The position numbers and the translations under genes were made by a program. Positions 1 to 59,103 of a stretch of DNA of 59,103 nt are shown here, piece after piece. The DNA is from Pseudomonadota bacterium (lineage in GTDB: Bacteria > Pseudomonadota > Gammaproteobacteria > Acidiferrobacterales > Acidiferrobacteraceae), in NCBI GenBank assembly GCA_021819245.1, contig JAKARI010000015.1:1-59103 (forward strand). Reading direction: 5' to 3'. How positions within the stretch are numbered: position 1 is the stretch's first letter; each line of letters opens with the position of its first letter. Under the pieces are notes generated by a model, which was not told where the DNA came from, ran no database searches, and saw only the letters and a list, made by a program, of their open reading frames with translations.

Positions 1-42
1 AGACCGCAGGCGGTGCCGGGCACAATTGTCGAAAGGGGGACC

Positions 43-74
43 GACGGCGAGGCGACCCTTGGGTCGCCGTCTTT
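43..74. terminator. Candidate terminator hairpin upstream of trhA
   Basis: An 8-bp perfect inverted repeat at 51-58 and 61-68 with a 2-nt loop overlaps an alternative 8-bp pairing (43-50 with 64-71). A short T-run follows at 72-74. It probably ends a gene that lies before the window. The rest of 1-258 shows no coding sequence I recognise; a TATAAT lies at 110-115 but without a clear -35 partner. Confidence 0.4.
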
Positions 75-258
75 CCGGATCGCGAAGCGCCTCCTCATGG
101 CAGCCGGGGTATAATTAAGGAGGGTGCCGACGAGGCGGGCCGCGGTCTTGACCGCCACACAGGCGCGATGCCCCTGACCGGCAAGCGGCCCAAGATGCGG
201 CGTAATCGGTGTTCTGGGGGGAGTGGGGAGGTACGGTTTGTCACACCGCCTGTAGGGG

Positions 259-900
259 ATGGATATGCTGCGGTCCGAGCGTTTCAATAGCCTAAGTCAT
301 ATCGCAGGCGGCGTCCTCGCGATCGTGGGGACCGTCATTCTGATCGTATTTGCGGCCCTGCGCGGGGACCCGTGGCGGGTCGTGAGCTTTAGCATCTATG
401 GGCTGACGCTCGTGTTCCTCTATGCCATGTCGGGTCTCTATCACGGTCTGAGCGGCCGGGCGCGAGCGATATTCAAGCGGCTCGACCATGTCGCCATCTA
501 CCTCCTGATCGCCGGGACCTACACCCCCTTCGTGCTGGGACCCCTGCGCGGGCCGTGGGGCTGGTCGCTGTTTGGGGTGCTGTGGGGCCTCGCCGTGCTC
601 GGCATCGTTCAGGAATTCATCCCTCAGAGGTCGCGGCGCCTGTCGATGATCTTCTATGGGGTGATGGGGTGGTTGATCGTGATCGCCCTGCAGCCCCTCG
701 CGCGCCATTTCGCGCCGGCGGGCTTCGCCTGGCTTGCCGCCGGCGGGGTGCTGTACACCGTGGGCGCCATATTCTTTCTCTTCGATGAGAAATGGCCCCC
801 GGCGCATGCCATATGGCATCTGTTCGTGCTGGGCGGCAGCATCGCCCAATATTGCGCGGTGTTATTCTACATCGGGCTCGCGCCGGTGCGCGTGGCCTAA
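259..900 (+). CDS. trhA: PAQR-family membrane protein (hemolysin III / TrhA)
   Basis: This 213-residue integral membrane protein has about seven hydrophobic segments. It carries the family hallmarks: an N-terminal SLSHIAGG stretch, a conserved YHG near residue 61, DHVAIYLLIAGTYTPF around residues 76-91, and a C-terminal HAIWHLFVLGG. These histidines and aspartates match the metal-site residues of PAQR receptors. In bacteria the family is linked to membrane energy or fluidity homeostasis, and the hemolysin label is historical. An ATG at 265 has a better-spaced AGGGG ribosome site than the one at 259. It stands alone and converges on the hemerythrin gene. Confidence 0.88.
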   Translation: MDMLRSERFNSLSHIAGGVLAIVGTVILIVFAALRGDPWRVVSFSIYGLTLVFLYAMSGLYHGLSGRARAIFKRLDHVAIYLLIAGTYTPFVLGPLRGPWGWSLFGVLWGLAVLGIVQEFIPQRSRRLSMIFYGVMGWLIVIALQPLARHFAPAGFAWLAAGGVLYTVGAIFFLFDEKWPPAHAIWHLFVLGGSIAQYCAVLFYIGLAPVRVA

Positions 901-919
901 CCCGGAGGTCTGGGCGCGA

Positions 920-1618
920 TCAGTGGGATGGGGGCGGGCGGGGAGACAGGCGCTGGCGCACCTCGTCTAGGAGCGCGTCGTGCCGTACGCCGGCGGCCCG
1001 CTCCCAGGCCGCGAACAGGAGCGTCTCTTCGCGAAACTCATGCTTGTTGAGACTGGCCGCGAGCAGGCTGAGCCAGATATGCAGGTCCTGACAGGACCTC
1101 TCGGGGGCGAGGCACACCTCGGCAATGGCGTCGAGCTGGATCAGGATGTCATCGTGTTCACGGCGCATGAGCGACGTCGGCCCCGAGACCTCCTGCGCGG
1201 CGAGCGGCGCCAGCAGGTCGTTTTCAAGCGTGATATGGGTGCGCAGGGCGCGGTCCAGGGCCCGGGCCTCCTCCACGGCCTCATGCCAGCGCCCGTCACC
1301 GGCAAGCGTGAGCGATCGCGCGAGGCGGGCATCCATGGTGTCATGATCGCGGCGCAGGGTATCGGCGAGCGCGAGCGGTTCATCGGGACTGCGGATATGC
1401 AGGGTGACCAGATAGCCCTGGCCATCGGGGGCTACCCGCCAGACAAGGGTGTGGCGCATGTGATTCTGCAGCTCTGCCATGAGCAGCGTGGGTTCATCCG
1501 GGCTCCAGATACGCAACGACTCGCCGGGGTTTATCTCGCGCAATACGGAGTACACATAGGCCGACTGCGGCATGCCCTGCGGCGCGAGACGCAGGTCCAG
1601 GACGTAGCAGCACGCCAT
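920..1618 (-). CDS. DUF2249-hemerythrin (HHE) fusion protein
   Basis: This 232-residue cytoplasmic protein has two parts. Residues 1-75 resemble the TusA-like DUF2249 fold (LDLRLAPQG, then INPGESLRIWSPDEP). Residues 90-225 form a hemerythrin-like four-helix bundle with spaced His/Glu ligands (LRRDHDTMD, THITLENDLLAP, MRREHDDI, NKHEFREETLLF). Such di-iron proteins bind O2 or NO or serve in iron-sulfur repair. It starts 8 bases after the nitronate-monooxygenase-like gene, so it is probably the last gene of the FNR-controlled run. The same two domains occur as separate adjacent genes at 20311-20977, which supports a joint function. Confidence 0.85.
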   Translation of the reverse strand: MACCYVLDLRLAPQGMPQSAYVYSVLREINPGESLRIWSPDEPTLLMAELQNHMRHTLVWRVAPDGQGYLVTLHIRSPDEPLALADTLRRDHDTMDARLARSLTLAGDGRWHEAVEEARALDRALRTHITLENDLLAPLAAQEVSGPTSLMRREHDDILIQLDAIAEVCLAPERSCQDLHIWLSLLAASLNKHEFREETLLFAAWERAAGVRHDALLDEVRQRLSPRPPPSH

Positions 1619-1625
1619 GAGACGG

Positions 1626-2822
1626 CTACGCAGTCAGGGAGACGACGGGAGGCATTGCCTGGGCCGGTGCCGCCCCCGTCAGGAGATACTCGAGGAGATG
1701 GCGCACGGGACGGATCTCGCGGCCAAAGGGCAGCGGCGCGCCCCCCCGAAAGAACAGGCCCTGCTCGACATTGCCCTTGGCGGCGGCCGCCAGCTGGGTC
1801 TCGATGCAGAATTGCCCGGCCTCGGGGTTGCCGTCCTTGAAACCACAGTGACTCAGGCATTCGAGGCGGCTCGCGCACCCCCCGCAGCGGTCCGGGGCAC
1901 GGGCCTTAAGGAGGGTCTCGCGCGCCAGATAGCGCTTGAGCCACGGGGTCAGCACGGCCCGCGCGGGGAGTCCGGCGGCGCTCATGAAGGTCACGATGTC
2001 ATCGCCGCGGGCCTCGGCCAGCACCCGCTTGAAGTTCGGGTGTGCATCGCACTCCTCGGTCACGGCAAACGCCGTTCCCAGCTGCACGCCCGAGGCGCCA
2101 TGATCGAGGAGCTCCCGAATGGCGCGAAATGAGCCTATGCCCCCGGCCGGAATGAGCGGGATCCGTTCAGCGGCCACACCAAGCCGCTTGAACAACGCCA
2201 AGGCCTCCTTCAGGACATGACGAAAATCAAAACGCGGCGAGTCGACATCCGTAAGCCGCGGGGCCCCCAGGTGGCCGCCGGCGTGGCCCGGGTGTTCAAT
2301 GACGATTGCATCGGGGAGTCGCCCCTTGCGCATCCACTTGCGCAGCAGCACCTCGATCCCGCGCTCCTCGGAGAGGATAGGAATCAGGGCGACGTCATGC
2401 CCCTGGGTCAACTCCGGGAGGTCGAGCGGCAGGCCGGCCCCCATCACGATGGCATTGGCCCCGCTCAAGCACGCCTGACGGACAAAATCGGCATAATGAT
2501 TGAGGGCGCGCATGACGTTGACCGCGATGAAGCCCGCGGGCCCGGCGGCGGCGCGCGCCGCCTTGACCTCGCGGTCCAGGGCCTCGAGGTTGGCATCGAG
2601 CATCTTGTGGGTATCCCGGCACCGGCGCAGGCGGCTCATGATGTCGGGATGGAGGTGGCGCAGATCGACGCTGGCGATGGTGCCGACCGCCCCCTCGCGC
2701 GCCACGGCCGAGGCAAGCTTATGGGCGGATATGGCCACACCCATGCCCCCCTGAAAGATGGGGAGGAGGTTGCGGCCTCTTAGGGTCAGTTTTGGGAGGC
2801 GCGAGGCGATGGCAGATGTCAT
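1626..2822 (-). CDS. Nitronate monooxygenase-like FMN oxidoreductase
   Basis: TIM-barrel flavoprotein of the NMO / 2-nitropropane dioxygenase group (COG2070), about 398 residues from this start. Visible hallmarks are the N-terminal LLPIFQGGMGV, GHAGGHLG and a PAGGIG phosphate-binding loop. A C-terminal cysteine cluster (CGGCASRLECLSHCGFKDG) is typical of one subfamily and might bind metal. A longer reading from TTG at 2870 would run through an FNR box, so I prefer the ATG at 2822, where the protein aligns with relatives. No Shine-Dalgarno sequence precedes it. The natural substrate is unknown; nitroalkane or propionate-3-nitronate detoxification is the family precedent. Confidence 0.82.
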   Translation of the reverse strand: MTSAIASRLPKLTLRGRNLLPIFQGGMGVAISAHKLASAVAREGAVGTIASVDLRHLHPDIMSRLRRCRDTHKMLDANLEALDREVKAARAAAGPAGFIAVNVMRALNHYADFVRQACLSGANAIVMGAGLPLDLPELTQGHDVALIPILSEERGIEVLLRKWMRKGRLPDAIVIEHPGHAGGHLGAPRLTDVDSPRFDFRHVLKEALALFKRLGVAAERIPLIPAGGIGSFRAIRELLDHGASGVQLGTAFAVTEECDAHPNFKRVLAEARGDDIVTFMSAAGLPARAVLTPWLKRYLARETLLKARAPDRCGGCASRLECLSHCGFKDGNPEAGQFCIETQLAAAAKGNVEQGLFFRGGAPLPFGREIRPVRHLLEYLLTGAAPAQAMPPVVSLTA

Positions 2823-2856
2823 AGTTGAGAGGGTAGTCTGATGACCCGCCCATTCA

Positions 2857-2870
2857 TTGATATGGATCAA
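2857..2870 (-). promoter_or_regulatory. FNR/ANR box upstream of the NMO-like gene
   Basis: The site reads TTGAT-N4-ATCAA, a perfect match to the FNR consensus. Its gene-proximal edge is 35 bases from the ATG at 2822, so a class II FNR promoter (centre at -41.5) would start transcription at the ATG itself. A TAcccT -10-like hexamer lies at 2835-2830. The box overlaps the last codons of the cytochrome c gene. Confidence 0.8.
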
Positions 2871-3187
2871 GGGCGGGCCGCCGCGGCCGCCACCATATAA
2901 CGGACCGCCGCGCGCACCTCGCTATCGGTCAGCGATTCATCGCCACCCTTAGGGGGCATGAAGCTGTACCCATAATACCCATGGATGGCGTGCCTATAGA
3001 GGACCTTGATGCCCTTGGCCAGATGCGCGCGCCACGCCTTACGGTTGCCGAATTGAGGCGCGCCCGCCACACCGCGGGCATGGCAGGTGTGGCAGGTGTG
3101 CTCAAACACCTGCCGGCCGGTAAGGACCTGAGCAGACGCCGAAACCGCGAACAGGGTCAGGATCACAACGGGCATGGCACGTGGCAT
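2867..3187 (-). CDS. Small periplasmic class I cytochrome c
   Basis: This 106-residue exported protein has a signal peptide MPRAMPVVILTLFAVSASAQ, one haem site CHTCH, and a C-terminal axial Met in YSFMPPKGG. It fits the cytochrome c5/c-555 type and would carry single electrons in the periplasm. The ATG at 3187 has a strong AGGAGGAG ribosome site; an upstream GTG at 3214 does not. It begins 16 bases after hemN, so both genes probably share the FNR-driven transcript. That suggests a role in anaerobic or microaerobic respiration. Confidence 0.86.
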   Translation of the reverse strand: MPRAMPVVILTLFAVSASAQVLTGRQVFEHTCHTCHARGVAGAPQFGNRKAWRAHLAKGIKVLYRHAIHGYYGYSFMPPKGGDESLTDSEVRAAVRYMVAAAAARP

Positions 3188-3203
3188 GGACCGCAATCTC
3201 CTC

Positions 3204-4577
3204 CTAGACGACACGGGAAAAGCGCCGGCGATCGGCTATCTGCAGGTACCGATCAAAGACCGCGCACACGGCGCGTACGAGCATCTGGCCGCGTCCGGTC
3301 ACGGTGATCCGGCGCTCGTCCCTCTCCACCAGACCATCCGCGATAAAAGGCTCAAGACGCGCCAATTCGGGTGCGAAATAGGTGGCAAAGCGCAGTCCGT
3401 GGCGGGCCTCAATGGCCGCCACATCGCACTCCATGTGACACAGCAGGTCGTTGATGACCTCGCGGCGCAGGAGATCATCGGCGCTGAGCTCAAATCCGCG
3501 GCGCACCGGCAGCGTCCCTTGATCGACCAAGGTCTCGTATTCCTTGAGATCCCAGGCATTCTGGCTGTAGACGGCCCCTATGCGGCTCACTGCCGAGGCC
3601 CCTATACCGAGGACATCGAGATGCCCGCGGGTCGAATACCCTTGAAAATTGCGCGCGAGGCTCCGGTCGCGCTGGGCCTGCGCCAGCTCATCGTCGACCT
3701 TGGCGAAATGATCGAGCCCGATATAGACATAACCGGCGCCGGCCAAAGACTCGACGGTGCCGCTCAAAATGGCGATCTTGGTGAGGCCATCCGGGATCTC
3801 GGCGGCGTTGATGCGCCGTTGCGGCTTGAATCGCTCGGGAAGGTGGGCGTAATTGAAAAGCGACACCCGGTCCGGGGCGATCTCGAGCAGGCGATCGAGT
3901 GTGCGCGCGAAGCTGTCACGGGTCTGGCGCGGCAACCCATAGATGAGGTCGACGCTTAAGGATCGAAAACCCAGCGACCGCGCGGTCTGCGCCACATGGC
4001 GCACGAGCGCAAAGGACTGCTCGCGATTGATCGCGCGCTGGACCTGCGGATCGAAGTCCTGAATACCCAGGCTCAGGCGGTTGAAGCCCAATGAACGCAG
4101 GAGTACGAGCGTATCATCGGAGGCGTGACGCGGGTCGATTTCTATCGAATACTCACCGGTATCATCGGGGCGCAGCGCAAAACGCTCGGCGATCGCGCAC
4201 ATGAGCGCGCGCATCTCGTCGTGGCTTAAGAACGTGGGGGTACCACCGCCCCAGTGGAGCTGATCGAGCGGCGGCCGCGCACCCCATAGCGGCGCGAGCA
4301 GCGCAAGCTCGGCTGCGACACGCGCCACATAAGGACCGGCCCGGTCGTGGTGTTTGGTTACGGTCTTGTTGCAGGCGCAGTAATAGCACACCGACTCGCA
4401 AAACGGGACATGGACGTAAAGCGACCAAGGGCGACCCGCGGGCCGGTCTTCGAGCACGCGTTTGAGATCACCCGGTCCGAACTGGCCATGGAACTGGGTG
4501 GCCGGCGGGTATGAGGTATAACGCGGCGCCGATTCCCCATAACGGGCGATGAGCGAGGCATCGAAATGGGCATTCAT
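3204..4577 (-). CDS. hemN: Oxygen-independent coproporphyrinogen III dehydrogenase
   Basis: Radical SAM enzyme (457 residues, the usual HemN length) that decarboxylates coproporphyrinogen III to protoporphyrinogen IX without O2 for haem synthesis. The 4Fe-4S/SAM motif is C-x3-C-x2-C in PFCESVCYYCACNK near residues 60-72. It is preceded by SAPRYTSYPPATQF and followed by HWGGGTPTFL, both diagnostic for HemN. An AGGA ribosome site precedes the ATG. A near-perfect FNR box lies about 50 bases upstream, matching the expected anaerobic induction. It is followed closely by a small cytochrome c gene. Confidence 0.96.
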   Translation of the reverse strand: MNAHFDASLIARYGESAPRYTSYPPATQFHGQFGPGDLKRVLEDRPAGRPWSLYVHVPFCESVCYYCACNKTVTKHHDRAGPYVARVAAELALLAPLWGARPPLDQLHWGGGTPTFLSHDEMRALMCAIAERFALRPDDTGEYSIEIDPRHASDDTLVLLRSLGFNRLSLGIQDFDPQVQRAINREQSFALVRHVAQTARSLGFRSLSVDLIYGLPRQTRDSFARTLDRLLEIAPDRVSLFNYAHLPERFKPQRRINAAEIPDGLTKIAILSGTVESLAGAGYVYIGLDHFAKVDDELAQAQRDRSLARNFQGYSTRGHLDVLGIGASAVSRIGAVYSQNAWDLKEYETLVDQGTLPVRRGFELSADDLLRREVINDLLCHMECDVAAIEARHGLRFATYFAPELARLEPFIADGLVERDERRITVTGRGQMLVRAVCAVFDRYLQIADRRRFSRVV

Positions 4578-4625
4578 AAGCGATTCCTAAAACACGACGG
4601 TACCGCCGGGGACCCTGATCATGCC

Positions 4626-4639
4626 TTGACAAATATCAA
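4626..4639 (-). promoter_or_regulatory. FNR/ANR box upstream of hemN
   Basis: The site reads TTGAC-N4-ATCAA (9 of 10 consensus bases). Class II geometry predicts a start near 4591. A TAccgT -10-like hexamer at 4602-4597 fits, giving a 13-14 base leader with an AGGA ribosome site before hemN. The site lies between the end of ubiD and hemN, both on the minus strand. Confidence 0.85.
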
Positions 4640-4644
4640 CTCGC

Positions 4645-6108
4645 CTAGATCCCCAGCGCCGCACAGATTCTGGCCACCGCCGCCTCGGTCCGGGGGTCGG
4701 GGCGGATCACCCGGCCCGGGGGGCGCGTGACCTCGGGCGGCTGCTTCAATGTGGCGTCGAGGCCCATCTTGCCGCCCAGGCCCGCCTCGGGGCTCGCGAA
4801 ATCCAGATAGTCGATCGGGGTGTTCGTCAGAATGACCGCGTCGCGCGCGGGGTCGGCGCGGGTCACCAGGGCCCAGATCACCTCCGACCAGTCCCGGATG
4901 TTGATGTCGTCATCGGTCACGATCACGAACTTGGTATAGGTAAACTGCCTGAGGTAGGACCAGATGCCGAACATGATGCGCCTGGCGTGCCCCGGATAGC
5001 GCTTGCGAATACTCACAACGGCGACCCGGTAAGAGCAGGCCTCGGGGGGGAGGTAGAAGTCCGTGATCTCCGGAAATTGCTGCTGGAGCAGGGGCACGAA
5101 GACCTCGTTTAAGGCACCGGCCAGCACCGAGGGCTCATCGTGCGGCGAGCGCCCCATATAGGTCGTCTGATAGACGGGTGCATGGCGGTGGGTGATGCGC
5201 GTCACGGTCATCACCGGGAAGCGGTCCTGGGCATTGTAATAGCCGGTATGATCGCCAAACGGCCCCTCGAGGGCCGTATCACCCGGAATGATCACCCCCT
5301 CGAGCACGATCTCGGCGCGCGCCGGCACGAGCAGCCCATTGCGCGCGCGCGCAAGCTCGGTGCGCGCGCCCCGCAAAAGACCGGCAAACTGATACTCGGA
5401 CAGGGTGTCGGGAATGGGCGCGACCGCGGCAATGGTCAAGGCCGGATCCGCGCCGATGGCGACTGCCACCGGAAACGGCTCATCCGGGTGCGCCTCGCGA
5501 AACCGGGCATAATCGCCGGCCCCGCCGCGGTGCGCGAGCCAACGCATGATGAGGCGATTGCGGCCGATCAGCTGCTGGCGGTAGACCGCCACGTTATGCC
5601 GGTCTTCGGGTCCCGGGCGGGTGATGACCAGACCGAAGGTCAGGAGCCTTCCGGCATCCTCGGGCCAGCAGTGCGAGATCGGCAGGGCCTCGAGGTCCAC
5701 GGCATCACCCTCCAGGACGCACTCATGGACCGGCGCCCCGCCCTCCACGATACGCGCGCGCGCCGCCCAGAGACGCCCGATGATGGGCAGATGGCGCATG
5801 GCCTCGCCGGTGCCGCGCGGCCAGCGCGGCTCCTTGATCCTCCCGAGCAGCTCCCCGAGCGTGCGCAGCGCGGCGCTGTCGTCGAGATCCATGGCCTGCA
5901 AGACGCGCTCGCGGGTCCCGAACAGATTGCCAACCACGGGGATCTTCTGGCCATCGACATGTTCGAACAGCAGCGCCGGACCCTGCGCCATGATGGCGCG
6001 CCGGCAGATCTCGGTAATCTCGAGATGAGCGCTCACCGGGGCCGTCACGCGTGCGAGGAGGTTTTGGCGCTCGAGGTGCGCAAGAAATTGGCGCATGTCG
6101 GTAAACAT
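4645..6108 (-). CDS. ubiD: 4-hydroxy-3-polyprenylbenzoate decarboxylase UbiD
   Basis: Prenylated-FMN-dependent decarboxylase of ubiquinone synthesis (about 487 residues from this start; E. coli UbiD is about 497). The N-terminus MRQFLAHLERQ...HLEITEI and the internal GDTALEGPFGDHTGYYNAQDRF block are typical of UbiD; the last contains the conserved prFMN and catalytic acidic residues. The open frame reaches 6171, but ATG 6108 matches family starts, and the frame upstream runs into an FNR box. No ubiX (prFMN synthase) is in the window. Being beside ubiT and under an FNR site, it likely serves anaerobic quinone production. Confidence 0.94.
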   Translation of the reverse strand: MFTDMRQFLAHLERQNLLARVTAPVSAHLEITEICRRAIMAQGPALLFEHVDGQKIPVVGNLFGTRERVLQAMDLDDSAALRTLGELLGRIKEPRWPRGTGEAMRHLPIIGRLWAARARIVEGGAPVHECVLEGDAVDLEALPISHCWPEDAGRLLTFGLVITRPGPEDRHNVAVYRQQLIGRNRLIMRWLAHRGGAGDYARFREAHPDEPFPVAVAIGADPALTIAAVAPIPDTLSEYQFAGLLRGARTELARARNGLLVPARAEIVLEGVIIPGDTALEGPFGDHTGYYNAQDRFPVMTVTRITHRHAPVYQTTYMGRSPHDEPSVLAGALNEVFVPLLQQQFPEITDFYLPPEACSYRVAVVSIRKRYPGHARRIMFGIWSYLRQFTYTKFVIVTDDDINIRDWSEVIWALVTRADPARDAVILTNTPIDYLDFASPEAGLGGKMGLDATLKQPPEVTRPPGRVIRPDPRTEAAVARICAALGI

Positions 6109-6164
6109 CGTGCGCGCAGCATAGGGGCAGGCCCGATCGCGCCCTTTGATCCAACGCAAATATT

Positions 6165-6178
6165 TTGACACGCATCAA
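6165..6178. promoter_or_regulatory. FNR/ANR box between ubiD and ubiT
   Basis: The site reads TTGAC-N4-ATCAA and sits between divergent ubiD and ubiT. For ubiT, class II spacing puts the transcript start at 6213, exactly on an ATG, with an AACAAT hexamer at 6201-6206 in the -10 place. For ubiD, a TATGCT at 6123-6118 gives a start near 6111, which puts the box near -60, a class I position. Confidence 0.8.
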
Positions 6179-6212
6179 GCGGCGGGGCATGCAAACAGCG
6201 AACAATGCGGCG

Positions 6213-6647
6213 ATGATGACCTTGGCTGATCGGATTTCGCAGGCCGCGCCCCGTGTCCTGGACATCGGGGCCCGAGTCCTGCCCCCGCCGGCAATCGCCG
6301 TGGGGGGCGCGCTCGTGGCCAATATTCTGCTTGTGTCGGATCGCTCGCTGGAGCCCCTGTCGGGCACACGCATCTGTCTTGAGATCACCAACCCGCGGCT
6401 TGCGCTCGGTTTCGTGATCCGCGCGGGACGCCTGTGGCCGGCCCCGCCGATCCCCTGGACGACGTGCATACGCGGCGAGATGCAATCGTTTCTCGCGCTC
6501 CTCCTGCAGACCGAGGACGCGGATGCCCTGTTCTTCGACCGCCGGCTGTGCGTGGAGGGCGACACCGGCGTCGCCCTGCAACTGCGCCACGCCCTGGAAA
6601 GCGCGATCTACCGCCACAAAAAGCGCCTGCGCGCCCTGCTCCCTTGA
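6213..6647 (+). CDS. ubiT: UbiT, SCP2-domain accessory factor of anaerobic ubiquinone synthesis
   Basis: A 144-residue SCP2-type lipid-binding protein. E. coli UbiT is needed, with UbiU and UbiV, for O2-independent ubiquinone synthesis. The end matches UbiT well: LLLQTEDADALFFDRRLCVEGDTGVAL corresponds to the conserved DTLFFQRRLVIEGDT region. Start choice is uncertain. The frame opens at TTG 6165 inside the FNR box; ATGs lie at 6189, 6213 and 6216. The last two match the E. coli start and the FNR geometry. ubiU and ubiV are in the next FNR-linked operon. Confidence 0.88.
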   Translation: MMTLADRISQAAPRVLDIGARVLPPPAIAVGGALVANILLVSDRSLEPLSGTRICLEITNPRLALGFVIRAGRLWPAPPIPWTTCIRGEMQSFLALLLQTEDADALFFDRRLCVEGDTGVALQLRHALESAIYRHKKRLRALLP

Positions 6648-6685
6648 GTGCATTCACCCCTTGCACGGCGAAGACCGGGCGCGCG

Positions 6686-6713
6686 TTGCAATTGCAGGCT
6701 CATGGGGTATGCT
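6686..6713 (+). promoter_or_regulatory. Candidate sigma-70 promoter for the methyltransferase gene
   Basis: TTGCAA at 6686-6691 and TATGCT at 6708-6713 are separated by 16 bases, 58 bases upstream of the chosen ATG at 6772. The spacing and both hexamers are reasonable, but nothing more supports it. Confidence 0.4.
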
Positions 6714-6771
6714 AAATAAATAGACCAATCTCGTGCCCGCTTGTCTTTGGGACGAACAAATGGGGGGACTC

Positions 6772-7431
6772 ATGCACCGGACAACCCGAGGATCCGGGAG
6801 CCCCGGGGTCTTGGCGCAAAAACCGTCGTGGTGGAAAAGGACGCTGGTACGCCTGGCCGACACGATATGTCCGACGGACCTTCGGTTGTTTGTGCGCGCC
6901 ATCTGCTCCGGGCCGCAGGCCGTGGGCGCGGCCTGTCCGAGCTCAAGACGGCTTGCCGACTACATGGCCTCGCAGGCCGTGGGCGCGTCCAAGGGCTATA
7001 TCGTCGAATTGGGTGCGGGGACCGGGGTGATAACGGCGTCATTGCTGGATCACGGTATCGCGCCGGAACGTCTTGTAGTTGTGGAAAAATCGGCGCTGCT
7101 TGCGGCACACCTCAGGGAACGGTTCCCCGATGTCACCATTCTGGAGGGCGACGCGGCAGACCTGGCGGGCCTGCTCGGCTGGCGCGCGCAGCGCGTGTCG
7201 GCCGTCGTATCCAGTCTGCCGCTCAAGTCTCTGCCCAAAAGCACGGTCGATCAGATCGGCTCCGCCCTGGACGCCGTCCTCCCCAAGGGCGCGACCTTCA
7301 TCCAATTCACCTACAGCCTGCGCTGCCGCGCCATCGACTGGGCCCAAGAGGTGACCTGCCTGCACTCGCGGACCATATGGCGCAACGTGCCCCCGGCGCG
7401 GGTCAACGTCTTCGCCTGGGGCGACGGCTAA
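6772..7431 (+). CDS. SAM-dependent methyltransferase, phospholipid N-methyltransferase-like
   Basis: About 219 residues with a class I methyltransferase fold. The SAM-binding motif I is IVELGAGTGVITASLLDHG, followed by VVVEKSALLAAHLRERFP (motif II acidic residue) and VVSSLPLKSLP (motif IV). This arrangement, with PSSRRLADYMA near the N-terminus, is seen in PmtA-type phosphatidylethanolamine methyltransferases and relatives of rRNA adenine dimethylases. ATG 6772 follows a GGGGGGA purine run; GTG 6733 and ATG 6760 are alternatives. It is monocistronic and converges on the outer membrane protein gene. The lipid substrate is inferred only. Confidence 0.75.
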   Translation: MHRTTRGSGSPGVLAQKPSWWKRTLVRLADTICPTDLRLFVRAICSGPQAVGAACPSSRRLADYMASQAVGASKGYIVELGAGTGVITASLLDHGIAPERLVVVEKSALLAAHLRERFPDVTILEGDAADLAGLLGWRAQRVSAVVSSLPLKSLPKSTVDQIGSALDAVLPKGATFIQFTYSLRCRAIDWAQEVTCLHSRTIWRNVPPARVNVFAWGDG

Positions 7432-7583
7432 GGCGAGCATGCCGCCGCGAACCCCGGGCGCGGGACTGCGGCCGCGCCCTTATACCGTGTCGGCCGGACG
7501 TGACGGCATTCCGGGGCCCGCCATCGGGGCCCCCCACATGACCGGCGGCTCGCTCAGCACCGCAAACCCGCGGCGCGACACCC

Positions 7584-8510
7584 TTAGAATCGCGCGGCCA
7601 CACCAAGCGTGGTCAACGTCTGGGTGGTGGAGCTGTTGGGCTCCTGGGAGTAGCCGATAAATGCGCCGTTTGCGCTGCTGAAAATGGGGGTGGCGGAGGA
7701 TGCGCCATAATGGAACGTCGTGCGCCGGACCCGCAGATAGACACGCCAGGTCGGATCGATCACATAGATGGCCTTTAGTCCCGCATCCCAGTACGGGCGG
7801 TCGCCGAGCGCATGCGTGGCGGTATCATAGAAACTGGTCTGACCCGTACTGGTATCGACAATAAACGGGAGCGTGGATTGGATCTGGGCCCCGACGGTAT
7901 AGCCTTCGAGGACACTGAGGCCGAGCACCCAGTGCCGATTCACGGCGATATCGCCGAGGAGGCCTATGCCGATATGGCCATCCGAATACTGCTCGATACC
8001 GCCATACCCGCTGCCGTTATCGATATTCCGCGTCCAATGATGAAACCCGAGGCCAAGGTAGGGGATAACCGCCGCCGGGACGCCCAGTACGTGGTCGACC
8101 GCGAAGACATCGCCCAATCGGCCCCGGAATTCGCTTATGGTGTTGGCGGTTGTCGTCTGAACGGGGGTACCGCCCAGGGTATAACCCGAATAGTTCGTGC
8201 TGCCGCTCGCCCGCGTGTAGGCCGCGCGCCAATACAATCCCCCTTGCGGGTTGGTGGTCATGCCGCTTGCGCCCACCGTGAAAGACGGGATAAAGCCGGT
8301 CTCGGCATCAAGGGTGGTCCCGTTGGTTCTGGTTTCCGCGTAATGCTGATACAGGGCGCCGCCGCCGAAGAAAAACCCCGTCTCGGCCTGCTGAATGACA
8401 TAAGACACATCGGCCGCGTGGGCACAGGATGCCAACAGCGATATCGCAAGCGATACGAGACCGCCCGCCACAACACCATCACGCCGTAATACAGACCGCC
8501 TATTACGCAT
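7584..8510 (-). CDS. Outer membrane beta-barrel protein, function unknown
   Basis: A 308-residue exported protein. The signal peptide has an Arg-rich start (MRNRRSVLRRDG) and ends around SCAHA. The rest alternates hydrophobic and polar residues with many Gly, Tyr, Ser and Thr and ends in Phe (LGVAARF), as expected for a Bam-assembled barrel. GGGGAGG immediately precedes the ATG at 8510, which decides this start over 8543. I do not recognise a specific family; OmpW- or autotransporter-barrel-like porins are possible. It lies 98 bases behind the lipoate-ligase/DUF116 gene on the same strand and may have its own promoter. Confidence 0.7.
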   Translation of the reverse strand: MRNRRSVLRRDGVVAGGLVSLAISLLASCAHAADVSYVIQQAETGFFFGGGALYQHYAETRTNGTTLDAETGFIPSFTVGASGMTTNPQGGLYWRAAYTRASGSTNYSGYTLGGTPVQTTTANTISEFRGRLGDVFAVDHVLGVPAAVIPYLGLGFHHWTRNIDNGSGYGGIEQYSDGHIGIGLLGDIAVNRHWVLGLSVLEGYTVGAQIQSTLPFIVDTSTGQTSFYDTATHALGDRPYWDAGLKAIYVIDPTWRVYLRVRRTTFHYGASSATPIFSSANGAFIGYSQEPNSSTTQTLTTLGVAARF

Positions 8511-8608
8511 TGGCCTCCCCCCGATTATTTTAAGAGATTTCAACTGCCTGTATAGTCGCTAACAGAGGGGCCCGTCAAGCGCACGTCGACGCGGCCGTTT
8601 TTCGGGAC

Positions 8609-10123
8609 TTACGCATCGCTTGCGCCGAGTCGCTCGCGCCAGTCGAGGAGGCGCCCCAGGAGACGCGCATCCATGAACGCCTCGGCCTCGAAGCGTCCGG
8701 CATAGGCGGCCTCCTCCTGGCGCAGCGTATAGCAGGTGTCGCCGCCGATGTCGAGAAACACCGCCGGGATGCCGGCCTCGATGAAGGCATAGTCGCGCTT
8801 TAGGAAAAAATCCGTGCAGCATACGCCCAGAAAGGCGCGCGCGCCGCGGCCTTTCAGATCGGCAAGGACCGCGCGCAAGTGCTCATACCGGGTGATGGTG
8901 ATGACAGCGAGATGACGCGCGCGTGCCAGGCCATAGGCCTCGCCGACCGCGCATCGCCCACACTCCGGGCAGCCGTCGCGATGCCGCCACTTGCACCATG
9001 CGGGCTTGGCGCAATACGGCAGGAGCACGGCATCGATGCGGCCAAGAAGGGTCTCGATCGAGGCCGTGCGGTCGGGACTAAACGTGCTGATCTGAGTCGC
9101 GGCCGCCAGACCCAGGTGGCGGCTTATGTGAAACCGCGCGGCACACAGGCGGCCAAGGTACGCGAGATCCGCGATCTCTACCCCGATGATGTCTGGCGGC
9201 GTGTTGCCGAGCACTACCAAAACTGTGGATTCCGCCTGGGCCATGCCGGTGCCCACGAGCGATTCCTGCAGGCGCACAAGCAGACCGCCATCGAGGCAAA
9301 GCACGCCGCCTGTGAAGCGCGCCGCGCGAATGGTCGTTCCGGGGCCGAGCCACACGTCCATGTAAAGGACGCCACCCGGGGTCTTGAGAAAGGCCTGGAT
9401 ATCTGCGGGGGGGTCATCGTCTGGCATCACGCACGGGGTCTCGCCCGCGACGGGCGGCGATTGACGATGCGGGCTTAGGCCCAAGGCGGCGGCGGTCTCG
9501 GCGGCGATGCGCGCGCACAGGGCCCCACGGTCGAGGTCCGGGACCAGGCCTTGCAGCGGTGCGAAACGGCTGCGGGCCGCGAGCAGGCCCTGTTCCGTGA
9601 GCTTCTCCAGGGGGAGCCGCAAGGTCTTTAGGAGCTCTTCGACATCCAGCGCAAGCGCCAATACCGCCTCGAATAATACGATCGCGCCATCGCGCCGCGC
9701 AAAGAGACTTGCGACCTTGCGTCCGGCCACCACGATATCGTTGGGGGCCAGAAATGCCGCATCGATCCCGTAGCCGCGAATGGCCGCCAGAAACGGCGCG
9801 GCGAGCGCGGACATGAGCCCATCCGGCGCCATCGCCGCATAGGGGCCGGCGGGCAGCGCCAGGACCGCGATTAGGGTATCGGGGTCGACAGACAGGCTGC
9901 CACCCCCGGTCAGGCGCCGCACGATGGGAAAGCGGTCCTTGACATAGGAGAGGCGCAGCGCGCGCCGCGGGTCCTCAAAGGCCCCTACGAGCGCGCAGCG
10001 GGTCAGGCGCGCGAAGCCAAGCACGGGCGCGCCGCCCGCGGCCTGCGCGATGTGCGCCTGCTCATAGGCCGGAAATTGCGCGGGGTTAAGCGTGCCGGCG
10101 TCGTGCCACGACAAGTTCCTCAT
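8609..10123 (-). CDS. Lipoate-protein ligase A-like / DUF116 fusion
   Basis: A 504-residue protein with three parts. Residues 1-240 are a lipoate/biotin ligase-type domain with the RRLTGGGSL nucleotide loop (70-77) and PNDIVVAGRK with the conserved Lys136. Residues 245-330 resemble the LplA C-terminal accessory domain. Residues 345-500 are a DUF116 domain with a dense cysteine set (C371, C377, C385, C388, C391, C435, C436, C464), suggestive of a metal or Fe-S site. The start overlaps ubiV by 4 bases (ATGA), so translation is coupled. The open frame extends to 10450, but only by running antisense-free through ubiV in another frame. The substrate is unknown. Confidence 0.8.
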   Translation of the reverse strand: MRNLSWHDAGTLNPAQFPAYEQAHIAQAAGGAPVLGFARLTRCALVGAFEDPRRALRLSYVKDRFPIVRRLTGGGSLSVDPDTLIAVLALPAGPYAAMAPDGLMSALAAPFLAAIRGYGIDAAFLAPNDIVVAGRKVASLFARRDGAIVLFEAVLALALDVEELLKTLRLPLEKLTEQGLLAARSRFAPLQGLVPDLDRGALCARIAAETAAALGLSPHRQSPPVAGETPCVMPDDDPPADIQAFLKTPGGVLYMDVWLGPGTTIRAARFTGGVLCLDGGLLVRLQESLVGTGMAQAESTVLVVLGNTPPDIIGVEIADLAYLGRLCAARFHISRHLGLAAATQISTFSPDRTASIETLLGRIDAVLLPYCAKPAWCKWRHRDGCPECGRCAVGEAYGLARARHLAVITITRYEHLRAVLADLKGRGARAFLGVCCTDFFLKRDYAFIEAGIPAVFLDIGGDTCYTLRQEEAAYAGRFEAEAFMDARLLGRLLDWRERLGASDA

Positions 10124-11004
10124 GGCAGCCGGCTGCGACCGGCGGTGCCGCGCCAATAGCCATTGGCATTGACGCCCCCCGTCAAGGGCGTAAGGCGCGC
10201 CGTGGCCTCGGCTGGCGAATAGCGCCCGTCTAAGACCCCGCGAAAGGCGTCTATGACAAGCCCGGTGTCGCGGCCCTCGGGCACGAGACGCAGGATGTCG
10301 ACACCCGCATCGCGCATGGCGTCGATCTCGCCTAAGGTGCTGATGGGCTGTCCGGCATGAATCTGAAGGCCGTTTATCGTAAGAAAGGCGTCGTCCTCCT
10401 GAGTCCGGACCAGGACCCCCTCGGGCTGCTGCTCGCAGACCCACTCGCACTGGTCCTTGCCGCGATCGGCGTTGCGGGCGCTAAAGCAGCGCGCCGAGTA
10501 GGCGAGCGCCGGGCGGCCGAAGGCCTGCGCCTCGCAGGCGATAGAGGCAGGACCGGCCGCGCGCAAGGCGGTAAGGGCGGCGCCGCTTAGCTCCACGGAC
10601 GCCACAAACCGCTCGGCCCCGGCCTCGGCCAGGATGGCCAAGGCGTCCTCGTTATAGATATTCAACGTGGCGCCGGCGACGAAGGGCGTGCCGCGACACA
10701 GGGCCACCGCGCTCATGTCGTTGGCCTCGATGCGGTAACGCCCGTTGGCACACAGCCTGCGGGTGGCCTTGAGCTCCGCCTCGCCATCGACCAGCACGAG
10801 GCTCGACAACACCACCTCCTTGCCGTGGTCGGCCAGCCGATCGGCAATGGCCAACCACTCGGCGAGCGTCGGGCCGCGGCGCTTGTAACAGACGGTCTCG
10901 CCAAGATAGACGATATCGACTGCCGTGCGCGCGATCGTCGCGTAGAAATCGGCGACCACATCGGCCGGCCAGAAAAACGGTATCGGGGCGAGAGCGAGCC
11001 TCAT
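10120..11004 (-). CDS. ubiV: UbiV, U32-family subunit for O2-independent ubiquinone hydroxylation
   Basis: A 294-residue U32 (formerly peptidase U32) protein. UbiV and UbiU form a 4Fe-4S heterodimer that hydroxylates ubiquinone precursors without O2, using prephenate as oxygen donor in E. coli. Fe-S ligands are visible as the early Cys in GETVCYKRRG and the trio in CFSARNADRGKDQCEWVCEQ. ATG 11004 overlaps the ubiU stop (ATGA); GTG 11010 is an alternative. It sits between ubiU and the lipoate-ligase fusion in one overlapping operon. Confidence 0.95.
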   Translation of the reverse strand: MRLALAPIPFFWPADVVADFYATIARTAVDIVYLGETVCYKRRGPTLAEWLAIADRLADHGKEVVLSSLVLVDGEAELKATRRLCANGRYRIEANDMSAVALCRGTPFVAGATLNIYNEDALAILAEAGAERFVASVELSGAALTALRAAGPASIACEAQAFGRPALAYSARCFSARNADRGKDQCEWVCEQQPEGVLVRTQEDDAFLTINGLQIHAGQPISTLGEIDAMRDAGVDILRLVPEGRDTGLVIDAFRGVLDGRYSPAEATARLTPLTGGVNANGYWRGTAGRSRLP

Positions 11005-12008
11005 CGCCACGGCCTATGAAACGCGCCCAGGGTCTGCTGGTGCCCCTCGGACAGGGCCGCGAGACCATCGGCCCATTCGCGGCGCACGGTAAATCCGGCG
11101 GGGTCGCGGCCACAGGCATCGAGGGCGGCGCGCATGATGGCGGTGACGCGCGCCACATAGGTCGGCGAACGCTGGCGGCCCTCGATCTTGATGGCGCGCA
11201 CCGGGATGCGCGCCAGATCCCCCAGGATCGGCAGGACATTGAGGCTGGTAGGCTCCTCGAGGGCGTAGGTTACACGATTATCCACTTTGAATCGTCCCTT
11301 GCAGATCGTGGGGTATCCGGCCTTTTCGGTCTTTTCGAAGGCATCGATCAAGATGCCGTTCAATCGCACGCGCCGGCGCCCGCCCTGCTCCTCCCAGCGT
11401 ACCGCCGAGGCTGGGGAGCAGGCCCCGCAGGTGTTGGGTGACACCCCGGTGGCATAAGAAGACAGCGCACAGCGCCCTTCGACCATGACGCACAGGCCGC
11501 CGAACCCGAATACCTCCAGGTCCAAGGGCGCGCTGGCGGCAAGTTTCGTGACCTGATTCAAGGCGAGCACCCGCGGCAGGATCGCGCGCGTGGCGCCGAA
11601 GCTCTCGGCATAAAACCGCAGGGACTCGGCATTGGTGGCGGAGCCCTGAACGGAGAGATGGCGCGGCACCTTGGGGTGGTGTTGTGCACAGTGCCGCAAG
11701 ACCGCGAGATCGGCGGCAATGATGGCATCGACGCCGGCCCCTATCGCCTGATCGGCCGTCTGGCGCCACAGGCCGACCCGCCCCGGCTGAGCATAGGTGT
11801 TGAGCGCCAGATAGACCTTGCGCTTGCGGTCATGCGCATAGCGGACACCCGAAGCAAGCTCGCTTGCCGTCAGATTGAGGCCGGGGAAATTGCGGGCGTT
11901 GGTCTCATTGCGCAGCCCGACATAGATGGCGTCGGCGCCGTGGTCGACCGCCGCCTCCAGGGCCGCCAGGGTCCCCGCCGGACAGACGAGTTCGGGAATG
12001 GGCGTCAT
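11001..12008 (-). CDS. ubiU: UbiU, U32-family subunit for O2-independent ubiquinone hydroxylation
   Basis: A 335-residue U32 protein and partner of UbiV. It starts MTPIPELVCPAGTL, typical of the family. The four Fe-S cysteines known from E. coli UbiU are visible: LCVMVEGRC, PNTCGACSPA and YPTICKGRF. KIEGRQRSPTYVA near the C-terminus is the U32 signature. ATG 12008 overlaps the stop of the upstream radical SAM gene by 4 bases. The run yhcC-ubiU-ubiV-ligase/DUF116 therefore looks translationally coupled and FNR-controlled from 13648. Confidence 0.95.
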   Translation of the reverse strand: MTPIPELVCPAGTLAALEAAVDHGADAIYVGLRNETNARNFPGLNLTASELASGVRYAHDRKRKVYLALNTYAQPGRVGLWRQTADQAIGAGVDAIIAADLAVLRHCAQHHPKVPRHLSVQGSATNAESLRFYAESFGATRAILPRVLALNQVTKLAASAPLDLEVFGFGGLCVMVEGRCALSSYATGVSPNTCGACSPASAVRWEEQGGRRRVRLNGILIDAFEKTEKAGYPTICKGRFKVDNRVTYALEEPTSLNVLPILGDLARIPVRAIKIEGRQRSPTYVARVTAIMRAALDACGRDPAGFTVRREWADGLAALSEGHQQTLGAFHRPWR

Positions 12009-12934
12009 GATACCCCCTCGCAGGCCAAGGCCCCCTGGCAGGTCCCGCGTCGCGCAAGCTCCGCGGTAATGGCATTCAACACCCGCCACTTCCCGAGACA
12101 CCAATCCGGGGCAAGCAGCAGGGCCGCCTTGGCGGTCCCGGTGAGACGATGAAAGGCGACGTGACGGGGCGTGCGCTCGACAAGGTCGGCGACAATACCG
12201 ACGTAGGTGGGCAGGTCGAGGGGCGCGAGCCGCCCGGCACGGTAATCATGCGCAAGCCGGCTGCCCCGCACGACATGCAGCGGGTGGATCTTGAGGCCCG
12301 CCACACCCAACGACAGCACCCGCGAAAGCGTGCGCAGGGCATGCTCGCGCCCCTCCTCCGGCAGACCCACGATGAGGTGCGTGCATACCGGAATGCGGTA
12401 GCGCTGCAGCAAAGAGACCGCCTCGCGATACTCTTCATAGCCATGGCCACGGTTGACGCGCGCAAGGGTCTCGTCAAAGCTCGATTGCAGCCCGAGTTCC
12501 ACCCACACCGAAAGGCCCTGATCCCGGTACGAGGCGATCAGGGCGACCACGGCCTCCGGCAGGCAATCGGGGCGCGTGCCCACACTGAGGCCCACGACCC
12601 CGGGCACGGCCAGGGCCTCCTCATAGGCGGCCTTGAGGCGCGACAGGGGGGCATAGGTATTCGTATAGGTCTGAAAATAGGCAATGACCTTGCGCGCGCG
12701 GGTCCGTCGCCGGACGCAACGCATCCCCTCGCGCACCTGATCTGCGATGCCGCGGGCCTCAGTGGCGGGATGAAATGACTTATTGTTGCAAAACGTACAC
12801 CCGCCACGGCCCCGCGACCCGTCGCGATTCGGGCAGGTAAAGCCGGCGTCTATGGTCACCTTGTGGACGCGCTCACCGAATTGACGGAGAAGCTGCTGTC
12901 CGAAGGTCTCAACGAACTCGGAAAGAACGGCCAT
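12005..12934 (-). CDS. yhcC: Radical SAM protein, YhcC (TIGR01212) family
   Basis: A 309-residue radical SAM protein of the YhcC type. The cluster motif is spread as CPNRDG...GGCTFCNN, characteristic of this family, and VELGLQSSFDETL and LIVGLPEEG follow in the barrel. The family is associated with anaerobic metabolism and tRNA or amino-acid chemistry, but its reaction is not established. ATG 12934 aligns with relatives (MAVLSEFVETFGQQL) and overlaps the end of the preceding radical SAM gene by 26 bases. The frame extends to 13000. Confidence 0.9.
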   Translation of the reverse strand: MAVLSEFVETFGQQLLRQFGERVHKVTIDAGFTCPNRDGSRGRGGCTFCNNKSFHPATEARGIADQVREGMRCVRRRTRARKVIAYFQTYTNTYAPLSRLKAAYEEALAVPGVVGLSVGTRPDCLPEAVVALIASYRDQGLSVWVELGLQSSFDETLARVNRGHGYEEYREAVSLLQRYRIPVCTHLIVGLPEEGREHALRTLSRVLSLGVAGLKIHPLHVVRGSRLAHDYRAGRLAPLDLPTYVGIVADLVERTPRHVAFHRLTGTAKAALLLAPDWCLGKWRVLNAITAELARRGTCQGALACEGVS

Positions 12935-13607
12935 CGGTCGACTCCAGGGGTCGCGCGCGAAACGCGACACCCAACTCGCGCGCGATACGCGCGCAGGCAT
13001 CCAGATCCACGCCCTCTAGCCCTGCGATCGCAGTGAGGGTGACACGCGGGACGAAGGTCCGGGCACGCGCGGCGAACGCCAGCATGGCGGAATAACTGCC
13101 GGCCCGGCTGGGGCGGCAGAGGTGTTCATAAGTCCGCTCGTCGGCGGCATTGAGCGAGATGGAGACATGGTCTACCAGGCCGGCCAATTCCGGGGCGACA
13201 TCGCGGCCATGAATGAGGCTCGCCAGGCCGTCGGTATTGAGACGTATCGGCCGGCCCTCGGTCCGCAGCGCGGCCGCCACCGCGAGCAGGGCCGACCAGC
13301 GCGTCGTAGGCTCCCCCAGCCCGCAAAAGACGTATTCGGTGCATGATCCCAAGGCGCGCGCGGCCTCGATCACCGCCGTGACCGAGGGTTCTTCGGATGC
13401 GCGCAGGCGCAGCCGCGCCTCCCCGACCGTCCAGAGGCCGTGAAACTTGGGGCAGAACCGGCAGCGCAAGGTACAGCGGTTGGTGAGGTTCAGATAGACC
13501 GCGTCGCGCAGGCGATAAGCGGCCACGGCCGACGGCGCCCGCCCGGCGTCGTCACCCCTAGCCACCGCCATCGTTCCAGGCACACCCCACCCCACCTTCA
13601 CATTCAT
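12909..13607 (-). CDS. Radical SAM protein, TatD-associated (TIGR04038-like)
   Basis: A 232-residue radical SAM protein. YLNLTNRCTLRCRFCPKF carries the C-x3-C-x2-C cluster site, and YVFCGLGEPTTRW is the GGE-like SAM-binding motif. This short form matches the group usually found beside TatD-family nucleases, though no TatD gene is present here. Its product is unknown. It is the first gene of the minus-strand ubiU/ubiV operon. The ATG at 13607 lies 41 bases from the FNR box. Class II spacing predicts a start at 13613 with a TAgAcT hexamer at 13625-13620, leaving only a 6-base leader; an ATG at 13571 is possible. Confidence 0.84.
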   Translation of the reverse strand: MNVKVGWGVPGTMAVARGDDAGRAPSAVAAYRLRDAVYLNLTNRCTLRCRFCPKFHGLWTVGEARLRLRASEEPSVTAVIEAARALGSCTEYVFCGLGEPTTRWSALLAVAAALRTEGRPIRLNTDGLASLIHGRDVAPELAGLVDHVSISLNAADERTYEHLCRPSRAGSYSAMLAFAARARTFVPRVTLTAIAGLEGVDLDACARIARELGVAFRARPLESTDGRSFRVR

Positions 13608-13647
13608 AATACGGCACGCAGTCTACGCATCCGGACGGTCTGCGGGA

Positions 13648-13661
13648 TTGACCAATATCAA
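13648..13661. promoter_or_regulatory. FNR/ANR box between the ubiUV operon and nrdD
   Basis: The site reads TTGAC-N4-ATCAA and serves two divergent units: the radical SAM-yhcC-ubiU-ubiV-ligase operon on the minus strand and nrdD on the plus strand. For nrdD, TATCTA at 13684-13689 or TATAAT at 13688-13693 could be the -10 element, placing the box near -41 to -45. AAGGAG at 13706-13711 is the nrdD ribosome site. Confidence 0.87.
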
Positions 13662-13721
13662 GAGGCACGATCCCAAGAAGTTGTATCTATAATTATCCGA
13701 AACACAAGGAGTAGGGTGTCC

Positions 13722-15722
13722 ATGGTCAAAAAAATCCCCGATAGCATACGCAAACGCGATGGCCGTGTCGTACCCTTCGATGATCGCAAGATCTACTACG
13801 CCCTGCTGCGCGCCGGGTTGGCGACGGGCGAATACGGCCCCGAGGAGGCCAAGCGCATGACGGCGGAGGTGACCGCCGTGTGTCCCTCCGGGAGTCCGGA
13901 CATAGAGACCGTTCAGGACCTTGTGGAAGATAAGCTCCTCGCCTGCGGTTACCGGCGCACTGCCCGCGCCTACATCGTCTATCGCGAAAAGCGGCGCATG
14001 ACGCGCGAAGAAGGCAAGGTCCGCGTCGAGGTCGAGGAGGCGATCACGGAATACCTGGATCGTCGCGACTGGCGGGTCCAGGCCAACGCCAATCAAGGCT
14101 ACTCGCTGGGCGGGCTCATCTTGAGCGTATCCGGCAAGGTGGTCGCGAACTTCTGGTTGAACCACGTCTACCCGAAGGAGGTCGGCGAGGCGCACCGCGA
14201 CGGGGCGCTGCACATCCACGACCTGGACATGCTGTCGGGCTATTGTGCCGGGTGGTCGCTGCGCACGCTGCTTACAGAAGGCCTCAACGGGGTCGCCAAC
14301 AAGGTCGAGGCGAGCCCGCCAAAACACCTCTCGAGCGCCGTCGGCCAGATCGTCAATTTCCTCGGCACCCTGCAAAACGAATGGGCCGGCGCGCAGGCCT
14401 TTAGTTCGTTTGATACCTACCTCGCGCCCTTCGTGCGCAAGGACCACATGCGCTACGAGGAGGTCCTGCAATGCATTCAGGAGCTCATCTATAACCTGAA
14501 CATCCCTTCGCGCTGGGGGACGCAGACCCCGTTTACCAATCTGACCTTCGACTGGACCTGCCCCGAGGACCTGCGGCAACAGGTGCCTGTCATAGGCGGC
14601 GAGGAGATGCCCTTTACCTATGGGGATCTGGCGCCGGAGATGGCCATGATCAACAAGGCCTATCTCGAGGTCATGGAGACCGGAGACGCCAAGGGGCGAG
14701 TCTTCACCTTCCCGATTCCGACTTACAACATCACCCCGGACTTCGACTGGGAAGGCGAGAATGTGGAGCGCCTGTTCTCCCTGACCGCAAAGTACGGCCT
14801 GCCGTATTTCCAGAACTTCATGAACTCGGATCTCAAGCCGCATATGGTCCGGTCCATGTGCTGCCGCCTGCAGCTCGACTTGACCGAGCTTTTGAAGCGC
14901 GGCAACGGTCTCTTTGGATCGGCTGAGCAGACCGGGTCTCTGGGGGTCGTCACCATCAATTGCGCGCGCCTCGGTTACCTCTATCGCGGCGACGAACAAA
15001 GCCTCATGGGGCACCTCGACCGCTTGCTCGAGCTCGCACGCACAAGCCTCGAGATCAAGCGCAAGACCATACAGACCTACATGGACCAGGGCCTGTTTCC
15101 GTACACGAAGCGCTATCTGGGCACGCTGCGTAACCACTTCTCGACGATAGGGGTCAACGGAATCAACGAGATGGTGCGCAACTTCACGGCCGGGGCCGCG
15201 GACATCACGGATACTGCGGGTCATGCGCTGGCCTGCCGCCTGCTCGATCATGTGCGCGCGCGGCTTGCGGGCTTTCAGGAACAGACCGGCCACCTCTACA
15301 ATCTCGAGGCCTCCCCGGCCGAGGGCGCGACCTACCGGTTCGCGCGCGCGGACCGCAAGCGGTTTCCCGGGATCCTGCAGGCCGGGACCGCCGATCGTCC
15401 CTACTACACAAACTCATCTCAGTTGCCGGTCGGATTTACGGATGACCCCTTCGAGGCCCTGGAACGCCAGGAGGACCTGCAGCGGCGCTATACCGGGGGC
15501 ACGGTCCTGCACCTTTACATGAATGAGAGGCTGTCTAGCGCATCGGTGGCACGCGACCTCGTGCGGCGCGCGCTCACACGCTTTCGCCTGCCCTATATCA
15601 CCGTGACACCGACGTTTTCGATATGCCCGCGCCACGGCTATCTCGCGGGCGAGCATGTCTTTTGCCCGACCTGCGACGAAGAGGCGTGGGCGCGGCGGCG
15701 GGCCCTGGCACAGGGCGAATAA
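13722..15722 (+). CDS. nrdD: Anaerobic (class III) ribonucleotide reductase, catalytic chain without glycyl-radical domain
   Basis: A 666-residue class III NrdD that reduces NTPs to dNTPs. Residues 1-95 are an ATP-cone (IRKRDGRVVPFDDRKIY). The barrel contains LGTLQNEWAGAQAFSSFD, MCCRLQLDLTELLKRGNGLFG and GSLGVVTINCARLGYL. The C-terminal zinc-finger region is CPRHGYLAGEHVFCPTC. It ends there: the RVxGY glycyl-radical motif that NrdD normally carries is absent and is found in the next small gene, after one TAA in the same frame. ATG 13722 has AAGGAG upstream; the open frame reaches back to 13440. An FNR box lies 60 bases upstream. Confidence 0.95.
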   Translation: MVKKIPDSIRKRDGRVVPFDDRKIYYALLRAGLATGEYGPEEAKRMTAEVTAVCPSGSPDIETVQDLVEDKLLACGYRRTARAYIVYREKRRMTREEGKVRVEVEEAITEYLDRRDWRVQANANQGYSLGGLILSVSGKVVANFWLNHVYPKEVGEAHRDGALHIHDLDMLSGYCAGWSLRTLLTEGLNGVANKVEASPPKHLSSAVGQIVNFLGTLQNEWAGAQAFSSFDTYLAPFVRKDHMRYEEVLQCIQELIYNLNIPSRWGTQTPFTNLTFDWTCPEDLRQQVPVIGGEEMPFTYGDLAPEMAMINKAYLEVMETGDAKGRVFTFPIPTYNITPDFDWEGENVERLFSLTAKYGLPYFQNFMNSDLKPHMVRSMCCRLQLDLTELLKRGNGLFGSAEQTGSLGVVTINCARLGYLYRGDEQSLMGHLDRLLELARTSLEIKRKTIQTYMDQGLFPYTKRYLGTLRNHFSTIGVNGINEMVRNFTAGAADITDTAGHALACRLLDHVRARLAGFQEQTGHLYNLEASPAEGATYRFARADRKRFPGILQAGTADRPYYTNSSQLPVGFTDDPFEALERQEDLQRRYTGGTVLHLYMNERLSSASVARDLVRRALTRFRLPYITVTPTFSICPRHGYLAGEHVFCPTCDEEAWARRRALAQGE

Positions 15723-15809
15723 GGCAAGAGGGGCGCGTCAACGAATCTTCAATGTCCCAGTAGGGGCGACCTTTTCAAAAAGGGGCCCATGAAGGCGAGG
15801 AGGAGATGT

Positions 15810-15992
15810 ATGAATGAGGCGATAAGCGACAAGGAGCATCCGGGCGGCGATCTGCGTCCCGAGGAGCGGCAGGTGTGCGAGGTGTGGACGCGGGTGATGG
15901 GTTACCATCGCCCGGTGGCCTCGTTTAACGAGGGCAAGAAGGGCGAACACTACGAGCGGCAGTTCTTCGTGGAGGATAGGCGCTCGGCGTGA
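15810..15992 (+). CDS. Separate glycyl-radical domain of class III ribonucleotide reductase
   Basis: A 60-residue protein ending in WTRVMGYHRPVASFNEGKKG, which matches the C-terminal glycyl-radical segment of NrdD; Gly31 in RVMGY is the predicted radical residue. It has its own strong ribosome site AGGAGG at 15798-15803, six bases before ATG 15810. It lies in the same frame as nrdD with a single TAA (15720-15722) between them and no other stop. The stop of this gene overlaps the GTG of nrdG (GTGA). It would dock on the catalytic chain, much as GrcA docks on pyruvate formate-lyase. Confidence 0.9.
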   Translation: MNEAISDKEHPGGDLRPEERQVCEVWTRVMGYHRPVASFNEGKKGEHYERQFFVEDRRSA

Positions 15993-16678
15993 CGCTGCGT
16001 CTTGGCGGCCTCGTGCCCTGGAGCAGCGTGGACTATCCAGGGTATCAGGCCGCCGTCCTGTTCGTGACCGGTTGCCCGTGGCGCTGCCCCTATTGCCATA
16101 ATAGCCACCTCTGGGCGGGCGATGCGGGCCTGTCGTGGCCGGCGGTACGCTCATTCCTCGAGACCCGCGTGGGCCTCCTGGACGCGGTGGTCGTGAGTGG
16201 GGGCGAGCCACTCGACCAGGTCACATCGATTCATGAGGCCCTCAAAGAGATCCGCGGGCTGGGATTTGGGACCGCGCTGCATACCGCGGGGGTCTCGGCG
16301 CGGCGCCTTCAGGGGCTGCTCGCCGATCTCGACTGGGTGGGGCTCGACATCAAGGGGCCTTTTTCCCGCTACCAGTCGATCACCACGCGCGCAAGAAGCG
16401 GCGACGCGGCGCGTGCGTCGGTCGAAATCCTGCTGGCAAGCGGGACGCCCCACGAGCTCCGCACGACCGTCCATCCGGACTTGCTCTCCGGCGATGACCT
16501 CGTGGCGATGCTAAACGAGCTCGCGGCCCTGGGCGCGCCGTCTGTGACATTGAAGAACTTTCGGCCCATGGGATGTCCGGACTCGCGGCTTGCGGCCACC
16601 TATCGTCCATGGCTCACCCCCGAACTGGCCGCTCGGTTGCGGGCGATCATGCCGGGGGTGGTTCTGCCCACGAGCTAG
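15989..16678 (+). CDS. nrdG: Anaerobic ribonucleotide reductase activating protein
   Basis: A 229-residue radical SAM activase (NrdG2/TIGR02495-like) that generates the glycyl radical on the reductase. The cluster motif is C-x3-C-x2-C in GCPWRCPYCHN, followed by VVVSGGEPLDQ (SAM motif). DWVGLDIKGPFSRYQSITT is typical of this activase class. The GTG start overlaps the stop of the small glycyl-radical gene, so the activase and its probable target are translationally coupled. Confidence 0.93.
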   Translation: MTLRLGGLVPWSSVDYPGYQAAVLFVTGCPWRCPYCHNSHLWAGDAGLSWPAVRSFLETRVGLLDAVVVSGGEPLDQVTSIHEALKEIRGLGFGTALHTAGVSARRLQGLLADLDWVGLDIKGPFSRYQSITTRARSGDAARASVEILLASGTPHELRTTVHPDLLSGDDLVAMLNELAALGAPSVTLKNFRPMGCPDSRLAATYRPWLTPELAARLRAIMPGVVLPTS

Positions 16679-16823
16679 CCCGTCCCGCGACGCCCCCACA
16701 TATCGGGCATTGCGCCGGCCGCAACGATGGGACGTCACCTCAAACCCCCTGACCATGAGCAGCATGATGCCGATTGCGCACCGTCGGCGCGAGCACCCCC
16801 CGAGGGATAGCAGAGACCTCGCT

Positions 16824-16857
16824 CGGCGCCCATGGGCCGTGCAACCCATGGGCGCCG
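16824..16857. terminator. Strong hairpin between nrdG and the broken toxin gene
   Basis: A perfect 13-bp inverted repeat with an 8-base loop lies between two convergent genes. It lacks a T-run, so it may act as a stabilising 3' hairpin or a bidirectional terminator. Nothing else is seen in 16679-16871. Confidence 0.55.
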
Positions 16858-16871
16858 TCACCCCGCGAAAT

Positions 16872-17278
16872 TCAGGGAATCGGATTAAGGCAACGAACAC
16901 CTACGGGTGCGAAATCCGCGGTAGTGCGCGTAACAATCGCAAGATCATAGATGAGCCCGACGCTATCTGCTTGTCGAGAGGGTGCCGGGGGCCGTAAGAC
17001 AGGAGCTGACCCCACAATTGAGCGCACTCAAGACCAAAACTCACAATGTGTGCGCCAAAACCCTCGACTACGCCATCAAGCCAGGCCTCTAACCGGCCAG
17101 CCTGGCTCGAATCGCCGCGGCGGCGCAGCGCCTCGACGCCATGACGGATCTCGCCGATGGTCTGCACCGCAAGGTCAATATCCGCAGAATGCAGTCCGGC
17201 GAAGAAGGCGGCGACACCGCGGTTTGTGCGAGGCCCCGTCCTCGGCTCGCCGATGACGTGAGTATCGAGCAGATACAT
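16872..17278 (-). pseudogene. VapC/FitB-type PIN toxin, frameshifted
   Basis: From ATG 17278 the frame encodes a PIN nuclease: YLLDTHVIGEPRTGPRTNRG, the Glu of TIGEIRHGVEALRRRG, and PLDKQIAS. Near 16956-16963 the reading frame breaks; read in the next frame the sequence continues LIYDLAIVTRTTADFAPVGV and ends at a stop at 16872-16874, which is the conserved VapC C-terminus with the last catalytic Asp. Compared with the family IAATALIYDL pattern, about 4 bases are missing. The uncorrected frame ends at 16901 without the final acidic residue, so the toxin is probably inactive. Confidence 0.85.
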
Positions 17279-17490
17279 CAAGGGTGCCGTACATCAAAGC
17301 CTGCGTCACGGCCGACATCGGGCATGCTGGCCAGTACATCCTTAAACGAGCGCGGAGGGCGCCGGGCAAGCGCCGCCTGCAGGATTTCCCGGTGTTCCGC
17401 CTCCGCACTGTGCCCATGGGCTGCCGCCGCCTCGTTCAAGGCCCGCGCTATGTGGGGGTCTACGTTGCGAACGATCAGATTGGTGACCAC
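17278..17490 (-). CDS. FitA/VapB-type ribbon-helix-helix antitoxin
   Basis: A 70-residue antitoxin starting at GTG 17490 (AAGGGA ribosome site six bases upstream). The N-terminal TNLIVRNVDPHIARALNEAA is the DNA-binding ribbon-helix-helix, and HGHSAEAEHREIL is the signature of FitA-type antitoxins. The tail SFKDVLASMPDVGRDAGFD would wrap the toxin. Its stop codon overlaps the toxin ATG by one base (TGATG). It looks intact although its toxin partner is frameshifted. Confidence 0.85.
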   Translation of the reverse strand: MVTNLIVRNVDPHIARALNEAAAAHGHSAEAEHREILQAALARRPPRSFKDVLASMPDVGRDAGFDVRHP

Positions 17491-17832
17491 GACAAATCCC
17501 TTGTCATGATGGCATTGATTGCGTTGTCCTCGCAGAGGCGGCCTGTGCCACCCGGGCACAGGCAGGGGATACGGGTTCCGGGTCCATGTGCACGCTATCC
17601 GGTGGCCCGCCCTATCGGCAACCGGCTGGAGGTGGCGCAGCGCTCGCTTTTCCTCGGCGCGCGGGCGCTGGCCTTCCGTATGTGCGGCGGGGGTGTCCCG
17701 GTCGCCGTCGCGCCCTCGACATTGCCGGCCGTATGGCCGGTCTCGGCCCGATTGAGGGCCCGGCCTTTTTGCGGGCCGCACCGAGCGGGGACAATGCCTT
17801 AGGCCGGGCGTGGCGAGAGGGGCGGGGGCCCG
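17491..17832. other. Intergenic stretch with hairpins, no recognised gene
   Basis: There is no convincing coding frame. A 9-bp inverted repeat lies at 17541-17563 (5-base loop), about 50 bases upstream of the antitoxin start and possibly part of its operator. A 6-bp GC-rich repeat lies at 17725-17740. A T5 run near 17768 follows a GC-rich stretch. Overlapping open frames here are shadows of high GC content. Confidence 0.4.
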
Positions 17833-19038
17833 TCATGACTGCGGCGCGCGGTGCGTCGTGGTGAGCATCGCGGCATAGCGGGCCGCCCAGGGCAGCAAGG
17901 CGGCGATCGCGATAAGCGCCGCGCACACACTCAGGTCATAGGGGGCGAGCCCGTCTGGCGGTGCCAAGGCGGCCGCGATGCGCAAGACCGCCGCAACCTC
18001 GATGCCCAGAAGGGCCGTCCAGCTTAAGGTATCGCTCGCCAACGGACGGCCGGAGTGGCCGCGCGTGACGCGCGTTACCATGGCGACGACGAGGCTTAAA
18101 GCAAACCCGATGCCCAGCGCATGGAGCGGCCCGCGCCCCAGGATGTCATGGCCAAGGGCCAAGGCCGCGTTGCGTACGGCGTAGAGCGCAAAGCCGATGC
18201 CAAGCCATGTATAGCCGGCATACAAAAGCACAAGAAGGCCGTGGCGCATGACATCTTGCCGAAACCACGCGACCAAGTGATACCAGGCCACCGCCGCGAT
18301 GGCGATATCGAGGACGGCGAGTACGGCATACCCATGCAGCCCTGCGAGCAGGGCGTGGGCTGCGCTTGCGGCCAGAAATGCCATGGGGACCCTGGGATCC
18401 GTGAACGGACGTCGATAGTCCGAAAGGACCGAGGCCGTAAAAAACGGAATCATACGATAACTGACCGCAAACAGTGTGGGTACAAGGAAGACAAAAAGGC
18501 CCATGCGGATCGCAACGATCGGCGACACGGCCGATCCATGCCAGAAGGAGGCGGCGTAGAGCACAAGGCCCGCGACCTCGGCCGTGAGCGTCCCGATAAA
18601 GAGCAACACCCCGCGGCGCGCGGTCTTGCGGGCGCGGCGATAGACGCCGATCAAGTCTGCCGTAAGACGCGCATCGCCGGCCGCCATGAGCATGGCCCCG
18701 GGGACTAAGGCGCGGTCCCCGAAGGCCAGGCCCGCATACACCAAGACAAGGCCCGCGACGCGCAGGACGAAGGCGTTACGGTAGCCCCTGCGGGGAAGCG
18801 GCGCACTCTGCATCCATCGTGGGAAGGTCGTGGCGAGAAAACCGAATACGAAAAAGGCAAACACCCCATAGATCATCAGGAAGCCGTGCAGGGCGACCGG
18901 CGAGACCGCAAGGTCCGGCAGGTCATAGGCGCCGGCGAAGGCCCCAAGAAGCCACACGGCCCAGGCGATCAAGGCCGTCAGGACCTGCGCGAGGCCGCCC
19001 AGAAAATACGGGATATGCGGGGCGTCAAAGAGTCGCAT
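17833..19038 (-). CDS. nnrS: NnrS-family membrane haem protein
   Basis: About 401 residues with 12 predicted membrane helices. RMIPFFTASV and the C-terminal VTRVTRGHSGRPL are NnrS signatures; LHALGIGFAL and HGFLMIYGVFAFFVFGF supply conserved helix residues. NnrS proteins bind haem and copper and protect against nitric oxide or nitrosative stress. ATG 19038 aligns with relatives and overlaps the upstream gene by 14 bases; the frame opens at 19122. It is the last gene of the hemerythrin-DUF2249-membrane protein-nnrS operon. Confidence 0.9.
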   Translation of the reverse strand: MRLFDAPHIPYFLGGLAQVLTALIAWAVWLLGAFAGAYDLPDLAVSPVALHGFLMIYGVFAFFVFGFLATTFPRWMQSAPLPRRGYRNAFVLRVAGLVLVYAGLAFGDRALVPGAMLMAAGDARLTADLIGVYRRARKTARRGVLLFIGTLTAEVAGLVLYAASFWHGSAVSPIVAIRMGLFVFLVPTLFAVSYRMIPFFTASVLSDYRRPFTDPRVPMAFLAASAAHALLAGLHGYAVLAVLDIAIAAVAWYHLVAWFRQDVMRHGLLVLLYAGYTWLGIGFALYAVRNAALALGHDILGRGPLHALGIGFALSLVVAMVTRVTRGHSGRPLASDTLSWTALLGIEVAAVLRIAAALAPPDGLAPYDLSVCAALIAIAALLPWAARYAAMLTTTHRAPQS

Positions 19039-20314
19039 GCGGCAGGCCGGCTTCGTCGGCGCGCGGGGCGCGCCGGTAGAAGGCAACGGCCATGTGGAGG
19101 TTGATACCAAGCAGGGCGCCATCTGCGATCCATGCGACCGCTGCGGTGGCGCTCAATGGCTGCGGCCAGCCGATCGCCGCGAGACATAAGATGATCGCAA
19201 GCGCATGCGCGATGGCCTGACGCCAGATGGCGCGCTCGTCGATCACAGACGACATGACAATCGGCCTGGTTGTGCCCTGGCGCTGGAGATGAAGCCATAT
19301 GAGAAAGGGGACGATCTTATAGAGCATGCCATTCATAAACGAGACCGCCGCGACGGCGATGGCGAGGAATCCGCAAACGATCGGCGCCTTGAGGCCGGTG
19401 AGGACGCCGGCCGATAAAAGCCCGCTCACGGCCCCGGCCCCCATCAGACCGGCGAGCCCCATATACCAAAAGACGGTCATGCTATCGATCCGCCGCCGGG
19501 TCCGTGTCCACAGGCCGTGACCTACGATGGCGGCGGCCGCGACGATCACGACCGCAAGCGCCACGCTTACCGTCGCGCGCGCCATGCCGTCGGTCCCGAT
19601 ATCGGCGATCATGATCGCAGTCAACAAGGTCAGGACGAGTGGCCCCAGGCCCAGGGACAAGCGCGCAGGCCAGAGGCGGACGCCCTGAAACATCGGCAAG
19701 ACCTGGGCGGCCACCGCCGCCCACAGGACGAAATAGCCACCGGCCAGCGCCCACAAGGGGTGCGTCACGGATAGCTGCGAAGGGAGCGCCGCCCCAGCGG
19801 CGCGCGCCCCGGCCATGATAAGCCCCAAGGTGAGCGCCACGCCCAGCATGACTATCGCGTAGGCCATCGGTGTGAGGGTCCTGTGGCGGGGCCGCCGCCA
19901 CAGGACGGCGATCGCCTGGATAATAAAGGTCCCCGCGGCGAGCGCAAGCGGCACCGTGGCGAGCCCGAAAATGAGCGCAGAACCGCTGAGAAACGCGGCC
20001 GCCAAGAGCACCGCGCCCATGGCGAACCCGGAGCGCACGACCGGCAGGAGCGCCGCGGCATAGGGGATCCCCACGCCTTCGATCACCGGCACCAGCTGAA
20101 ACACCGCGGCGGTGGCCACAAGCGTGAGGAACCCTATGGTCACAAGATGCGTGGCGGCAAGAAGGCCCGGTGTGTAGCGGTCGGCCCACACAGTCGGGCC
20201 CGCGCTCAAAAGCACCACGCCGGCGGCCGCCAGAAACCAGGGCGCGAGGAGAAAGGACCGCAGGACCGGCATAAGCGGCGGGGCCTCATCGAACGTGAGT
20301 CCGCGGGTGCTCAT
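19025..20314 (-). CDS. Polytopic membrane protein, NnrS-related
   Basis: 429 residues with about 12 hydrophobic helices and several in-membrane histidines (AATHLVTIGFL, VTHPLWALAGGYF, LINLHMAVAF region). It resembles haem-copper or NnrS-like proteins and is the same length as its downstream neighbour, but lacks the exact RGHSG signature. It lies between a DUF2249 gene (4-base overlap) and nnrS. The context suggests a role in NO handling or electron transfer; I cannot assign a reaction. Confidence 0.65.
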   Translation of the reverse strand: MSTRGLTFDEAPPLMPVLRSFLLAPWFLAAAGVVLLSAGPTVWADRYTPGLLAATHLVTIGFLTLVATAAVFQLVPVIEGVGIPYAAALLPVVRSGFAMGAVLLAAAFLSGSALIFGLATVPLALAAGTFIIQAIAVLWRRPRHRTLTPMAYAIVMLGVALTLGLIMAGARAAGAALPSQLSVTHPLWALAGGYFVLWAAVAAQVLPMFQGVRLWPARLSLGLGPLVLTLLTAIMIADIGTDGMARATVSVALAVVIVAAAAIVGHGLWTRTRRRIDSMTVFWYMGLAGLMGAGAVSGLLSAGVLTGLKAPIVCGFLAIAVAAVSFMNGMLYKIVPFLIWLHLQRQGTTRPIVMSSVIDERAIWRQAIAHALAIILCLAAIGWPQPLSATAAVAWIADGALLGINLHMAVAFYRRAPRADEAGLPHATL

Positions 20315-20553
20315 GGTGCGTGCGGCAGGCCGCGTGTTATGACCACGTCATAGACGCAGTCTTCGCCGCGCCGCACGGCTACCGACTCATAGGTGTACCC
20401 GCGCTCGGCAAGCAGCCCAAAGAGCGGATAGGGCTGCCGTGGCACCCGCACCCGCACCCGCTCTCCGGGACGCAAGGCGCAGGCCGCCTGCAGGGCCACC
20501 TGCAGAGGCTCCGGGGGCTCGAGGTCGCTCGCGTCGACAAAGCGCTCAGCCAT
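20311..20553 (-). CDS. DUF2249 domain protein
   Basis: An 80-residue protein with a TusA-like fold family pattern: FVDASDLEPPEPLQ, then LRPGERVRVRVPRQPYPLFG, and a C-terminal half reading YDVVITRG. The start ATG 20553 overlaps the hemerythrin gene by 8 bases. The frame extends to 20619 without support. DUF2249 genes recur beside hemerythrin, NnrS and nitrite/NO reductase genes, so a role in NO metabolism or metal delivery is likely but unproven. Confidence 0.8.
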   Translation of the reverse strand: MAERFVDASDLEPPEPLQVALQAACALRPGERVRVRVPRQPYPLFGLLAERGYTYESVAVRRGEDCVYDVVITRGLPHAP

Positions 20554-20977
20554 GGACAGCCGGCGCCTCCTGCATGGCCGCAAGCAGGGCCTCGGCGCAA
20601 TCGGCCAGCAGGGTGTCACTCATCGGGTAGAGGACATTCTCCTCTTTTACGTGGTGCTGGGAGACAAGCACGGTCAAGGTATCGAACAGCGCGTGGGATA
20701 CGGCGCCCGGGTCCCCCTGGCCCGAGGCCAGCAGGCCGCGGATGGCGTCGTGTTCCTGGCGCATGACCGCAAGCGGGCCTCCGGGGCCGGCGCGGCGCGC
20801 GAACTCCGGAAACAAAACCCGCTCCTCGATCTCGAGGTGATGCTCCATGACCTCGCGAAAACGTGCGAACGCCGCCGCCCCCCGCGGCGTGCCGCAGGCG
20901 TTGTCTGCGTCCTCCATGAGCCGATCGAGTTCGCGATGGCCGGCGGCGAGAAAATGCGACAATACTCCATAAGACAC
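20546..20977 (-). CDS. Hemerythrin HHE-domain protein
   Basis: A 143-residue four-helix di-iron protein. Ligands are visible as HRELDRLMED, EHHLEIEERVLFPEF, MRQEHDAIRG and SQHHVKEENVLYPM. It is similar to YtfE/DnrN proteins, which repair Fe-S clusters after NO damage, but it lacks their N-terminal Cys-containing domain. It is first in an operon with DUF2249 and two NnrS-type genes. An FNR/DNR-like site lies 65-78 bases upstream. Confidence 0.88.
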   Translation of the reverse strand: MSYGVLSHFLAAGHRELDRLMEDADNACGTPRGAAAFARFREVMEHHLEIEERVLFPEFARRAGPGGPLAVMRQEHDAIRGLLASGQGDPGAVSHALFDTLTVLVSQHHVKEENVLYPMSDTLLADCAEALLAAMQEAPAVHG

Positions 20978-21041
20978 GATGCGCCCCCTTCTTCGAGACT
21001 CAAGCGGGGGTCATTTTTGGGCACGACGGCCGCGATCGCCA

Positions 21042-21055
21042 TTGCCCCAGGTCAA
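21042..21055 (-). promoter_or_regulatory. Degenerate FNR/DNR-type box upstream of the hemerythrin operon
   Basis: The site reads TTGcc-N4-gTCAA (7 of 10 consensus bases) in the spacer 20978-21390. Class II spacing predicts a start near 21007 with an AAAAAT hexamer at 21018-21013. Weaker half-sites are typical of NO-responsive DNR/NnrR regulators, so it may respond to NO rather than O2. No other gene is seen in this spacer. Confidence 0.5.
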
Positions 21056-21277
21056 GACCGCGCCCCTCGATCGCGCCGCCCGCCCGCCTGATGACATCCC
21101 CCGTCACACCAGGTCAGGAATGGGCACACCGCGACATCCACAACGGCGAAGGGCCCGGGCCCCTGAGGCCCACGCCTGAAATCTACCTCAAAAGGTATAA
21201 ATCGCCCCTCTAGAGGCCGTCAGGCGTTCCCTGCGGTGACGGCGGGGAGTAGACTTACGCCTCGGCAGGAACAGTCT

Positions 21278-21291
21278 TTGATACTAATCAA
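21278..21291 (+). promoter_or_regulatory. FNR box at the fnr promoter (autoregulation)
   Basis: A perfect TTGAT-N4-ATCAA lies about 100 bases before fnr. A TATTCT at 21300-21305 would be the -10 element, with TTGATA at 21278-21283 as its -35 (16-base spacer). The box then covers the -35 region, the position expected for self-repression, as known for E. coli fnr. Confidence 0.8.
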
Positions 21292-21390
21292 AAATAGATT
21301 ATTCTTTACGGGGTTACGCGCCAACCCCCAGGTGGACCTGGGCGCATGGCGGCCCGGAGATGCCGCATTGACGATAGGATGACACTACGC

Positions 21391-22125
21391 ATGGCGGTTA
21401 CCAGCTTCGAAAGCAGTCTGAGGCAACGGTGTTCGAACTGCAGCCTGCGGGAAATCTGTCTTCCCCTTGGCCTGGATGCCGAAGAGCTGGGGAAACTCGA
21501 TCAGCTTGTCAAGCGCAGGCGGCGGGTATTCGCCGGGCAGCACCTGTTCCGGGCCGGCGATCCCCTCCAGTCACTCGCGGCGGTCCGCACGGGGTTCTTC
21601 AAGATCTATGAGGTGAGCGCCGGAGGCCATGAGCAGATCACGGCGTTTCCCATGGAAGGCGAACTCATGGGGCTCGACGCCATCAGTAACGACATCCATC
21701 GCGGCAACGCCCTGGCGCTGGAAGACAGCGAGGTCTGCGAGATCCCGTTTGCCAAGCTCGAGGACCTGCTGTCCGATCTGCCGCGCCTGCAGCATCAATT
21801 TCATAAGCTGTTAAGCGGCGCCATCGCAAGCGACCATGGCCTCATGATGGTGCTTGGGACCATGACGGCCGAGCTCAAGGTCGCGGCGTTCCTCCTGAAC
21901 CTTGCCGACCGCCTCGAGGCCCGCGGCCAGCCGCGCGCCACCATCCATCTGCCCATGTCCCGCGAGGAAATCGGCAACTATCTTGGCTTAAAGCTCGAGA
22001 CCGTCAGCCGCATGTTTTCCAAGCTGCGCGACGACGGCTTGATCGCGACCGAAGGCCGCAAAACCGAGATTCGCAATTACACCGGCCTCAGGAACCTCTG
22101 CCTTCAGGGGTCGGCGCGCGCCTAA
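21391..22125 (+). CDS. fnr: FNR-type oxygen-sensing transcription regulator
   Basis: CRP/FNR regulator, 244 residues from this start. Fe-S ligands are C14, C17 and C23 (CSNCSLREIC) with the fourth at C116 (EDSEVCEIPF), as in E. coli FNR. A cyclic-nucleotide-binding-like beta-roll follows, then the HTH REEIGNYLGLKLETVSRMFSKL, whose E-x2-SR recognition residues predict binding to TTGAT half-sites like those found across this window. ATG 21346 (AGGTGG upstream) and 21379 are alternative starts; 21391 fits relatives best. It is followed by a strong terminator and converges on glnA. Confidence 0.95.
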   Translation: MAVTSFESSLRQRCSNCSLREICLPLGLDAEELGKLDQLVKRRRRVFAGQHLFRAGDPLQSLAAVRTGFFKIYEVSAGGHEQITAFPMEGELMGLDAISNDIHRGNALALEDSEVCEIPFAKLEDLLSDLPRLQHQFHKLLSGAIASDHGLMMVLGTMTAELKVAAFLLNLADRLEARGQPRATIHLPMSREEIGNYLGLKLETVSRMFSKLRDDGLIATEGRKTEIRNYTGLRNLCLQGSARA

Positions 22126-22208
22126 AAGCTAGGCCGGCTCGTCGATCCCCCTCATACCGGTACGGTACGACCACAGCGGGTTCGGACCCGCAAGCCGCGG
22201 CCGAAGAC

Positions 22209-22242
22209 GCGCACGGCCCGGGGGTACACCCGGGCCGTGCGC
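22209..22242. terminator. Bidirectional terminator between fnr and glnA
   Basis: A perfect 14-bp GC-rich inverted repeat with a 6-base loop lies between convergent fnr and glnA. A second small hairpin (6 bp, loop TCGG) lies at 22176-22191 and may add to fnr termination. Confidence 0.8.
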
Positions 22243-22256
22243 CAGACCGGCAGTGC

Positions 22257-23663
22257 CTAGATGCTGTAATACATATCGAACTCGACGGGATGCGTGGTCA
22301 TGCGCAGGCGCGTGACCTCCTGCATCTTGAGCGCGATATAGGAGCTGAGGAAGTCATCCGAGAAGACGCCGCCTGCGGTCAGGAACTTATGATCCTTGTC
22401 CAGGGCCTCGAGGGCCATGTCCAGGGAGTGGCATACGGTCGGGATCTTCTTGGCCTCTTTCGGGCTCAGTTCGTAGAGGTCGTGGTCCGCGGCCTCGCCC
22501 GGGTTGATCTTGTTCTGAATGCCGTCCAGACCGGCCATCATCATCGCCGAAAATGCGAGATAAGGATTGGCCCCCGGGTCCGGGAAACGGACCTCGATAC
22601 GCCGGCCTTTGGGGTTGGCCACATGCGGGATGCGAATCGACGCCGAACGATTGCGGGCCGAGTAGGCCAGCATGACAGGGGCCTCGAAACCGGGCACCAG
22701 ACGCTTGTAGCTGTTGGTGAGCGGATTGGTGATGGCATTCAAGGCGCGTGCGTGCTTTATGATGCCGCCTATATAAAACAGTGCGAGCTCGCTTAGGCCC
22801 GCGTAGCCGTCGCCCGTAAAGAGGTTCTTGCCGGCCTTGGACAGCGACTGGTGGCAGTGCATACCCGAGCCATTGTCACCCACGATGGGCTTGGGCATGA
22901 AGGTCGCCGTCTTGCCGTGATTGCGAGCCACGTTATGCACGCAGTATTTCAGGATCTGGAGTTCATCGGCCTTGCGCACCAGCGAGGCAAACTGGGTGGC
23001 AATCTCGTTTTGATTGGCGGTGGCGACCTCGTGATGATGGGCCTCCACGACAAGCCCCATCTCGGTCATGGCGAGCGCCATGGCGCTGCGGATATCCTGC
23101 GCGGAATCGACCGGCGGGACCGGGAAATAGCCGCCCTTGACCCCGGGCCGGTGGCCGAGGTTGCCGCCATCATAATCCTTACCGGTATTCCAGCTCGCCT
23201 CCTCGGAATCGATGCGACAGGACGATCCGGACATGTCGACGCTCCAGCGGACGTCGTCGAATATGAAAAACTCGGGCTCGGGCCCAAAATAGGCCGTATC
23301 GGCCACGCCCGAACTCTTGAGGTAGGCCTCGGCTCGCTTGGCGATGGATCGTGGGTCGCGATCATAGCCCTTCATGGTCGCGGGCTCGAGCACGTCACAG
23401 CGCAACAGCAAGGTGGGCTCTTCGGTAAACGGGTCGAGTACCGCGGTGGCGGCATCGGGCATCAGGACCATGTCCGACTCGTTGATCGCCTTCCAGCCCG
23501 CAATGGACGAGCCATCGAACATCTTCCCCTCTTCGAACAGCTTCTCGTCGACGGTATGCGACGGCACGGAGACGTGCTGCTCCTTCCCTTTGGTGTCGGT
23601 AAACCGGAAATCGACGAACTTCACGTCGTTATCCTGAATCATTTTCAAGACCTTCGCAGACAT
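22257..23663 (-). CDS. glnA: Glutamine synthetase, type I
   Basis: A 468-residue cytoplasmic dodecamer-forming enzyme making glutamine from glutamate, NH4+ and ATP. Motifs: [19 protein letters not shown] near the N-terminus, [35 protein letters not shown] (active site) and [17 protein letters not shown]. The adenylylation Tyr lies in [15 protein letters not shown], so GlnE control is likely. A candidate sigma-54 promoter and an NtrC site lie upstream, which points to nitrogen regulation. Confidence 0.98.
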
Positions 23664-23729
23664 GCGTTTCTCCTGACTGTCAATTATTGTGGGGCGCCGG
23701 GGCGGTCATTACGCCTGAGGCGGCCATTT

Positions 23730-23745
23730 TGCACGAAATATGCCA
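23730..23745 (-). promoter_or_regulatory. Candidate sigma-54 promoter of glnA
   Basis: On the minus strand the sequence reads TGGCAT-N5-GTGC, keeping the invariant GG and GC exactly 10 bases apart (-24/-12). It differs from TGGCAC-N5-TTGC at two positions. It would start transcription about 55 bases before the glnA ATG. The upstream NtrC site raises its credibility. Confidence 0.65.
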
Positions 23746-23827
23746 GCAAGCAAACGCCAGGGATGGGGCCTCTTTCCTCCGAGAGGATTCGTCATCTGCC
23801 CCATAATGGGGCTCTCGGGACATATAG

Positions 23828-23842
23828 GCACTATTATGGTGC
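23828..23842 (-). promoter_or_regulatory. NtrC-binding site upstream of glnA
   Basis: GCACT-N5-GGTGC matches the NtrC consensus GCAC-N7-GTGC. It is centred about 100 bases upstream of the sigma-54 promoter, the usual enhancer distance, and lies directly after the end of the cation-efflux gene. An additional short inverted repeat (6 bp, loop TAA) at 23798-23812 may terminate that upstream gene. Confidence 0.65.
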
Positions 23843-23845
23843 AGA

Positions 23846-25003
23846 TTAGCGAAAGCATGCCGTCACCGACACGATCTCGGGGTCGTGTGCGACGGCGTTG
23901 GCAAATTGCCCCTGTATGGCCTTCGCGGCGGACGGGGTCGTGGCGAGATCGAGCGGCAATCGCAATTCCACGACGATCCCCCCCTGGAGGTAGTGCAGGA
24001 CCACCGATTCGATGGCACGCGCCGCCTCGATTCCCGCGAAATACCGCTCGAGACGCTTTAACACCTCGGCACGCAACGGCAGGCGGGCATTGGTCGCGGC
24101 GTACTCATCGTCCTCTGAATCGATATGGACGACGACATCGGCGATATTGCCGGCGTGACGCATGAGTGCCGTGCGTACCGTCTCGCTGATCTGGTGCCCT
24201 TCCGACACGCTGATAGTCCCGTCGACAAGGATATGGACATCGACGAATGCGCGCCCGCCTGCGCGGCGCGTACGCAGCAGATGCAGGGTGCGGACCCCGT
24301 CGATCGACAAAATGACACGGCGAATGCGGTCGAGCTTCTCGGCCTCGAGGCCGGTGTCGACGAGTTCGCGCATGGCCTGCCAGCCAAGCAGGGCGCCCAT
24401 GCGCACAATGAGGATCGCCACGCCGATGGCGGCGACCGCATCGAGGTCGCGCACGCCCAGCATGCTGCCGGCTATACCCACCATCACGACGATCGAGGAG
24501 AAGACATCGGTCCGGTAATGCCAGGCGTTGGCGTGAAGGATCTCGGAATGCAGCCGCGAACCGGCGCGGTACATATAGCGAAACAACCCCTCCTTGACGC
24601 CTATGGCCACAAACGCCATGGCCAGCGCCAGAAAATCAGGGGGCGCAAGCCGGGTCGGCGCGCTCAAGGCGTCGGCCGCATGCAGCGCTATGCCGATCCC
24701 GGTCCCGACCAGGACCAGACTCAGTCCGAAGGTGCCGGCGGTCTCGATGCGGGCATGCCCATAGGGGTGATCCTCGTCGGCCACCTGCGCCCCGAAGTGC
24801 GCGGCAACCAGCACGAGCGTATCGCTCAAAAGATCCGATAGGGTATGGAAGCCATCGGCCACCAGCGCCGCCGATCGCCCGACCACGCCTATCGCAAGCT
24901 GGCCCGCGGCCAGCGCGACATTAATAAGAAGCCCGCGCAAGACGACCTTTTGGCGCGCCCCCGCGGCCGCGTCCCCGGCCTGTGGTATCTCCTTGTCGGT
25001 CAC
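23846..25003 (-). CDS. Cation diffusion facilitator family transporter
   Basis: A 385-residue inner-membrane metal/proton antiporter. Six membrane helices are visible. The first HxxxD-type metal site is ADGFHTLSDLLSD and the second is HANAWHYRTDVFSS, followed by a cytoplasmic C-terminal domain (VRTLHLLRTRRAGG, FVDVHILVDG). The H-x3-D pair suggests Zn, Fe, Co or Mn export; the metal cannot be told from sequence alone. GTG 25003 overlaps the tusA stop, and the frame upstream of it is not conserved. It has a long C-terminal extension beyond the usual cytoplasmic domain. Confidence 0.88.
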   Translation of the reverse strand: MTDKEIPQAGDAAAGARQKVVLRGLLINVALAAGQLAIGVVGRSAALVADGFHTLSDLLSDTLVLVAAHFGAQVADEDHPYGHARIETAGTFGLSLVLVGTGIGIALHAADALSAPTRLAPPDFLALAMAFVAIGVKEGLFRYMYRAGSRLHSEILHANAWHYRTDVFSSIVVMVGIAGSMLGVRDLDAVAAIGVAILIVRMGALLGWQAMRELVDTGLEAEKLDRIRRVILSIDGVRTLHLLRTRRAGGRAFVDVHILVDGTISVSEGHQISETVRTALMRHAGNIADVVVHIDSEDDEYAATNARLPLRAEVLKRLERYFAGIEAARAIESVVLHYLQGGIVVELRLPLDLATTPSAAKAIQGQFANAVAHDPEIVSVTACFR

Positions 25004-25239
25004 CTCCGGCCCTCCACCCGTATGATGATCACTATGTCTTGGGAGGCCAAGGTCTCCGCCGCCACGACCTCGTGCCCCTCCAGGCGGCACCAGGCCGGTA
25101 TGTCATGCAGGGCGCCCGGATCGGTGCAGCGCACGGTCAGGAGATCGCCGGCCGCAAGCTTTTCTACGGCAGCGCTCACCCGTATGACCGGCAGGGGGCA
25201 CAAGAGGTGACGCGCATCCAGATCCGCGGCCTTTTTCAT
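25000..25239 (-). CDS. tusA: TusA-family sulfurtransferase
   Basis: A 79-residue protein with LDARHLLCPLPVIRV; the Cys-Pro is the sulfur-carrying cysteine of TusA/SirA proteins. They relay persulfide sulfur to tRNA thiolation or, in sulfur oxidisers, to the Hdr/Dsr pathways. The start overlaps the PP-loop gene by 4 bases and the stop overlaps the efflux gene by 3. The coupling to a tRNA-thiolation-type gene suggests a sulfur donor role there. Confidence 0.9.
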   Translation of the reverse strand: MKKAADLDARHLLCPLPVIRVSAAVEKLAAGDLLTVRCTDPGALHDIPAWCRLEGHEVVAAETLASQDIVIIIRVEGRR

Positions 25240-26282
25240 AGATACCAGTCGGGCGCCAGGGCGGAGGCCGCGAGCGGCGCCACATGGCGCCTATGCACCG
25301 GCCTGCCGCCGGGCTCGCCTACCGCTACCTCGACGCGCGACGCCAGCCGTCCCTGCCCGAAGCGCGCGGTAATGGCGCACGCGAGATCGAGACCGGCGGC
25401 ATCGGGCGCGCCCTGCACAAGCACAAGAGGCCCCTCGTGTTCAGTCGCCCACAAATGCACGAAGCGGTGGCGATACCCCTCCAGAAACCGGTTTTCGCCC
25501 TCCTCGCGACCGACTATGAGCTTAAACGATGGGTGCGGCCGCAGGTGGCGGCCGACCTTGAGAAGCATGATATCGTCGAAGTCGTAGCGCCGCTCGCCAC
25601 GGCTCGCCCAAAGATCGCGAAGCCTATGGGTATAATTCTCGTCGGTCAGAAAACAACACCCGCCGGCGGGCTGCGCGTACTCGAACCCATAGGCGCGGGC
25701 AAGCGCGATCTGGGGCTTGCGGTTGCGGCCGCTTAAGGCGAGCAGGCGCGTGCGGTCCACCCACCCCTCGCGCTCGGGCAGGGTAGGCGGCAGAAGCCGC
25801 GCAGACAACGGCCGCAAGAGGCGATCCAGGGCCCCGGATTCGCGCGCCACCACCGGGAGCGTGTCCCGCCTCTGCGACATCGGCCGCTGCCCCAAGACCT
25901 CGCCTGTCACGATGAAATCGAAGTCGTGCGCCTCCATCCAGGACCGCGCGCGGCTCACCATGAAGGCCTTGCAATCGAGGCACGGGTTCAAGTGCGCCCC
26001 ATAACCATGGCGCGGGTTGAGAACGACATCGCGGTAGTCATCGATCACATCGATGATGTGGAGCCTGATCCCCAGCTGTTCGGCGCTATGAAGGGCGTTA
26101 TTGCGCACCGGATGACGCGCGCGGGTGCGGCGTAGGGCGTGTGTGTGCCCCTCGACGCAAAAACCAGTAAAAAAATTGACCCCCTCGACATGGATGCCCT
26201 GGTCGAGAATGAGTCGCGCGGCGAGCAATGAATCCAGGCCGCCCGAGAGCAGGACGATGGCCTTGCGTGTACGAGTGTCCAT
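25236..26282 (-). CDS. PP-loop tRNA-thiolation-type protein with NFACT-R-like C-terminus
   Basis: A 348-residue protein. The N-terminal VLLSGGLDSLLAARL is a PP-loop (SGG-DS) adenylating motif as in ThiI and TrmU. PCLDCKAFMVSRA and TGEVLGQRPMSQRR follow, both typical of this family. The C-terminal KLIVGREEGENRFLEGY resembles the NFACT-R_2 domain. It probably thiolates a uridine in tRNA, with TusA as sulfur donor, but the base is unknown. ATG 26282 is the first Met that fits; the frame opens at 26381. Confidence 0.8.
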   Translation of the reverse strand: MDTRTRKAIVLLSGGLDSLLAARLILDQGIHVEGVNFFTGFCVEGHTHALRRTRARHPVRNNALHSAEQLGIRLHIIDVIDDYRDVVLNPRHGYGAHLNPCLDCKAFMVSRARSWMEAHDFDFIVTGEVLGQRPMSQRRDTLPVVARESGALDRLLRPLSARLLPPTLPEREGWVDRTRLLALSGRNRKPQIALARAYGFEYAQPAGGCCFLTDENYTHRLRDLWASRGERRYDFDDIMLLKVGRHLRPHPSFKLIVGREEGENRFLEGYRHRFVHLWATEHEGPLVLVQGAPDAAGLDLACAITARFGQGRLASRVEVAVGEPGGRPVHRRHVAPLAASALAPDWYL

Positions 26283-26363
26283 ATGTCCTTGGCGGCCAAG
26301 CCCCCGCCCTGGTATGCTTTTGCCCCCGCCTCGAACCCTTGTAGCGGAACGACAGTATATCGC

Positions 26364-27125
26364 GTGACAGACAAATCCCACACCCCAAAAAGGCCCGTGC
26401 GCCTATGGCGCCTGGTATCGGGCCTTGTCGCCTTGGCCATCACACTGGACCTCGCGGTGCTCGCGATCCGATGGGTGCAGCTACCCCACTTGCGCCACGG
26501 TCCGGTACCCATGTCCCGATTCATGAAGGCCTACCTGAGGAGGCGCGCCCGCCGCGGCGGGCCACCCTTGCGATGGCGGCCGGTGGCGCTTACCGACATG
26601 GCACCCGCCCTGCGCCGGGCCGTAGTCCTCGGCGAGGATGCAACCTTCTACCGCAACGATGGGTTCGATGCCAAGGCCATCCTCTGGGCTGCGCGCTACG
26701 ATTGGCGCGCAGGCCGCATCGTCTATGGCGCCAGCACGATTACCCAGCAGACCGCGAAGAACCTGTTTTTGGATCCGGCGCGCACGTTCTTTCGCAAGGG
26801 CAATGAGGCGCTATTGACGATCGCGCTCACCCACTTTCTGAGTAAGGACCGTATCCTGGAGATCTATTTGAATGACGCCCAATTCGGCCGCGGACTCTAT
26901 GGGGCCGATGCCGCCGCGCACTATTACTTTCACGAAGACGCGGCGGACTTGACCGTACGCCAGGCCGCCGAGCTCGCCGCCACCCTGCCGGATCCCATCG
27001 GCGCCAACCCGGCCACACGCAGCCGCTATTTCCGCAATCGAACCGCCAAGATCCTGCGGCTCCTTCGGGCCGGCGCCGCGCCGGGACGCCCGGCGTTTGC
27101 CGAAAACGGCGCTTACCCTTTATAG
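26364..27125 (+). CDS. mtgA: Monofunctional peptidoglycan transglycosylase
   Basis: A 253-residue inner-membrane GT51 enzyme that polymerises lipid II. One N-terminal membrane helix ([19 protein letters not shown]) precedes the domain with catalytic Glu in [14 protein letters not shown], then [15 protein letters not shown] and [20 protein letters not shown] 26364 is chosen because upstream codons carry no conserved residues; no strong ribosome site is visible. It is divergent from the PP-loop gene and precedes glyQ. Confidence 0.92.
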
Positions 27126-27187
27126 TGGCAGCCACCGGCACCGCGGCCGGGGGTGGCCCGTGCACCCGTTCTTTCAAGGACTACGAT

Positions 27188-28066
27188 GTGACATTCCAGG
27201 AACTCATTTTTGCCCTGCAGCGCTACTGGGCGAAACAGGCCTGCGTGATCGAGCAGGCCTATGACGTCGAGGTGGGCGCCGGTACCTTCCATCCCGCAAC
27301 CTTTCTCGGGAGCCTGGGACCCGAGCCCTTGCGCGCCGCCTATGTGCAGCCCTCACGGCGCCCGACCGACGGCCGCTACGGCGATAATCCCAACCGGCTC
27401 CAGCGCTATTTTCAGTTTCAGGTCATTCTGAAACCATCCCCCTTGAATATTCAGGAGCTCTACCTCAAGTCGCTCGAGGGGCTCGGAATCGGCGTGTTGG
27501 CCAACGATGTGCGGTTCGTCGAGGATAACTGGGAGTCCCCGACCCTGGGGGCCTGGGGGCTCGGCTGGGAGGTCTGGCTCAATGGCATGGAAGTGAGCCA
27601 GTTCACCTATTTTCAGCAGGTCGGCGGTCTTGAGTGCCGGCCGGTGACAGGCGAGATCACCTATGGCCTGGAGCGGCTCGCCATGTACCTTCAGGGTTGC
27701 GACAACGTCTATGATCTGGCGTGGAATAGCGCGGTGCGTTATGGCGACCTCTATCGGCAAAACGAGGTTGAACAGTCGCATTTCAACTTCGAGGAGGCCT
27801 CTGTCGAGGCCCTGAATGGACGTTTTGCGGCCTTTGAGGACGAGTGCCTGCGGCTGATCGAAGCCGACCTGCCGCTTCCCGCCTATGATCATGTCCTGCA
27901 CGCCTCGCACACCTTCAACCTGCTCGATGCCCGCCATGCGCTCAGCGTGACCGAACGCGCGCGTGCCATAGGCCGGGTGCGCGCGCTCGCGCGGGGCGTG
28001 GCCGAGGGCTACTACCGGAAACGCGAGGCCCTGGGATTCCCCCGCATGCGGTCGGCCCATGGCTAA
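27188..28066 (+). CDS. glyQ: Glycyl-tRNA synthetase alpha subunit
   Basis: A 292-residue catalytic subunit of the alpha2-beta2 enzyme. Conserved stretches include [46 protein letters not shown] and [18 protein letters not shown] 27188 ([13 protein letters not shown]) has AAGGA upstream and matches the E. coli start region; the frame runs back to 27125. It overlaps glyS by 8 bases and heads a six-gene overlapping run. Confidence 0.96.
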
Positions 28067-30167
28067 GAGAGACGACCTGCTGCTTGAGATCGGTACCGAG
28101 GAACTGCCGCCCGGAGAACTCATGGCGCTCGGCGAGGCGCTCGCCGAAGGCCTGCGCGCCACGCTTTCCGAGGCGCGGCTGCTCGCCGCGGACACATCGA
28201 TACAGAGCTTCGCATCGCCCCGGCGCATAGCCGCGCGCATAACCGGCGTGGCCGCGCGCGAGGGCGCGCAGACCCTAGTGCGCAGGGGGCCGGCGCTGGC
28301 CGCGGCGTTCACGAAGGAGGGGGCGCCGACCGGCGCCGCGCAGGGGTTCGCGCGTTCCCTGGGTGTCGGTGTCGAGGCCCTGGAACGGATCGTGACCGAT
28401 AAAGGTGAGTTCTTGGGCTATCGCGAGCGGCGCGCCGGGCGCCCCCTGACCCAGGTCCTGACCGACACCCTCGAGGGCGTCTTGCAGCGCCTGCCGGCAC
28501 GCCGCCGCATGCGCTGGGGCGCGGGCACCACGGAGTTCGTGCGACCGGTGCACTGGGTCGTGGCCCTGCATGGTGCGCGGGCCCTGCGTATCCCGGTGCT
28601 CGGGGTCATGAGCGGGCGGCATTCGCGCGGCCATCGATTCCATGCCCCGCGCGCACTCGCGATTCCGCAGGCCGCCGCCTATGAGGCGATACTCGAGTCC
28701 GAGGGCCGGGTGATTGCCGGATTCGCCGAGCGCCGCAGACGAATCGGCGCGCAGATCGATCAGGCTGCGGCAAGGATTGCGGCTAGCCCCCTCGTGGATG
28801 GCGCGCTCCTCGACCTCGTGACGGCGCTCGTCGAGTGGCCGCATGCGGTGCTGGGTTCATTCGGCACGGACTTTCTTGAGGTGCCGCGCGAGGCACTGAT
28901 CGCGGCCATGCAAGGCCATCAGAAATACTTCCCTCTGGAACAGGATGGGCGGCTTTTGCCGCACTTCATTACCATCGCCAATGTCGCGCCTCAAGACGAC
29001 GAGGCGATCCGCAAGGGCAATGAACGCGTACTGGCGGCGCGCTTCGCCGACGCGCGGTTTTTCTGGGATACCGATGGCAAGAGGCCGCTTGCCGCCTATG
29101 CCGAGGGGCTCTCGCACGTGGCATTCGAGCAGCGCCTGGGGAGTCTCGCCGACAAGACCGAGCGGCTGACCCGGCTTGCGCGCATGATCGCCGGGCTGCT
29201 CGGCGTGGACCCGGAGCAGGCAGCGCGCGCCGGGGCCTTGTGCAAGGCCGACCTTCTGACCGGCATGGTCTCGGAGTTCCCGGAGCTTCAGGGCATCATG
29301 GGGGGACATTATGCGCGACGCGATGGGGAGCATGAGGCCGTTGCCACCGCCATCGCCGACCATTACCGGCCGCGTTTTGCGGGCGACGACCTGCCCAGGA
29401 GCGCCCTGGGGATGGCGCTGGCGCTGGCCGACAAGCTCGATACCCTGGTCGGGATCTTTGGTATTGGGCTTGCCCCGACCGGGGACAAGGACCCCTTTGC
29501 GCTGCGGCGCGCGGCCATCGGTGCGTTGCGGCTTCTGGAGGCGCTCGGCGCGCGTCACGGGCACGATCTGTCCGTTACCACGCTGCTCGAGGCGGCGCGC
29601 GCCCAATACCCCGCCGGACTGCTTGCGTCGGACACGACCGAGACCGTGCGCCGGTTTCTCACCGAGCGCCTGCGCAATCTGCTCGAGGGGTCGCTTGCCC
29701 AAGATGCCGTGGCCGCGGCCCTGGCCGGGGGCCTGGACCGGGTCTATGATGCCGCGCGGCGCGCGCGCGCCCTGCTTGCCTTCACGCAGGGTCCGGCGGC
29801 AGCCGCCCTCATCGGCGCACACAAGCGCATTCGCAACATTCTGCGGCAAAATCATGAACCCCTTGACGGCCGCGAGTCCTGGGCCGGGACCGAAGAGGCC
29901 GATAAGCGGCTTGCGCGCGAGATCGCGCGCTGCGAGGCGGGGCTCGAGCGCCAGAACCGCGACGGCGACTATGAAGGCGCCCTGGCATCGCTTGGAGCGC
30001 TGCGGCCGGCAGTGGATGCATTCTTCGAAGACGTGCTCGTCATGAGCGAGGACGCCGACACGCGCCGGGGCCGCCTGCACCTGCTTACGCGCCTTGCCGC
30101 CTTGTGTGAGACAGTCGGAGACCTGTCATGCCTGAAGGGTTCCGCGACCTCGGGGGGAACGCCATGA
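28059..30167 (+). CDS. glyS: Glycyl-tRNA synthetase beta subunit
   Basis: A 702-residue tRNA-binding beta subunit, close to the usual 690. [14 protein letters not shown] opens the protein. An HD-type domain ([29 protein letters not shown]) and a C-terminal anticodon-binding helical domain ([19 protein letters not shown]) follow. ATG 28059 overlaps glyQ, and its stop overlaps the mazG ATG. Confidence 0.97.
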
Positions 30168-30496
30168 ATCCAGACTCCTTTGCCGCCATGCTCGAGGCGG
30201 TACAACGCTTTCACGACAAGCACGACTTCAAAAATCAGGGCGGCGAGGATCTCGTGTACCGAGTGGCGCTGATGGCCGAGGAGCTAGGCGAGATCTCGGC
30301 CTGCGTCACCAAGGGCAAGGACCGCGAGGCCCTGGCCGAGGAGTGCGCCGATCTGCTCATTCTGCTCATGGGTACGGCGATCTCCGCGGGGTTCGCCCTC
30401 GATCGCGCCTTCTGGGAGAAAATGGAGGCCCTCATGAAGCGCTCGTCACGCATGGTCGGGGGGCGTATCCGGGTCTCGGAGTTCCGGGACTCCTGA
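30164..30496 (+). CDS. MazG-like nucleotide pyrophosphohydrolase
   Basis: A 110-residue all-alpha NTP pyrophosphatase of the MazG type. The Mg-binding pattern is visible as AEELGEISACV and EECADLLILLM. These enzymes hydrolyse (d)NTPs, often as house-cleaning. It overlaps glyS (ATGA) and gmhB (TGATG), so it is in the same transcript. The substrate is not evident. Confidence 0.85.
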   Translation: MNPDSFAAMLEAVQRFHDKHDFKNQGGEDLVYRVALMAEELGEISACVTKGKDREALAEECADLLILLMGTAISAGFALDRAFWEKMEALMKRSSRMVGGRIRVSEFRDS

Positions 30497-31050
30497 TGCG
30501 CCTCGTCATCCTCGACCGCGATGGCGTCATCAACGAAGACTCCGACGACTATATCAAGACGCCGGATGAGTGGCGCCCCATACCAGGGAGCCTGGAGGCC
30601 ATCGCGCGCCTCACCCATGCCGGCCTACAGGTGGTGGTGGCCACCAATCAGTCGGGCATCTCCCGAGGCCTGTTCAACGTCGATACCCTGGGCCGGATTC
30701 ATAATCGCATGCTCGACGAGGTCCACCACAGGGGTGGGGAGATCGAGGCCATATTCTTCTGCCCCCACGGCCCCGGTGACGGCTGCATGTGCCGCAAGCC
30801 CCACCCCGGCCTTCTGCATGACATCGCTTCACGCTTCAAGATCAGCCTAAGCGGCATCTACGCCGTCGGCGACTCTCTGCGGGACGTCGAGGCGGCGCGC
30901 GCCGCGCAGGCCCTGCCCGTGCTGGTGCGCACCGGCAAGGGCCTGCGCGCGATCGCAAGCGGTAAGGGGCTTTCGGGGGTCCCGGTCTATGACGACCTCG
31001 CGGCGTTCGCAGATGCGTTCATATCCCACGGGATAAGCGGCGGCCCATGA
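30496..31050 (+). CDS. gmhB: D-glycero-beta-D-manno-heptose-1,7-bisphosphate 7-phosphatase
   Basis: A 184-residue HAD phosphatase of LPS heptose synthesis. LDRDGVINEDSDDY is the DxD nucleophile loop. The zinc-binding CPHGPGDGCMCRKPHPG loop is diagnostic of GmhB. VGDSLRDVEAA supplies the acidic Mg site. It starts one base into the mazG stop and overlaps plsC by 4 bases. The same glyS-gmhB-plsC order occurs in many gammaproteobacteria. Confidence 0.94.
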   Translation: MRLVILDRDGVINEDSDDYIKTPDEWRPIPGSLEAIARLTHAGLQVVVATNQSGISRGLFNVDTLGRIHNRMLDEVHHRGGEIEAIFFCPHGPGDGCMCRKPHPGLLHDIASRFKISLSGIYAVGDSLRDVEAARAAQALPVLVRTGKGLRAIASGKGLSGVPVYDDLAAFADAFISHGISGGP

Positions 31051-31805
31051 AAAAGGTGCTTGCGGCCACGGCCTTCCAGGCGGGGTTCATTCTGTCGATC
31101 GCCGCCTGGGCGCCGGTGGTGCTCGCGCTCTTCTGGCTGCGCCCCCTACCCCGCTATCGCGTCATCCGCCAGTGGGGGCGCTTTAATCTGTGGTGGGTCA
31201 AGGTCACCTGCGGCTTATCCTACGAGATCGCGGGCCGCGAGAACATTCCGAGCACGCCCTGCGTAATCCTCTCCAAGCACCAATCCACATGGGAGACACT
31301 GGCCTTTCAGTGGATCCTTCCGCCCCATGTCTGGGTCCTGAAAAGGGAGCTTTTATGGATCCCCCTGCTCGGCTGGGGGATGGCCTTGAGCAAACCCATC
31401 GCCATCGCGCGCGATCAGCGGCGCAAGGCGATCGATCAGGTCGTGCGGGGGGGGCGTGAGCGCCTGGCAAGCGGACGCTATGTGATTATCTTTCCCGAGG
31501 GCACGCGCGTGCCGGCCGGGCATCACGGGCGATTCAAGCAAGGCGGCGCCAGGCTTGCGATCGCCGCCGGCTGCCCCGTGGTGCCGATCGCGCACAACGC
31601 CGGCTGCTTCTGGGGACGGCGGCGCTTCATCAAGGAGCCGGGCGTGGTACGCGTCGTGGTCGGTCCGCCGATCTCGCCCGAGGGGATAGATGCCGCAACA
31701 CTCAGTGCGCGCGCCGAGGCCTGGATCAAGGAGACCACGACGGCCCTTGAAAAGAGGGAGCCCGCCTGCCCGAAGGGGGCACGCGCGAGGGCAGGCCATG
31801 GCTGA
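31047..31805 (+). CDS. plsC: 1-acyl-sn-glycerol-3-phosphate acyltransferase
   Basis: A 252-residue membrane-bound acyltransferase making phosphatidic acid. One N-terminal helix is followed by the catalytic block [11 protein letters not shown], where the usual H-x4-D is H-x4-E, a variant common in proteobacterial homologues. [13 protein letters not shown] is the glycerol-phosphate-binding motif. The start overlaps gmhB by 4 bases and the end overlaps queH. Confidence 0.92.
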
Positions 31806-32451
31806 CGAACGCCCGCTGCTTATCGCCCCGAGTGACGACCGTCGCGTGCTCCTGCATTCCTGCTGCGCGCCGTGCTCAGCGGACGTCATGCAGGAGATGC
31901 AACGCTCAGGCATTGCCCTCGAGGTGCTGTTCTACAACCCCAACATCCACCCGCTGAAGGAATACGAGCTGCGCAAGACCGAGAACAAGCGCTTCGCAGA
32001 CACCCTCGGCCTGCCCTTCGTCGACCTCGATTACGATAAAGACGACTGGTTTGCGCGGGTCGCGGGCCTGGAAGACGAACCGGAACGGGGCGCGCGCTGC
32101 ACCGTGTGCTTCGACATGCGCTTCGAGCGCTCGGCGCTCTACGCAGCCGAGCACGGTTTCACGGTCTTTACGAGCTCACTGGGCATCTCGCGCTGGAAGG
32201 ACATGAATCAGATCAATGCCTGTGGCGAGCGCGCCGCGCACCGCTACCCCTCGTTGCGCTACTGGACCTTCAATTGGCGCAAGGGCGGGGGGAGCCAGCG
32301 CATGATACAGATCGCCAAGGAACGGCGCTTCTACCAGCAGGAATACTGCGGCTGCGTGTACTCGCTGCGCGACACCAACCGGTCGCGCCGCGCGCGCGGC
32401 CAGGACAAGATCCGGCTGGGGGAGCGCTTCTACGGGGATTCGCGCGATTGA
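31798..32451 (+). CDS. queH: Epoxyqueuosine reductase QueH
   Basis: A 217-residue QueH (DUF208) protein that makes the last step of queuosine in tRNA, replacing QueG. Metal ligands are visible as [22 protein letters not shown] and EYCGCVYS, which bind a 4Fe-4S cluster and an iron. ATG 31798 overlaps plsC by 8 bases. The gene's last 22 bases overlap convergent rsmA. Confidence 0.92.
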
Positions 32452-33209
32452 GTATGGGCGTAGGCCGCCAAGGCCGCGAACTCGGCGACACTCAAGGTCT
32501 CGGGCCGGCGGACAGGATCGATGCCAAGCGAGCGCCAGGCCGCGTCCCCGAAGTAGGCGCGCAATGAGTGGCGGAGCATCTTGCGCCGCTGCGAGAACGC
32601 GCAGGCGACGATGGCGGCAAATAGCGCTGTATCGGCAGGAGGGACCGGCGATGGGACCTTGCGCAGCGTGACCAGGCGCGACACGACCGCGGGTGGAGGG
32701 TAAAAGGCCTCCGGCGGCACCGTAAAAAGCGGCACCACCTCGCAGCGCGCCTGCACCATGACCGACAGTCGCCCGTAGTCGCGGCCCCCTGGGGCGGCGG
32801 CCAGGCGGTCGACCACCTCCTTTTGCAAGAGAAATGCCATGCCCGTTATGCAGGGCTGCGCGAGGCAGTGGAAAATGAGCGGACTCGATATGTTGTAGGG
32901 GAGATTGCCGACCACGCGCAGGCGGCCGGGGACCGCCGTGCACAATGGAAATCGCAGGGCATCGGCCTCGTGTATGATGACCCCGCCCCCGGCAAACCGG
33001 CGCGCGAGCCCCCTGATCAGGTCGCGGTCGACCTCGATGACATGCAGCTCGCCCGCCTGCCGCAGCAGATGGGCGGTCAGCGCGCCATCACCCGGGCCGA
33101 TCTCGATGGTGCGGTCTCCGGGCATGTGGGCGCATACCCCGGCGATACGCGCAAGGACCGACTCGTCACGCAGGAAATGCTGGCCGAAGCGCTTCTTAAG
33201 GGCTGGCAT
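32430..33209 (-). CDS. rsmA: 16S rRNA dimethyladenosine transferase
   Basis: A 259-residue KsgA/RsmA enzyme that dimethylates two adjacent adenines near the 3' end of 16S r[19 protein letters not shown] and the SAM motif [14 protein letters not shown] come first, then the catalytic [12 protein letters not shown], then [15 protein letters not shown] 33209 overlaps pdxA by 14 bases; the frame extends to 33302. The order lptD-surA-pdxA-rsmA is the classic gammaproteobacterial one. Confidence 0.96.
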
Positions 33210-34185
33210 GACGGCACGACAAGGCCCGAGCGAGGTCCATGGCGGCACGCATGCTGCCGATATCGATAGGCCCGGTCCCGGCCCGGTCCAAGGCCGTTCC
33301 ATGATCCACCGACACCCGCGGGAACGGCAGGCCCAGCGTGACGTTCACGCTGCCGCCGAACCCCTGCGCCTTCAGCACCGGGAGACCCTGGTCGTGATAC
33401 ATGGCAAGCACGGCATCGGCGTGTGCCAGGCGCGCCGGGATAAACGCCGTATCGGCAGGGATGGGGCCTTGCGCGTGGATACCGCGGGCCTGCGCGCGCC
33501 TGACCGAAGGCGCTATGACGTCGATCTCCTCGTGCCCCAGATGACCATCCTCTCCGGCGTGCGGATTGAGGCCCAACACCGAGATCGCGGGCCGCGCAAA
33601 ACCGAAATCGCGCATGAGCCCGGTATGGAGTATGTCGAGTGTCGCATCCAGACGCGCGCCGGTGATCATGGCCGGCACCGCCGCGAGCGGTACATGGGTG
33701 GTGACCAGGGCCACGCGCAGGGATCCTGCGACCAGCATCATGACCACCTCGGCCACACGAGCCTCGCGTGCGAGAAACTCGGTGTGGCCGGTAAAGGCAT
33801 GTCCCGCCTCGTTGATGACCGCCTTATGCACAGGTCCCGTGACCAAGGCCGTGAATTCGCCGGTGAGACAGCCCTGGGCGGCGCGCGTAAGGCACGACAG
33901 AACGTAATCGGCGTTTGCCGGATTCAAGACACCGGGCCGCACGGGGCGCGCGACCGCAACCGGCAGGATCGAGGGCCCGCGTACCCCGGGGGCATAGCGC
34001 GGCCAGGACCGATGCCGCCCGCGCAGGCGCGCCCTGTCAGCCAGAACATCCGGGTCGGCCACACAGACCCAGTCTACGGCATCGTCGAAATCGACCAAGG
34101 CCATGAGGTCCGGCCCGATTCCGGCCGGCTCACCCGGGGTCATGGCGATGACCGGACGCCTAGGACCGGCCAGGATAACGGACAT
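33196..34185 (-). CDS. pdxA: 4-hydroxythreonine-4-phosphate dehydrogenase
   Basis: A 329-residue metal-dependent dehydrogenase of pyridoxal phosphate synthesis. TPGEPAGIGPDLM opens the domain. GHTEFLAREA, TTHVPLAAVP, GLNPHAGEDGHLGHEE and YHDQGLPVLKAQGFG carry the metal-binding His and Asp residues. ATG 34185 overlaps surA by 26 bases; a later ATG at 34143 would avoid overlap but trims the family N-terminus. Confidence 0.95.
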   Translation of the reverse strand: MSVILAGPRRPVIAMTPGEPAGIGPDLMALVDFDDAVDWVCVADPDVLADRARLRGRHRSWPRYAPGVRGPSILPVAVARPVRPGVLNPANADYVLSCLTRAAQGCLTGEFTALVTGPVHKAVINEAGHAFTGHTEFLAREARVAEVVMMLVAGSLRVALVTTHVPLAAVPAMITGARLDATLDILHTGLMRDFGFARPAISVLGLNPHAGEDGHLGHEEIDVIAPSVRRAQARGIHAQGPIPADTAFIPARLAHADAVLAMYHDQGLPVLKAQGFGGSVNVTLGLPFPRVSVDHGTALDRAGTGPIDIGSMRAAMDLARALSCRHASP

Positions 34186-35404
34186 AGGCGTCGTCACGCA
34201 GGGTCTGCAGCCAGCGGACATAGAGGGCGTTGCCCTTGCGCATGCGCAACAGCCGCCGTGCCTCATTGCGCGTCATGCCGGCGCGCATGCGCCGCGCGGT
34301 CACCTCGATCAAGGCCTCGCCCTGGGGTACGGCGTAGGGCCCGCCTACGGCATGAAGGGGCAGGGTGCGGGCGGCCTCGGCCAATACCGGCGGGAGGCCC
34401 GAGACCGTCACCCACCCGAGCGATCCGCCGCGCGCGGCCGTGCTGCCCTGGGAATAGGCGCGCGCCAGGGTCTTGAAAGGCGCGCCCTGCGCAAGGCGCG
34501 CCTTGTAGGCCTTGAGCTTTTCGTGAACGAGGGATACCGTCATGCGACGCGATGGCCGCAGCACGATCTCGCGCAGGCGCACCTGCTCGTGCTCCGGCCC
34601 CTGCGCCCCGGCATGCCGGCCTCTGAGCTTGATGATATAAAAGGCCCCGTGCCCCGCCACCAGCCGTACGGCACCGACCTTCATCCGACGCAACGCGCGC
34701 ACGAAGTCCGGGCGCAGATGCGCGGCCGTGCGCCATCCGATATCCCCGCCCTCCAGGGCATGGGTATCCTGGGAGTAGGCGATGGCCGCCTGGCTGAATG
34801 ACTCGCCAGCCTGAATCTTCTTCAGAATGCGGCGCGCGCGCTTGCCGACCGCCTGGCGCATCGACGTGTCAGCCGCCACCGGGATCTGGAGCGTAATCTC
34901 GGCCACGCGGTAGCGGGTGCCGGCGGCGGCGCGCGCCTGGGCGAGAAACCGGTCGACGGCGCGGCGGGTCACGATCACCGAACGGGCGATGCGGCGCATG
35001 ATGAGCGTGCGGATCGTGATTTCGGTGCGCAACTGGCGGCGGAACCCGGTAAGGGTGAGCCCCTGGGAGAGGACCGCCTGCTCAAACTGGGGCACTGTCA
35101 TGTGATTGCGGGCAGCCAAAGAGGCCTCGGCCTGCATGACTTGTGCCCTGCTCACACGAATGCCGATATTGTGCGCATACTGGAGCTCGAGCCGCTGCAA
35201 AACCATCTGACTGAGGACCTTGCGCGCCAGAAGGTGGCGCGGAGGCACGGTCACATCACGCCCCGCCAGCTGCTTTATCAGCGCTGACACGCGCCGGTCC
35301 AACTGGCTTTGGGTAATGACCTCGTTATTCACAACCGCAACGATCTTGTCGATCGTGACCGGGCTGGTGGCGACTGGGGTGGCCTCGAGGAGTGCGGCGG
35401 ACAT
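34160..35404 (-). CDS. surA: SurA-type peptidyl-prolyl isomerase / outer membrane chaperone
   Basis: A 414-residue protein with a SurA N-terminal chaperone domain (IDKIVAVVNNEVITQSQLD) and two parvulin domains (YSQDTHALEGGDIGW; YSQGSTAARGGSLGW). SurA escorts outer membrane proteins across the periplasm. The predicted N-terminus, MSAALLEATPVATSPVTIDK, has no signal peptide. An in-frame lptD stop lies just upstream, so no longer version exists. A CAGGAG ribosome site supports ATG 35404. Either export uses an unusual leader or the start region has decayed. Confidence 0.9.
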   Translation of the reverse strand: MSAALLEATPVATSPVTIDKIVAVVNNEVITQSQLDRRVSALIKQLAGRDVTVPPRHLLARKVLSQMVLQRLELQYAHNIGIRVSRAQVMQAEASLAARNHMTVPQFEQAVLSQGLTLTGFRRQLRTEITIRTLIMRRIARSVIVTRRAVDRFLAQARAAAGTRYRVAEITLQIPVAADTSMRQAVGKRARRILKKIQAGESFSQAAIAYSQDTHALEGGDIGWRTAAHLRPDFVRALRRMKVGAVRLVAGHGAFYIIKLRGRHAGAQGPEHEQVRLREIVLRPSRRMTVSLVHEKLKAYKARLAQGAPFKTLARAYSQGSTAARGGSLGWVTVSGLPPVLAEAARTLPLHAVGGPYAVPQGEALIEVTARRMRAGMTRNEARRLLRMRKGNALYVRWLQTLRDDAYVRYPGRS

Positions 35405-35422
35405 ACGGTAATCTCCTGACTT

Positions 35423-37594
35423 TTAAGAGCCGAGCATGAAACCATGTTGGCTAAGGGGCACAACGGGCGCTGACCCGAGCGCACCCAGGCCGTTGAGCGT
35501 GAACTCGAACATTGCGGTCGTGAATTGGGTATCGTTCAGACCGAGGGTCTTGCCCACATAAAATCCCAGTCCCCAGCAACAGCTATTGTATTGGATACCG
35601 AGATAGGACTCCAAACTCGCCGACTCCGAGAGCGAATAACTGGTCTCGATCATGGTCGACCAGCGCCCGAGTACGGGCCACTGAAGAGACGCATCCACCT
35701 GCTCCTGAACCCCCCGGATAAAGCGGTGACCCAAGGTTACGGCGGCATTGGGCTTAGGGCGCCATTCGACGTAGGCATCGCCCTCGTCGGTATGGTCGTT
35801 ATTGGGATTCCAGGCGAGCGATCCGCGCATATACCAATGCCGGGTCAGTCGCGCAGAGGCCTCGGCCGCCAGATCCGAGGTACGGTTTAGGACGCGCGTC
35901 TGGTAGGTGGCATAGACCGAGGGCCTGTGGAAGTAATAGATCTCGCCTACGCTCGCGCGCAGCCTCTGGCGGCCGGTCGAGGAATACAGGCGGGTAGTCA
36001 GACCGGCTATCAATTGGTTCGCATCAACCTGGCGATCGGGCCCGAAAAAGCTGTTGGTTCGAAACAGGTCCGTGTACGTAAAGGGCGCAGGCGCGGTGTC
36101 GAAAAACGGGATCCCCTGCTGACTGCGGTAAGGGATATACAGGTAAGAGAGTTCCGGTTCCAGGGTCTGGCGGCCGCCCCCCGAAAACGTACGCTCGAAC
36201 ACCAGGCCGTCGGTAAGGCTTGCCTCCGGAGTGGTCCTGTGGATGGCGGGCTGCCCGGCAATCCAGTAGTCGGTCTCGCGCAGGGCGATCCGGGGATCTA
36301 CGAAGCCGGCGGGCCAGCGCCATGGATAACTCAATGCCGGGGTCAGGTCCAGGCGATCGGCGGGGCCCGCGCCCCCGCTCGCGAAGCGCACCGCGCTTGC
36401 CTTCAGGTCATAATGCAGGCGGTCGGGCTTGGCCGTGCCGCGTGTATTCACAAATAGTCCCGGGATCTCTTCATAGGGCTCGTAGGCCGCGCCGATGCTC
36501 GTATCGAGGAGCTGGTAGGTGCTGCTCTCGATCTGCAGCCGCAGGCGCCGCCCCGAGTAACCGACCTCGCCCAGTTGCGGGAGATCGACCTGGCTCGCGA
36601 GCGCGAAATTCGCGCTAAAATCGGTATAAAAGGCCGGGTCGGAGACCCGATTGTAGTTTATGCTGGCCCACCAGTAGGGGTTGAAGACCTGATTGTGGGC
36701 AATGTGCAGGGCGTAGCGCGAACCACCATAGACACGGTCGGCGGGGATGTAGTCGATGCGATCCGAACCGCTATATCCAAGCCCCAGATAACGGAAATGG
36801 TTGCGAAGCAGCACCCCGCGCCGCGTCAGAATCTCGGGCGTGGTGGTCAGATCATAGTTCGGGGCAAGATTCCAGTAATAGGGGATCGACAACATGATCC
36901 CCGAATTGCTCGCGGTGCCATAGCGCGGCGGAAGAAAGCCGGACTTGCGCTTGGAGGATATGGGAAAGCTCAAGTAAGGCCAGTAGAAGATCGGGACGCC
37001 ATGAAAATACACGCGCGCATTGGTCGCCACGCCGACGTCCTTCGTGTAGTTCAAGTGGAGCCGATCGGCGTCGATGTACCAGACTTTGGTACCCTCCGGA
37101 CACATCGTGTAGCGCGTATCCTTGATGTCCGACTTGTGGCGGCTGCGCAATACGACCAGAAGCGCGCGCCCGCGCGCGTTGCTGCCTGGGAGCGAGAAGC
37201 GTACGACGCGGGCGACACCCTGGCCCGTGACCCGGTTCACATGCAGGTAGTGGGCGCGCAGCACACCGCCCCGGGCATTGGTCACACGCACATGCCCTAT
37301 CGCCGTAAATGCGTTGGTCCGGCGATTAAACCGAACGCGATCGGCGCGCACCGTCTCCGTCCCATAGGTCAGGACGACCTGTCCGCTGAACACGGATATG
37401 CCGTCGGCAAAGGCGCGCGCCTTGTCGGCCACGACATGGGCGATCTTGTGGCCCCCACGGGTGCCCACGAACGGAGTCGGATGGGCGGCGGGCGGGGGGC
37501 ATAGGGCGCTCGCGCTGCCACAATACATACACAACAGCAGGAGCCCCGTCGAAGAACGCGCAGCAACGATCCGGGGCATCGGGGTGTCGGTCAA
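35423..37594 (-). CDS. lptD: LPS-assembly outer membrane protein LptD
   Basis: A 723-residue outer membrane barrel that inserts LPS, with LptE. A signal peptide (RIVAARSSTGLLLLCMYC region) is followed by a LptA-like jellyroll (residues 60-190, YGTETVRADRVRFNRRTNA) and a C-terminal barrel ending in GSAPVVPLSQHGFMLGS. YFHGVPIFYWPYLSFPI is a conserved LptD motif. The start is TTG 37594 or ATG 37579; neither has a clear ribosome site. It is divergent from amgK. Confidence 0.93.
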   Translation of the reverse strand: MTDTPMPRIVAARSSTGLLLLCMYCGSASALCPPPAAHPTPFVGTRGGHKIAHVVADKARAFADGISVFSGQVVLTYGTETVRADRVRFNRRTNAFTAIGHVRVTNARGGVLRAHYLHVNRVTGQGVARVVRFSLPGSNARGRALLVVLRSRHKSDIKDTRYTMCPEGTKVWYIDADRLHLNYTKDVGVATNARVYFHGVPIFYWPYLSFPISSKRKSGFLPPRYGTASNSGIMLSIPYYWNLAPNYDLTTTPEILTRRGVLLRNHFRYLGLGYSGSDRIDYIPADRVYGGSRYALHIAHNQVFNPYWWASINYNRVSDPAFYTDFSANFALASQVDLPQLGEVGYSGRRLRLQIESSTYQLLDTSIGAAYEPYEEIPGLFVNTRGTAKPDRLHYDLKASAVRFASGGAGPADRLDLTPALSYPWRWPAGFVDPRIALRETDYWIAGQPAIHRTTPEASLTDGLVFERTFSGGGRQTLEPELSYLYIPYRSQQGIPFFDTAPAPFTYTDLFRTNSFFGPDRQVDANQLIAGLTTRLYSSTGRQRLRASVGEIYYFHRPSVYATYQTRVLNRTSDLAAEASARLTRHWYMRGSLAWNPNNDHTDEGDAYVEWRPKPNAAVTLGHRFIRGVQEQVDASLQWPVLGRWSTMIETSYSLSESASLESYLGIQYNSCCWGLGFYVGKTLGLNDTQFTTAMFEFTLNGLGALGSAPVVPLSQHGFMLGS

Positions 37595-37667
37595 ATGTCA
37601 ATGGCGGCTAAAATCGCATACAATCGCCCGCCGAGGCAAGGCCTCGCCAGGTTAAAGGAGAAATTTC

Positions 37668-38657
37668 GTGACTGACGACAAGCGCTTGGCCGCCGTCACG
37701 CAATTCGCAAGACGGGTGCTGGGCACTCCGGAGTTCACCATCGCGCCGGCATCGTCCGACGCGAGCTTTCGGCGTTACTTCCGCATCTGCCGGGGCGCGG
37801 ACTCCTGGATTGCCATGGACGCCCCGCCGGAAAAGGAGGAGCTAGGACCGTTTGTCAGGATCGCGCAACGGTTCGGCGCCCTGGGCCTCCATGTACCGGA
37901 GGTGCTGGCCTGCGATCTCGACGCCGGCCTTGCCCTGCTGACCGACCTCGGATGCCTCCCCTACCTCAGCACACTCAACGATGCGACCGCCGACCGCCTT
38001 TACGGCGACGCCCTGGGGGCGCTGGTGGTTCTCCAGACCGGGACCTTCTCCGACCCCGGCTTCCTGCCGCCCTACGATGAGACCCTGCTGCGCCGGGAGA
38101 TGGAGCTCTTTCCCGAGTGGTACCTGCGCGGATATCTGGGCCAGGCGGTCAGCGCCGCCACGCGCCACGTGCTCGATCGAGCCTTCGACAACCTGATCAC
38201 ATGCGCGCTCCATCAGCCCCAGGTCTGGGTACACCGCGATTATCACTCGCGCAATTTGCTGGTCAGCACGAGGCATAACCCGGGCATCCTGGATTTCCAG
38301 GATGCGGTGCACGGCCCGATTACCTACGACCTCGTCTCCCTGCTCAAGGATTGCTATGTGGCGTGGCCCAGGGAACGCGTAGTCGACTGGGTCAACGGGT
38401 ATTGTCAGCTCGCCCGCGAATCCGGGCTCCATCGGTGCGAGGACGAGGGGGTTTTTCTCGAATGGTTCGACCGCATGGGCATTCAACGGCATCTGAAGGT
38501 TGCGGGGATATTCGCGAGGCTCTCTCTGCGTGACGGCAAACCGGGGTATCTCGGCGACCTGCCGCAAACGATGCGTTACCTGCGAGAGGCGACCGCGCTC
38601 TACCCCGACCTAGACGAGCTGCACGCCTTTTTGCAGGCGCTCCCGGAGCGCCCATGA
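37668..38657 (+). CDS. amgK: Cell-wall amino-sugar kinase AmgK
   Basis: A 329-residue aminoglycoside-phosphotransferase-fold kinase. VHRDYHSRNLLV is the catalytic loop (HxD-x4-N) and ILDFQDAVHGPITYDLVSL the DFxD-like metal motif. In Pseudomonas AmgK phosphorylates N-acetylmuramate/GlcNAc at the anomeric position for peptidoglycan recycling. The GTG has AAAGGAG upstream. It overlaps murU by 4 bases, the expected partner order, and is divergent from lptD. Confidence 0.92.
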   Translation: MTDDKRLAAVTQFARRVLGTPEFTIAPASSDASFRRYFRICRGADSWIAMDAPPEKEELGPFVRIAQRFGALGLHVPEVLACDLDAGLALLTDLGCLPYLSTLNDATADRLYGDALGALVVLQTGTFSDPGFLPPYDETLLRREMELFPEWYLRGYLGQAVSAATRHVLDRAFDNLITCALHQPQVWVHRDYHSRNLLVSTRHNPGILDFQDAVHGPITYDLVSLLKDCYVAWPRERVVDWVNGYCQLARESGLHRCEDEGVFLEWFDRMGIQRHLKVAGIFARLSLRDGKPGYLGDLPQTMRYLREATALYPDLDELHAFLQALPERP

Positions 38658-39316
38658 AGGCCATGATCCTGGCCGCCGGCCGCGGCACGCGCATGCGGGC
38701 GCTGACCGACACCCTGCCTAAGCCGCTTTTGACGGTCCGCGATACCCCGCTGCTCGACCGCCTGATAGGCCAGCTCGCGACCGCGGGATTTACCGACATT
38801 GTCATAAACGTCGCGTACCTGGGCGGAAAGATCCGCGAGCATTTGGGGACGGGGGCCCATCTATCGGTCACCATCCGCTACTCGGACGAAGGTCCGGCCG
38901 GGCTCGAGACCGGCGGGGGCATTCGGCGCGCCCTGCCGCTTTTGGGGCACGAACCGTTCCTTGTCGTCAACGGCGACATCTACACCGATTACGACTTTTC
39001 GCGCCTGCCCGCGGCGCCGGCCGCCCTTGCCCATCTGGTCCTTGCGGACAATCCCGACCACCATCCGCAGGGGGATTTTGGGCTATGCGACGGACGGGTG
39101 ACGGATTCTGCGCCGCGGCTGACGTTCACCGGGATAGGCGTCTACCGGGCGACGCTCTTTGCCGAAATGACCGCGGACCGCTTTCCTCTGGCGCCGCTCC
39201 TGCGTCGCGCGATCCTTCAGGGACTGGTGACAGGCGAGCACCACCGCGGCCTATGGACCGACGTCGGCACACCCGAGCGGCTCGCCGCCCTGAATGCCGC
39301 CGGAATGGACCGATGA
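38654..39316 (+). CDS. murU: N-acetylmuramate alpha-1-phosphate uridylyltransferase
   Basis: A 220-residue nucleotidyltransferase. AMILAAGRGTRMRALTDTLPKPL is the NTP-binding loop with the conserved Lys, and VVNGDIYTDYDF the metal-binding Asp. It converts MurNAc-1-phosphate to UDP-MurNAc, completing the recycling bypass with AmgK. It overlaps both neighbours with ATGA junctions. Confidence 0.92.
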   Translation: MKAMILAAGRGTRMRALTDTLPKPLLTVRDTPLLDRLIGQLATAGFTDIVINVAYLGGKIREHLGTGAHLSVTIRYSDEGPAGLETGGGIRRALPLLGHEPFLVVNGDIYTDYDFSRLPAAPAALAHLVLADNPDHHPQGDFGLCDGRVTDSAPRLTFTGIGVYRATLFAEMTADRFPLAPLLRRAILQGLVTGEHHRGLWTDVGTPERLAALNAAGMDR

Positions 39317-39750
39317 CCGGCCGCGAGGAGGTGGCGTTACCAGCCACGCTCACCGCAGATCTGCGCGCGCGGTGGCTTGCCCTGGTCGACATTGCCGTGT
39401 GGGGTGATCTGAAAAGCGAACAGCTGGGGCTCTTGGGCCGGATGCGCAAGCGTATCCTGGAGCTCGGCGAACGACTCAAATCGCTGGATGCGGACCGCGC
39501 ATGGATCCCCATAAGGCGTGAACGTATCAAGAATCTGCTTGGATCGTGCTTAAGTGCGCGCGAGGCCCTGCTGCTTGCGGAACGCGCCGCTCAAGGGGTC
39601 ACGGGCGGTGGCGACGCCGACGCCCTGTCTCAGGCGTTCGTTGACCTGCATCGGATCGTAACCGTGGAGCTTGCGAGACACGAGAACACATGGGCCGAAA
39701 CGCTCCAGGCCTTGAATAAGGGGAGCTTGCAGGACGCCGGTGACGAGTAA
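39313..39750 (+). CDS. Hypothetical helical protein downstream of murU
   Basis: A 145-residue protein I do not recognise. It is predicted mostly alpha-helical with many charged residues, no signal peptide and no membrane helix. It overlaps murU by 4 bases, so it is translated with it. Its Trp, Arg and Glu pattern gives no catalytic hint. A strong terminator follows at once, making it the last gene of the amgK-murU operon. Confidence 0.7.
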   Translation: MTGREEVALPATLTADLRARWLALVDIAVWGDLKSEQLGLLGRMRKRILELGERLKSLDADRAWIPIRRERIKNLLGSCLSAREALLLAERAAQGVTGGGDADALSQAFVDLHRIVTVELARHENTWAETLQALNKGSLQDAGDE

Positions 39751-39779
39751 AAGAGGCCGTGTCACCGACACGGCCTCTT
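39751..39779. terminator. Bidirectional terminator
   Basis: A perfect 13-bp inverted repeat with a 3-base loop, flanked by A on one side and T on the other, starts right after the stop codon of the preceding gene. It separates it from the convergent histone-like gene and can serve both. Confidence 0.9.
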
Positions 39780-39794
39780 ACGGCCCCGCACGGG

Positions 39795-40049
39795 CTACTT
39801 CTTGGCGCGCGACTTCTTTTTGGCGGCCGATGCCCTGGCTGCCGGCCTCTTGGTCACCGACTTGGCGCGCGACTTGGCCGCCGACGTCCGGGTTGACGCC
39901 TTTTTCGATGCGGCCTTTTTCACCGACGCCTTCTTCATCGGTGCCTTTTTCGTCACCGATTTTTTAGTGGCGGTTTTTTTGACCGATGCCTTTGCCGGCG
40001 CGCCTTTTCGCACTGTCTTCTTGGGCGCCGCCTTCTTCTTTATTGCCAT
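39795..40049 (-). CDS. Histone H1-like Lys/Ala-rich DNA-binding protein
   Basis: An 84-residue protein composed almost only of Lys, Ala, Ser, Thr, Arg and Val, with repeated KK(A/S)xxKKA units. It has the make-up of bacterial H1-like proteins (AlgP, HupN, BpH1) and would bind DNA non-specifically or compact the nucleoid. AAGGAG lies seven bases before the ATG. Its start codes KKKAAPKK, whose 23-base coding stretch (40018-40040) recurs at the end of adk (59077-59099). Confidence 0.82.
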   Translation of the reverse strand: MAIKKKAAPKKTVRKGAPAKASVKKTATKKSVTKKAPMKKASVKKAASKKASTRTSAAKSRAKSVTKRPAARASAAKKKSRAKK

Positions 40050-40938
40050 ACGCTCACTCCTTCGTTCAAGTTAAGAGCTGCGCTCCGCCAACTCTCCGCC
40101 TCCCTTTGTTCGGGCGTCGGGGCAAGGAGCCAACCGGCCATTGCGCGACCGAAATGCCGTATCGGCCACATGTTGCGAGCGCGATATCTCGTGACGCGCC
40201 CAGTTCCCACCATAAACGGCGCAACTGTTTCCCTCACATCACGAGATCGCGGCACCGTCAAGCCTAACTGTAACAGCGATACCAATATTTGCAAACAATT
40301 TGCCGAGCGGTATTGCATGAAATCTCGTGCCGCGGCGCCAGCCCCACCTGAATGCCTCCCGCAGCGGGCTCGCTCTACGCGTGCCGGGAGACATGAACGC
40401 ACGTCGGATCGCTTCTCGCCTGCGCGCGGCCCATCAAGACCCGCGTGATCGGAATGCCGCGCAACCCGCAGGCATGGGCGAGCCGGCCGGGTGGATTGGT
40501 CAATGGCGGGACGCGCGGCGCGATGGGCCGAATCGCCGGTACGACGGCGGCCTTAAAGCCGATGACGGCCGGACGGGTCTTCAATCCGGCAGGGGATGAA
40601 ACGACGTGGTGGGCCAGACGGAGGGCCGCGCCAACCGGATCGTGAGAGCGTCGACGGCGAGCCCCCCGCGCCCGCTCTCGCAACCCCGTGCCAAGACGTG
40701 ACGGTAACACCGCGGGGGCCGAGTGTCTGCGCGCGCCGGCACCTTTCAGTGTGAGGGCGCGGTCCCTGGCGGCCTATGGGGCCGGCGGCGCGACTGGCGC
40801 GGATCGCCGGACCATGCGAAAGGCGCAGGGGCGGCCCTGTCATGGGCGGCAAGACGGGCGCGGCCTAGGGAGCAGGACCATGTGATCTGCTAGAATGGCG
40901 CGCGCGGCAAGGGGCCGTTTGGTGTGGTGGACACGACA
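40050..40938. other. Long intergenic region without recognised gene
   Basis: About 890 bases in which I find no convincing gene on either strand. The histone-like gene's promoter may be TTGCAA-N16-TACAGT on the minus strand near 40265-40292. A TAGAAT at 40891-40896 may be the ugd -10 element, without a good -35. A 66-residue plus-strand frame at 40445-40645 reads smoothly but resembles no family I know. The stretch may hold an untranslated RNA or a decayed gene. Confidence 0.4.
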
Positions 40939-42285
40939 ATGCAGCTAACGGTGATAGGCACGGGCTATGTGGGGCTGGTAACGGGCGCGTGCTTCGCGGA
41001 GATGGGCAACGAGGTCACATGCGTCGACATAGACGAGCGCAAGATCGAGAACTTAAAGCGGGGCATACTGCCTATCTATGAGCCGGGGCTCGAGACGATC
41101 GTAAGCGGCAACGTGAGCGCCGGACGGCTGCGATTTACCACATCCCTGCAAAACGCCCTGGCTACGAGCGATGTGTACTTCATAGCGGTGGGTACGCCGC
41201 CCAATGAGGACGGGTCGGCGGACCTGCGGCATGTCCTCGATGTGGCGCATGACATAGGCCGCCATCTTGGCCACTACGCCATCATCGTCGACAAGTCGAC
41301 GGTGCCGGTGGGGACCGCACGGCGCGTGCACGAGGCCATCGCCGCGGAGCTTGAGGCGCGCGCGGCCGACATCCCTTTCGACGTGGTGAGCAATCCGGAG
41401 TTTTTGAAAGAGGGCGACGCGGTTGCCGATTTCATGCGGCCCGATCGGGTCATCATCGGGTGCGAATCCGATACCGCGCGCGACCGGATGCGGGACCTGT
41501 ATGCGACCTTCATGCGCAACCATGAGCGCCTGCTGTTTATGAGCGTGCGCGCGGCAGAGATGACGAAATATGCGGCCAACGCCATGCTCGCGACGAAGAT
41601 TTCGTTTATCAATGAGATCGCAAACCTGTGTGAACACCTGGACGTGGACGTGGAGAGCGTCCGGCGCGGCATAGGCTCGGATAGCCGCATAGGCTACTCA
41701 TTCATCTATCCGGGCTGCGGCTACGGCGGGTCGTGTTTCCCCAAGGACGTCAAGGCCCTCATCCGCATGGCCGCTGATTGCGGATTCGAGCCGACGGTCC
41801 TAAGGGCGGTCGAGGCCCGCAATGAACAGCAAAAGCACCTGCTTTTTGCGCACATCACCCGCGAATACGGTCATGACCTCAAGGGCCGGCGCTTCGCCCT
41901 CTGGGGGCTTGCCTTCAAGCCCGGGACGGATGACATGCGCGAGGCCTCGTCTCTCGTGCTGCTAGACGCCCTGATCGCGGCGGGCGCGACGGTTGCGGCC
42001 TATGACCCGGTGGCGTCGCGCACGGCGCGCGCCGAGCTTCCGGAATCCTGGTTCGACAACGGCGCACTCGCGATCGTGGGGGATCAATATCAGGCCCTGG
42101 AGGGCGCCGACGCCCTGATCCTGGTAACGGAATGGAAACCATTCCGGCACCCGGATTTTGAGCGCATGGCCCGCCTTTTGAAAGAACCGCGCATCTTCGA
42201 CGGCCGCAACCAGTACGACCCGCAACGGCTGGCCGAGGCGGGATTCCGCTACACCGGGATCGGGCGATCCAATATTGGTCAATGA
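40939..42285 (+). CDS. ugd: UDP-glucose 6-dehydrogenase
   Basis: A 448-residue NAD-dependent enzyme making UDP-glucuronate. [20 protein letters not shown] is the Rossmann start. The catalytic Cys lies in [18 protein letters not shown], and [19 protein letters not shown] and [13 protein letters not shown] are signature stretches. ATG 40939 is favoured over GTG 40924. Its product feeds the ArnA decarboxylase encoded in the arn operon 4 kb away, and also capsule or exopolysaccharide routes. Confidence 0.96.
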
Positions 42286-42349
42286 GAAGACCTGGTACAG
42301 GTTGACAGGGGAAGGCGGTCATCGTAGCGTGGTCGCGCGAGGAGGATTC

Positions 42350-43360
42350 ATGGCCCACACGACGCACTCAATAGAAGAACTTTTTGCACGCCCGTTTTTC
42401 GATCTCCTGTTCGAGGCGCATACGGTCCACAGGCAGCACTTCTGCGCCCACGAGATTCAGATCAGCACCCTGCTTTCGATCAAGACCGGGGGCTGCCCGG
42501 AGGATTGCGGTTACTGCCCGCAGTCCCGGCGTCATGACACCGACGTTCCGGACGAGGCCCTGCTTAGCGTCGAGGAGGTGCTGGCCGCGGCGCGGCGGGC
42601 CAAGGCCAACGGCGCCGGGCGTTTTTGCATGGGGGCGGCGTGGCGGGGCCCCAAGGAGCGGGATCTCAAGCGCGTCACGGAGATGGTCGCCGCGATCCGC
42701 GGCCTTGGACTCGAGACCTGCGCGACGCTGGGGCTTTTGCGCGAGGGACAGGCCGAGCAGCTGGCCGAGGCGGGGCTGGATTATTACAACCATAACCTCG
42801 ATACCAGCCCGGAATTCTATGGAAAGGTGATCGGCACGCGGACCTACGAGGATCGTCACGAGACGCTCGCGCGGGTCCGCAGGGCCGGCCTCAAGGTCTG
42901 TTGCGGGGGCATTGTCGGCATGGGCGAGACGCGGCGCGACCGCGCCGGACTCATAGCCGAACTTGCAGCGCTTGATCCGCCGCCGGAGAGCGTGCCGATC
43001 AATCTTCTGGTACGCGTCCCCGGCACACCGCTCATGGACCAGCCGAGCCTCGAACCCTTTGAGTTCGTGCGCACCATTGCGGTCGCGCGCCTGTGCCTGC
43101 CGGCAAGCCGCGTGCGCATCGCCGCAGGCCGCGAGGGCATGAGCGAGGAGCTGCAGGCGTTATGCTATTTCGCCGGCGCCAACTCGATCTTCTCGGGCGA
43201 TGTGCTGCTGACTACACCCAATCCCAAACGCGCCGCCGATGAGGCCTTGTTTGCCAAGCTCGGGCTCAGGTCCTGCGCGGCCGGGGCCGAAGCGGCGGCG
43301 GCGACAACGGATCGGGCGGCCATTCATGACGAGGGTAGCGGGCCGCGAGTGCACGCCTGA
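42350..43360 (+). CDS. bioB: Biotin synthase
   Basis: A 336-residue radical SAM enzyme inserting sulfur into dethiobiotin. [13 protein letters not shown] holds the 4Fe-4S motif; [27 protein letters not shown] and [12 protein letters not shown] follow, and Arg in RIAAGRE ligates the 2Fe-2S cluster. GAGGAGG precedes ATG 42350; the frame upstream is spurious. The last 95 bases overlap the end of hrpB on the other strand. Confidence 0.96.
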
Positions 43361-45740
43361 GATCGGCATAGGCCGTTCGCCAAAAGCCCGCAAGGTCGGA
43401 GGTCACCTGGAGCGGGCGGCGCGCGGGCGAGAGCAGCTCCAACGTCACTGCGATTCGGCCGGCATCCAGCCGCGGGGTCTCCCTCATGCCAAAAAACTCC
43501 TGCACGGGGGCGGCGAGCACCGGGGCCGTGCCTTCGGGGTAGCGCAGCGGGTAACGCCGGCCGGAACGCAGCGCCATCGCGGCCGGCGCCAGGCGCTCGA
43601 GCGCGAGCCGTTGCGCGGGAGAGATAAGGCCGTGGCGCAGGCCAGCGGCGACGTCGACCGATGCCCTGGTATCCTGTCCGGCAGGCCCGACCACGGCGGC
43701 TGCGAGCCAGCGGGCGGCTTCATTCACGAGCGCGGCCTCACCGACATCGGGCCAGTCCTCGGCCGGCCGTACGGACCGGATCCAGGCAAGCCTGGCGCGC
43801 ACGGCGCGCGCCTCCTCCGTCCAGGGAAGCGCGGTCAGGCCCGTGTCCCGCAACGCCGCCTCGAGGGCCCCCACGAGGTCCGCATCCATGGGGACGGGGG
43901 AGGGGACCGTGCGCAGCCGAATCTCGCCCAGGCGCCGCTCCCTCGTGGCAGAAAAGCCGTGCGTGCGCTCATCCCACCATACCCGCACGTGCTCGGTTGC
44001 GGATTGCTCCGCACGAGCCCATGCCGGACCGCGCAGGGGAACGGCGAGCCGGATCCAGGGACCCTCAGCGGTCTCCTCGACCTCCAGCGCGAGCAGCGTC
44101 TCCTCGCGGCTCAACGGATCGGCGCGCGCGATGCGCGAGCGTGGTCCGCACGCGAGCTTGAAGACTGCCGTGTCACCGGTCTCCACGCGCCGGGCGATGC
44201 GATCGCCATAGACCGGCACGAGCAGCCCGGCCAGCACATCGTCGTCGGCGCCCTCGCCATTCCAGGCCGGCACACGCGCGCGGCGAGCGAGACGGCGCAT
44301 GCGCTGGCCCACGACGGAGTCCGGATGCCGGCGCAGCCACGCAAGCCTGGTTGCGAGCGCGGCGTCGTCCCGATCACGAATCGCGCCGCCCTCCTCAAGG
44401 ACCGCTGCCAGGGCGCAGATCAGGGGATGAAGGGCGGGCTCGGCCTGGGCCAGGGCCGAGCCGAGGCGCGGGTGAAGCCCGTAGGCCACGGTCCGGCGGC
44501 CGGCGGCCGTGATCGACCCATCACTATGGGCGAGCCCCAGGCCGGCGAGATGCCGGCGCGCGGCGGCAAGGGCCGATTTCGGGGGCGGTGTCAGCCAATC
44601 GAGGCCGGCGGCGTCCGGCGTACCCCAGGCGGCGAGATCGAGCGCGAACGCGCCGAGATCCGTGTGCTCGATCTCCGGCCGGGCGAAACGCGGGCGGCCA
44701 CGCTGGTCCGCCTGCGTCCACAGACGCAGGCAGCGCCCGGGCCGCACGCGCCCGGCGCGCCCGGCGCGCTGGTCGGCGATATCTTGGCTCGCAGGCATCG
44801 TCACGAGGCGCGCAAAGCCATTGCCATGATCAAAAGAGGCCGTACGCATGAGGCCTGTATCCACGACGCCATCGACGCGCGGCAGGGTGATGCTGCTTTG
44901 CGCGACCGCGCTGGCCAGGATGACGCGGCGCGGCCCATCGGGGGCGCGCACCCTGTCCTGCTCGGCCGCCGACATCGCACCATGCAGGCGGCACAGCACG
45001 AGACCCGCCGCAGCCATATCGCCGGCCAGCGCCCGCTCGCATTGCACGATCTCGCGCATGCCGGGCAGAAATACCAGCACATCGCCGGAGGTGTCCGTAA
45101 GGATGCGCTGCACGCCATCGCGCACCCGGGCGTCGAGGCGCGCAGGGGCGGCCCCCTGCAGATACTCGATCGCCACCGGGAATTGGCGGCCCTGCGATTG
45201 CACGAGCGGCGCATTGGGAAAGTGCTGGGTCAAGGCCTCGCCCGCGAGTGTCGCCGACATGAGCAGGATGCGCAGATCGGGGCGCAGGCCCGACTGGATA
45301 TCGCGCACCAGGGCAAGCCCGAGATCGGTGGCCAGATGCCGCTCATGGACCTCATCGAAGATAACAAGGCCGGTATCCGCGAGCTCGGGGTCGCGTTGCA
45401 GGCGGCGGGTCAGCACGCCCTCGGTCATAACCTCGATGCGGGTGGCGCCCGAGATCGCGGCCTCGCAGCCGGTACGGTAGCCAATGGTCGCCCCGGGGCG
45501 CTCATGAAGGGCGGACGCCATCCATTCACAGGCAAGTCGCGCGGCGAGCCGGCGCGGCTCGAGCATGAGGATCTTGCGCGACCCCAGCACCGGGAGATCG
45601 AGCAGCGCAGGCGGGATGGTCGTCGTCTTGCCGCTGCCGGTCGGTGCCGACAGGAGCACTACGCCATGGCGCGATAGCGCCGCCTTGAGATCACTGATGC
45701 ATGCGCCGACCGGCAGTGCGCCGGGCCCCGGACCGTTCAC
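43266..45740 (-). CDS. hrpB: ATP-dependent RNA helicase HrpB
   Basis: An 824-residue DExH-box helicase. Walker A is [13 protein letters not shown], motif II is DEVH ([11 protein letters not shown]), motif III is SAT, and [14 protein letters not shown] is motif VI. The C-terminal HrpB domain ends [15 protein letters not shown], the family's usual end. It may act in RNA processing. The start overlaps arnD by 4 bases, so it closes the arn transcript. Its 3' end overlaps bioB antisense by 95 bases. Confidence 0.95.
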
Positions 45741-46651
45741 CCGGTGGCGCCGCCTTGAATGGCGAGCGTCCCCGTGCGGCCGTCGACCTCCCCGGGAAGG
45801 AGCTCGCTTGCGGGCACCTGGTCAGGGCGCGCCAACGCCGCCTGTGCAACCCCCGCCAGGGTCAGGAATTGAATACGCATCGAGACCGCGCGCGTCAGGA
45901 ATTCACGAAACCAGTCAAGGTGTGCCATGCCCTCGATCTCGGCATGGACGGTCATGACGTTGACGGCGTTGCGGCGCAGCAGGGAAAAATAGTGCGCGGC
46001 CCACTGCTCGCGCGGGAAATCGGGGCGGCCCATGAGCTCGTCTAGGGTCGGGAGGGTGGTGGGAATCTGAAGCGTGCGAAAGCGCTGGCCGCGGACGACC
46101 GGGAAAAATGGCGTGCCGCCGCGCGCGTCGCTTGCGTAGCTAAGCCCCGCCTCGTCGTAGACCGCCAGACTCTGCGCATTGGCCTGCCAACCGGCCGCGG
46201 CCGCGGCCGCGGCCGGGACCCCGAAGATCCGCGCAAATTCCGCGCGCGCCCGGCCGAACTCGCGGCGCACCTCATCGAGGGACATGCGATGCAGGCCATC
46301 CTGCCAGCGGACGTGGTCATAGCAATGGATGCCGACCTCGTGGCCGGCATCACGGATTGCGCGCAGGGTCGTGCCGTGGCGCTGGCCGATGTGGGGACCC
46401 GGCCACAATACCCCGTTGAGCAAGGTGCGCACGCCATAGATGCCGACGACGCTCGTACGCCTGACTTTTTTCAGAAAACCCGGGCGAAAGATCCGCCGCA
46501 AGGCACGGCCGGTGTTGTCAGGGCCCAGGGAAAAGAAGAATGTCGCGCGGATACCGAGCTCCTCGAAGACCCGCGCCAGGGCCGGGACGCCAAGGCGCGT
46601 GCCCCGCTCGGTATCGACGTCGACCTTTATGGCGACAATGATATCGGGCAT
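45737..46651 (-). CDS. arnD: Undecaprenyl-phosphate-Ara4FN deformylase
   Basis: A 304-residue NodB-type polysaccharide deacetylase that removes the formyl group from undecaprenyl-phosphate-4-formamido-4-deoxy-L-arabinose. AIKVDVDTERGT and GIHCYDHVRWQ carry the metal-binding Asp and His. A run of seven Ala is coded by a repeated GGCCGC unit at 46191-46216. Gene order places it after the arnA halves and before hrpB. Confidence 0.92.
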   Translation of the reverse strand: MPDIIVAIKVDVDTERGTRLGVPALARVFEELGIRATFFFSLGPDNTGRALRRIFRPGFLKKVRRTSVVGIYGVRTLLNGVLWPGPHIGQRHGTTLRAIRDAGHEVGIHCYDHVRWQDGLHRMSLDEVRREFGRARAEFARIFGVPAAAAAAAGWQANAQSLAVYDEAGLSYASDARGGTPFFPVVRGQRFRTLQIPTTLPTLDELMGRPDFPREQWAAHYFSLLRRNAVNVMTVHAEIEGMAHLDWFREFLTRAVSMRIQFLTLAGVAQAALARPDQVPASELLPGEVDGRTGTLAIQGGATG

Positions 46652-46656
46652 TCCCT

Positions 46657-47691
46657 TTATTGCAGCTCCTGAGATGGGCGGCCCAGATGGTAGTCCAGGG
46701 TCTTGCGCAGGGCGGTCGCAAGATCGGTGCGCGGCTCCCAGCCCAGATGGGTGCGGGCGTTCTCGATCGAGGGGACGCGCGTGAGGATGTCCTGGTAGCC
46801 CTCCCCGTAATACTCCTTCGAGTTGACCGCCACGATCTTCACCTGCTCGGCCAGGGTCGCATACCGCGGATAGGACCGCACCAGGGCCACGAGCGCGTCG
46901 GCGAGTTCCTTGATGGAGCAGTCGTTAGCGGGGTTACCGATATTGAAGATGCGGCCATCGGCGCACCCATCGCGGTTTTCTATGATGCGCAGCAATGCGT
47001 CCACGCCATCATCGATGTAGGTGAAACTGCGCCTCTGATTGCCGCCGTCGACGAGCTGAATATCCTTGCCCCGCAATATGTTGCCGAGAAATTGCGTAAG
47101 CACCCGCGAGCTGCCCTCCTTGGGCTCGAGGATGTTGTCGAGCTTGGGCCCGATCCAGTTGAAGGGGCGGAACAGGGTAAAGCGCAGCCCCTCCTTGCCG
47201 TAGGCGTAAATCACGCGATCCATGAGCTGCTTCGAGCAGGAATAGATCCAGCGCTGCTTGTGGATAGGCCCCAGAACCAGGTGACTCGTCTCCTCGTTGA
47301 ACGGGGTATCGGCACTCATGCCGTAGACCTCGGACGTCGACGGGAACAGCACGCGCCGCCGGTAACGCACGCATGTGCGCACGATATCGAGATTCGCCTC
47401 GAAATCGAGCTCGAAGACCCGCAGGGGGTCCGTGACATAAGTGGCGGGTGTCGCAATCGCCACCAGCGGCAGCACCACATCGCACTTCTTGATGTGATAC
47501 TCGATCCACTCGCGGTTGATCGTGATGTCGCCTTCCACGAAGCGGAATCGCGGATTGCCCAGACAGCCCTCGAGCTTGTCGTTATGCATGTCCATGCCGT
47601 AGACCTCCCAGTCCTTTTGCTCGAGAATGGCCTGGGTCAGGCTGTTACCTATGAATCCGTTCACTCCGAGAATCAGGACTTTCAAGGCCAT
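46657..47691 (-). CDS. arnA: UDP-glucuronate decarboxylase half of ArnA
   Basis: A 344-residue SDR enzyme matching the C-terminal half of E. coli ArnA, which oxidatively decarboxylates UDP-glucuronate to UDP-4-keto-L-arabinose. [10 protein letters not shown] binds NAD. STSEVYG (Ser, Glu) and [16 protein letters not shown] (Tyr, Lys) are catalytic. [11 protein letters not shown] holds the Arg that distinguishes decarboxylases. ATG 47691 is the family start; the open frame upstream is spurious. The formyltransferase half is a separate gene just upstream. Confidence 0.93.
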
Positions 47692-47731
47692 TACGCTTCT
47701 CCCACATGATGACAGGGGGGCCGGTTTCTGA

Positions 47732-48649
47732 TCAGCCGGCATGCTCCCCCAAGATGAAATTCCCACGGCCGGCGGCGACCGGCGCGGCCCACTCGAACCG
47801 CTCCACGAGAAAACCCCCGTCCCCGGTCGCGATGATGAGCGGCTCGATCGAAACGACCCGGCCCGGGGGGCTGCGATTCGCGGCGGCGGCCGCCACGGGC
47901 CTCCCCCACCAGACCCGGAAATCCTGCCCGCGCACCGTGCTAAAGGCCCCGGGATAGGGTTCGGTGAGCGCGCGCACGAAATTAAAGATCGAGGCCCCCT
48001 CGCGACCCCAGTCGATGCGCCCATCCTCGGGCCTCCTGGCACCAAAGGTCGTCGCCTGGCCTTCGTCTTGGGCGCGGCGCGGCGCGCGACCGGCGACAAT
48101 GGCGTCGTGGCTGCGCGCAAGCACGGCAACGGCGGCCTCGGTCACCTTGAGAAAGACCTCGCGGGCGGTATCCTCCGGACCGATCGGGCAGGCCTCCTGG
48201 TCGACTATATCACCGGCATCGGCGCGCGCGACCATATGATGCAAGGTCGCCCCGGTCTCCCGTTCGCCATGAATGATCGCCCAATTGACCGGGACCCGCC
48301 CGCGATAGCGGGGCAACAGCGACCCATGCATGTTAAAGGCGCCGCAACGCGGGATGGCAAGGATGTCGCGCGGGATCATGTTCCGGTAATAAAACGAGTA
48401 GAGCACATCCGGCCGCCATTCGGAAAGGCGCGCGACAAGCGAGGGGTCTCTCAGGGACGAGGGGGTATAAACCGGCAGCCCGGCCGCGCGCGCAAGGGCT
48501 GCCACCGATCGAAACCAGATGCGCTCATGAGGGGCATCCTCGTGGGTAAAGACCGCCGGGACGGTCACCCCCCGCGCAAGCAGCCATTCGAGGCAGCGAT
48601 ACCCCACCTCGTGGTACGCGAAGACGACGGCGCGCGCGCTATTTGTCAT
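47732..48649 (-). CDS. arnA: UDP-Ara4N formyltransferase half of ArnA
   Basis: A 305-residue 10-formyl-THF-dependent formyltransferase matching the N-terminal half of ArnA. It N-formylates UDP-4-amino-4-deoxy-L-arabinose. [16 protein letters not shown] carries the catalytic Asn and His, and [11 protein letters not shown] the Asp. It overlaps arnC by 11 bases. A 40-base gap, rather than a linker, separates it from the decarboxylase gene, so the two activities are on separate polypeptides here. Confidence 0.93.
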
Positions 48650-49580
48650 CGGGGGCCTGAATGATGTCGCGAATCACGAAACGCGGACGCTTGCGGACCT
48701 CGAGATAGATCCGGCCGATATATTCGCCGATGATCCCAAGCCCGAATATCCCAAGCCCCACGAGAAAATACATGATGCCAAAGAGCGTGAATACGCCCTG
48801 GACCTCGGGCCCTATAAATATGCGCTGCAACAGCAAGTAGAGCACCAGGATGGCGCTTAGCAGGGACACCGCGAAGCCGAGCATGGTGAAAACCTGCAGG
48901 GGCACCAGGGAAAAGCCGGTCATGAGATCGAAGTTCAGGCGCAGGAGGCTGTAGATATGATATTTCGAGTGGCCTGCGGCGCGTGGCGCATGGGAGACCT
49001 CGATCTCGGTCGGGTTTGTGGCGAAACTGTAGGCGAGCGCCGGGATGAAGGTCGACACCTCGCCGCTTGTGGCAATGCTGTCGACGATGTGGCGGCGATA
49101 GGCACGCAGCATGCAGCCCTGATCGCGCATCTCGATGCGCGTGATGCGCGATCGTATCAGGTTTATGAGGCGCGAGGCGTTGCGCCGAAACCATGTGTCC
49201 TGGCGGTCGCGGCGGTAACCGCCGACGACGTCGAACCCTTCCTCGATCTTGGCGACGAGCCGCGGGATATCCTCCGGCGGGTTCTGAAGGTCGGCGTCCA
49301 GGGTCACGATGACATCGCCGCGCACGTGCTCGAAGGCCGCCATAATGGCCATGTGCTGGCCGAAGTTGCCGTTGAAATCGATCACCCGCACCTGGCTTGG
49401 ACGCTCGGCATGGAATTCCCGCAGGATCTCGCCCGAACGATCAGCGCTGCCATCATTCGTAAAGACGATCTCGTACGGCCGGCCCATGGCGTCGAGCACG
49501 GCGGTAAGGCGCGCAAAGAGGGGCCTTAGGTTGTCCTCTTCGTTAAAAACGGGGACCACGGCACTCAGATACGGGCGCAT
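48639..49580 (-). CDS. arnC: Undecaprenyl-phosphate Ara4FN transferase
   Basis: A 313-residue GT2 inner-membrane transferase. AVVPVFNEEDNLRPLFARL starts the nucleotide-binding fold, VTLDADLQNPPEDIP carries the metal-binding DxD region, and two C-terminal membrane helices follow (LLSAILVLYLLLQRIFIG; YFLVGLGIFGLGIIGEYI). It transfers the formylated sugar to undecaprenyl phosphate. It sits between arnB and the formyltransferase. Confidence 0.94.
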   Translation of the reverse strand: MRPYLSAVVPVFNEEDNLRPLFARLTAVLDAMGRPYEIVFTNDGSADRSGEILREFHAERPSQVRVIDFNGNFGQHMAIMAAFEHVRGDVIVTLDADLQNPPEDIPRLVAKIEEGFDVVGGYRRDRQDTWFRRNASRLINLIRSRITRIEMRDQGCMLRAYRRHIVDSIATSGEVSTFIPALAYSFATNPTEIEVSHAPRAAGHSKYHIYSLLRLNFDLMTGFSLVPLQVFTMLGFAVSLLSAILVLYLLLQRIFIGPEVQGVFTLFGIMYFLVGLGIFGLGIIGEYIGRIYLEVRKRPRFVIRDIIQAPDDK

Positions 49581-49583
49581 CGG

Positions 49584-50750
49584 TCAGGACCGGGCAAAGA
49601 CGTCGGCCATGGCCGCGATCACGCGGTCCTGATCGGCCTCGGTCATGGTGGGGAACAGCGGCAGGCTCACAATCCGCTCGGAGATGCTCTCGGCGCGGGG
49701 GAAATCGCCTGCGCGGAAGCCATAATGCTCCCGGTAGTACGGATAGAGATGGGCCGCGCGATAATGAATGGCGGTACCGATATTGCGGGACTTCATCTCG
49801 GCCATGAAGCGCTCGCGGTCCATGCCTGCGGCCTCGACGTTTAAAAGCGGCGCGAACAGGTGCCAGGCCGGACGGTGGTCGTAAGCGGGCGCCGTCGGCA
49901 GGTCCCACTGCGGCCATCCGGCAAGCCGCTTGCGGTAACGTTCGGCGAGCTCGGTGCGGCGACGGATAAAGCCCTCGAGCGCTGGGAGCTGATGGAGGCC
50001 GAGCGCCGCCTGCATATCCATCATATTGTACTTAAACCCCGGCGCTACGATCTCGTAGTGCGCCGACCCCTGCTTGCCGAAGCGGTTCCAGGCCTCGCGG
50101 TCCATGCCATGAAACCGCGCCAGTGCGATGTCGCCGGCCAGGGCCTCATCGGCGGTGATGACCGCCCCGCCTTCGCCGGTCGTGATGTTCTTGTTGGGGT
50201 GGAAACTAAAGACCTGGGTGTCGCCGAAGGCGCCGATGCGCCGGCCCTTGTATTCGGTGCCGATGGCGTGCGCGGCATCCTCTATGACCCGCAGGTGGTG
50301 GCGGGCGGCGAGCGCGTACAAAGGGTCGAGGTCCACGGGCACCCCCGCGAAATGGACCGGCATGAGGGCGCGGGTGCGCGGGGTGATGGCGGCCTCGATG
50401 CGACCGACATCGATGTTGTAACCCTGGGCCTCGACATCGACCAGCACCGGCCGGCCGCCGGCGATCACGATGGTATTGAGGGTCGCGGCGAAGGTCATGG
50501 GTGAGGTAATCACCTCGTCGCCGGGGGCGAGGTGCAAGGCGGCAAGCGCAAGATGCAGTCCCGCGGTCGCAGACGACAGCGCGAGCGCGTGGGCCCCGCC
50601 GGTATAGGCCTTAAGGGCCTCCTCGAAGCGCTTGACCCGAGGGCCGGTGGTAATCCATCCCGAACGCAGGCACGCCACGACCTCGGCGATCGCCTCCTCA
50701 CTTAAGGTGGGGCGCGAGAAAGGGAGGAAGTCGCCCTCGAAATCGCTCAT
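49584..50750 (-). CDS. arnB: UDP-4-keto-L-arabinose aminotransferase
   Basis: A 388-residue PLP enzyme of the DegT/DnrJ/EryC1 family making UDP-Ara4N. FSFHPNKNITTGEGGAV contains the PLP-binding Lys, and MPVHFAGVPVDLD and EDAAHAIGTEYKG are signature stretches. ATG 50750 (MSDFEGDFLPFSRP) lies one base after the end of the transporter gene; the frame upstream is not conserved. Confidence 0.95.
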   Translation of the reverse strand: MSDFEGDFLPFSRPTLSEEAIAEVVACLRSGWITTGPRVKRFEEALKAYTGGAHALALSSATAGLHLALAALHLAPGDEVITSPMTFAATLNTIVIAGGRPVLVDVEAQGYNIDVGRIEAAITPRTRALMPVHFAGVPVDLDPLYALAARHHLRVIEDAAHAIGTEYKGRRIGAFGDTQVFSFHPNKNITTGEGGAVITADEALAGDIALARFHGMDREAWNRFGKQGSAHYEIVAPGFKYNMMDMQAALGLHQLPALEGFIRRRTELAERYRKRLAGWPQWDLPTAPAYDHRPAWHLFAPLLNVEAAGMDRERFMAEMKSRNIGTAIHYRAAHLYPYYREHYGFRAGDFPRAESISERIVSLPLFPTMTEADQDRVIAAMADVFARS

Positions 50751-50751
50751 G

Positions 50752-51117
50752 TCAGCTCCGTGTGATGAGGTAGGTGCCCAGGATAATGACCGCAATCCCG
50801 GCAAGCCGGGTCGGGGTGAGCGCCTCCTGAAAGAGGTAGTAGGCGGCCACCGCGTTCATGATATAGCCAAGGCTGAGCATCGGATAGGCGAAGCTCACCT
50901 GGACGCGCGAGAGCACGAGCAGCCAGACCACGAAACTTACGACATAGATCACAAGCCCCGCGAATACGAAGGGGTTGAAGGCGATGCGCAGCCCGATGGG
51001 GATGACATTGGCCCAGTTAAAGGCGAAGTGGCCGATGCGCCGCATCCCTTCCTTGAGCACCAATTGCGCGGCGGCGTTCAGGAACACACCAAAAAGGATG
51101 AGCGGGAGATAGCGCAT
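50752..51117 (-). CDS. Small EamA/SMR-type flippase subunit, ArnE/ArnF-like
   Basis: A 121-residue protein with four membrane helices of the drug/metabolite transporter superfamily. NAAAQLVLKEGMRRIG and the conserved AYPMLSLGYIMNAVAAYYLF resemble ArnE/ArnF, which flip the Ara4N-lipid carrier. E. coli needs both ArnE and ArnF; only one is present here, so it may act as a homodimer. It is between arnT and arnB with 1-2 base gaps. Confidence 0.82.
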   Translation of the reverse strand: MRYLPLILFGVFLNAAAQLVLKEGMRRIGHFAFNWANVIPIGLRIAFNPFVFAGLVIYVVSFVVWLLVLSRVQVSFAYPMLSLGYIMNAVAAYYLFQEALTPTRLAGIAVIILGTYLITRS

Positions 51118-51119
51118 GA

Positions 51120-52796
51120 TCAGGAGGCCTTGTTGCCGACCACGACATTGAAGGCGTTACCCGCCACCATGCGCATATCGATCCCGCGCTGGCGCAGGCG
51201 CTCATAGGTCGGCCGGCTGGTGACCATATAGACCGGGCGGTTGCTGTCCCACTGCCGCCAGAATGCCGGCCCGCGCATGATCCAGGGGGTCTTCTCCAGG
51301 GTCGTGCCATAACCCAGCTCGCCCTTGTAGTCCACGACCTCGACGCGGCGACGCAGATAAAACGGCACATCCTGATAATACCAGCCATAACACGCGACGA
51401 TCGCGCTCGGGGTAAGCCTGGGGCGCAGCGTGAGGATCAGGGTCTTGACGGTGCGGGTATCGAGATAGGTGGCAGAGGCATTGACGCCGAGCAAAAAGAC
51501 ACTAAATCCGAGGGCGAGCGCCACCGCGCCCGCACGAAGGCCGCGCGTGAGGCCGGCCCAGGACGCGGCGACCGCGGTGATGGCGAGGGTGGCGCCGAGC
51601 AGCCCCATGGCCAGCGCCATGGTGTGCGGCTCGAGGCTCGGCCGTGTGGCCGGGACCACGAACGCGGCCGCCGCGCCCAGCGCGAGGCCCGCCGGGGCGA
51701 CCATGCGAAAGGCCCACCGGTCGCCGCGCCCGAGCGCCTGGTCCCAACGCGCGTCGAGATAGCGGCCGATCAGGATGGCGAGCGGCGGGAACACCGGCAG
51801 GATATAGGGGACGAGCTTGGAGTCGGAGGCCGAAAAGAACGCGAATATCGAGGCCACCCAGATGACGAGCAGCAGGGTCTCGGCATGGCGGCGGCGGTCG
51901 CGCCAGGCAAAACTCAGATTGAATCGCGCGGCCTGAACGATGAAGGCCGTCCACGGCAGAACCCCGGCCAGGAGTATGGGCAGGAAATACCAGAACGGCT
52001 GATAGCGATGCGCGACATGGGTCAGGTAGCGCTCGAAGTGCTGGCGGACGAAATAGTAATGCAGGAAGGTCGGGTGCCTCAGCTGCATCAGGATGTGCCA
52101 GGGCGCGGCCACAAGCAAAAAGAGGGCAAAGCCAGTCGGCAGATACATGCGCTTAAGGATCGACCAGTCCCAGAGGGCGATGATCCAGAGACCGATCGCC
52201 ATCATCGGGAATACGATGCCGATGAGGCCCTTAGTGAGCGTCGCCAGCGCCGCCCACAGGAAGGCCGCCCACATGCCCAGCCGGCGCCTTAATCCCGGCG
52301 GCTCACGTTCCGCCAGCATAAAGGCAAAGAGGCTGAGCGACAGGAGCACCGAGACCGTCATGTCGAGCGTGACGATATGCCCCATGCCGAAATAGAGCAG
52401 CGAGGTCCCGAGGACCATGGCCGACAGAAGGCCGGTGCGGCGGTTGTAGAGCGCGCGTCCGGTCGCGTAGACCGCGACACAGCCGAGCACCGCAAAAAAC
52501 GCCGTCCAGAAGCGCATGGACCACTGGCTGAGACCCATGAGATGGATCGAGGCGGTTTGCAGCCAATAAAAGAGTGGCGGCTTCTCAAAATAGAGCACGC
52601 CATCGAGCCTCGGCGTGATGTAGTGGCCGCTTGCCACCATCTCGCGGGGGATCTCTGAATAGCGGGCCTCGTCGGGGACACCGAGTTCGCGGGTCCCGAG
52701 CATGATGCCATAGAGCAGGGCCGCCCCGAACGTGACGAGCAGGACATCGGATAGCCAGGAATGGCGGGGGCGCGTGGTTTCAGGTCGTAAGGACAT
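51120..52796 (-). CDS. arnT: Lipid A 4-amino-4-deoxy-L-arabinose transferase
   Basis: A 558-residue GT83 enzyme with about 12 membrane helices and a soluble C-terminal periplasmic domain. It transfers L-Ara4N from undecaprenyl phosphate to lipid A, lowering surface charge. GVPDEARYSEIPREM holds the catalytic acidic loop and YFEKPPLFYWLQ is typical. It is the first gene of the arn operon, so any regulation should act upstream of 52796; no PmrA-type repeat is obvious there. Confidence 0.93.
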   Translation of the reverse strand: MSLRPETTRPRHSWLSDVLLVTFGAALLYGIMLGTRELGVPDEARYSEIPREMVASGHYITPRLDGVLYFEKPPLFYWLQTASIHLMGLSQWSMRFWTAFFAVLGCVAVYATGRALYNRRTGLLSAMVLGTSLLYFGMGHIVTLDMTVSVLLSLSLFAFMLAEREPPGLRRRLGMWAAFLWAALATLTKGLIGIVFPMMAIGLWIIALWDWSILKRMYLPTGFALFLLVAAPWHILMQLRHPTFLHYYFVRQHFERYLTHVAHRYQPFWYFLPILLAGVLPWTAFIVQAARFNLSFAWRDRRRHAETLLLVIWVASIFAFFSASDSKLVPYILPVFPPLAILIGRYLDARWDQALGRGDRWAFRMVAPAGLALGAAAAFVVPATRPSLEPHTMALAMGLLGATLAITAVAASWAGLTRGLRAGAVALALGFSVFLLGVNASATYLDTRTVKTLILTLRPRLTPSAIVACYGWYYQDVPFYLRRRVEVVDYKGELGYGTTLEKTPWIMRGPAFWRQWDSNRPVYMVTSRPTYERLRQRGIDMRMVAGNAFNVVVGNKAS

Positions 52797-52954
52797 GGCA
52801 GACGATGTGAGGGCTTGCGCGGCAGGTTAACACATATGCGCGGTGTAAGGCAGACGGGAGGGCAGGATACCGGGCGTACTTGAGGTGTGGTTGCACGGCT
52901 TTCGGGTGTTCGCTACCCTAGGAGGCTCATAAAAACCGATGGATGGAGCCTCGC

Positions 52955-53410
52955 ATGATGAATCACTCCCGGATGAGAATACTGGTCGGCACGGTGGCGT
53001 TGGGTTTGGCCTCGGCCGCCTTCGCATCCCCCGCGTCGGTGGCCCTGTCGCAGGCCGTCACCAAGGGCGCGCGCATCTTCAACACCGACAGCTTCGGCAG
53101 CCACGAGCAGAGCTTTAATGGGCGGCACACCACATGCTCGAGCTGTCATATCGATGGCGGGCGCATCATGGGCCGGCTGCCCAATGGCAAGCGGATTCCG
53201 AGCCTCACCAATGCCGCCGCCATCTTTCCGCGCTATAGCCCCAAGGCGCACAAGGTCATCACGCTCGAGACACAGATTCGCGGGTGTGTGCGCAATGGCC
53301 TCTTGGGACACCCGCCGGCCTACGGCAGCCAGACGATGGCCGACCTCGTGAGTTATCTCGGGTCGCTCGCGCACGGCCAGCGCATCATGATCGGGGGCAA
53401 ACCGCGCTAG
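52955..53410 (+). CDS. Exported monohaem cytochrome c, TsdA/SoxX-like
   Basis: A 151-residue periplasmic protein: a signal peptide ending AAFA, then GARIFNTDSFGSHEQSFNG, one haem site CSSCH, and a C-terminal ITLETQIRGCVRNGLLGHP region. These resemble single-haem domains of thiosulfate dehydrogenase or SoxX-type cytochromes. A role in sulfur-compound electron transfer is plausible only. GGAG precedes ATG 52955. The last four bases overlap the convergent phosphodiesterase gene. Confidence 0.8.
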   Translation: MMNHSRMRILVGTVALGLASAAFASPASVALSQAVTKGARIFNTDSFGSHEQSFNGRHTTCSSCHIDGGRIMGRLPNGKRIPSLTNAAAIFPRYSPKAHKVITLETQIRGCVRNGLLGHPPAYGSQTMADLVSYLGSLAHGQRIMIGGKPR

Positions 53411-53931
53411 CGTGCCCCAGGCGGCGGCACCTCGCGGATGGTAAAGGACATCTGCGCCAGGTCCGCCATGACGTAGGTGGCCGCCGCCCCCACACCCCCC
53501 ACGGTCCCCGGATTGACCATGGCGGTCTTGCCGCCCTTCACATTCAGGACTGACTTCACCTCGGCCACATGATCATGGCCGCAGCAGACGATATCCCAGT
53601 CGCCGGTGCAGGCGATGGCATAGGCGTAGTGCGGATAATGCACGAGGAACACGCGCCGGCCGGCGAGCCCGATATCGGCATCCTGGCCATAGTAGCGGAC
53701 AAAGGTATCGGATTCCTGGCCGAGCCGTGACATGTGAAACGTGTCACCGGTATTGTTGCCGTGAATCGCGTGGATAGGCAGGGCGTGGCGGCGCAGGGTG
53801 CGCAAGGTGCTGGGGGCAACGATATCGCCACAATGAAGGACCGCCTCGGCTCCCAGGGTCTTGGCCTCGGCGACTGCGGCATTGAGGAGTTCGCGGTTGT
53901 CGTGGCTGTCGGAGACGATGCAGATCTTCAT
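53407..53931 (-). CDS. YfcE/MJ0936-type metallophosphodiesterase
   Basis: A 174-residue calcineurin-like phosphodiesterase. All metal motifs are visible: SDSHDN, HCGDIV, HGNNTGD, VHYPH and GHDHVAEV. It hydrolyses phosphodiesters in vitro; the substrate in the cell is unknown. It is monocistronic, between the cytochrome gene and the hppA terminator. Confidence 0.87.
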   Translation of the reverse strand: MKICIVSDSHDNRELLNAAVAEAKTLGAEAVLHCGDIVAPSTLRTLRRHALPIHAIHGNNTGDTFHMSRLGQESDTFVRYYGQDADIGLAGRRVFLVHYPHYAYAIACTGDWDIVCCGHDHVAEVKSVLNVKGGKTAMVNPGTVGGVGAAATYVMADLAQMSFTIREVPPPGAR

Positions 53932-54012
53932 GCGCGCAGTCTAGCAATTTCCGCAGGCGCAGACATCCCGCCGCGGCCTTCCCGTGATGGGCAAGGCCCA
54001 GCCAGAAGGGGA

Positions 54013-54035
54013 CCCGGGGGGCCGGGCCCCCCGGG
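54013..54035 (-). terminator. Terminator behind hppA
   Basis: A perfect 10-bp all-GC inverted repeat with a 3-base loop lies about 9 bases after the hppA stop codon. There is no clear T-run. Confidence 0.65.
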
Positions 54036-54043
54036 GTGGTGCG

Positions 54044-56095
<2,052 letters not shown>

Positions 56096-56163
56096 GCTAT
56101 GGCTCCCCTAGGATGACAATGTAATCAAGATGGTGCGATACCCGGGGCAGGCGCCTGTTTATG

Positions 56164-56379
56164 TTATGACTTCCCGAGCGCCAGCCCTCCCTCGAACCGG
56201 GTGCCCGGTTCGAACCCAAAGACGCGATCCAGCCCGACCTCGCGGATCAGGCCGTCGACCGCGGCCTGCCCATGCTCCCGGAAGACCTCCGAAAGGATGA
56301 GCTTGGCCGCGTTCCCGTTATAAAAGCCCCCAAAGCCAGCTTGCACCTCCAGAAGCTCGCGGGCCTTGTCAATTGTCAT
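56164..56379 (-). CDS. Small conserved-looking protein between pfp and hppA
   Basis: A 71-residue protein I do not recognise. It is acidic to neutral and helical at the start (MTIDKARELLEVQAGFG), then GGFYNGNAAKLILSEVFREHGQ, ending GFEPGTRFEGGL. No signal peptide or membrane helix is seen. ATG 56379 lies two bases after pfp ends, so it is almost surely co-translated with pfp. Its place between two PPi-using enzymes suggests a regulatory or assembly role. Confidence 0.7.
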   Translation of the reverse strand: MTIDKARELLEVQAGFGGFYNGNAAKLILSEVFREHGQAAVDGLIREVGLDRVFGFEPGTRFEGGLALGKS

Positions 56380-56381
56380 GG

Positions 56382-57647
56382 CTAGACCTTGAATTCCCCG
56401 CCCAATTTTTTCTTGACCGGCACATTCTTCAACCGTACGTACTGCGGCAGGCCGTTTTTGTAGGGCGGGTAGTCCTCCCCTTGAATCAGGGGCTCGAGGT
56501 AGGTGCGGCATTTGCGGGTGATGCCAAAGCCGTCCTCGGTAATATAGTCCTCCGGCATCTTCTTCTCGACGTTGGCGACATCCGCCAGATTGGCCACCCC
56601 CAGCTCCCACTTGTAGGGGCGATTGGCCTTGCGCACGATGATGGGCATGACCGCGTTATGTCCCTTGACGGCGAGCTCCACGGCGCGCCTGCCCAGCGCA
56701 TAGGCCTGTTCAACATCCGTCTTGGAGGCGATATGGCGGGCGGCGCGCTGGAGATAGTCGGCGACGGCCCAATGGTACTTGTAGCCGAGCTTGTCCTTGA
56801 TGAGCTGCGCGATCACGGGCGCCACACCCCCCAGCTGCGCGTGGCCAAAGGCATCTTTCAGGCCGCTCTCGGCCAGAAACCGCCCATCCTTGCCCTTCAC
56901 CCCCTCGGACACCACGATAGCGCAGTACCCATAGGCCTTGACGGCCGTGTCGACGCGCGCAAGGAACGCGGTCTCGTCGAACACGCGCTCGGGGAACAGA
57001 ATGACATGCGGGGCGTCTCCCGCCTTCTCGGCGGCGAGCCCCCCGGCGGCCGCGATCCATCCGGCATGCCGCCCCATGACCTCCATCACGAAGATCTTGG
57101 TCGAGGTCTTGGCCATGCTCGCCACGTCAAATCCGGCCTCGCGGATCGCCACCGCCACATACTTGGCGACCGAGCCGAATCCTGGCGAACAATCCGTAAA
57201 CGGCAGGTCGTTATCGACGGTCTTTGGCACCCCCACGCACACGATCGGGTAGCCCAGACGCTCGCCGATCTGAGACACCTTATGCGCGGTATCCTGGGAA
57301 TCGCCGCCGCCGTTATAGAAAAAGTACCCAATGTCATGGGCGCGGAAGACCTCGATCAGCCGCTCATATTGGGCCTTGTTCTCCTCCAGGCCCTTGAGCT
57401 TGTAGCGGCATGAGCCGAAGGCCCCGGCGGGGGTGTGGCGCAAGGCGCGTATGGCCTCCGCCGACTCCTTGCTGGTATCGATCAGATCCTCGGTCAGGGC
57501 CCCTATGATCCCGTTGCGGCCCGCATAGACCTTGCCGATCTTCGTCTTATACCGGCGGGCCGTCTCTATGACCCCGCAGGCGGAGGCGTTGATGACGGCG
57601 GTCACGCCGCCTGACTGGGCATAAAACGCGTTCTTGGGCTTTGCCAT
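56382..57647 (-). CDS. pfp: Pyrophosphate-dependent 6-phosphofructokinase
   Basis: A 421-residue enzyme that reversibly phosphorylates fructose-6-phosphate with PPi. YNGGGDSQDTAHKVSQ is the phosphoryl-donor loop, and GVPKTVDNDLP carries the Lys that marks the PPi-dependent type instead of the Gly of ATP enzymes. MGRHAGWIAAAGGL is the sugar-phosphate site. It heads a pfp-71 residue protein-hppA operon, an arrangement reported in methanotrophs and related bacteria. Confidence 0.94.
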   Translation of the reverse strand: MAKPKNAFYAQSGGVTAVINASACGVIETARRYKTKIGKVYAGRNGIIGALTEDLIDTSKESAEAIRALRHTPAGAFGSCRYKLKGLEENKAQYERLIEVFRAHDIGYFFYNGGGDSQDTAHKVSQIGERLGYPIVCVGVPKTVDNDLPFTDCSPGFGSVAKYVAVAIREAGFDVASMAKTSTKIFVMEVMGRHAGWIAAAGGLAAEKAGDAPHVILFPERVFDETAFLARVDTAVKAYGYCAIVVSEGVKGKDGRFLAESGLKDAFGHAQLGGVAPVIAQLIKDKLGYKYHWAVADYLQRAARHIASKTDVEQAYALGRRAVELAVKGHNAVMPIIVRKANRPYKWELGVANLADVANVEKKMPEDYITEDGFGITRKCRTYLEPLIQGEDYPPYKNGLPQYVRLKNVPVKKKLGGEFKV

Positions 57648-57692
57648 GACTCTTTTTTGCGCTCCTCGGACTTAAAATACGTTTAAGGATAA

Positions 57693-58061
57693 TCAGCTTC
57701 CCTTCGTGGTCCCGGGCGACCCGGAAAGCCCCCGGCGGCCTTCATGATCTGCCTGCAACTGGAGGAGGTGGGTGACGCACTCCCCAATATCATCATAGGC
57801 GTCCCGCCCGGTCCCGTATTGTTCGTTGGGACCGTAAAAAAACTGGCACCGGTAACGGCCCTCGCCGATCTTGAAAACGACGAAATTGGCGCCGCGCTCG
57901 GACCAGAAGATCGTGGGACATGCGGTCAACACGGTCGACTCCGGATCGAGCCGCAGCTCGCTATCGGCAAGCTCCAGGGCCACGGCCTTGCCATAGCGCT
58001 CTGTCAATGCGCAGCGCGTCACCCAGAGTTCGGTATCGTTAAAATCCGGTATTCCCGACAT
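57693..58061 (-). CDS. Hypothetical protein upstream of pfp
   Basis: A 122-residue cytoplasmic protein I do not recognise. It mixes beta-rich stretches (WVTRCALTERYG, VVFKIGEGRYRCQFFYGPN) with a helical C-terminus rich in Leu and His. No signal peptide, membrane helix or catalytic motif is clear. It is on the same strand as pfp, 45 bases upstream, and divergent from adk; the spacer 58062-58299 should hold both promoters. Confidence 0.7.
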   Translation of the reverse strand: MSGIPDFNDTELWVTRCALTERYGKAVALELADSELRLDPESTVLTACPTIFWSERGANFVVFKIGEGRYRCQFFYGPNEQYGTGRDAYDDIGECVTHLLQLQADHEGRRGLSGSPGTTKGS

Positions 58062-58299
58062 CGAGAACCCCTTCTTAAAGGCGCGGCCTGGGCCGACAAG
58101 CCCCGCAAAATGCCGTTAGCGTAGCGCAAAACCGCCCGTAATACAGGGTGCGTCGCATATTTTTTTACCCCATGTTCCCCTTCTAAAAACATTGACGGCA
58201 AGGGATGCAGCAGGTAGCTTACGATATGGGACGGCCCTGCTCAGGGGAAACATATAAAGTACCTCCACTAGGTCAATTCAAAACCAAAGCGAGACAACC

Positions 58300-59103
58300 A
58301 TGCGAATCGTGCTATTGGGAGCGCCGGGCTCCGGAAAAGGAACACAATCGAAACTGCTGGTCGAAAAGTACAAAATCCCCCAAATCTCTACAGGTGACCT
58401 CCTCCGGGCCGCGGTTGCGGCGGGGACCGAGCTTGGCAAACGGGCCAAGGCGGCCATGGATAACGGTCAGCTCGTAAGCGACGAGATCGTTCTTGGGATG
58501 ATTCATGACAGGCTTAGCCAGCCGGATGCGAAAAACGGCTTCATTCTGGATGGCTTCCCCCGCAATAACCCCCAGGCCCAGGCCCTGGACTCCCTGCTCG
58601 CCCGCCTAGGCCAGCCTTTGCAGCTCGCGCTCCTGGTCGACGTCAACACCGACATTCTTTTGAAGCGCCTGACGGGACGGCGGACGTGCGCCCGGTGCGG
58701 CCAAATGTACAATATCTATTTCCAGCCGCCCAAGGTGGCGGGACGCTGCGATAAGTGCGGGGGAGAACTTCAGCAGCGGTCCGACGACAACGAGGAGACG
58801 ATACGCAAGCGCCTCGATATCTACGAGCAGCAGACGGCCCCGCTCATCGCTTATTATAAGAGCCAGAACAAGCTGCGCCGGGTCGTCGGCGAGGGCGATG
58901 TCCAGGAGATCTTCCGGACGGTCGTGACCATCATCGAGGGCCACATCCATCCTCTAGCGACCCTGCGGCCGGCCATGGCCGCCCCGGCGCCCGCCAAACC
59001 GAAGGCCCCATCCGTCAAGCCGCAGGCGGCAAGCCCCGCGCGCGCGGCGGCGGCCCCGCAGGCCGCAGCCGTGGTGAAGAAGAAGGCGGCGCCCAAGAAA
59101 AAG
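58300..59103 (+). CDS. adk: Adenylate kinase with histone-like C-terminal tail (partial)
   Basis: The gene runs off the window. Residues 1-220 are a complete long-form adenylate kinase: GAPGSGKGTQ (P-loop), STGDLLRAA, LDGFPR, and a zinc-type LID with C130, C133, C150 and C153. Beyond residue 222 a tail of at least 46 residues rich in Ala, Pro and Lys follows (AAPAPAKPKAP, ending VVKKKAAPKKK), like a histone H1 or AlgP tail. Normal Adk stops before this. No stop codon is reached. Confidence 0.93.
   Translation, partial: MRIVLLGAPGSGKGTQSKLLVEKYKIPQISTGDLLRAAVAAGTELGKRAKAAMDNGQLVSDEIVLGMIHDRLSQPDAKNGFILDGFPRNNPQAQALDSLLARLGQPLQLALLVDVNTDILLKRLTGRRTCARCGQMYNIYFQPPKVAGRCDKCGGELQQRSDDNEETIRKRLDIYEQQTAPLIAYYKSQNKLRRVVGEGDVQEIFRTVVTIIEGHIHPLATLRPAMAAPAPAKPKAPSVKPQAASPARAAAAPQAAAVVKKKAAPKKK

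Follow-up and report, generated by a model that had tools for sequence, protein, structure and literature searches.

Class III ribonucleotide reductase (RNR) is described as NrdD together with NrdG, for example in PMC4009431 (papers are cited here by PMC number, from excerpts of their text). The window, i.e. the whole stretch of 59,103 nt that was analysed, carries an nrdD gene whose product has no radical glycine, directly followed by a small gene whose product has one. This raises the question of whether the locus is one gene interrupted by an error or a reductase made of two chains. The data presented here support a real two-gene class III RNR that is conserved in relatives and has its radical glycine on the small chain. 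We hold it to be highly probable that the anaerobic (class III) RNR of this locus consists of two chains, a core with ATP-cone, barrel and zinc ribbon, and a 60-aa chain serving as the radical subunit.

Layout of the nrdD locus

The nrdD core (13722-15722, forward strand; ATG at 13722, TAA at 15720-15722) encodes 666 aa with an ATP-cone (PF03477, residues 9-92), a catalytic barrel and a zinc-ribbon motif, and without a radical glycine. It scores 1091.6 bits with NF006126 (PRK08270; cut-off 548), 448.1 bits with TIGR02487 (cut-off 326.35) and 565 bits with the Pfam NRDD model PF13597, of which it covers positions 2-530. The chain ends 15 residues past the CPRHGYLAGEHVFCPTC motif, and a CxxHx9CxxC pattern, likely a zinc ribbon judging from the sequence, lies wholly inside the core at 15624-15674 (forward strand, residues 635-651). 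The zinc ligand motif of Thermotoga maritima NrdD is CxxxHx6CxxC (PMC4493059). A zinc site shared across the chains, with a cysteine of the small protein as fourth ligand, was considered and rejected, as the core itself has a C-H-C-C set like that of T. maritima NrdD (PMC4493059).

After the TAA follows a spacer of 29 sense codons (15723-15809, forward strand) with AGGAGG at 15798-15803, and then the small gene (15810-15992, forward strand; ATG at 15810, TGA at 15990-15992). Its product is a 60-aa glycyl-radical domain (GRD) protein with Gly31 inside RVMGY (codon 15900-15902), and it matches PF13597 at positions 531-562 with 30.2 bits (cut-off 26.2 bits), the only match of this protein in a Pfam scan at E ≤ 0.1. 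Thus, the Pfam NRDD model is cut exactly in two, 2-530 on the core and 531-562 on the small ORF. The computed masses are 75 kDa for the core and 7 kDa for the small protein. The radical-SAM activase gene nrdG2 (15989-16678, forward strand; TIGR02495, 164.8 bits, cut-off 131.15) begins at a GTG (15989), so that its first 4 nt are shared with the small gene. A sequence-only reading of this DNA had described the locus in the same way, and its main points were borne out: the 666-aa core that ends after the zinc motif and lacks the radical glycine (from the sequence and from the division of Pfam NRDD), the 60-residue GRD-only gene with Gly31, AGGAGG and nrdG overlap, and the single TAA with 29 sense codons in one frame between the two genes.

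A putative FNR-type box, TTGACCAATATCAA, is located at 13648-13661 (forward strand), 60 bp upstream of the core start codon. Such boxes occur at five places in the window (2857, 4626, 6165, 13648 and 21278), giving 7 strand matches versus 0.16 expected, which suggests that the region is under anaerobic regulation. On the minus strand next to nrdD (10120-13607) we noted ubiU (UbiU model over cut-off), a U32-family gene, an MnmL/YtqA radical-SAM gene and a TatD-linked radical-SAM gene.

The window genome (2.25 Mb, 54 contigs, 91% complete) also encodes a PF02867 reductase whose best matches are class I alpha-subunit models, so the nrdD enzyme would be the anaerobic one. As a side observation, the host class I NrdA (contig 49, L380) is a 1264-aa open frame with a weak intein N-terminal match of 24.3 bits, against a cut-off of 24.5.

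Conservation and selection in the family

One objection is that the gene is truly one chain and that the stop codon stems from an error in sequencing or assembly, or from a mutation that recently disabled it. The window parts are indeed in one frame and parted by a single stop codon, and the genome is a draft of 54 contigs. We therefore turn to the relatives, which refute this objection. Among 60 related genomes searched for NRDD, the window genome included, NRDD was found in 18, namely the window genome and 17 others of its family, each with two matches; none was found in the remaining 42 related genomes, all of which lie outside the family. Reading all 18 loci in the DNA, we found the core closed by a stop codon and the GRD in a separate ORF with an ATG and a nearby Shine–Dalgarno (SD)-like word, in some cases overlapping the core end. 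Taking the core as reference, 6 genomes have the GRD in frame 0, 7 in frame +1 and 5 in frame +2. Hence, the possibility raised with the sequence-only reading that the TAA is a sequencing error did not hold, as 17 further family genomes are split and 12 of them in another frame, while the proposed check of homologous loci found the split kept in 18 of 18 nrdD-bearing family genomes. The other outcome that it had named as fatal, that relatives all have one fused chain, did not come about either: one-chain relatives do exist, yet within the family every one of the 18 genomes is split.

Moreover, purifying selection acts on both halves, and to a similar degree. In 14 genomes of the genus, after pairs with dS ≤ 0.05 or saturated dS were dropped, the median dN/dS was 0.045 for the GRD (36 codons, 72 of 91 pairs) and 0.042 for the core (500 codons, 86 of 91 pairs). 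The conserved split, the mixed frames and the purifying selection together exclude sequencing error and pseudogene, and the split is also present in named isolates and on plasmids (see below), so that an error or recent mutation retains practically no probability.

Two genes in independent frames

The same three observations make it very unlikely that programmed read-through or frameshifting yields a fused chain, a reading for which the shared frame in 35 adjacent pairs could be cited. Over the 123 adjacent split pairs collected in this work (duplicate loci dropped; L100 and L186 left out as not adjacent), the three frames are occupied 35/46/42 times, and the remaining 88 pairs would require +1 or +2 shifts. 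GRD starts usually have SD-like words of their own: a word of at least 4 nt was present at the chosen start in 121 of 123 pairs, an upper estimate, since such words were among the grounds for choosing the start. GRD starts lie at a median distance of 28 nt from the core stop, and in 23 of these pairs the GRD starts before or on that stop. For the window, the sequence-only reading had proposed a simple origin by one stop codon plus a gained ribosome site; the shared frame on which this rested is a coincidence to be expected about one time in three, as it is seen in 6 of 18 family genomes and in 35 of 123 adjacent pairs.

A fused product is further opposed by genomes in which the two genes are not neighbours. 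Core and GRD lie on different contigs in four genomes (G802, G803, G1106 and G953), where no GRD was seen in the stretch read downstream of the core, and they are about 9 kb apart in G714. In G802 and G1106 an NrdG-like gene adjoins the unlinked GRD, which fits the GRD as substrate of the activase. Extra GRD copies were found in G321, G864, G924, G1116 and G941, and locus L186 (G806) has an adjacent GRD plus a second one on the other strand. By eye, the extra GRD of G321 adjoins ORFs resembling SSB and RecT. Core and GRD are separate, co-conserved genes in independent frames, similarly constrained, with unlinked copies in some genomes.

The existence of such copies brings up another explanation, that the small protein is a GrcA-like repair or regulatory accessory, and that the core obtains its radical from elsewhere or has a different job itself. 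Extra copies in several genomes would fit this role, as would GRDs without a nearby core in viral contigs and on a plasmid (see below). However, the core has no radical glycine that could be repaired, the window genome, which is 91% complete, contains no NRDD match other than the core and the small ORF, and the small ORF sits between nrdD and nrdG and overlaps the latter. We thus consider an accessory role unlikely; most likely, the small ORF encodes the radical-bearing subunit of this class III enzyme.

Occurrence in wider samples, named genomes and plasmids

In a class sample of 369 genomes, NRDD was present in 38, as 28 two-piece cases (all 28 read in the DNA), 7 single matches and 3 fragments. 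A phylum sample of 398 genomes, which overlaps the class sample, gave 57 genomes with NRDD: 15 are split, as read in the DNA of each, 41 have a single match and 1 has a partial match. In a second class of the phylum, NRDD occurred in 35 of 289 genomes, 24 split and 11 one-chain; 13 of these 24 were read in the DNA and the other 11 are two pieces in different open frames. On reading, one genome of the second class (G1000, L383) that had looked two-piece proved to encode a single chain whose linker is long.

A scan of named genomes returned at least 586 relatives. Of the best 80, split loci number 70 and fused ones 6; a split Pseudomonadaceae core led the query, which biases this sample. The remaining 4 loci show no GRD: two of them are at contig ends, and in the other two (L173 and L175) the GRD is on another contig. 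The split form was seen in Pseudomonas brassicacearum, P. chlororaphis, Stutzerimonas stutzeri, Janthinobacterium, Hydrogenophaga, Xanthomonas massiliensis and Microbulbifer marinus. P. aeruginosa is absent from the best 80 of the at least 586 relatives. Its NrdD is given as 76 kDa (PMC12284477), and because of this mass and of the split in the named Pseudomonas and Stutzerimonas relatives of our sample, P. aeruginosa NrdD is probably split as well.

Plasmids carry both layouts. RefSeq names both halves on plasmids of Cupriavidus necator H16, Bradyrhizobium barranii and Sulfuricurvum kujiense, and a Paracoccus plasmid record labels its small half 'hypothetical protein'. The one-chain form is found on Acidiphilium and Actinomyces oris plasmids, and Allochromatium vinosum pALVIN01 has a GRD but no core. 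The C. necator H16 plasmid pHG1 has the same layout as the window, with a 676-aa core, a 66-aa GRD and nrdG, all annotated in RefSeq. The computed mass of this core is 76.19 kDa; Siedow et al. (1999) reportedly described a 76.2-kDa NrdD, which equals this value. The nrdD and nrdG genes of C. necator are cited as required for complete denitrification (PMC2864759). Should many Pseudomonadota have their radical on a third, small protein, work that takes the large chain alone for NrdD, whether by reconstitution, knockout or annotation, may have missed a needed subunit; the C. necator H16 core is an example of such a large chain.

Evolution of the split

The two-gene layout is old and is found in many bacteria. 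Trees were built from 139 rows with FastTree and from 44 rows with IQ-TREE, and rooted on one-chain relatives taken as outgroup. Both show, with uneven support, a large, mostly split clade in which one-chain groups are nested. In the 139-row tree the split is far older than the window genome, so that the simple local origin assumed by the sequence-only reading is not supported. In none of 200 bootstrap trees of the 44-row set does a branch set all split rows apart; the AU test did not reject such an arrangement (delta lnL 45.1, p 0.0635). Judged from these sequences, re-fusion within the split clade is likely, and the fused linkers of L195 and of G1000 (L383) retain a stretch resembling the N-terminal motif of the small protein.

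When viral rows were included (176-row tree), further split rows appeared among the fused ones (L360-L365, L356 and L325), some of them on long branches. Moreover, in two genomes of one genus (G697, L388; G765, L095), an NrdD that looks E. coli-type by eye has a TAG between the zinc motif and the GRD, followed by an ATG. These split rows among the fused and the E. coli-type split suggest that splitting at the point between zinc motif and GRD recurred, and the split thus seems to have arisen more than once. Since one-chain relatives occur as well, some of them within the split clade, function in this subfamily does not require the split.

Structure prediction and proposed mechanism

A fold of the read-through chain was predicted by AF2 from an alignment of 129 rows, with a mean pLDDT of 89.9 and a pTM of 0.86. 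The 10-residue blocks of the GRD between 711 and 750 had pLDDT 90-95, the spacer (677-705) was below 50, and Gly31, residue 727 of this chain, was placed between strands 720-725 and 728-731. A first fold from 67 rows was poorer (pLDDT 78.4, pTM 0.76, GRD blocks 61-84). The 36 best PDB matches of the predicted fold are class III RNRs. Since the chains were tethered and one-chain rows were part of the alignment, docking was favoured by design, and the prediction shows compatibility of the two parts, not docking.

In the mechanism that we propose, NrdG2 would abstract a hydrogen atom from Gly31 of the 60-aa chain, which would dock at the place of the C-terminal loop in one-chain NrdD; the reference for this C-terminal GRD docking is P. 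copri NrdD (PMC11226230). The small chain would then pass the radical to the active-site cysteine and regain it after turnover. A working enzyme would therefore involve radical transfer between chains. A likely benefit is that O2 cleavage at the radical glycine would cost only a replaceable 7-kDa part and spare the 75-kDa core. We infer complex formation, activation by NrdG, inter-chain radical transfer and the oxygen-damage benefit. With such a natural system one could add, titrate, exchange or damage the radical-bearing part independently of the rest of a glycyl-radical enzyme, and both inter-chain radical transfer and oxygen repair would become directly testable.

Comparison with known systems

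The locus appears to be a variant of class III RNR, with NTP reduction via a glycyl radical predicted from the sequence. It shares with one-chain NrdD (phage T4, T. maritima, Prevotella copri, Streptococcus thermophilus) the family models, ATP-cone, zinc-ribbon motif, RVxGY-type GRD and NrdG activase, and its predicted fold matches the structures of these enzymes. Unlike in those structures, the window GRD is on its own 60-aa chain, encoded by its own gene, with the split after the zinc motif. Within the PRK08270 subfamily, the locus has the barrel, the zinc-ribbon motif (metal putative), RVMGY in the operon and NrdG, whereas the radical glycine and the barrel are not on one chain; we filed it as a two-chain variant.

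Differing from GrcA/YfiD, the window GRD matches only the NrdD family in Pfam and its core has no radical glycine of its own. The PFL-type Gly_radical domain that characterizes GrcA/YfiD was not found in the 60-aa protein by the Pfam scan at E ≤ 0.1. Like the window GRD, YfiD/GrcA of E. coli and Y06I of phage T4 are separate small radical carriers, in their case for pyruvate formate-lyase (PFL) (PMC8683613). YfiD is cellular and Y06I phage-borne, both restore the oxygen-cleaved enzyme, and they are presented as the only validated spare parts, both for PFL, with the remark that others may exist (PMC8683613). The GrcA parallel drawn in the sequence-only reading is thus apt for the small radical carrier but incomplete, as YfiD and Y06I rescue a cleaved enzyme, whereas no radical glycine was ever part of the core chain here.

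NrdJa/NrdJb of P. aeruginosa is a class II RNR spread over two genes of one operon, as is the window RNR (PMC4520616). Split NrdJ is common in gammaproteobacteria and was called, in this 2015 paper, the only split RNR outside viruses (PMC4520616). NrdJab is unlike the window RNR in being B12-dependent and of another family, with NrdJb acting in thiol-disulfide exchange and lacking a radical glycine; B12-type models matched the core only at residues about 6-106, the ATP-cone region, and far below their cut-offs. A separate GRD subunit of NrdD is not described in the excerpts of open-licence PMC papers on RNR that we drew on (PMC9669993, PMC9531940, PMC4390871, PMC11226230, PMC4493059, PMC5645315, PMC4860495, PMC12284477, PMC3019208, PMC2864759, PMC3653736, PMC4009431 and PMC4520616), and earlier notice in the subscription literature is possible.

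Stand-alone GRDs in viral contigs

Scanning IMG/VR with the GRD alignment gave at least 528 related viral stretches. Among the best 80 of these (L216-L295), 79 had no core in the locus and 1 had a core, within flanks of up to 5 kb that are often cut by contig ends. Fifty of the 80 contigs were searched over their whole length (6.8-183 kb), and 49 contained the GRD only and 1 also a core; viral records are often fragments, and 66 of the 80 GRD ends are distinct. The glycine and GYxRPx4NxGK are kept in 80 of the 80 best viral GRDs (of at least 528), and in eight GRD neighbourhoods several ORFs looked phage-like by eye (tail, terminase/portal, replication). Cores of the subfamily also occur in viral contigs: among the best 80 of 155 relatives, 53 are fused, 23 split, 3 core-only and 1 at a contig end.

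As viral sequences carry the GRD alone, the radical site may act as a swappable spare part. The viral GRDs are candidate RNR 'spare parts', and the simplest reading is that they supply a fresh radical part to a host core; it is possible that they act as decoys or regulators. Extended to cells, the radical site would be an exchangeable cartridge, encoded by a cellular gene that is sometimes unlinked or multicopy, and carried alone by phages to charge, repair or take over the host NrdD core during infection. We put this extension at roughly even chances. If true, PFL would no longer be the only glycyl-radical enzyme with spare-part proteins, a possibility that had been raised before. The viral GRD genes also point to a phage accessory gene of very small size that would serve dNTP supply.

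Isolated phages offered few matches, and hence the viral finding rests on metagenomic contigs. Against 50,697 phage records, the window GRD gave no match at E 0.01; a viral GRD hit 8 records at E 10, with E < 0.001 only for ANMV-1, which is a GRD-only protein, and MT835493, which is one chain. The ANMV-1 protein AJP62049 (L298, 3186-3620; 144 aa) is annotated as anaerobic ribonucleoside triphosphate reductase, and consists of a GRD and a zinc-ribbon-like stretch without a barrel. Thus, GRD-only viral genes can pass for whole reductases: this protein had been taken for an oxygen-sensitive RNR, and hence as an argument for an anaerobic host. All 7 GRDs tested against PHROGs fall into phrog_4132, 'unknown function', and BFVD holds a matching 71-aa 'fragment'.

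Cases of phage nrdD genes split by introns, inteins or endonucleases are on record (PMC3653736). In phage contig G800 the core ORF, 967 aa long, contains an insert, and some 110 kb separate it from the GRD. The GRD gene (L296, 555-1581) is itself broken immediately behind the codon of the radical glycine, where about 0.8 kb carry an ORF that looks LAGLIDADG-like by eye; a group I intron was not found in this GRD insert with Rfam at E ≤ 1. Finally, an extra N-terminal Cys-rich stretch, PCxH...CxxGR..P.DC..C, was seen by eye in viral GRDs L233, L234, L268, L269, L279 and L282-L285, of which a pattern count caught L279 only.
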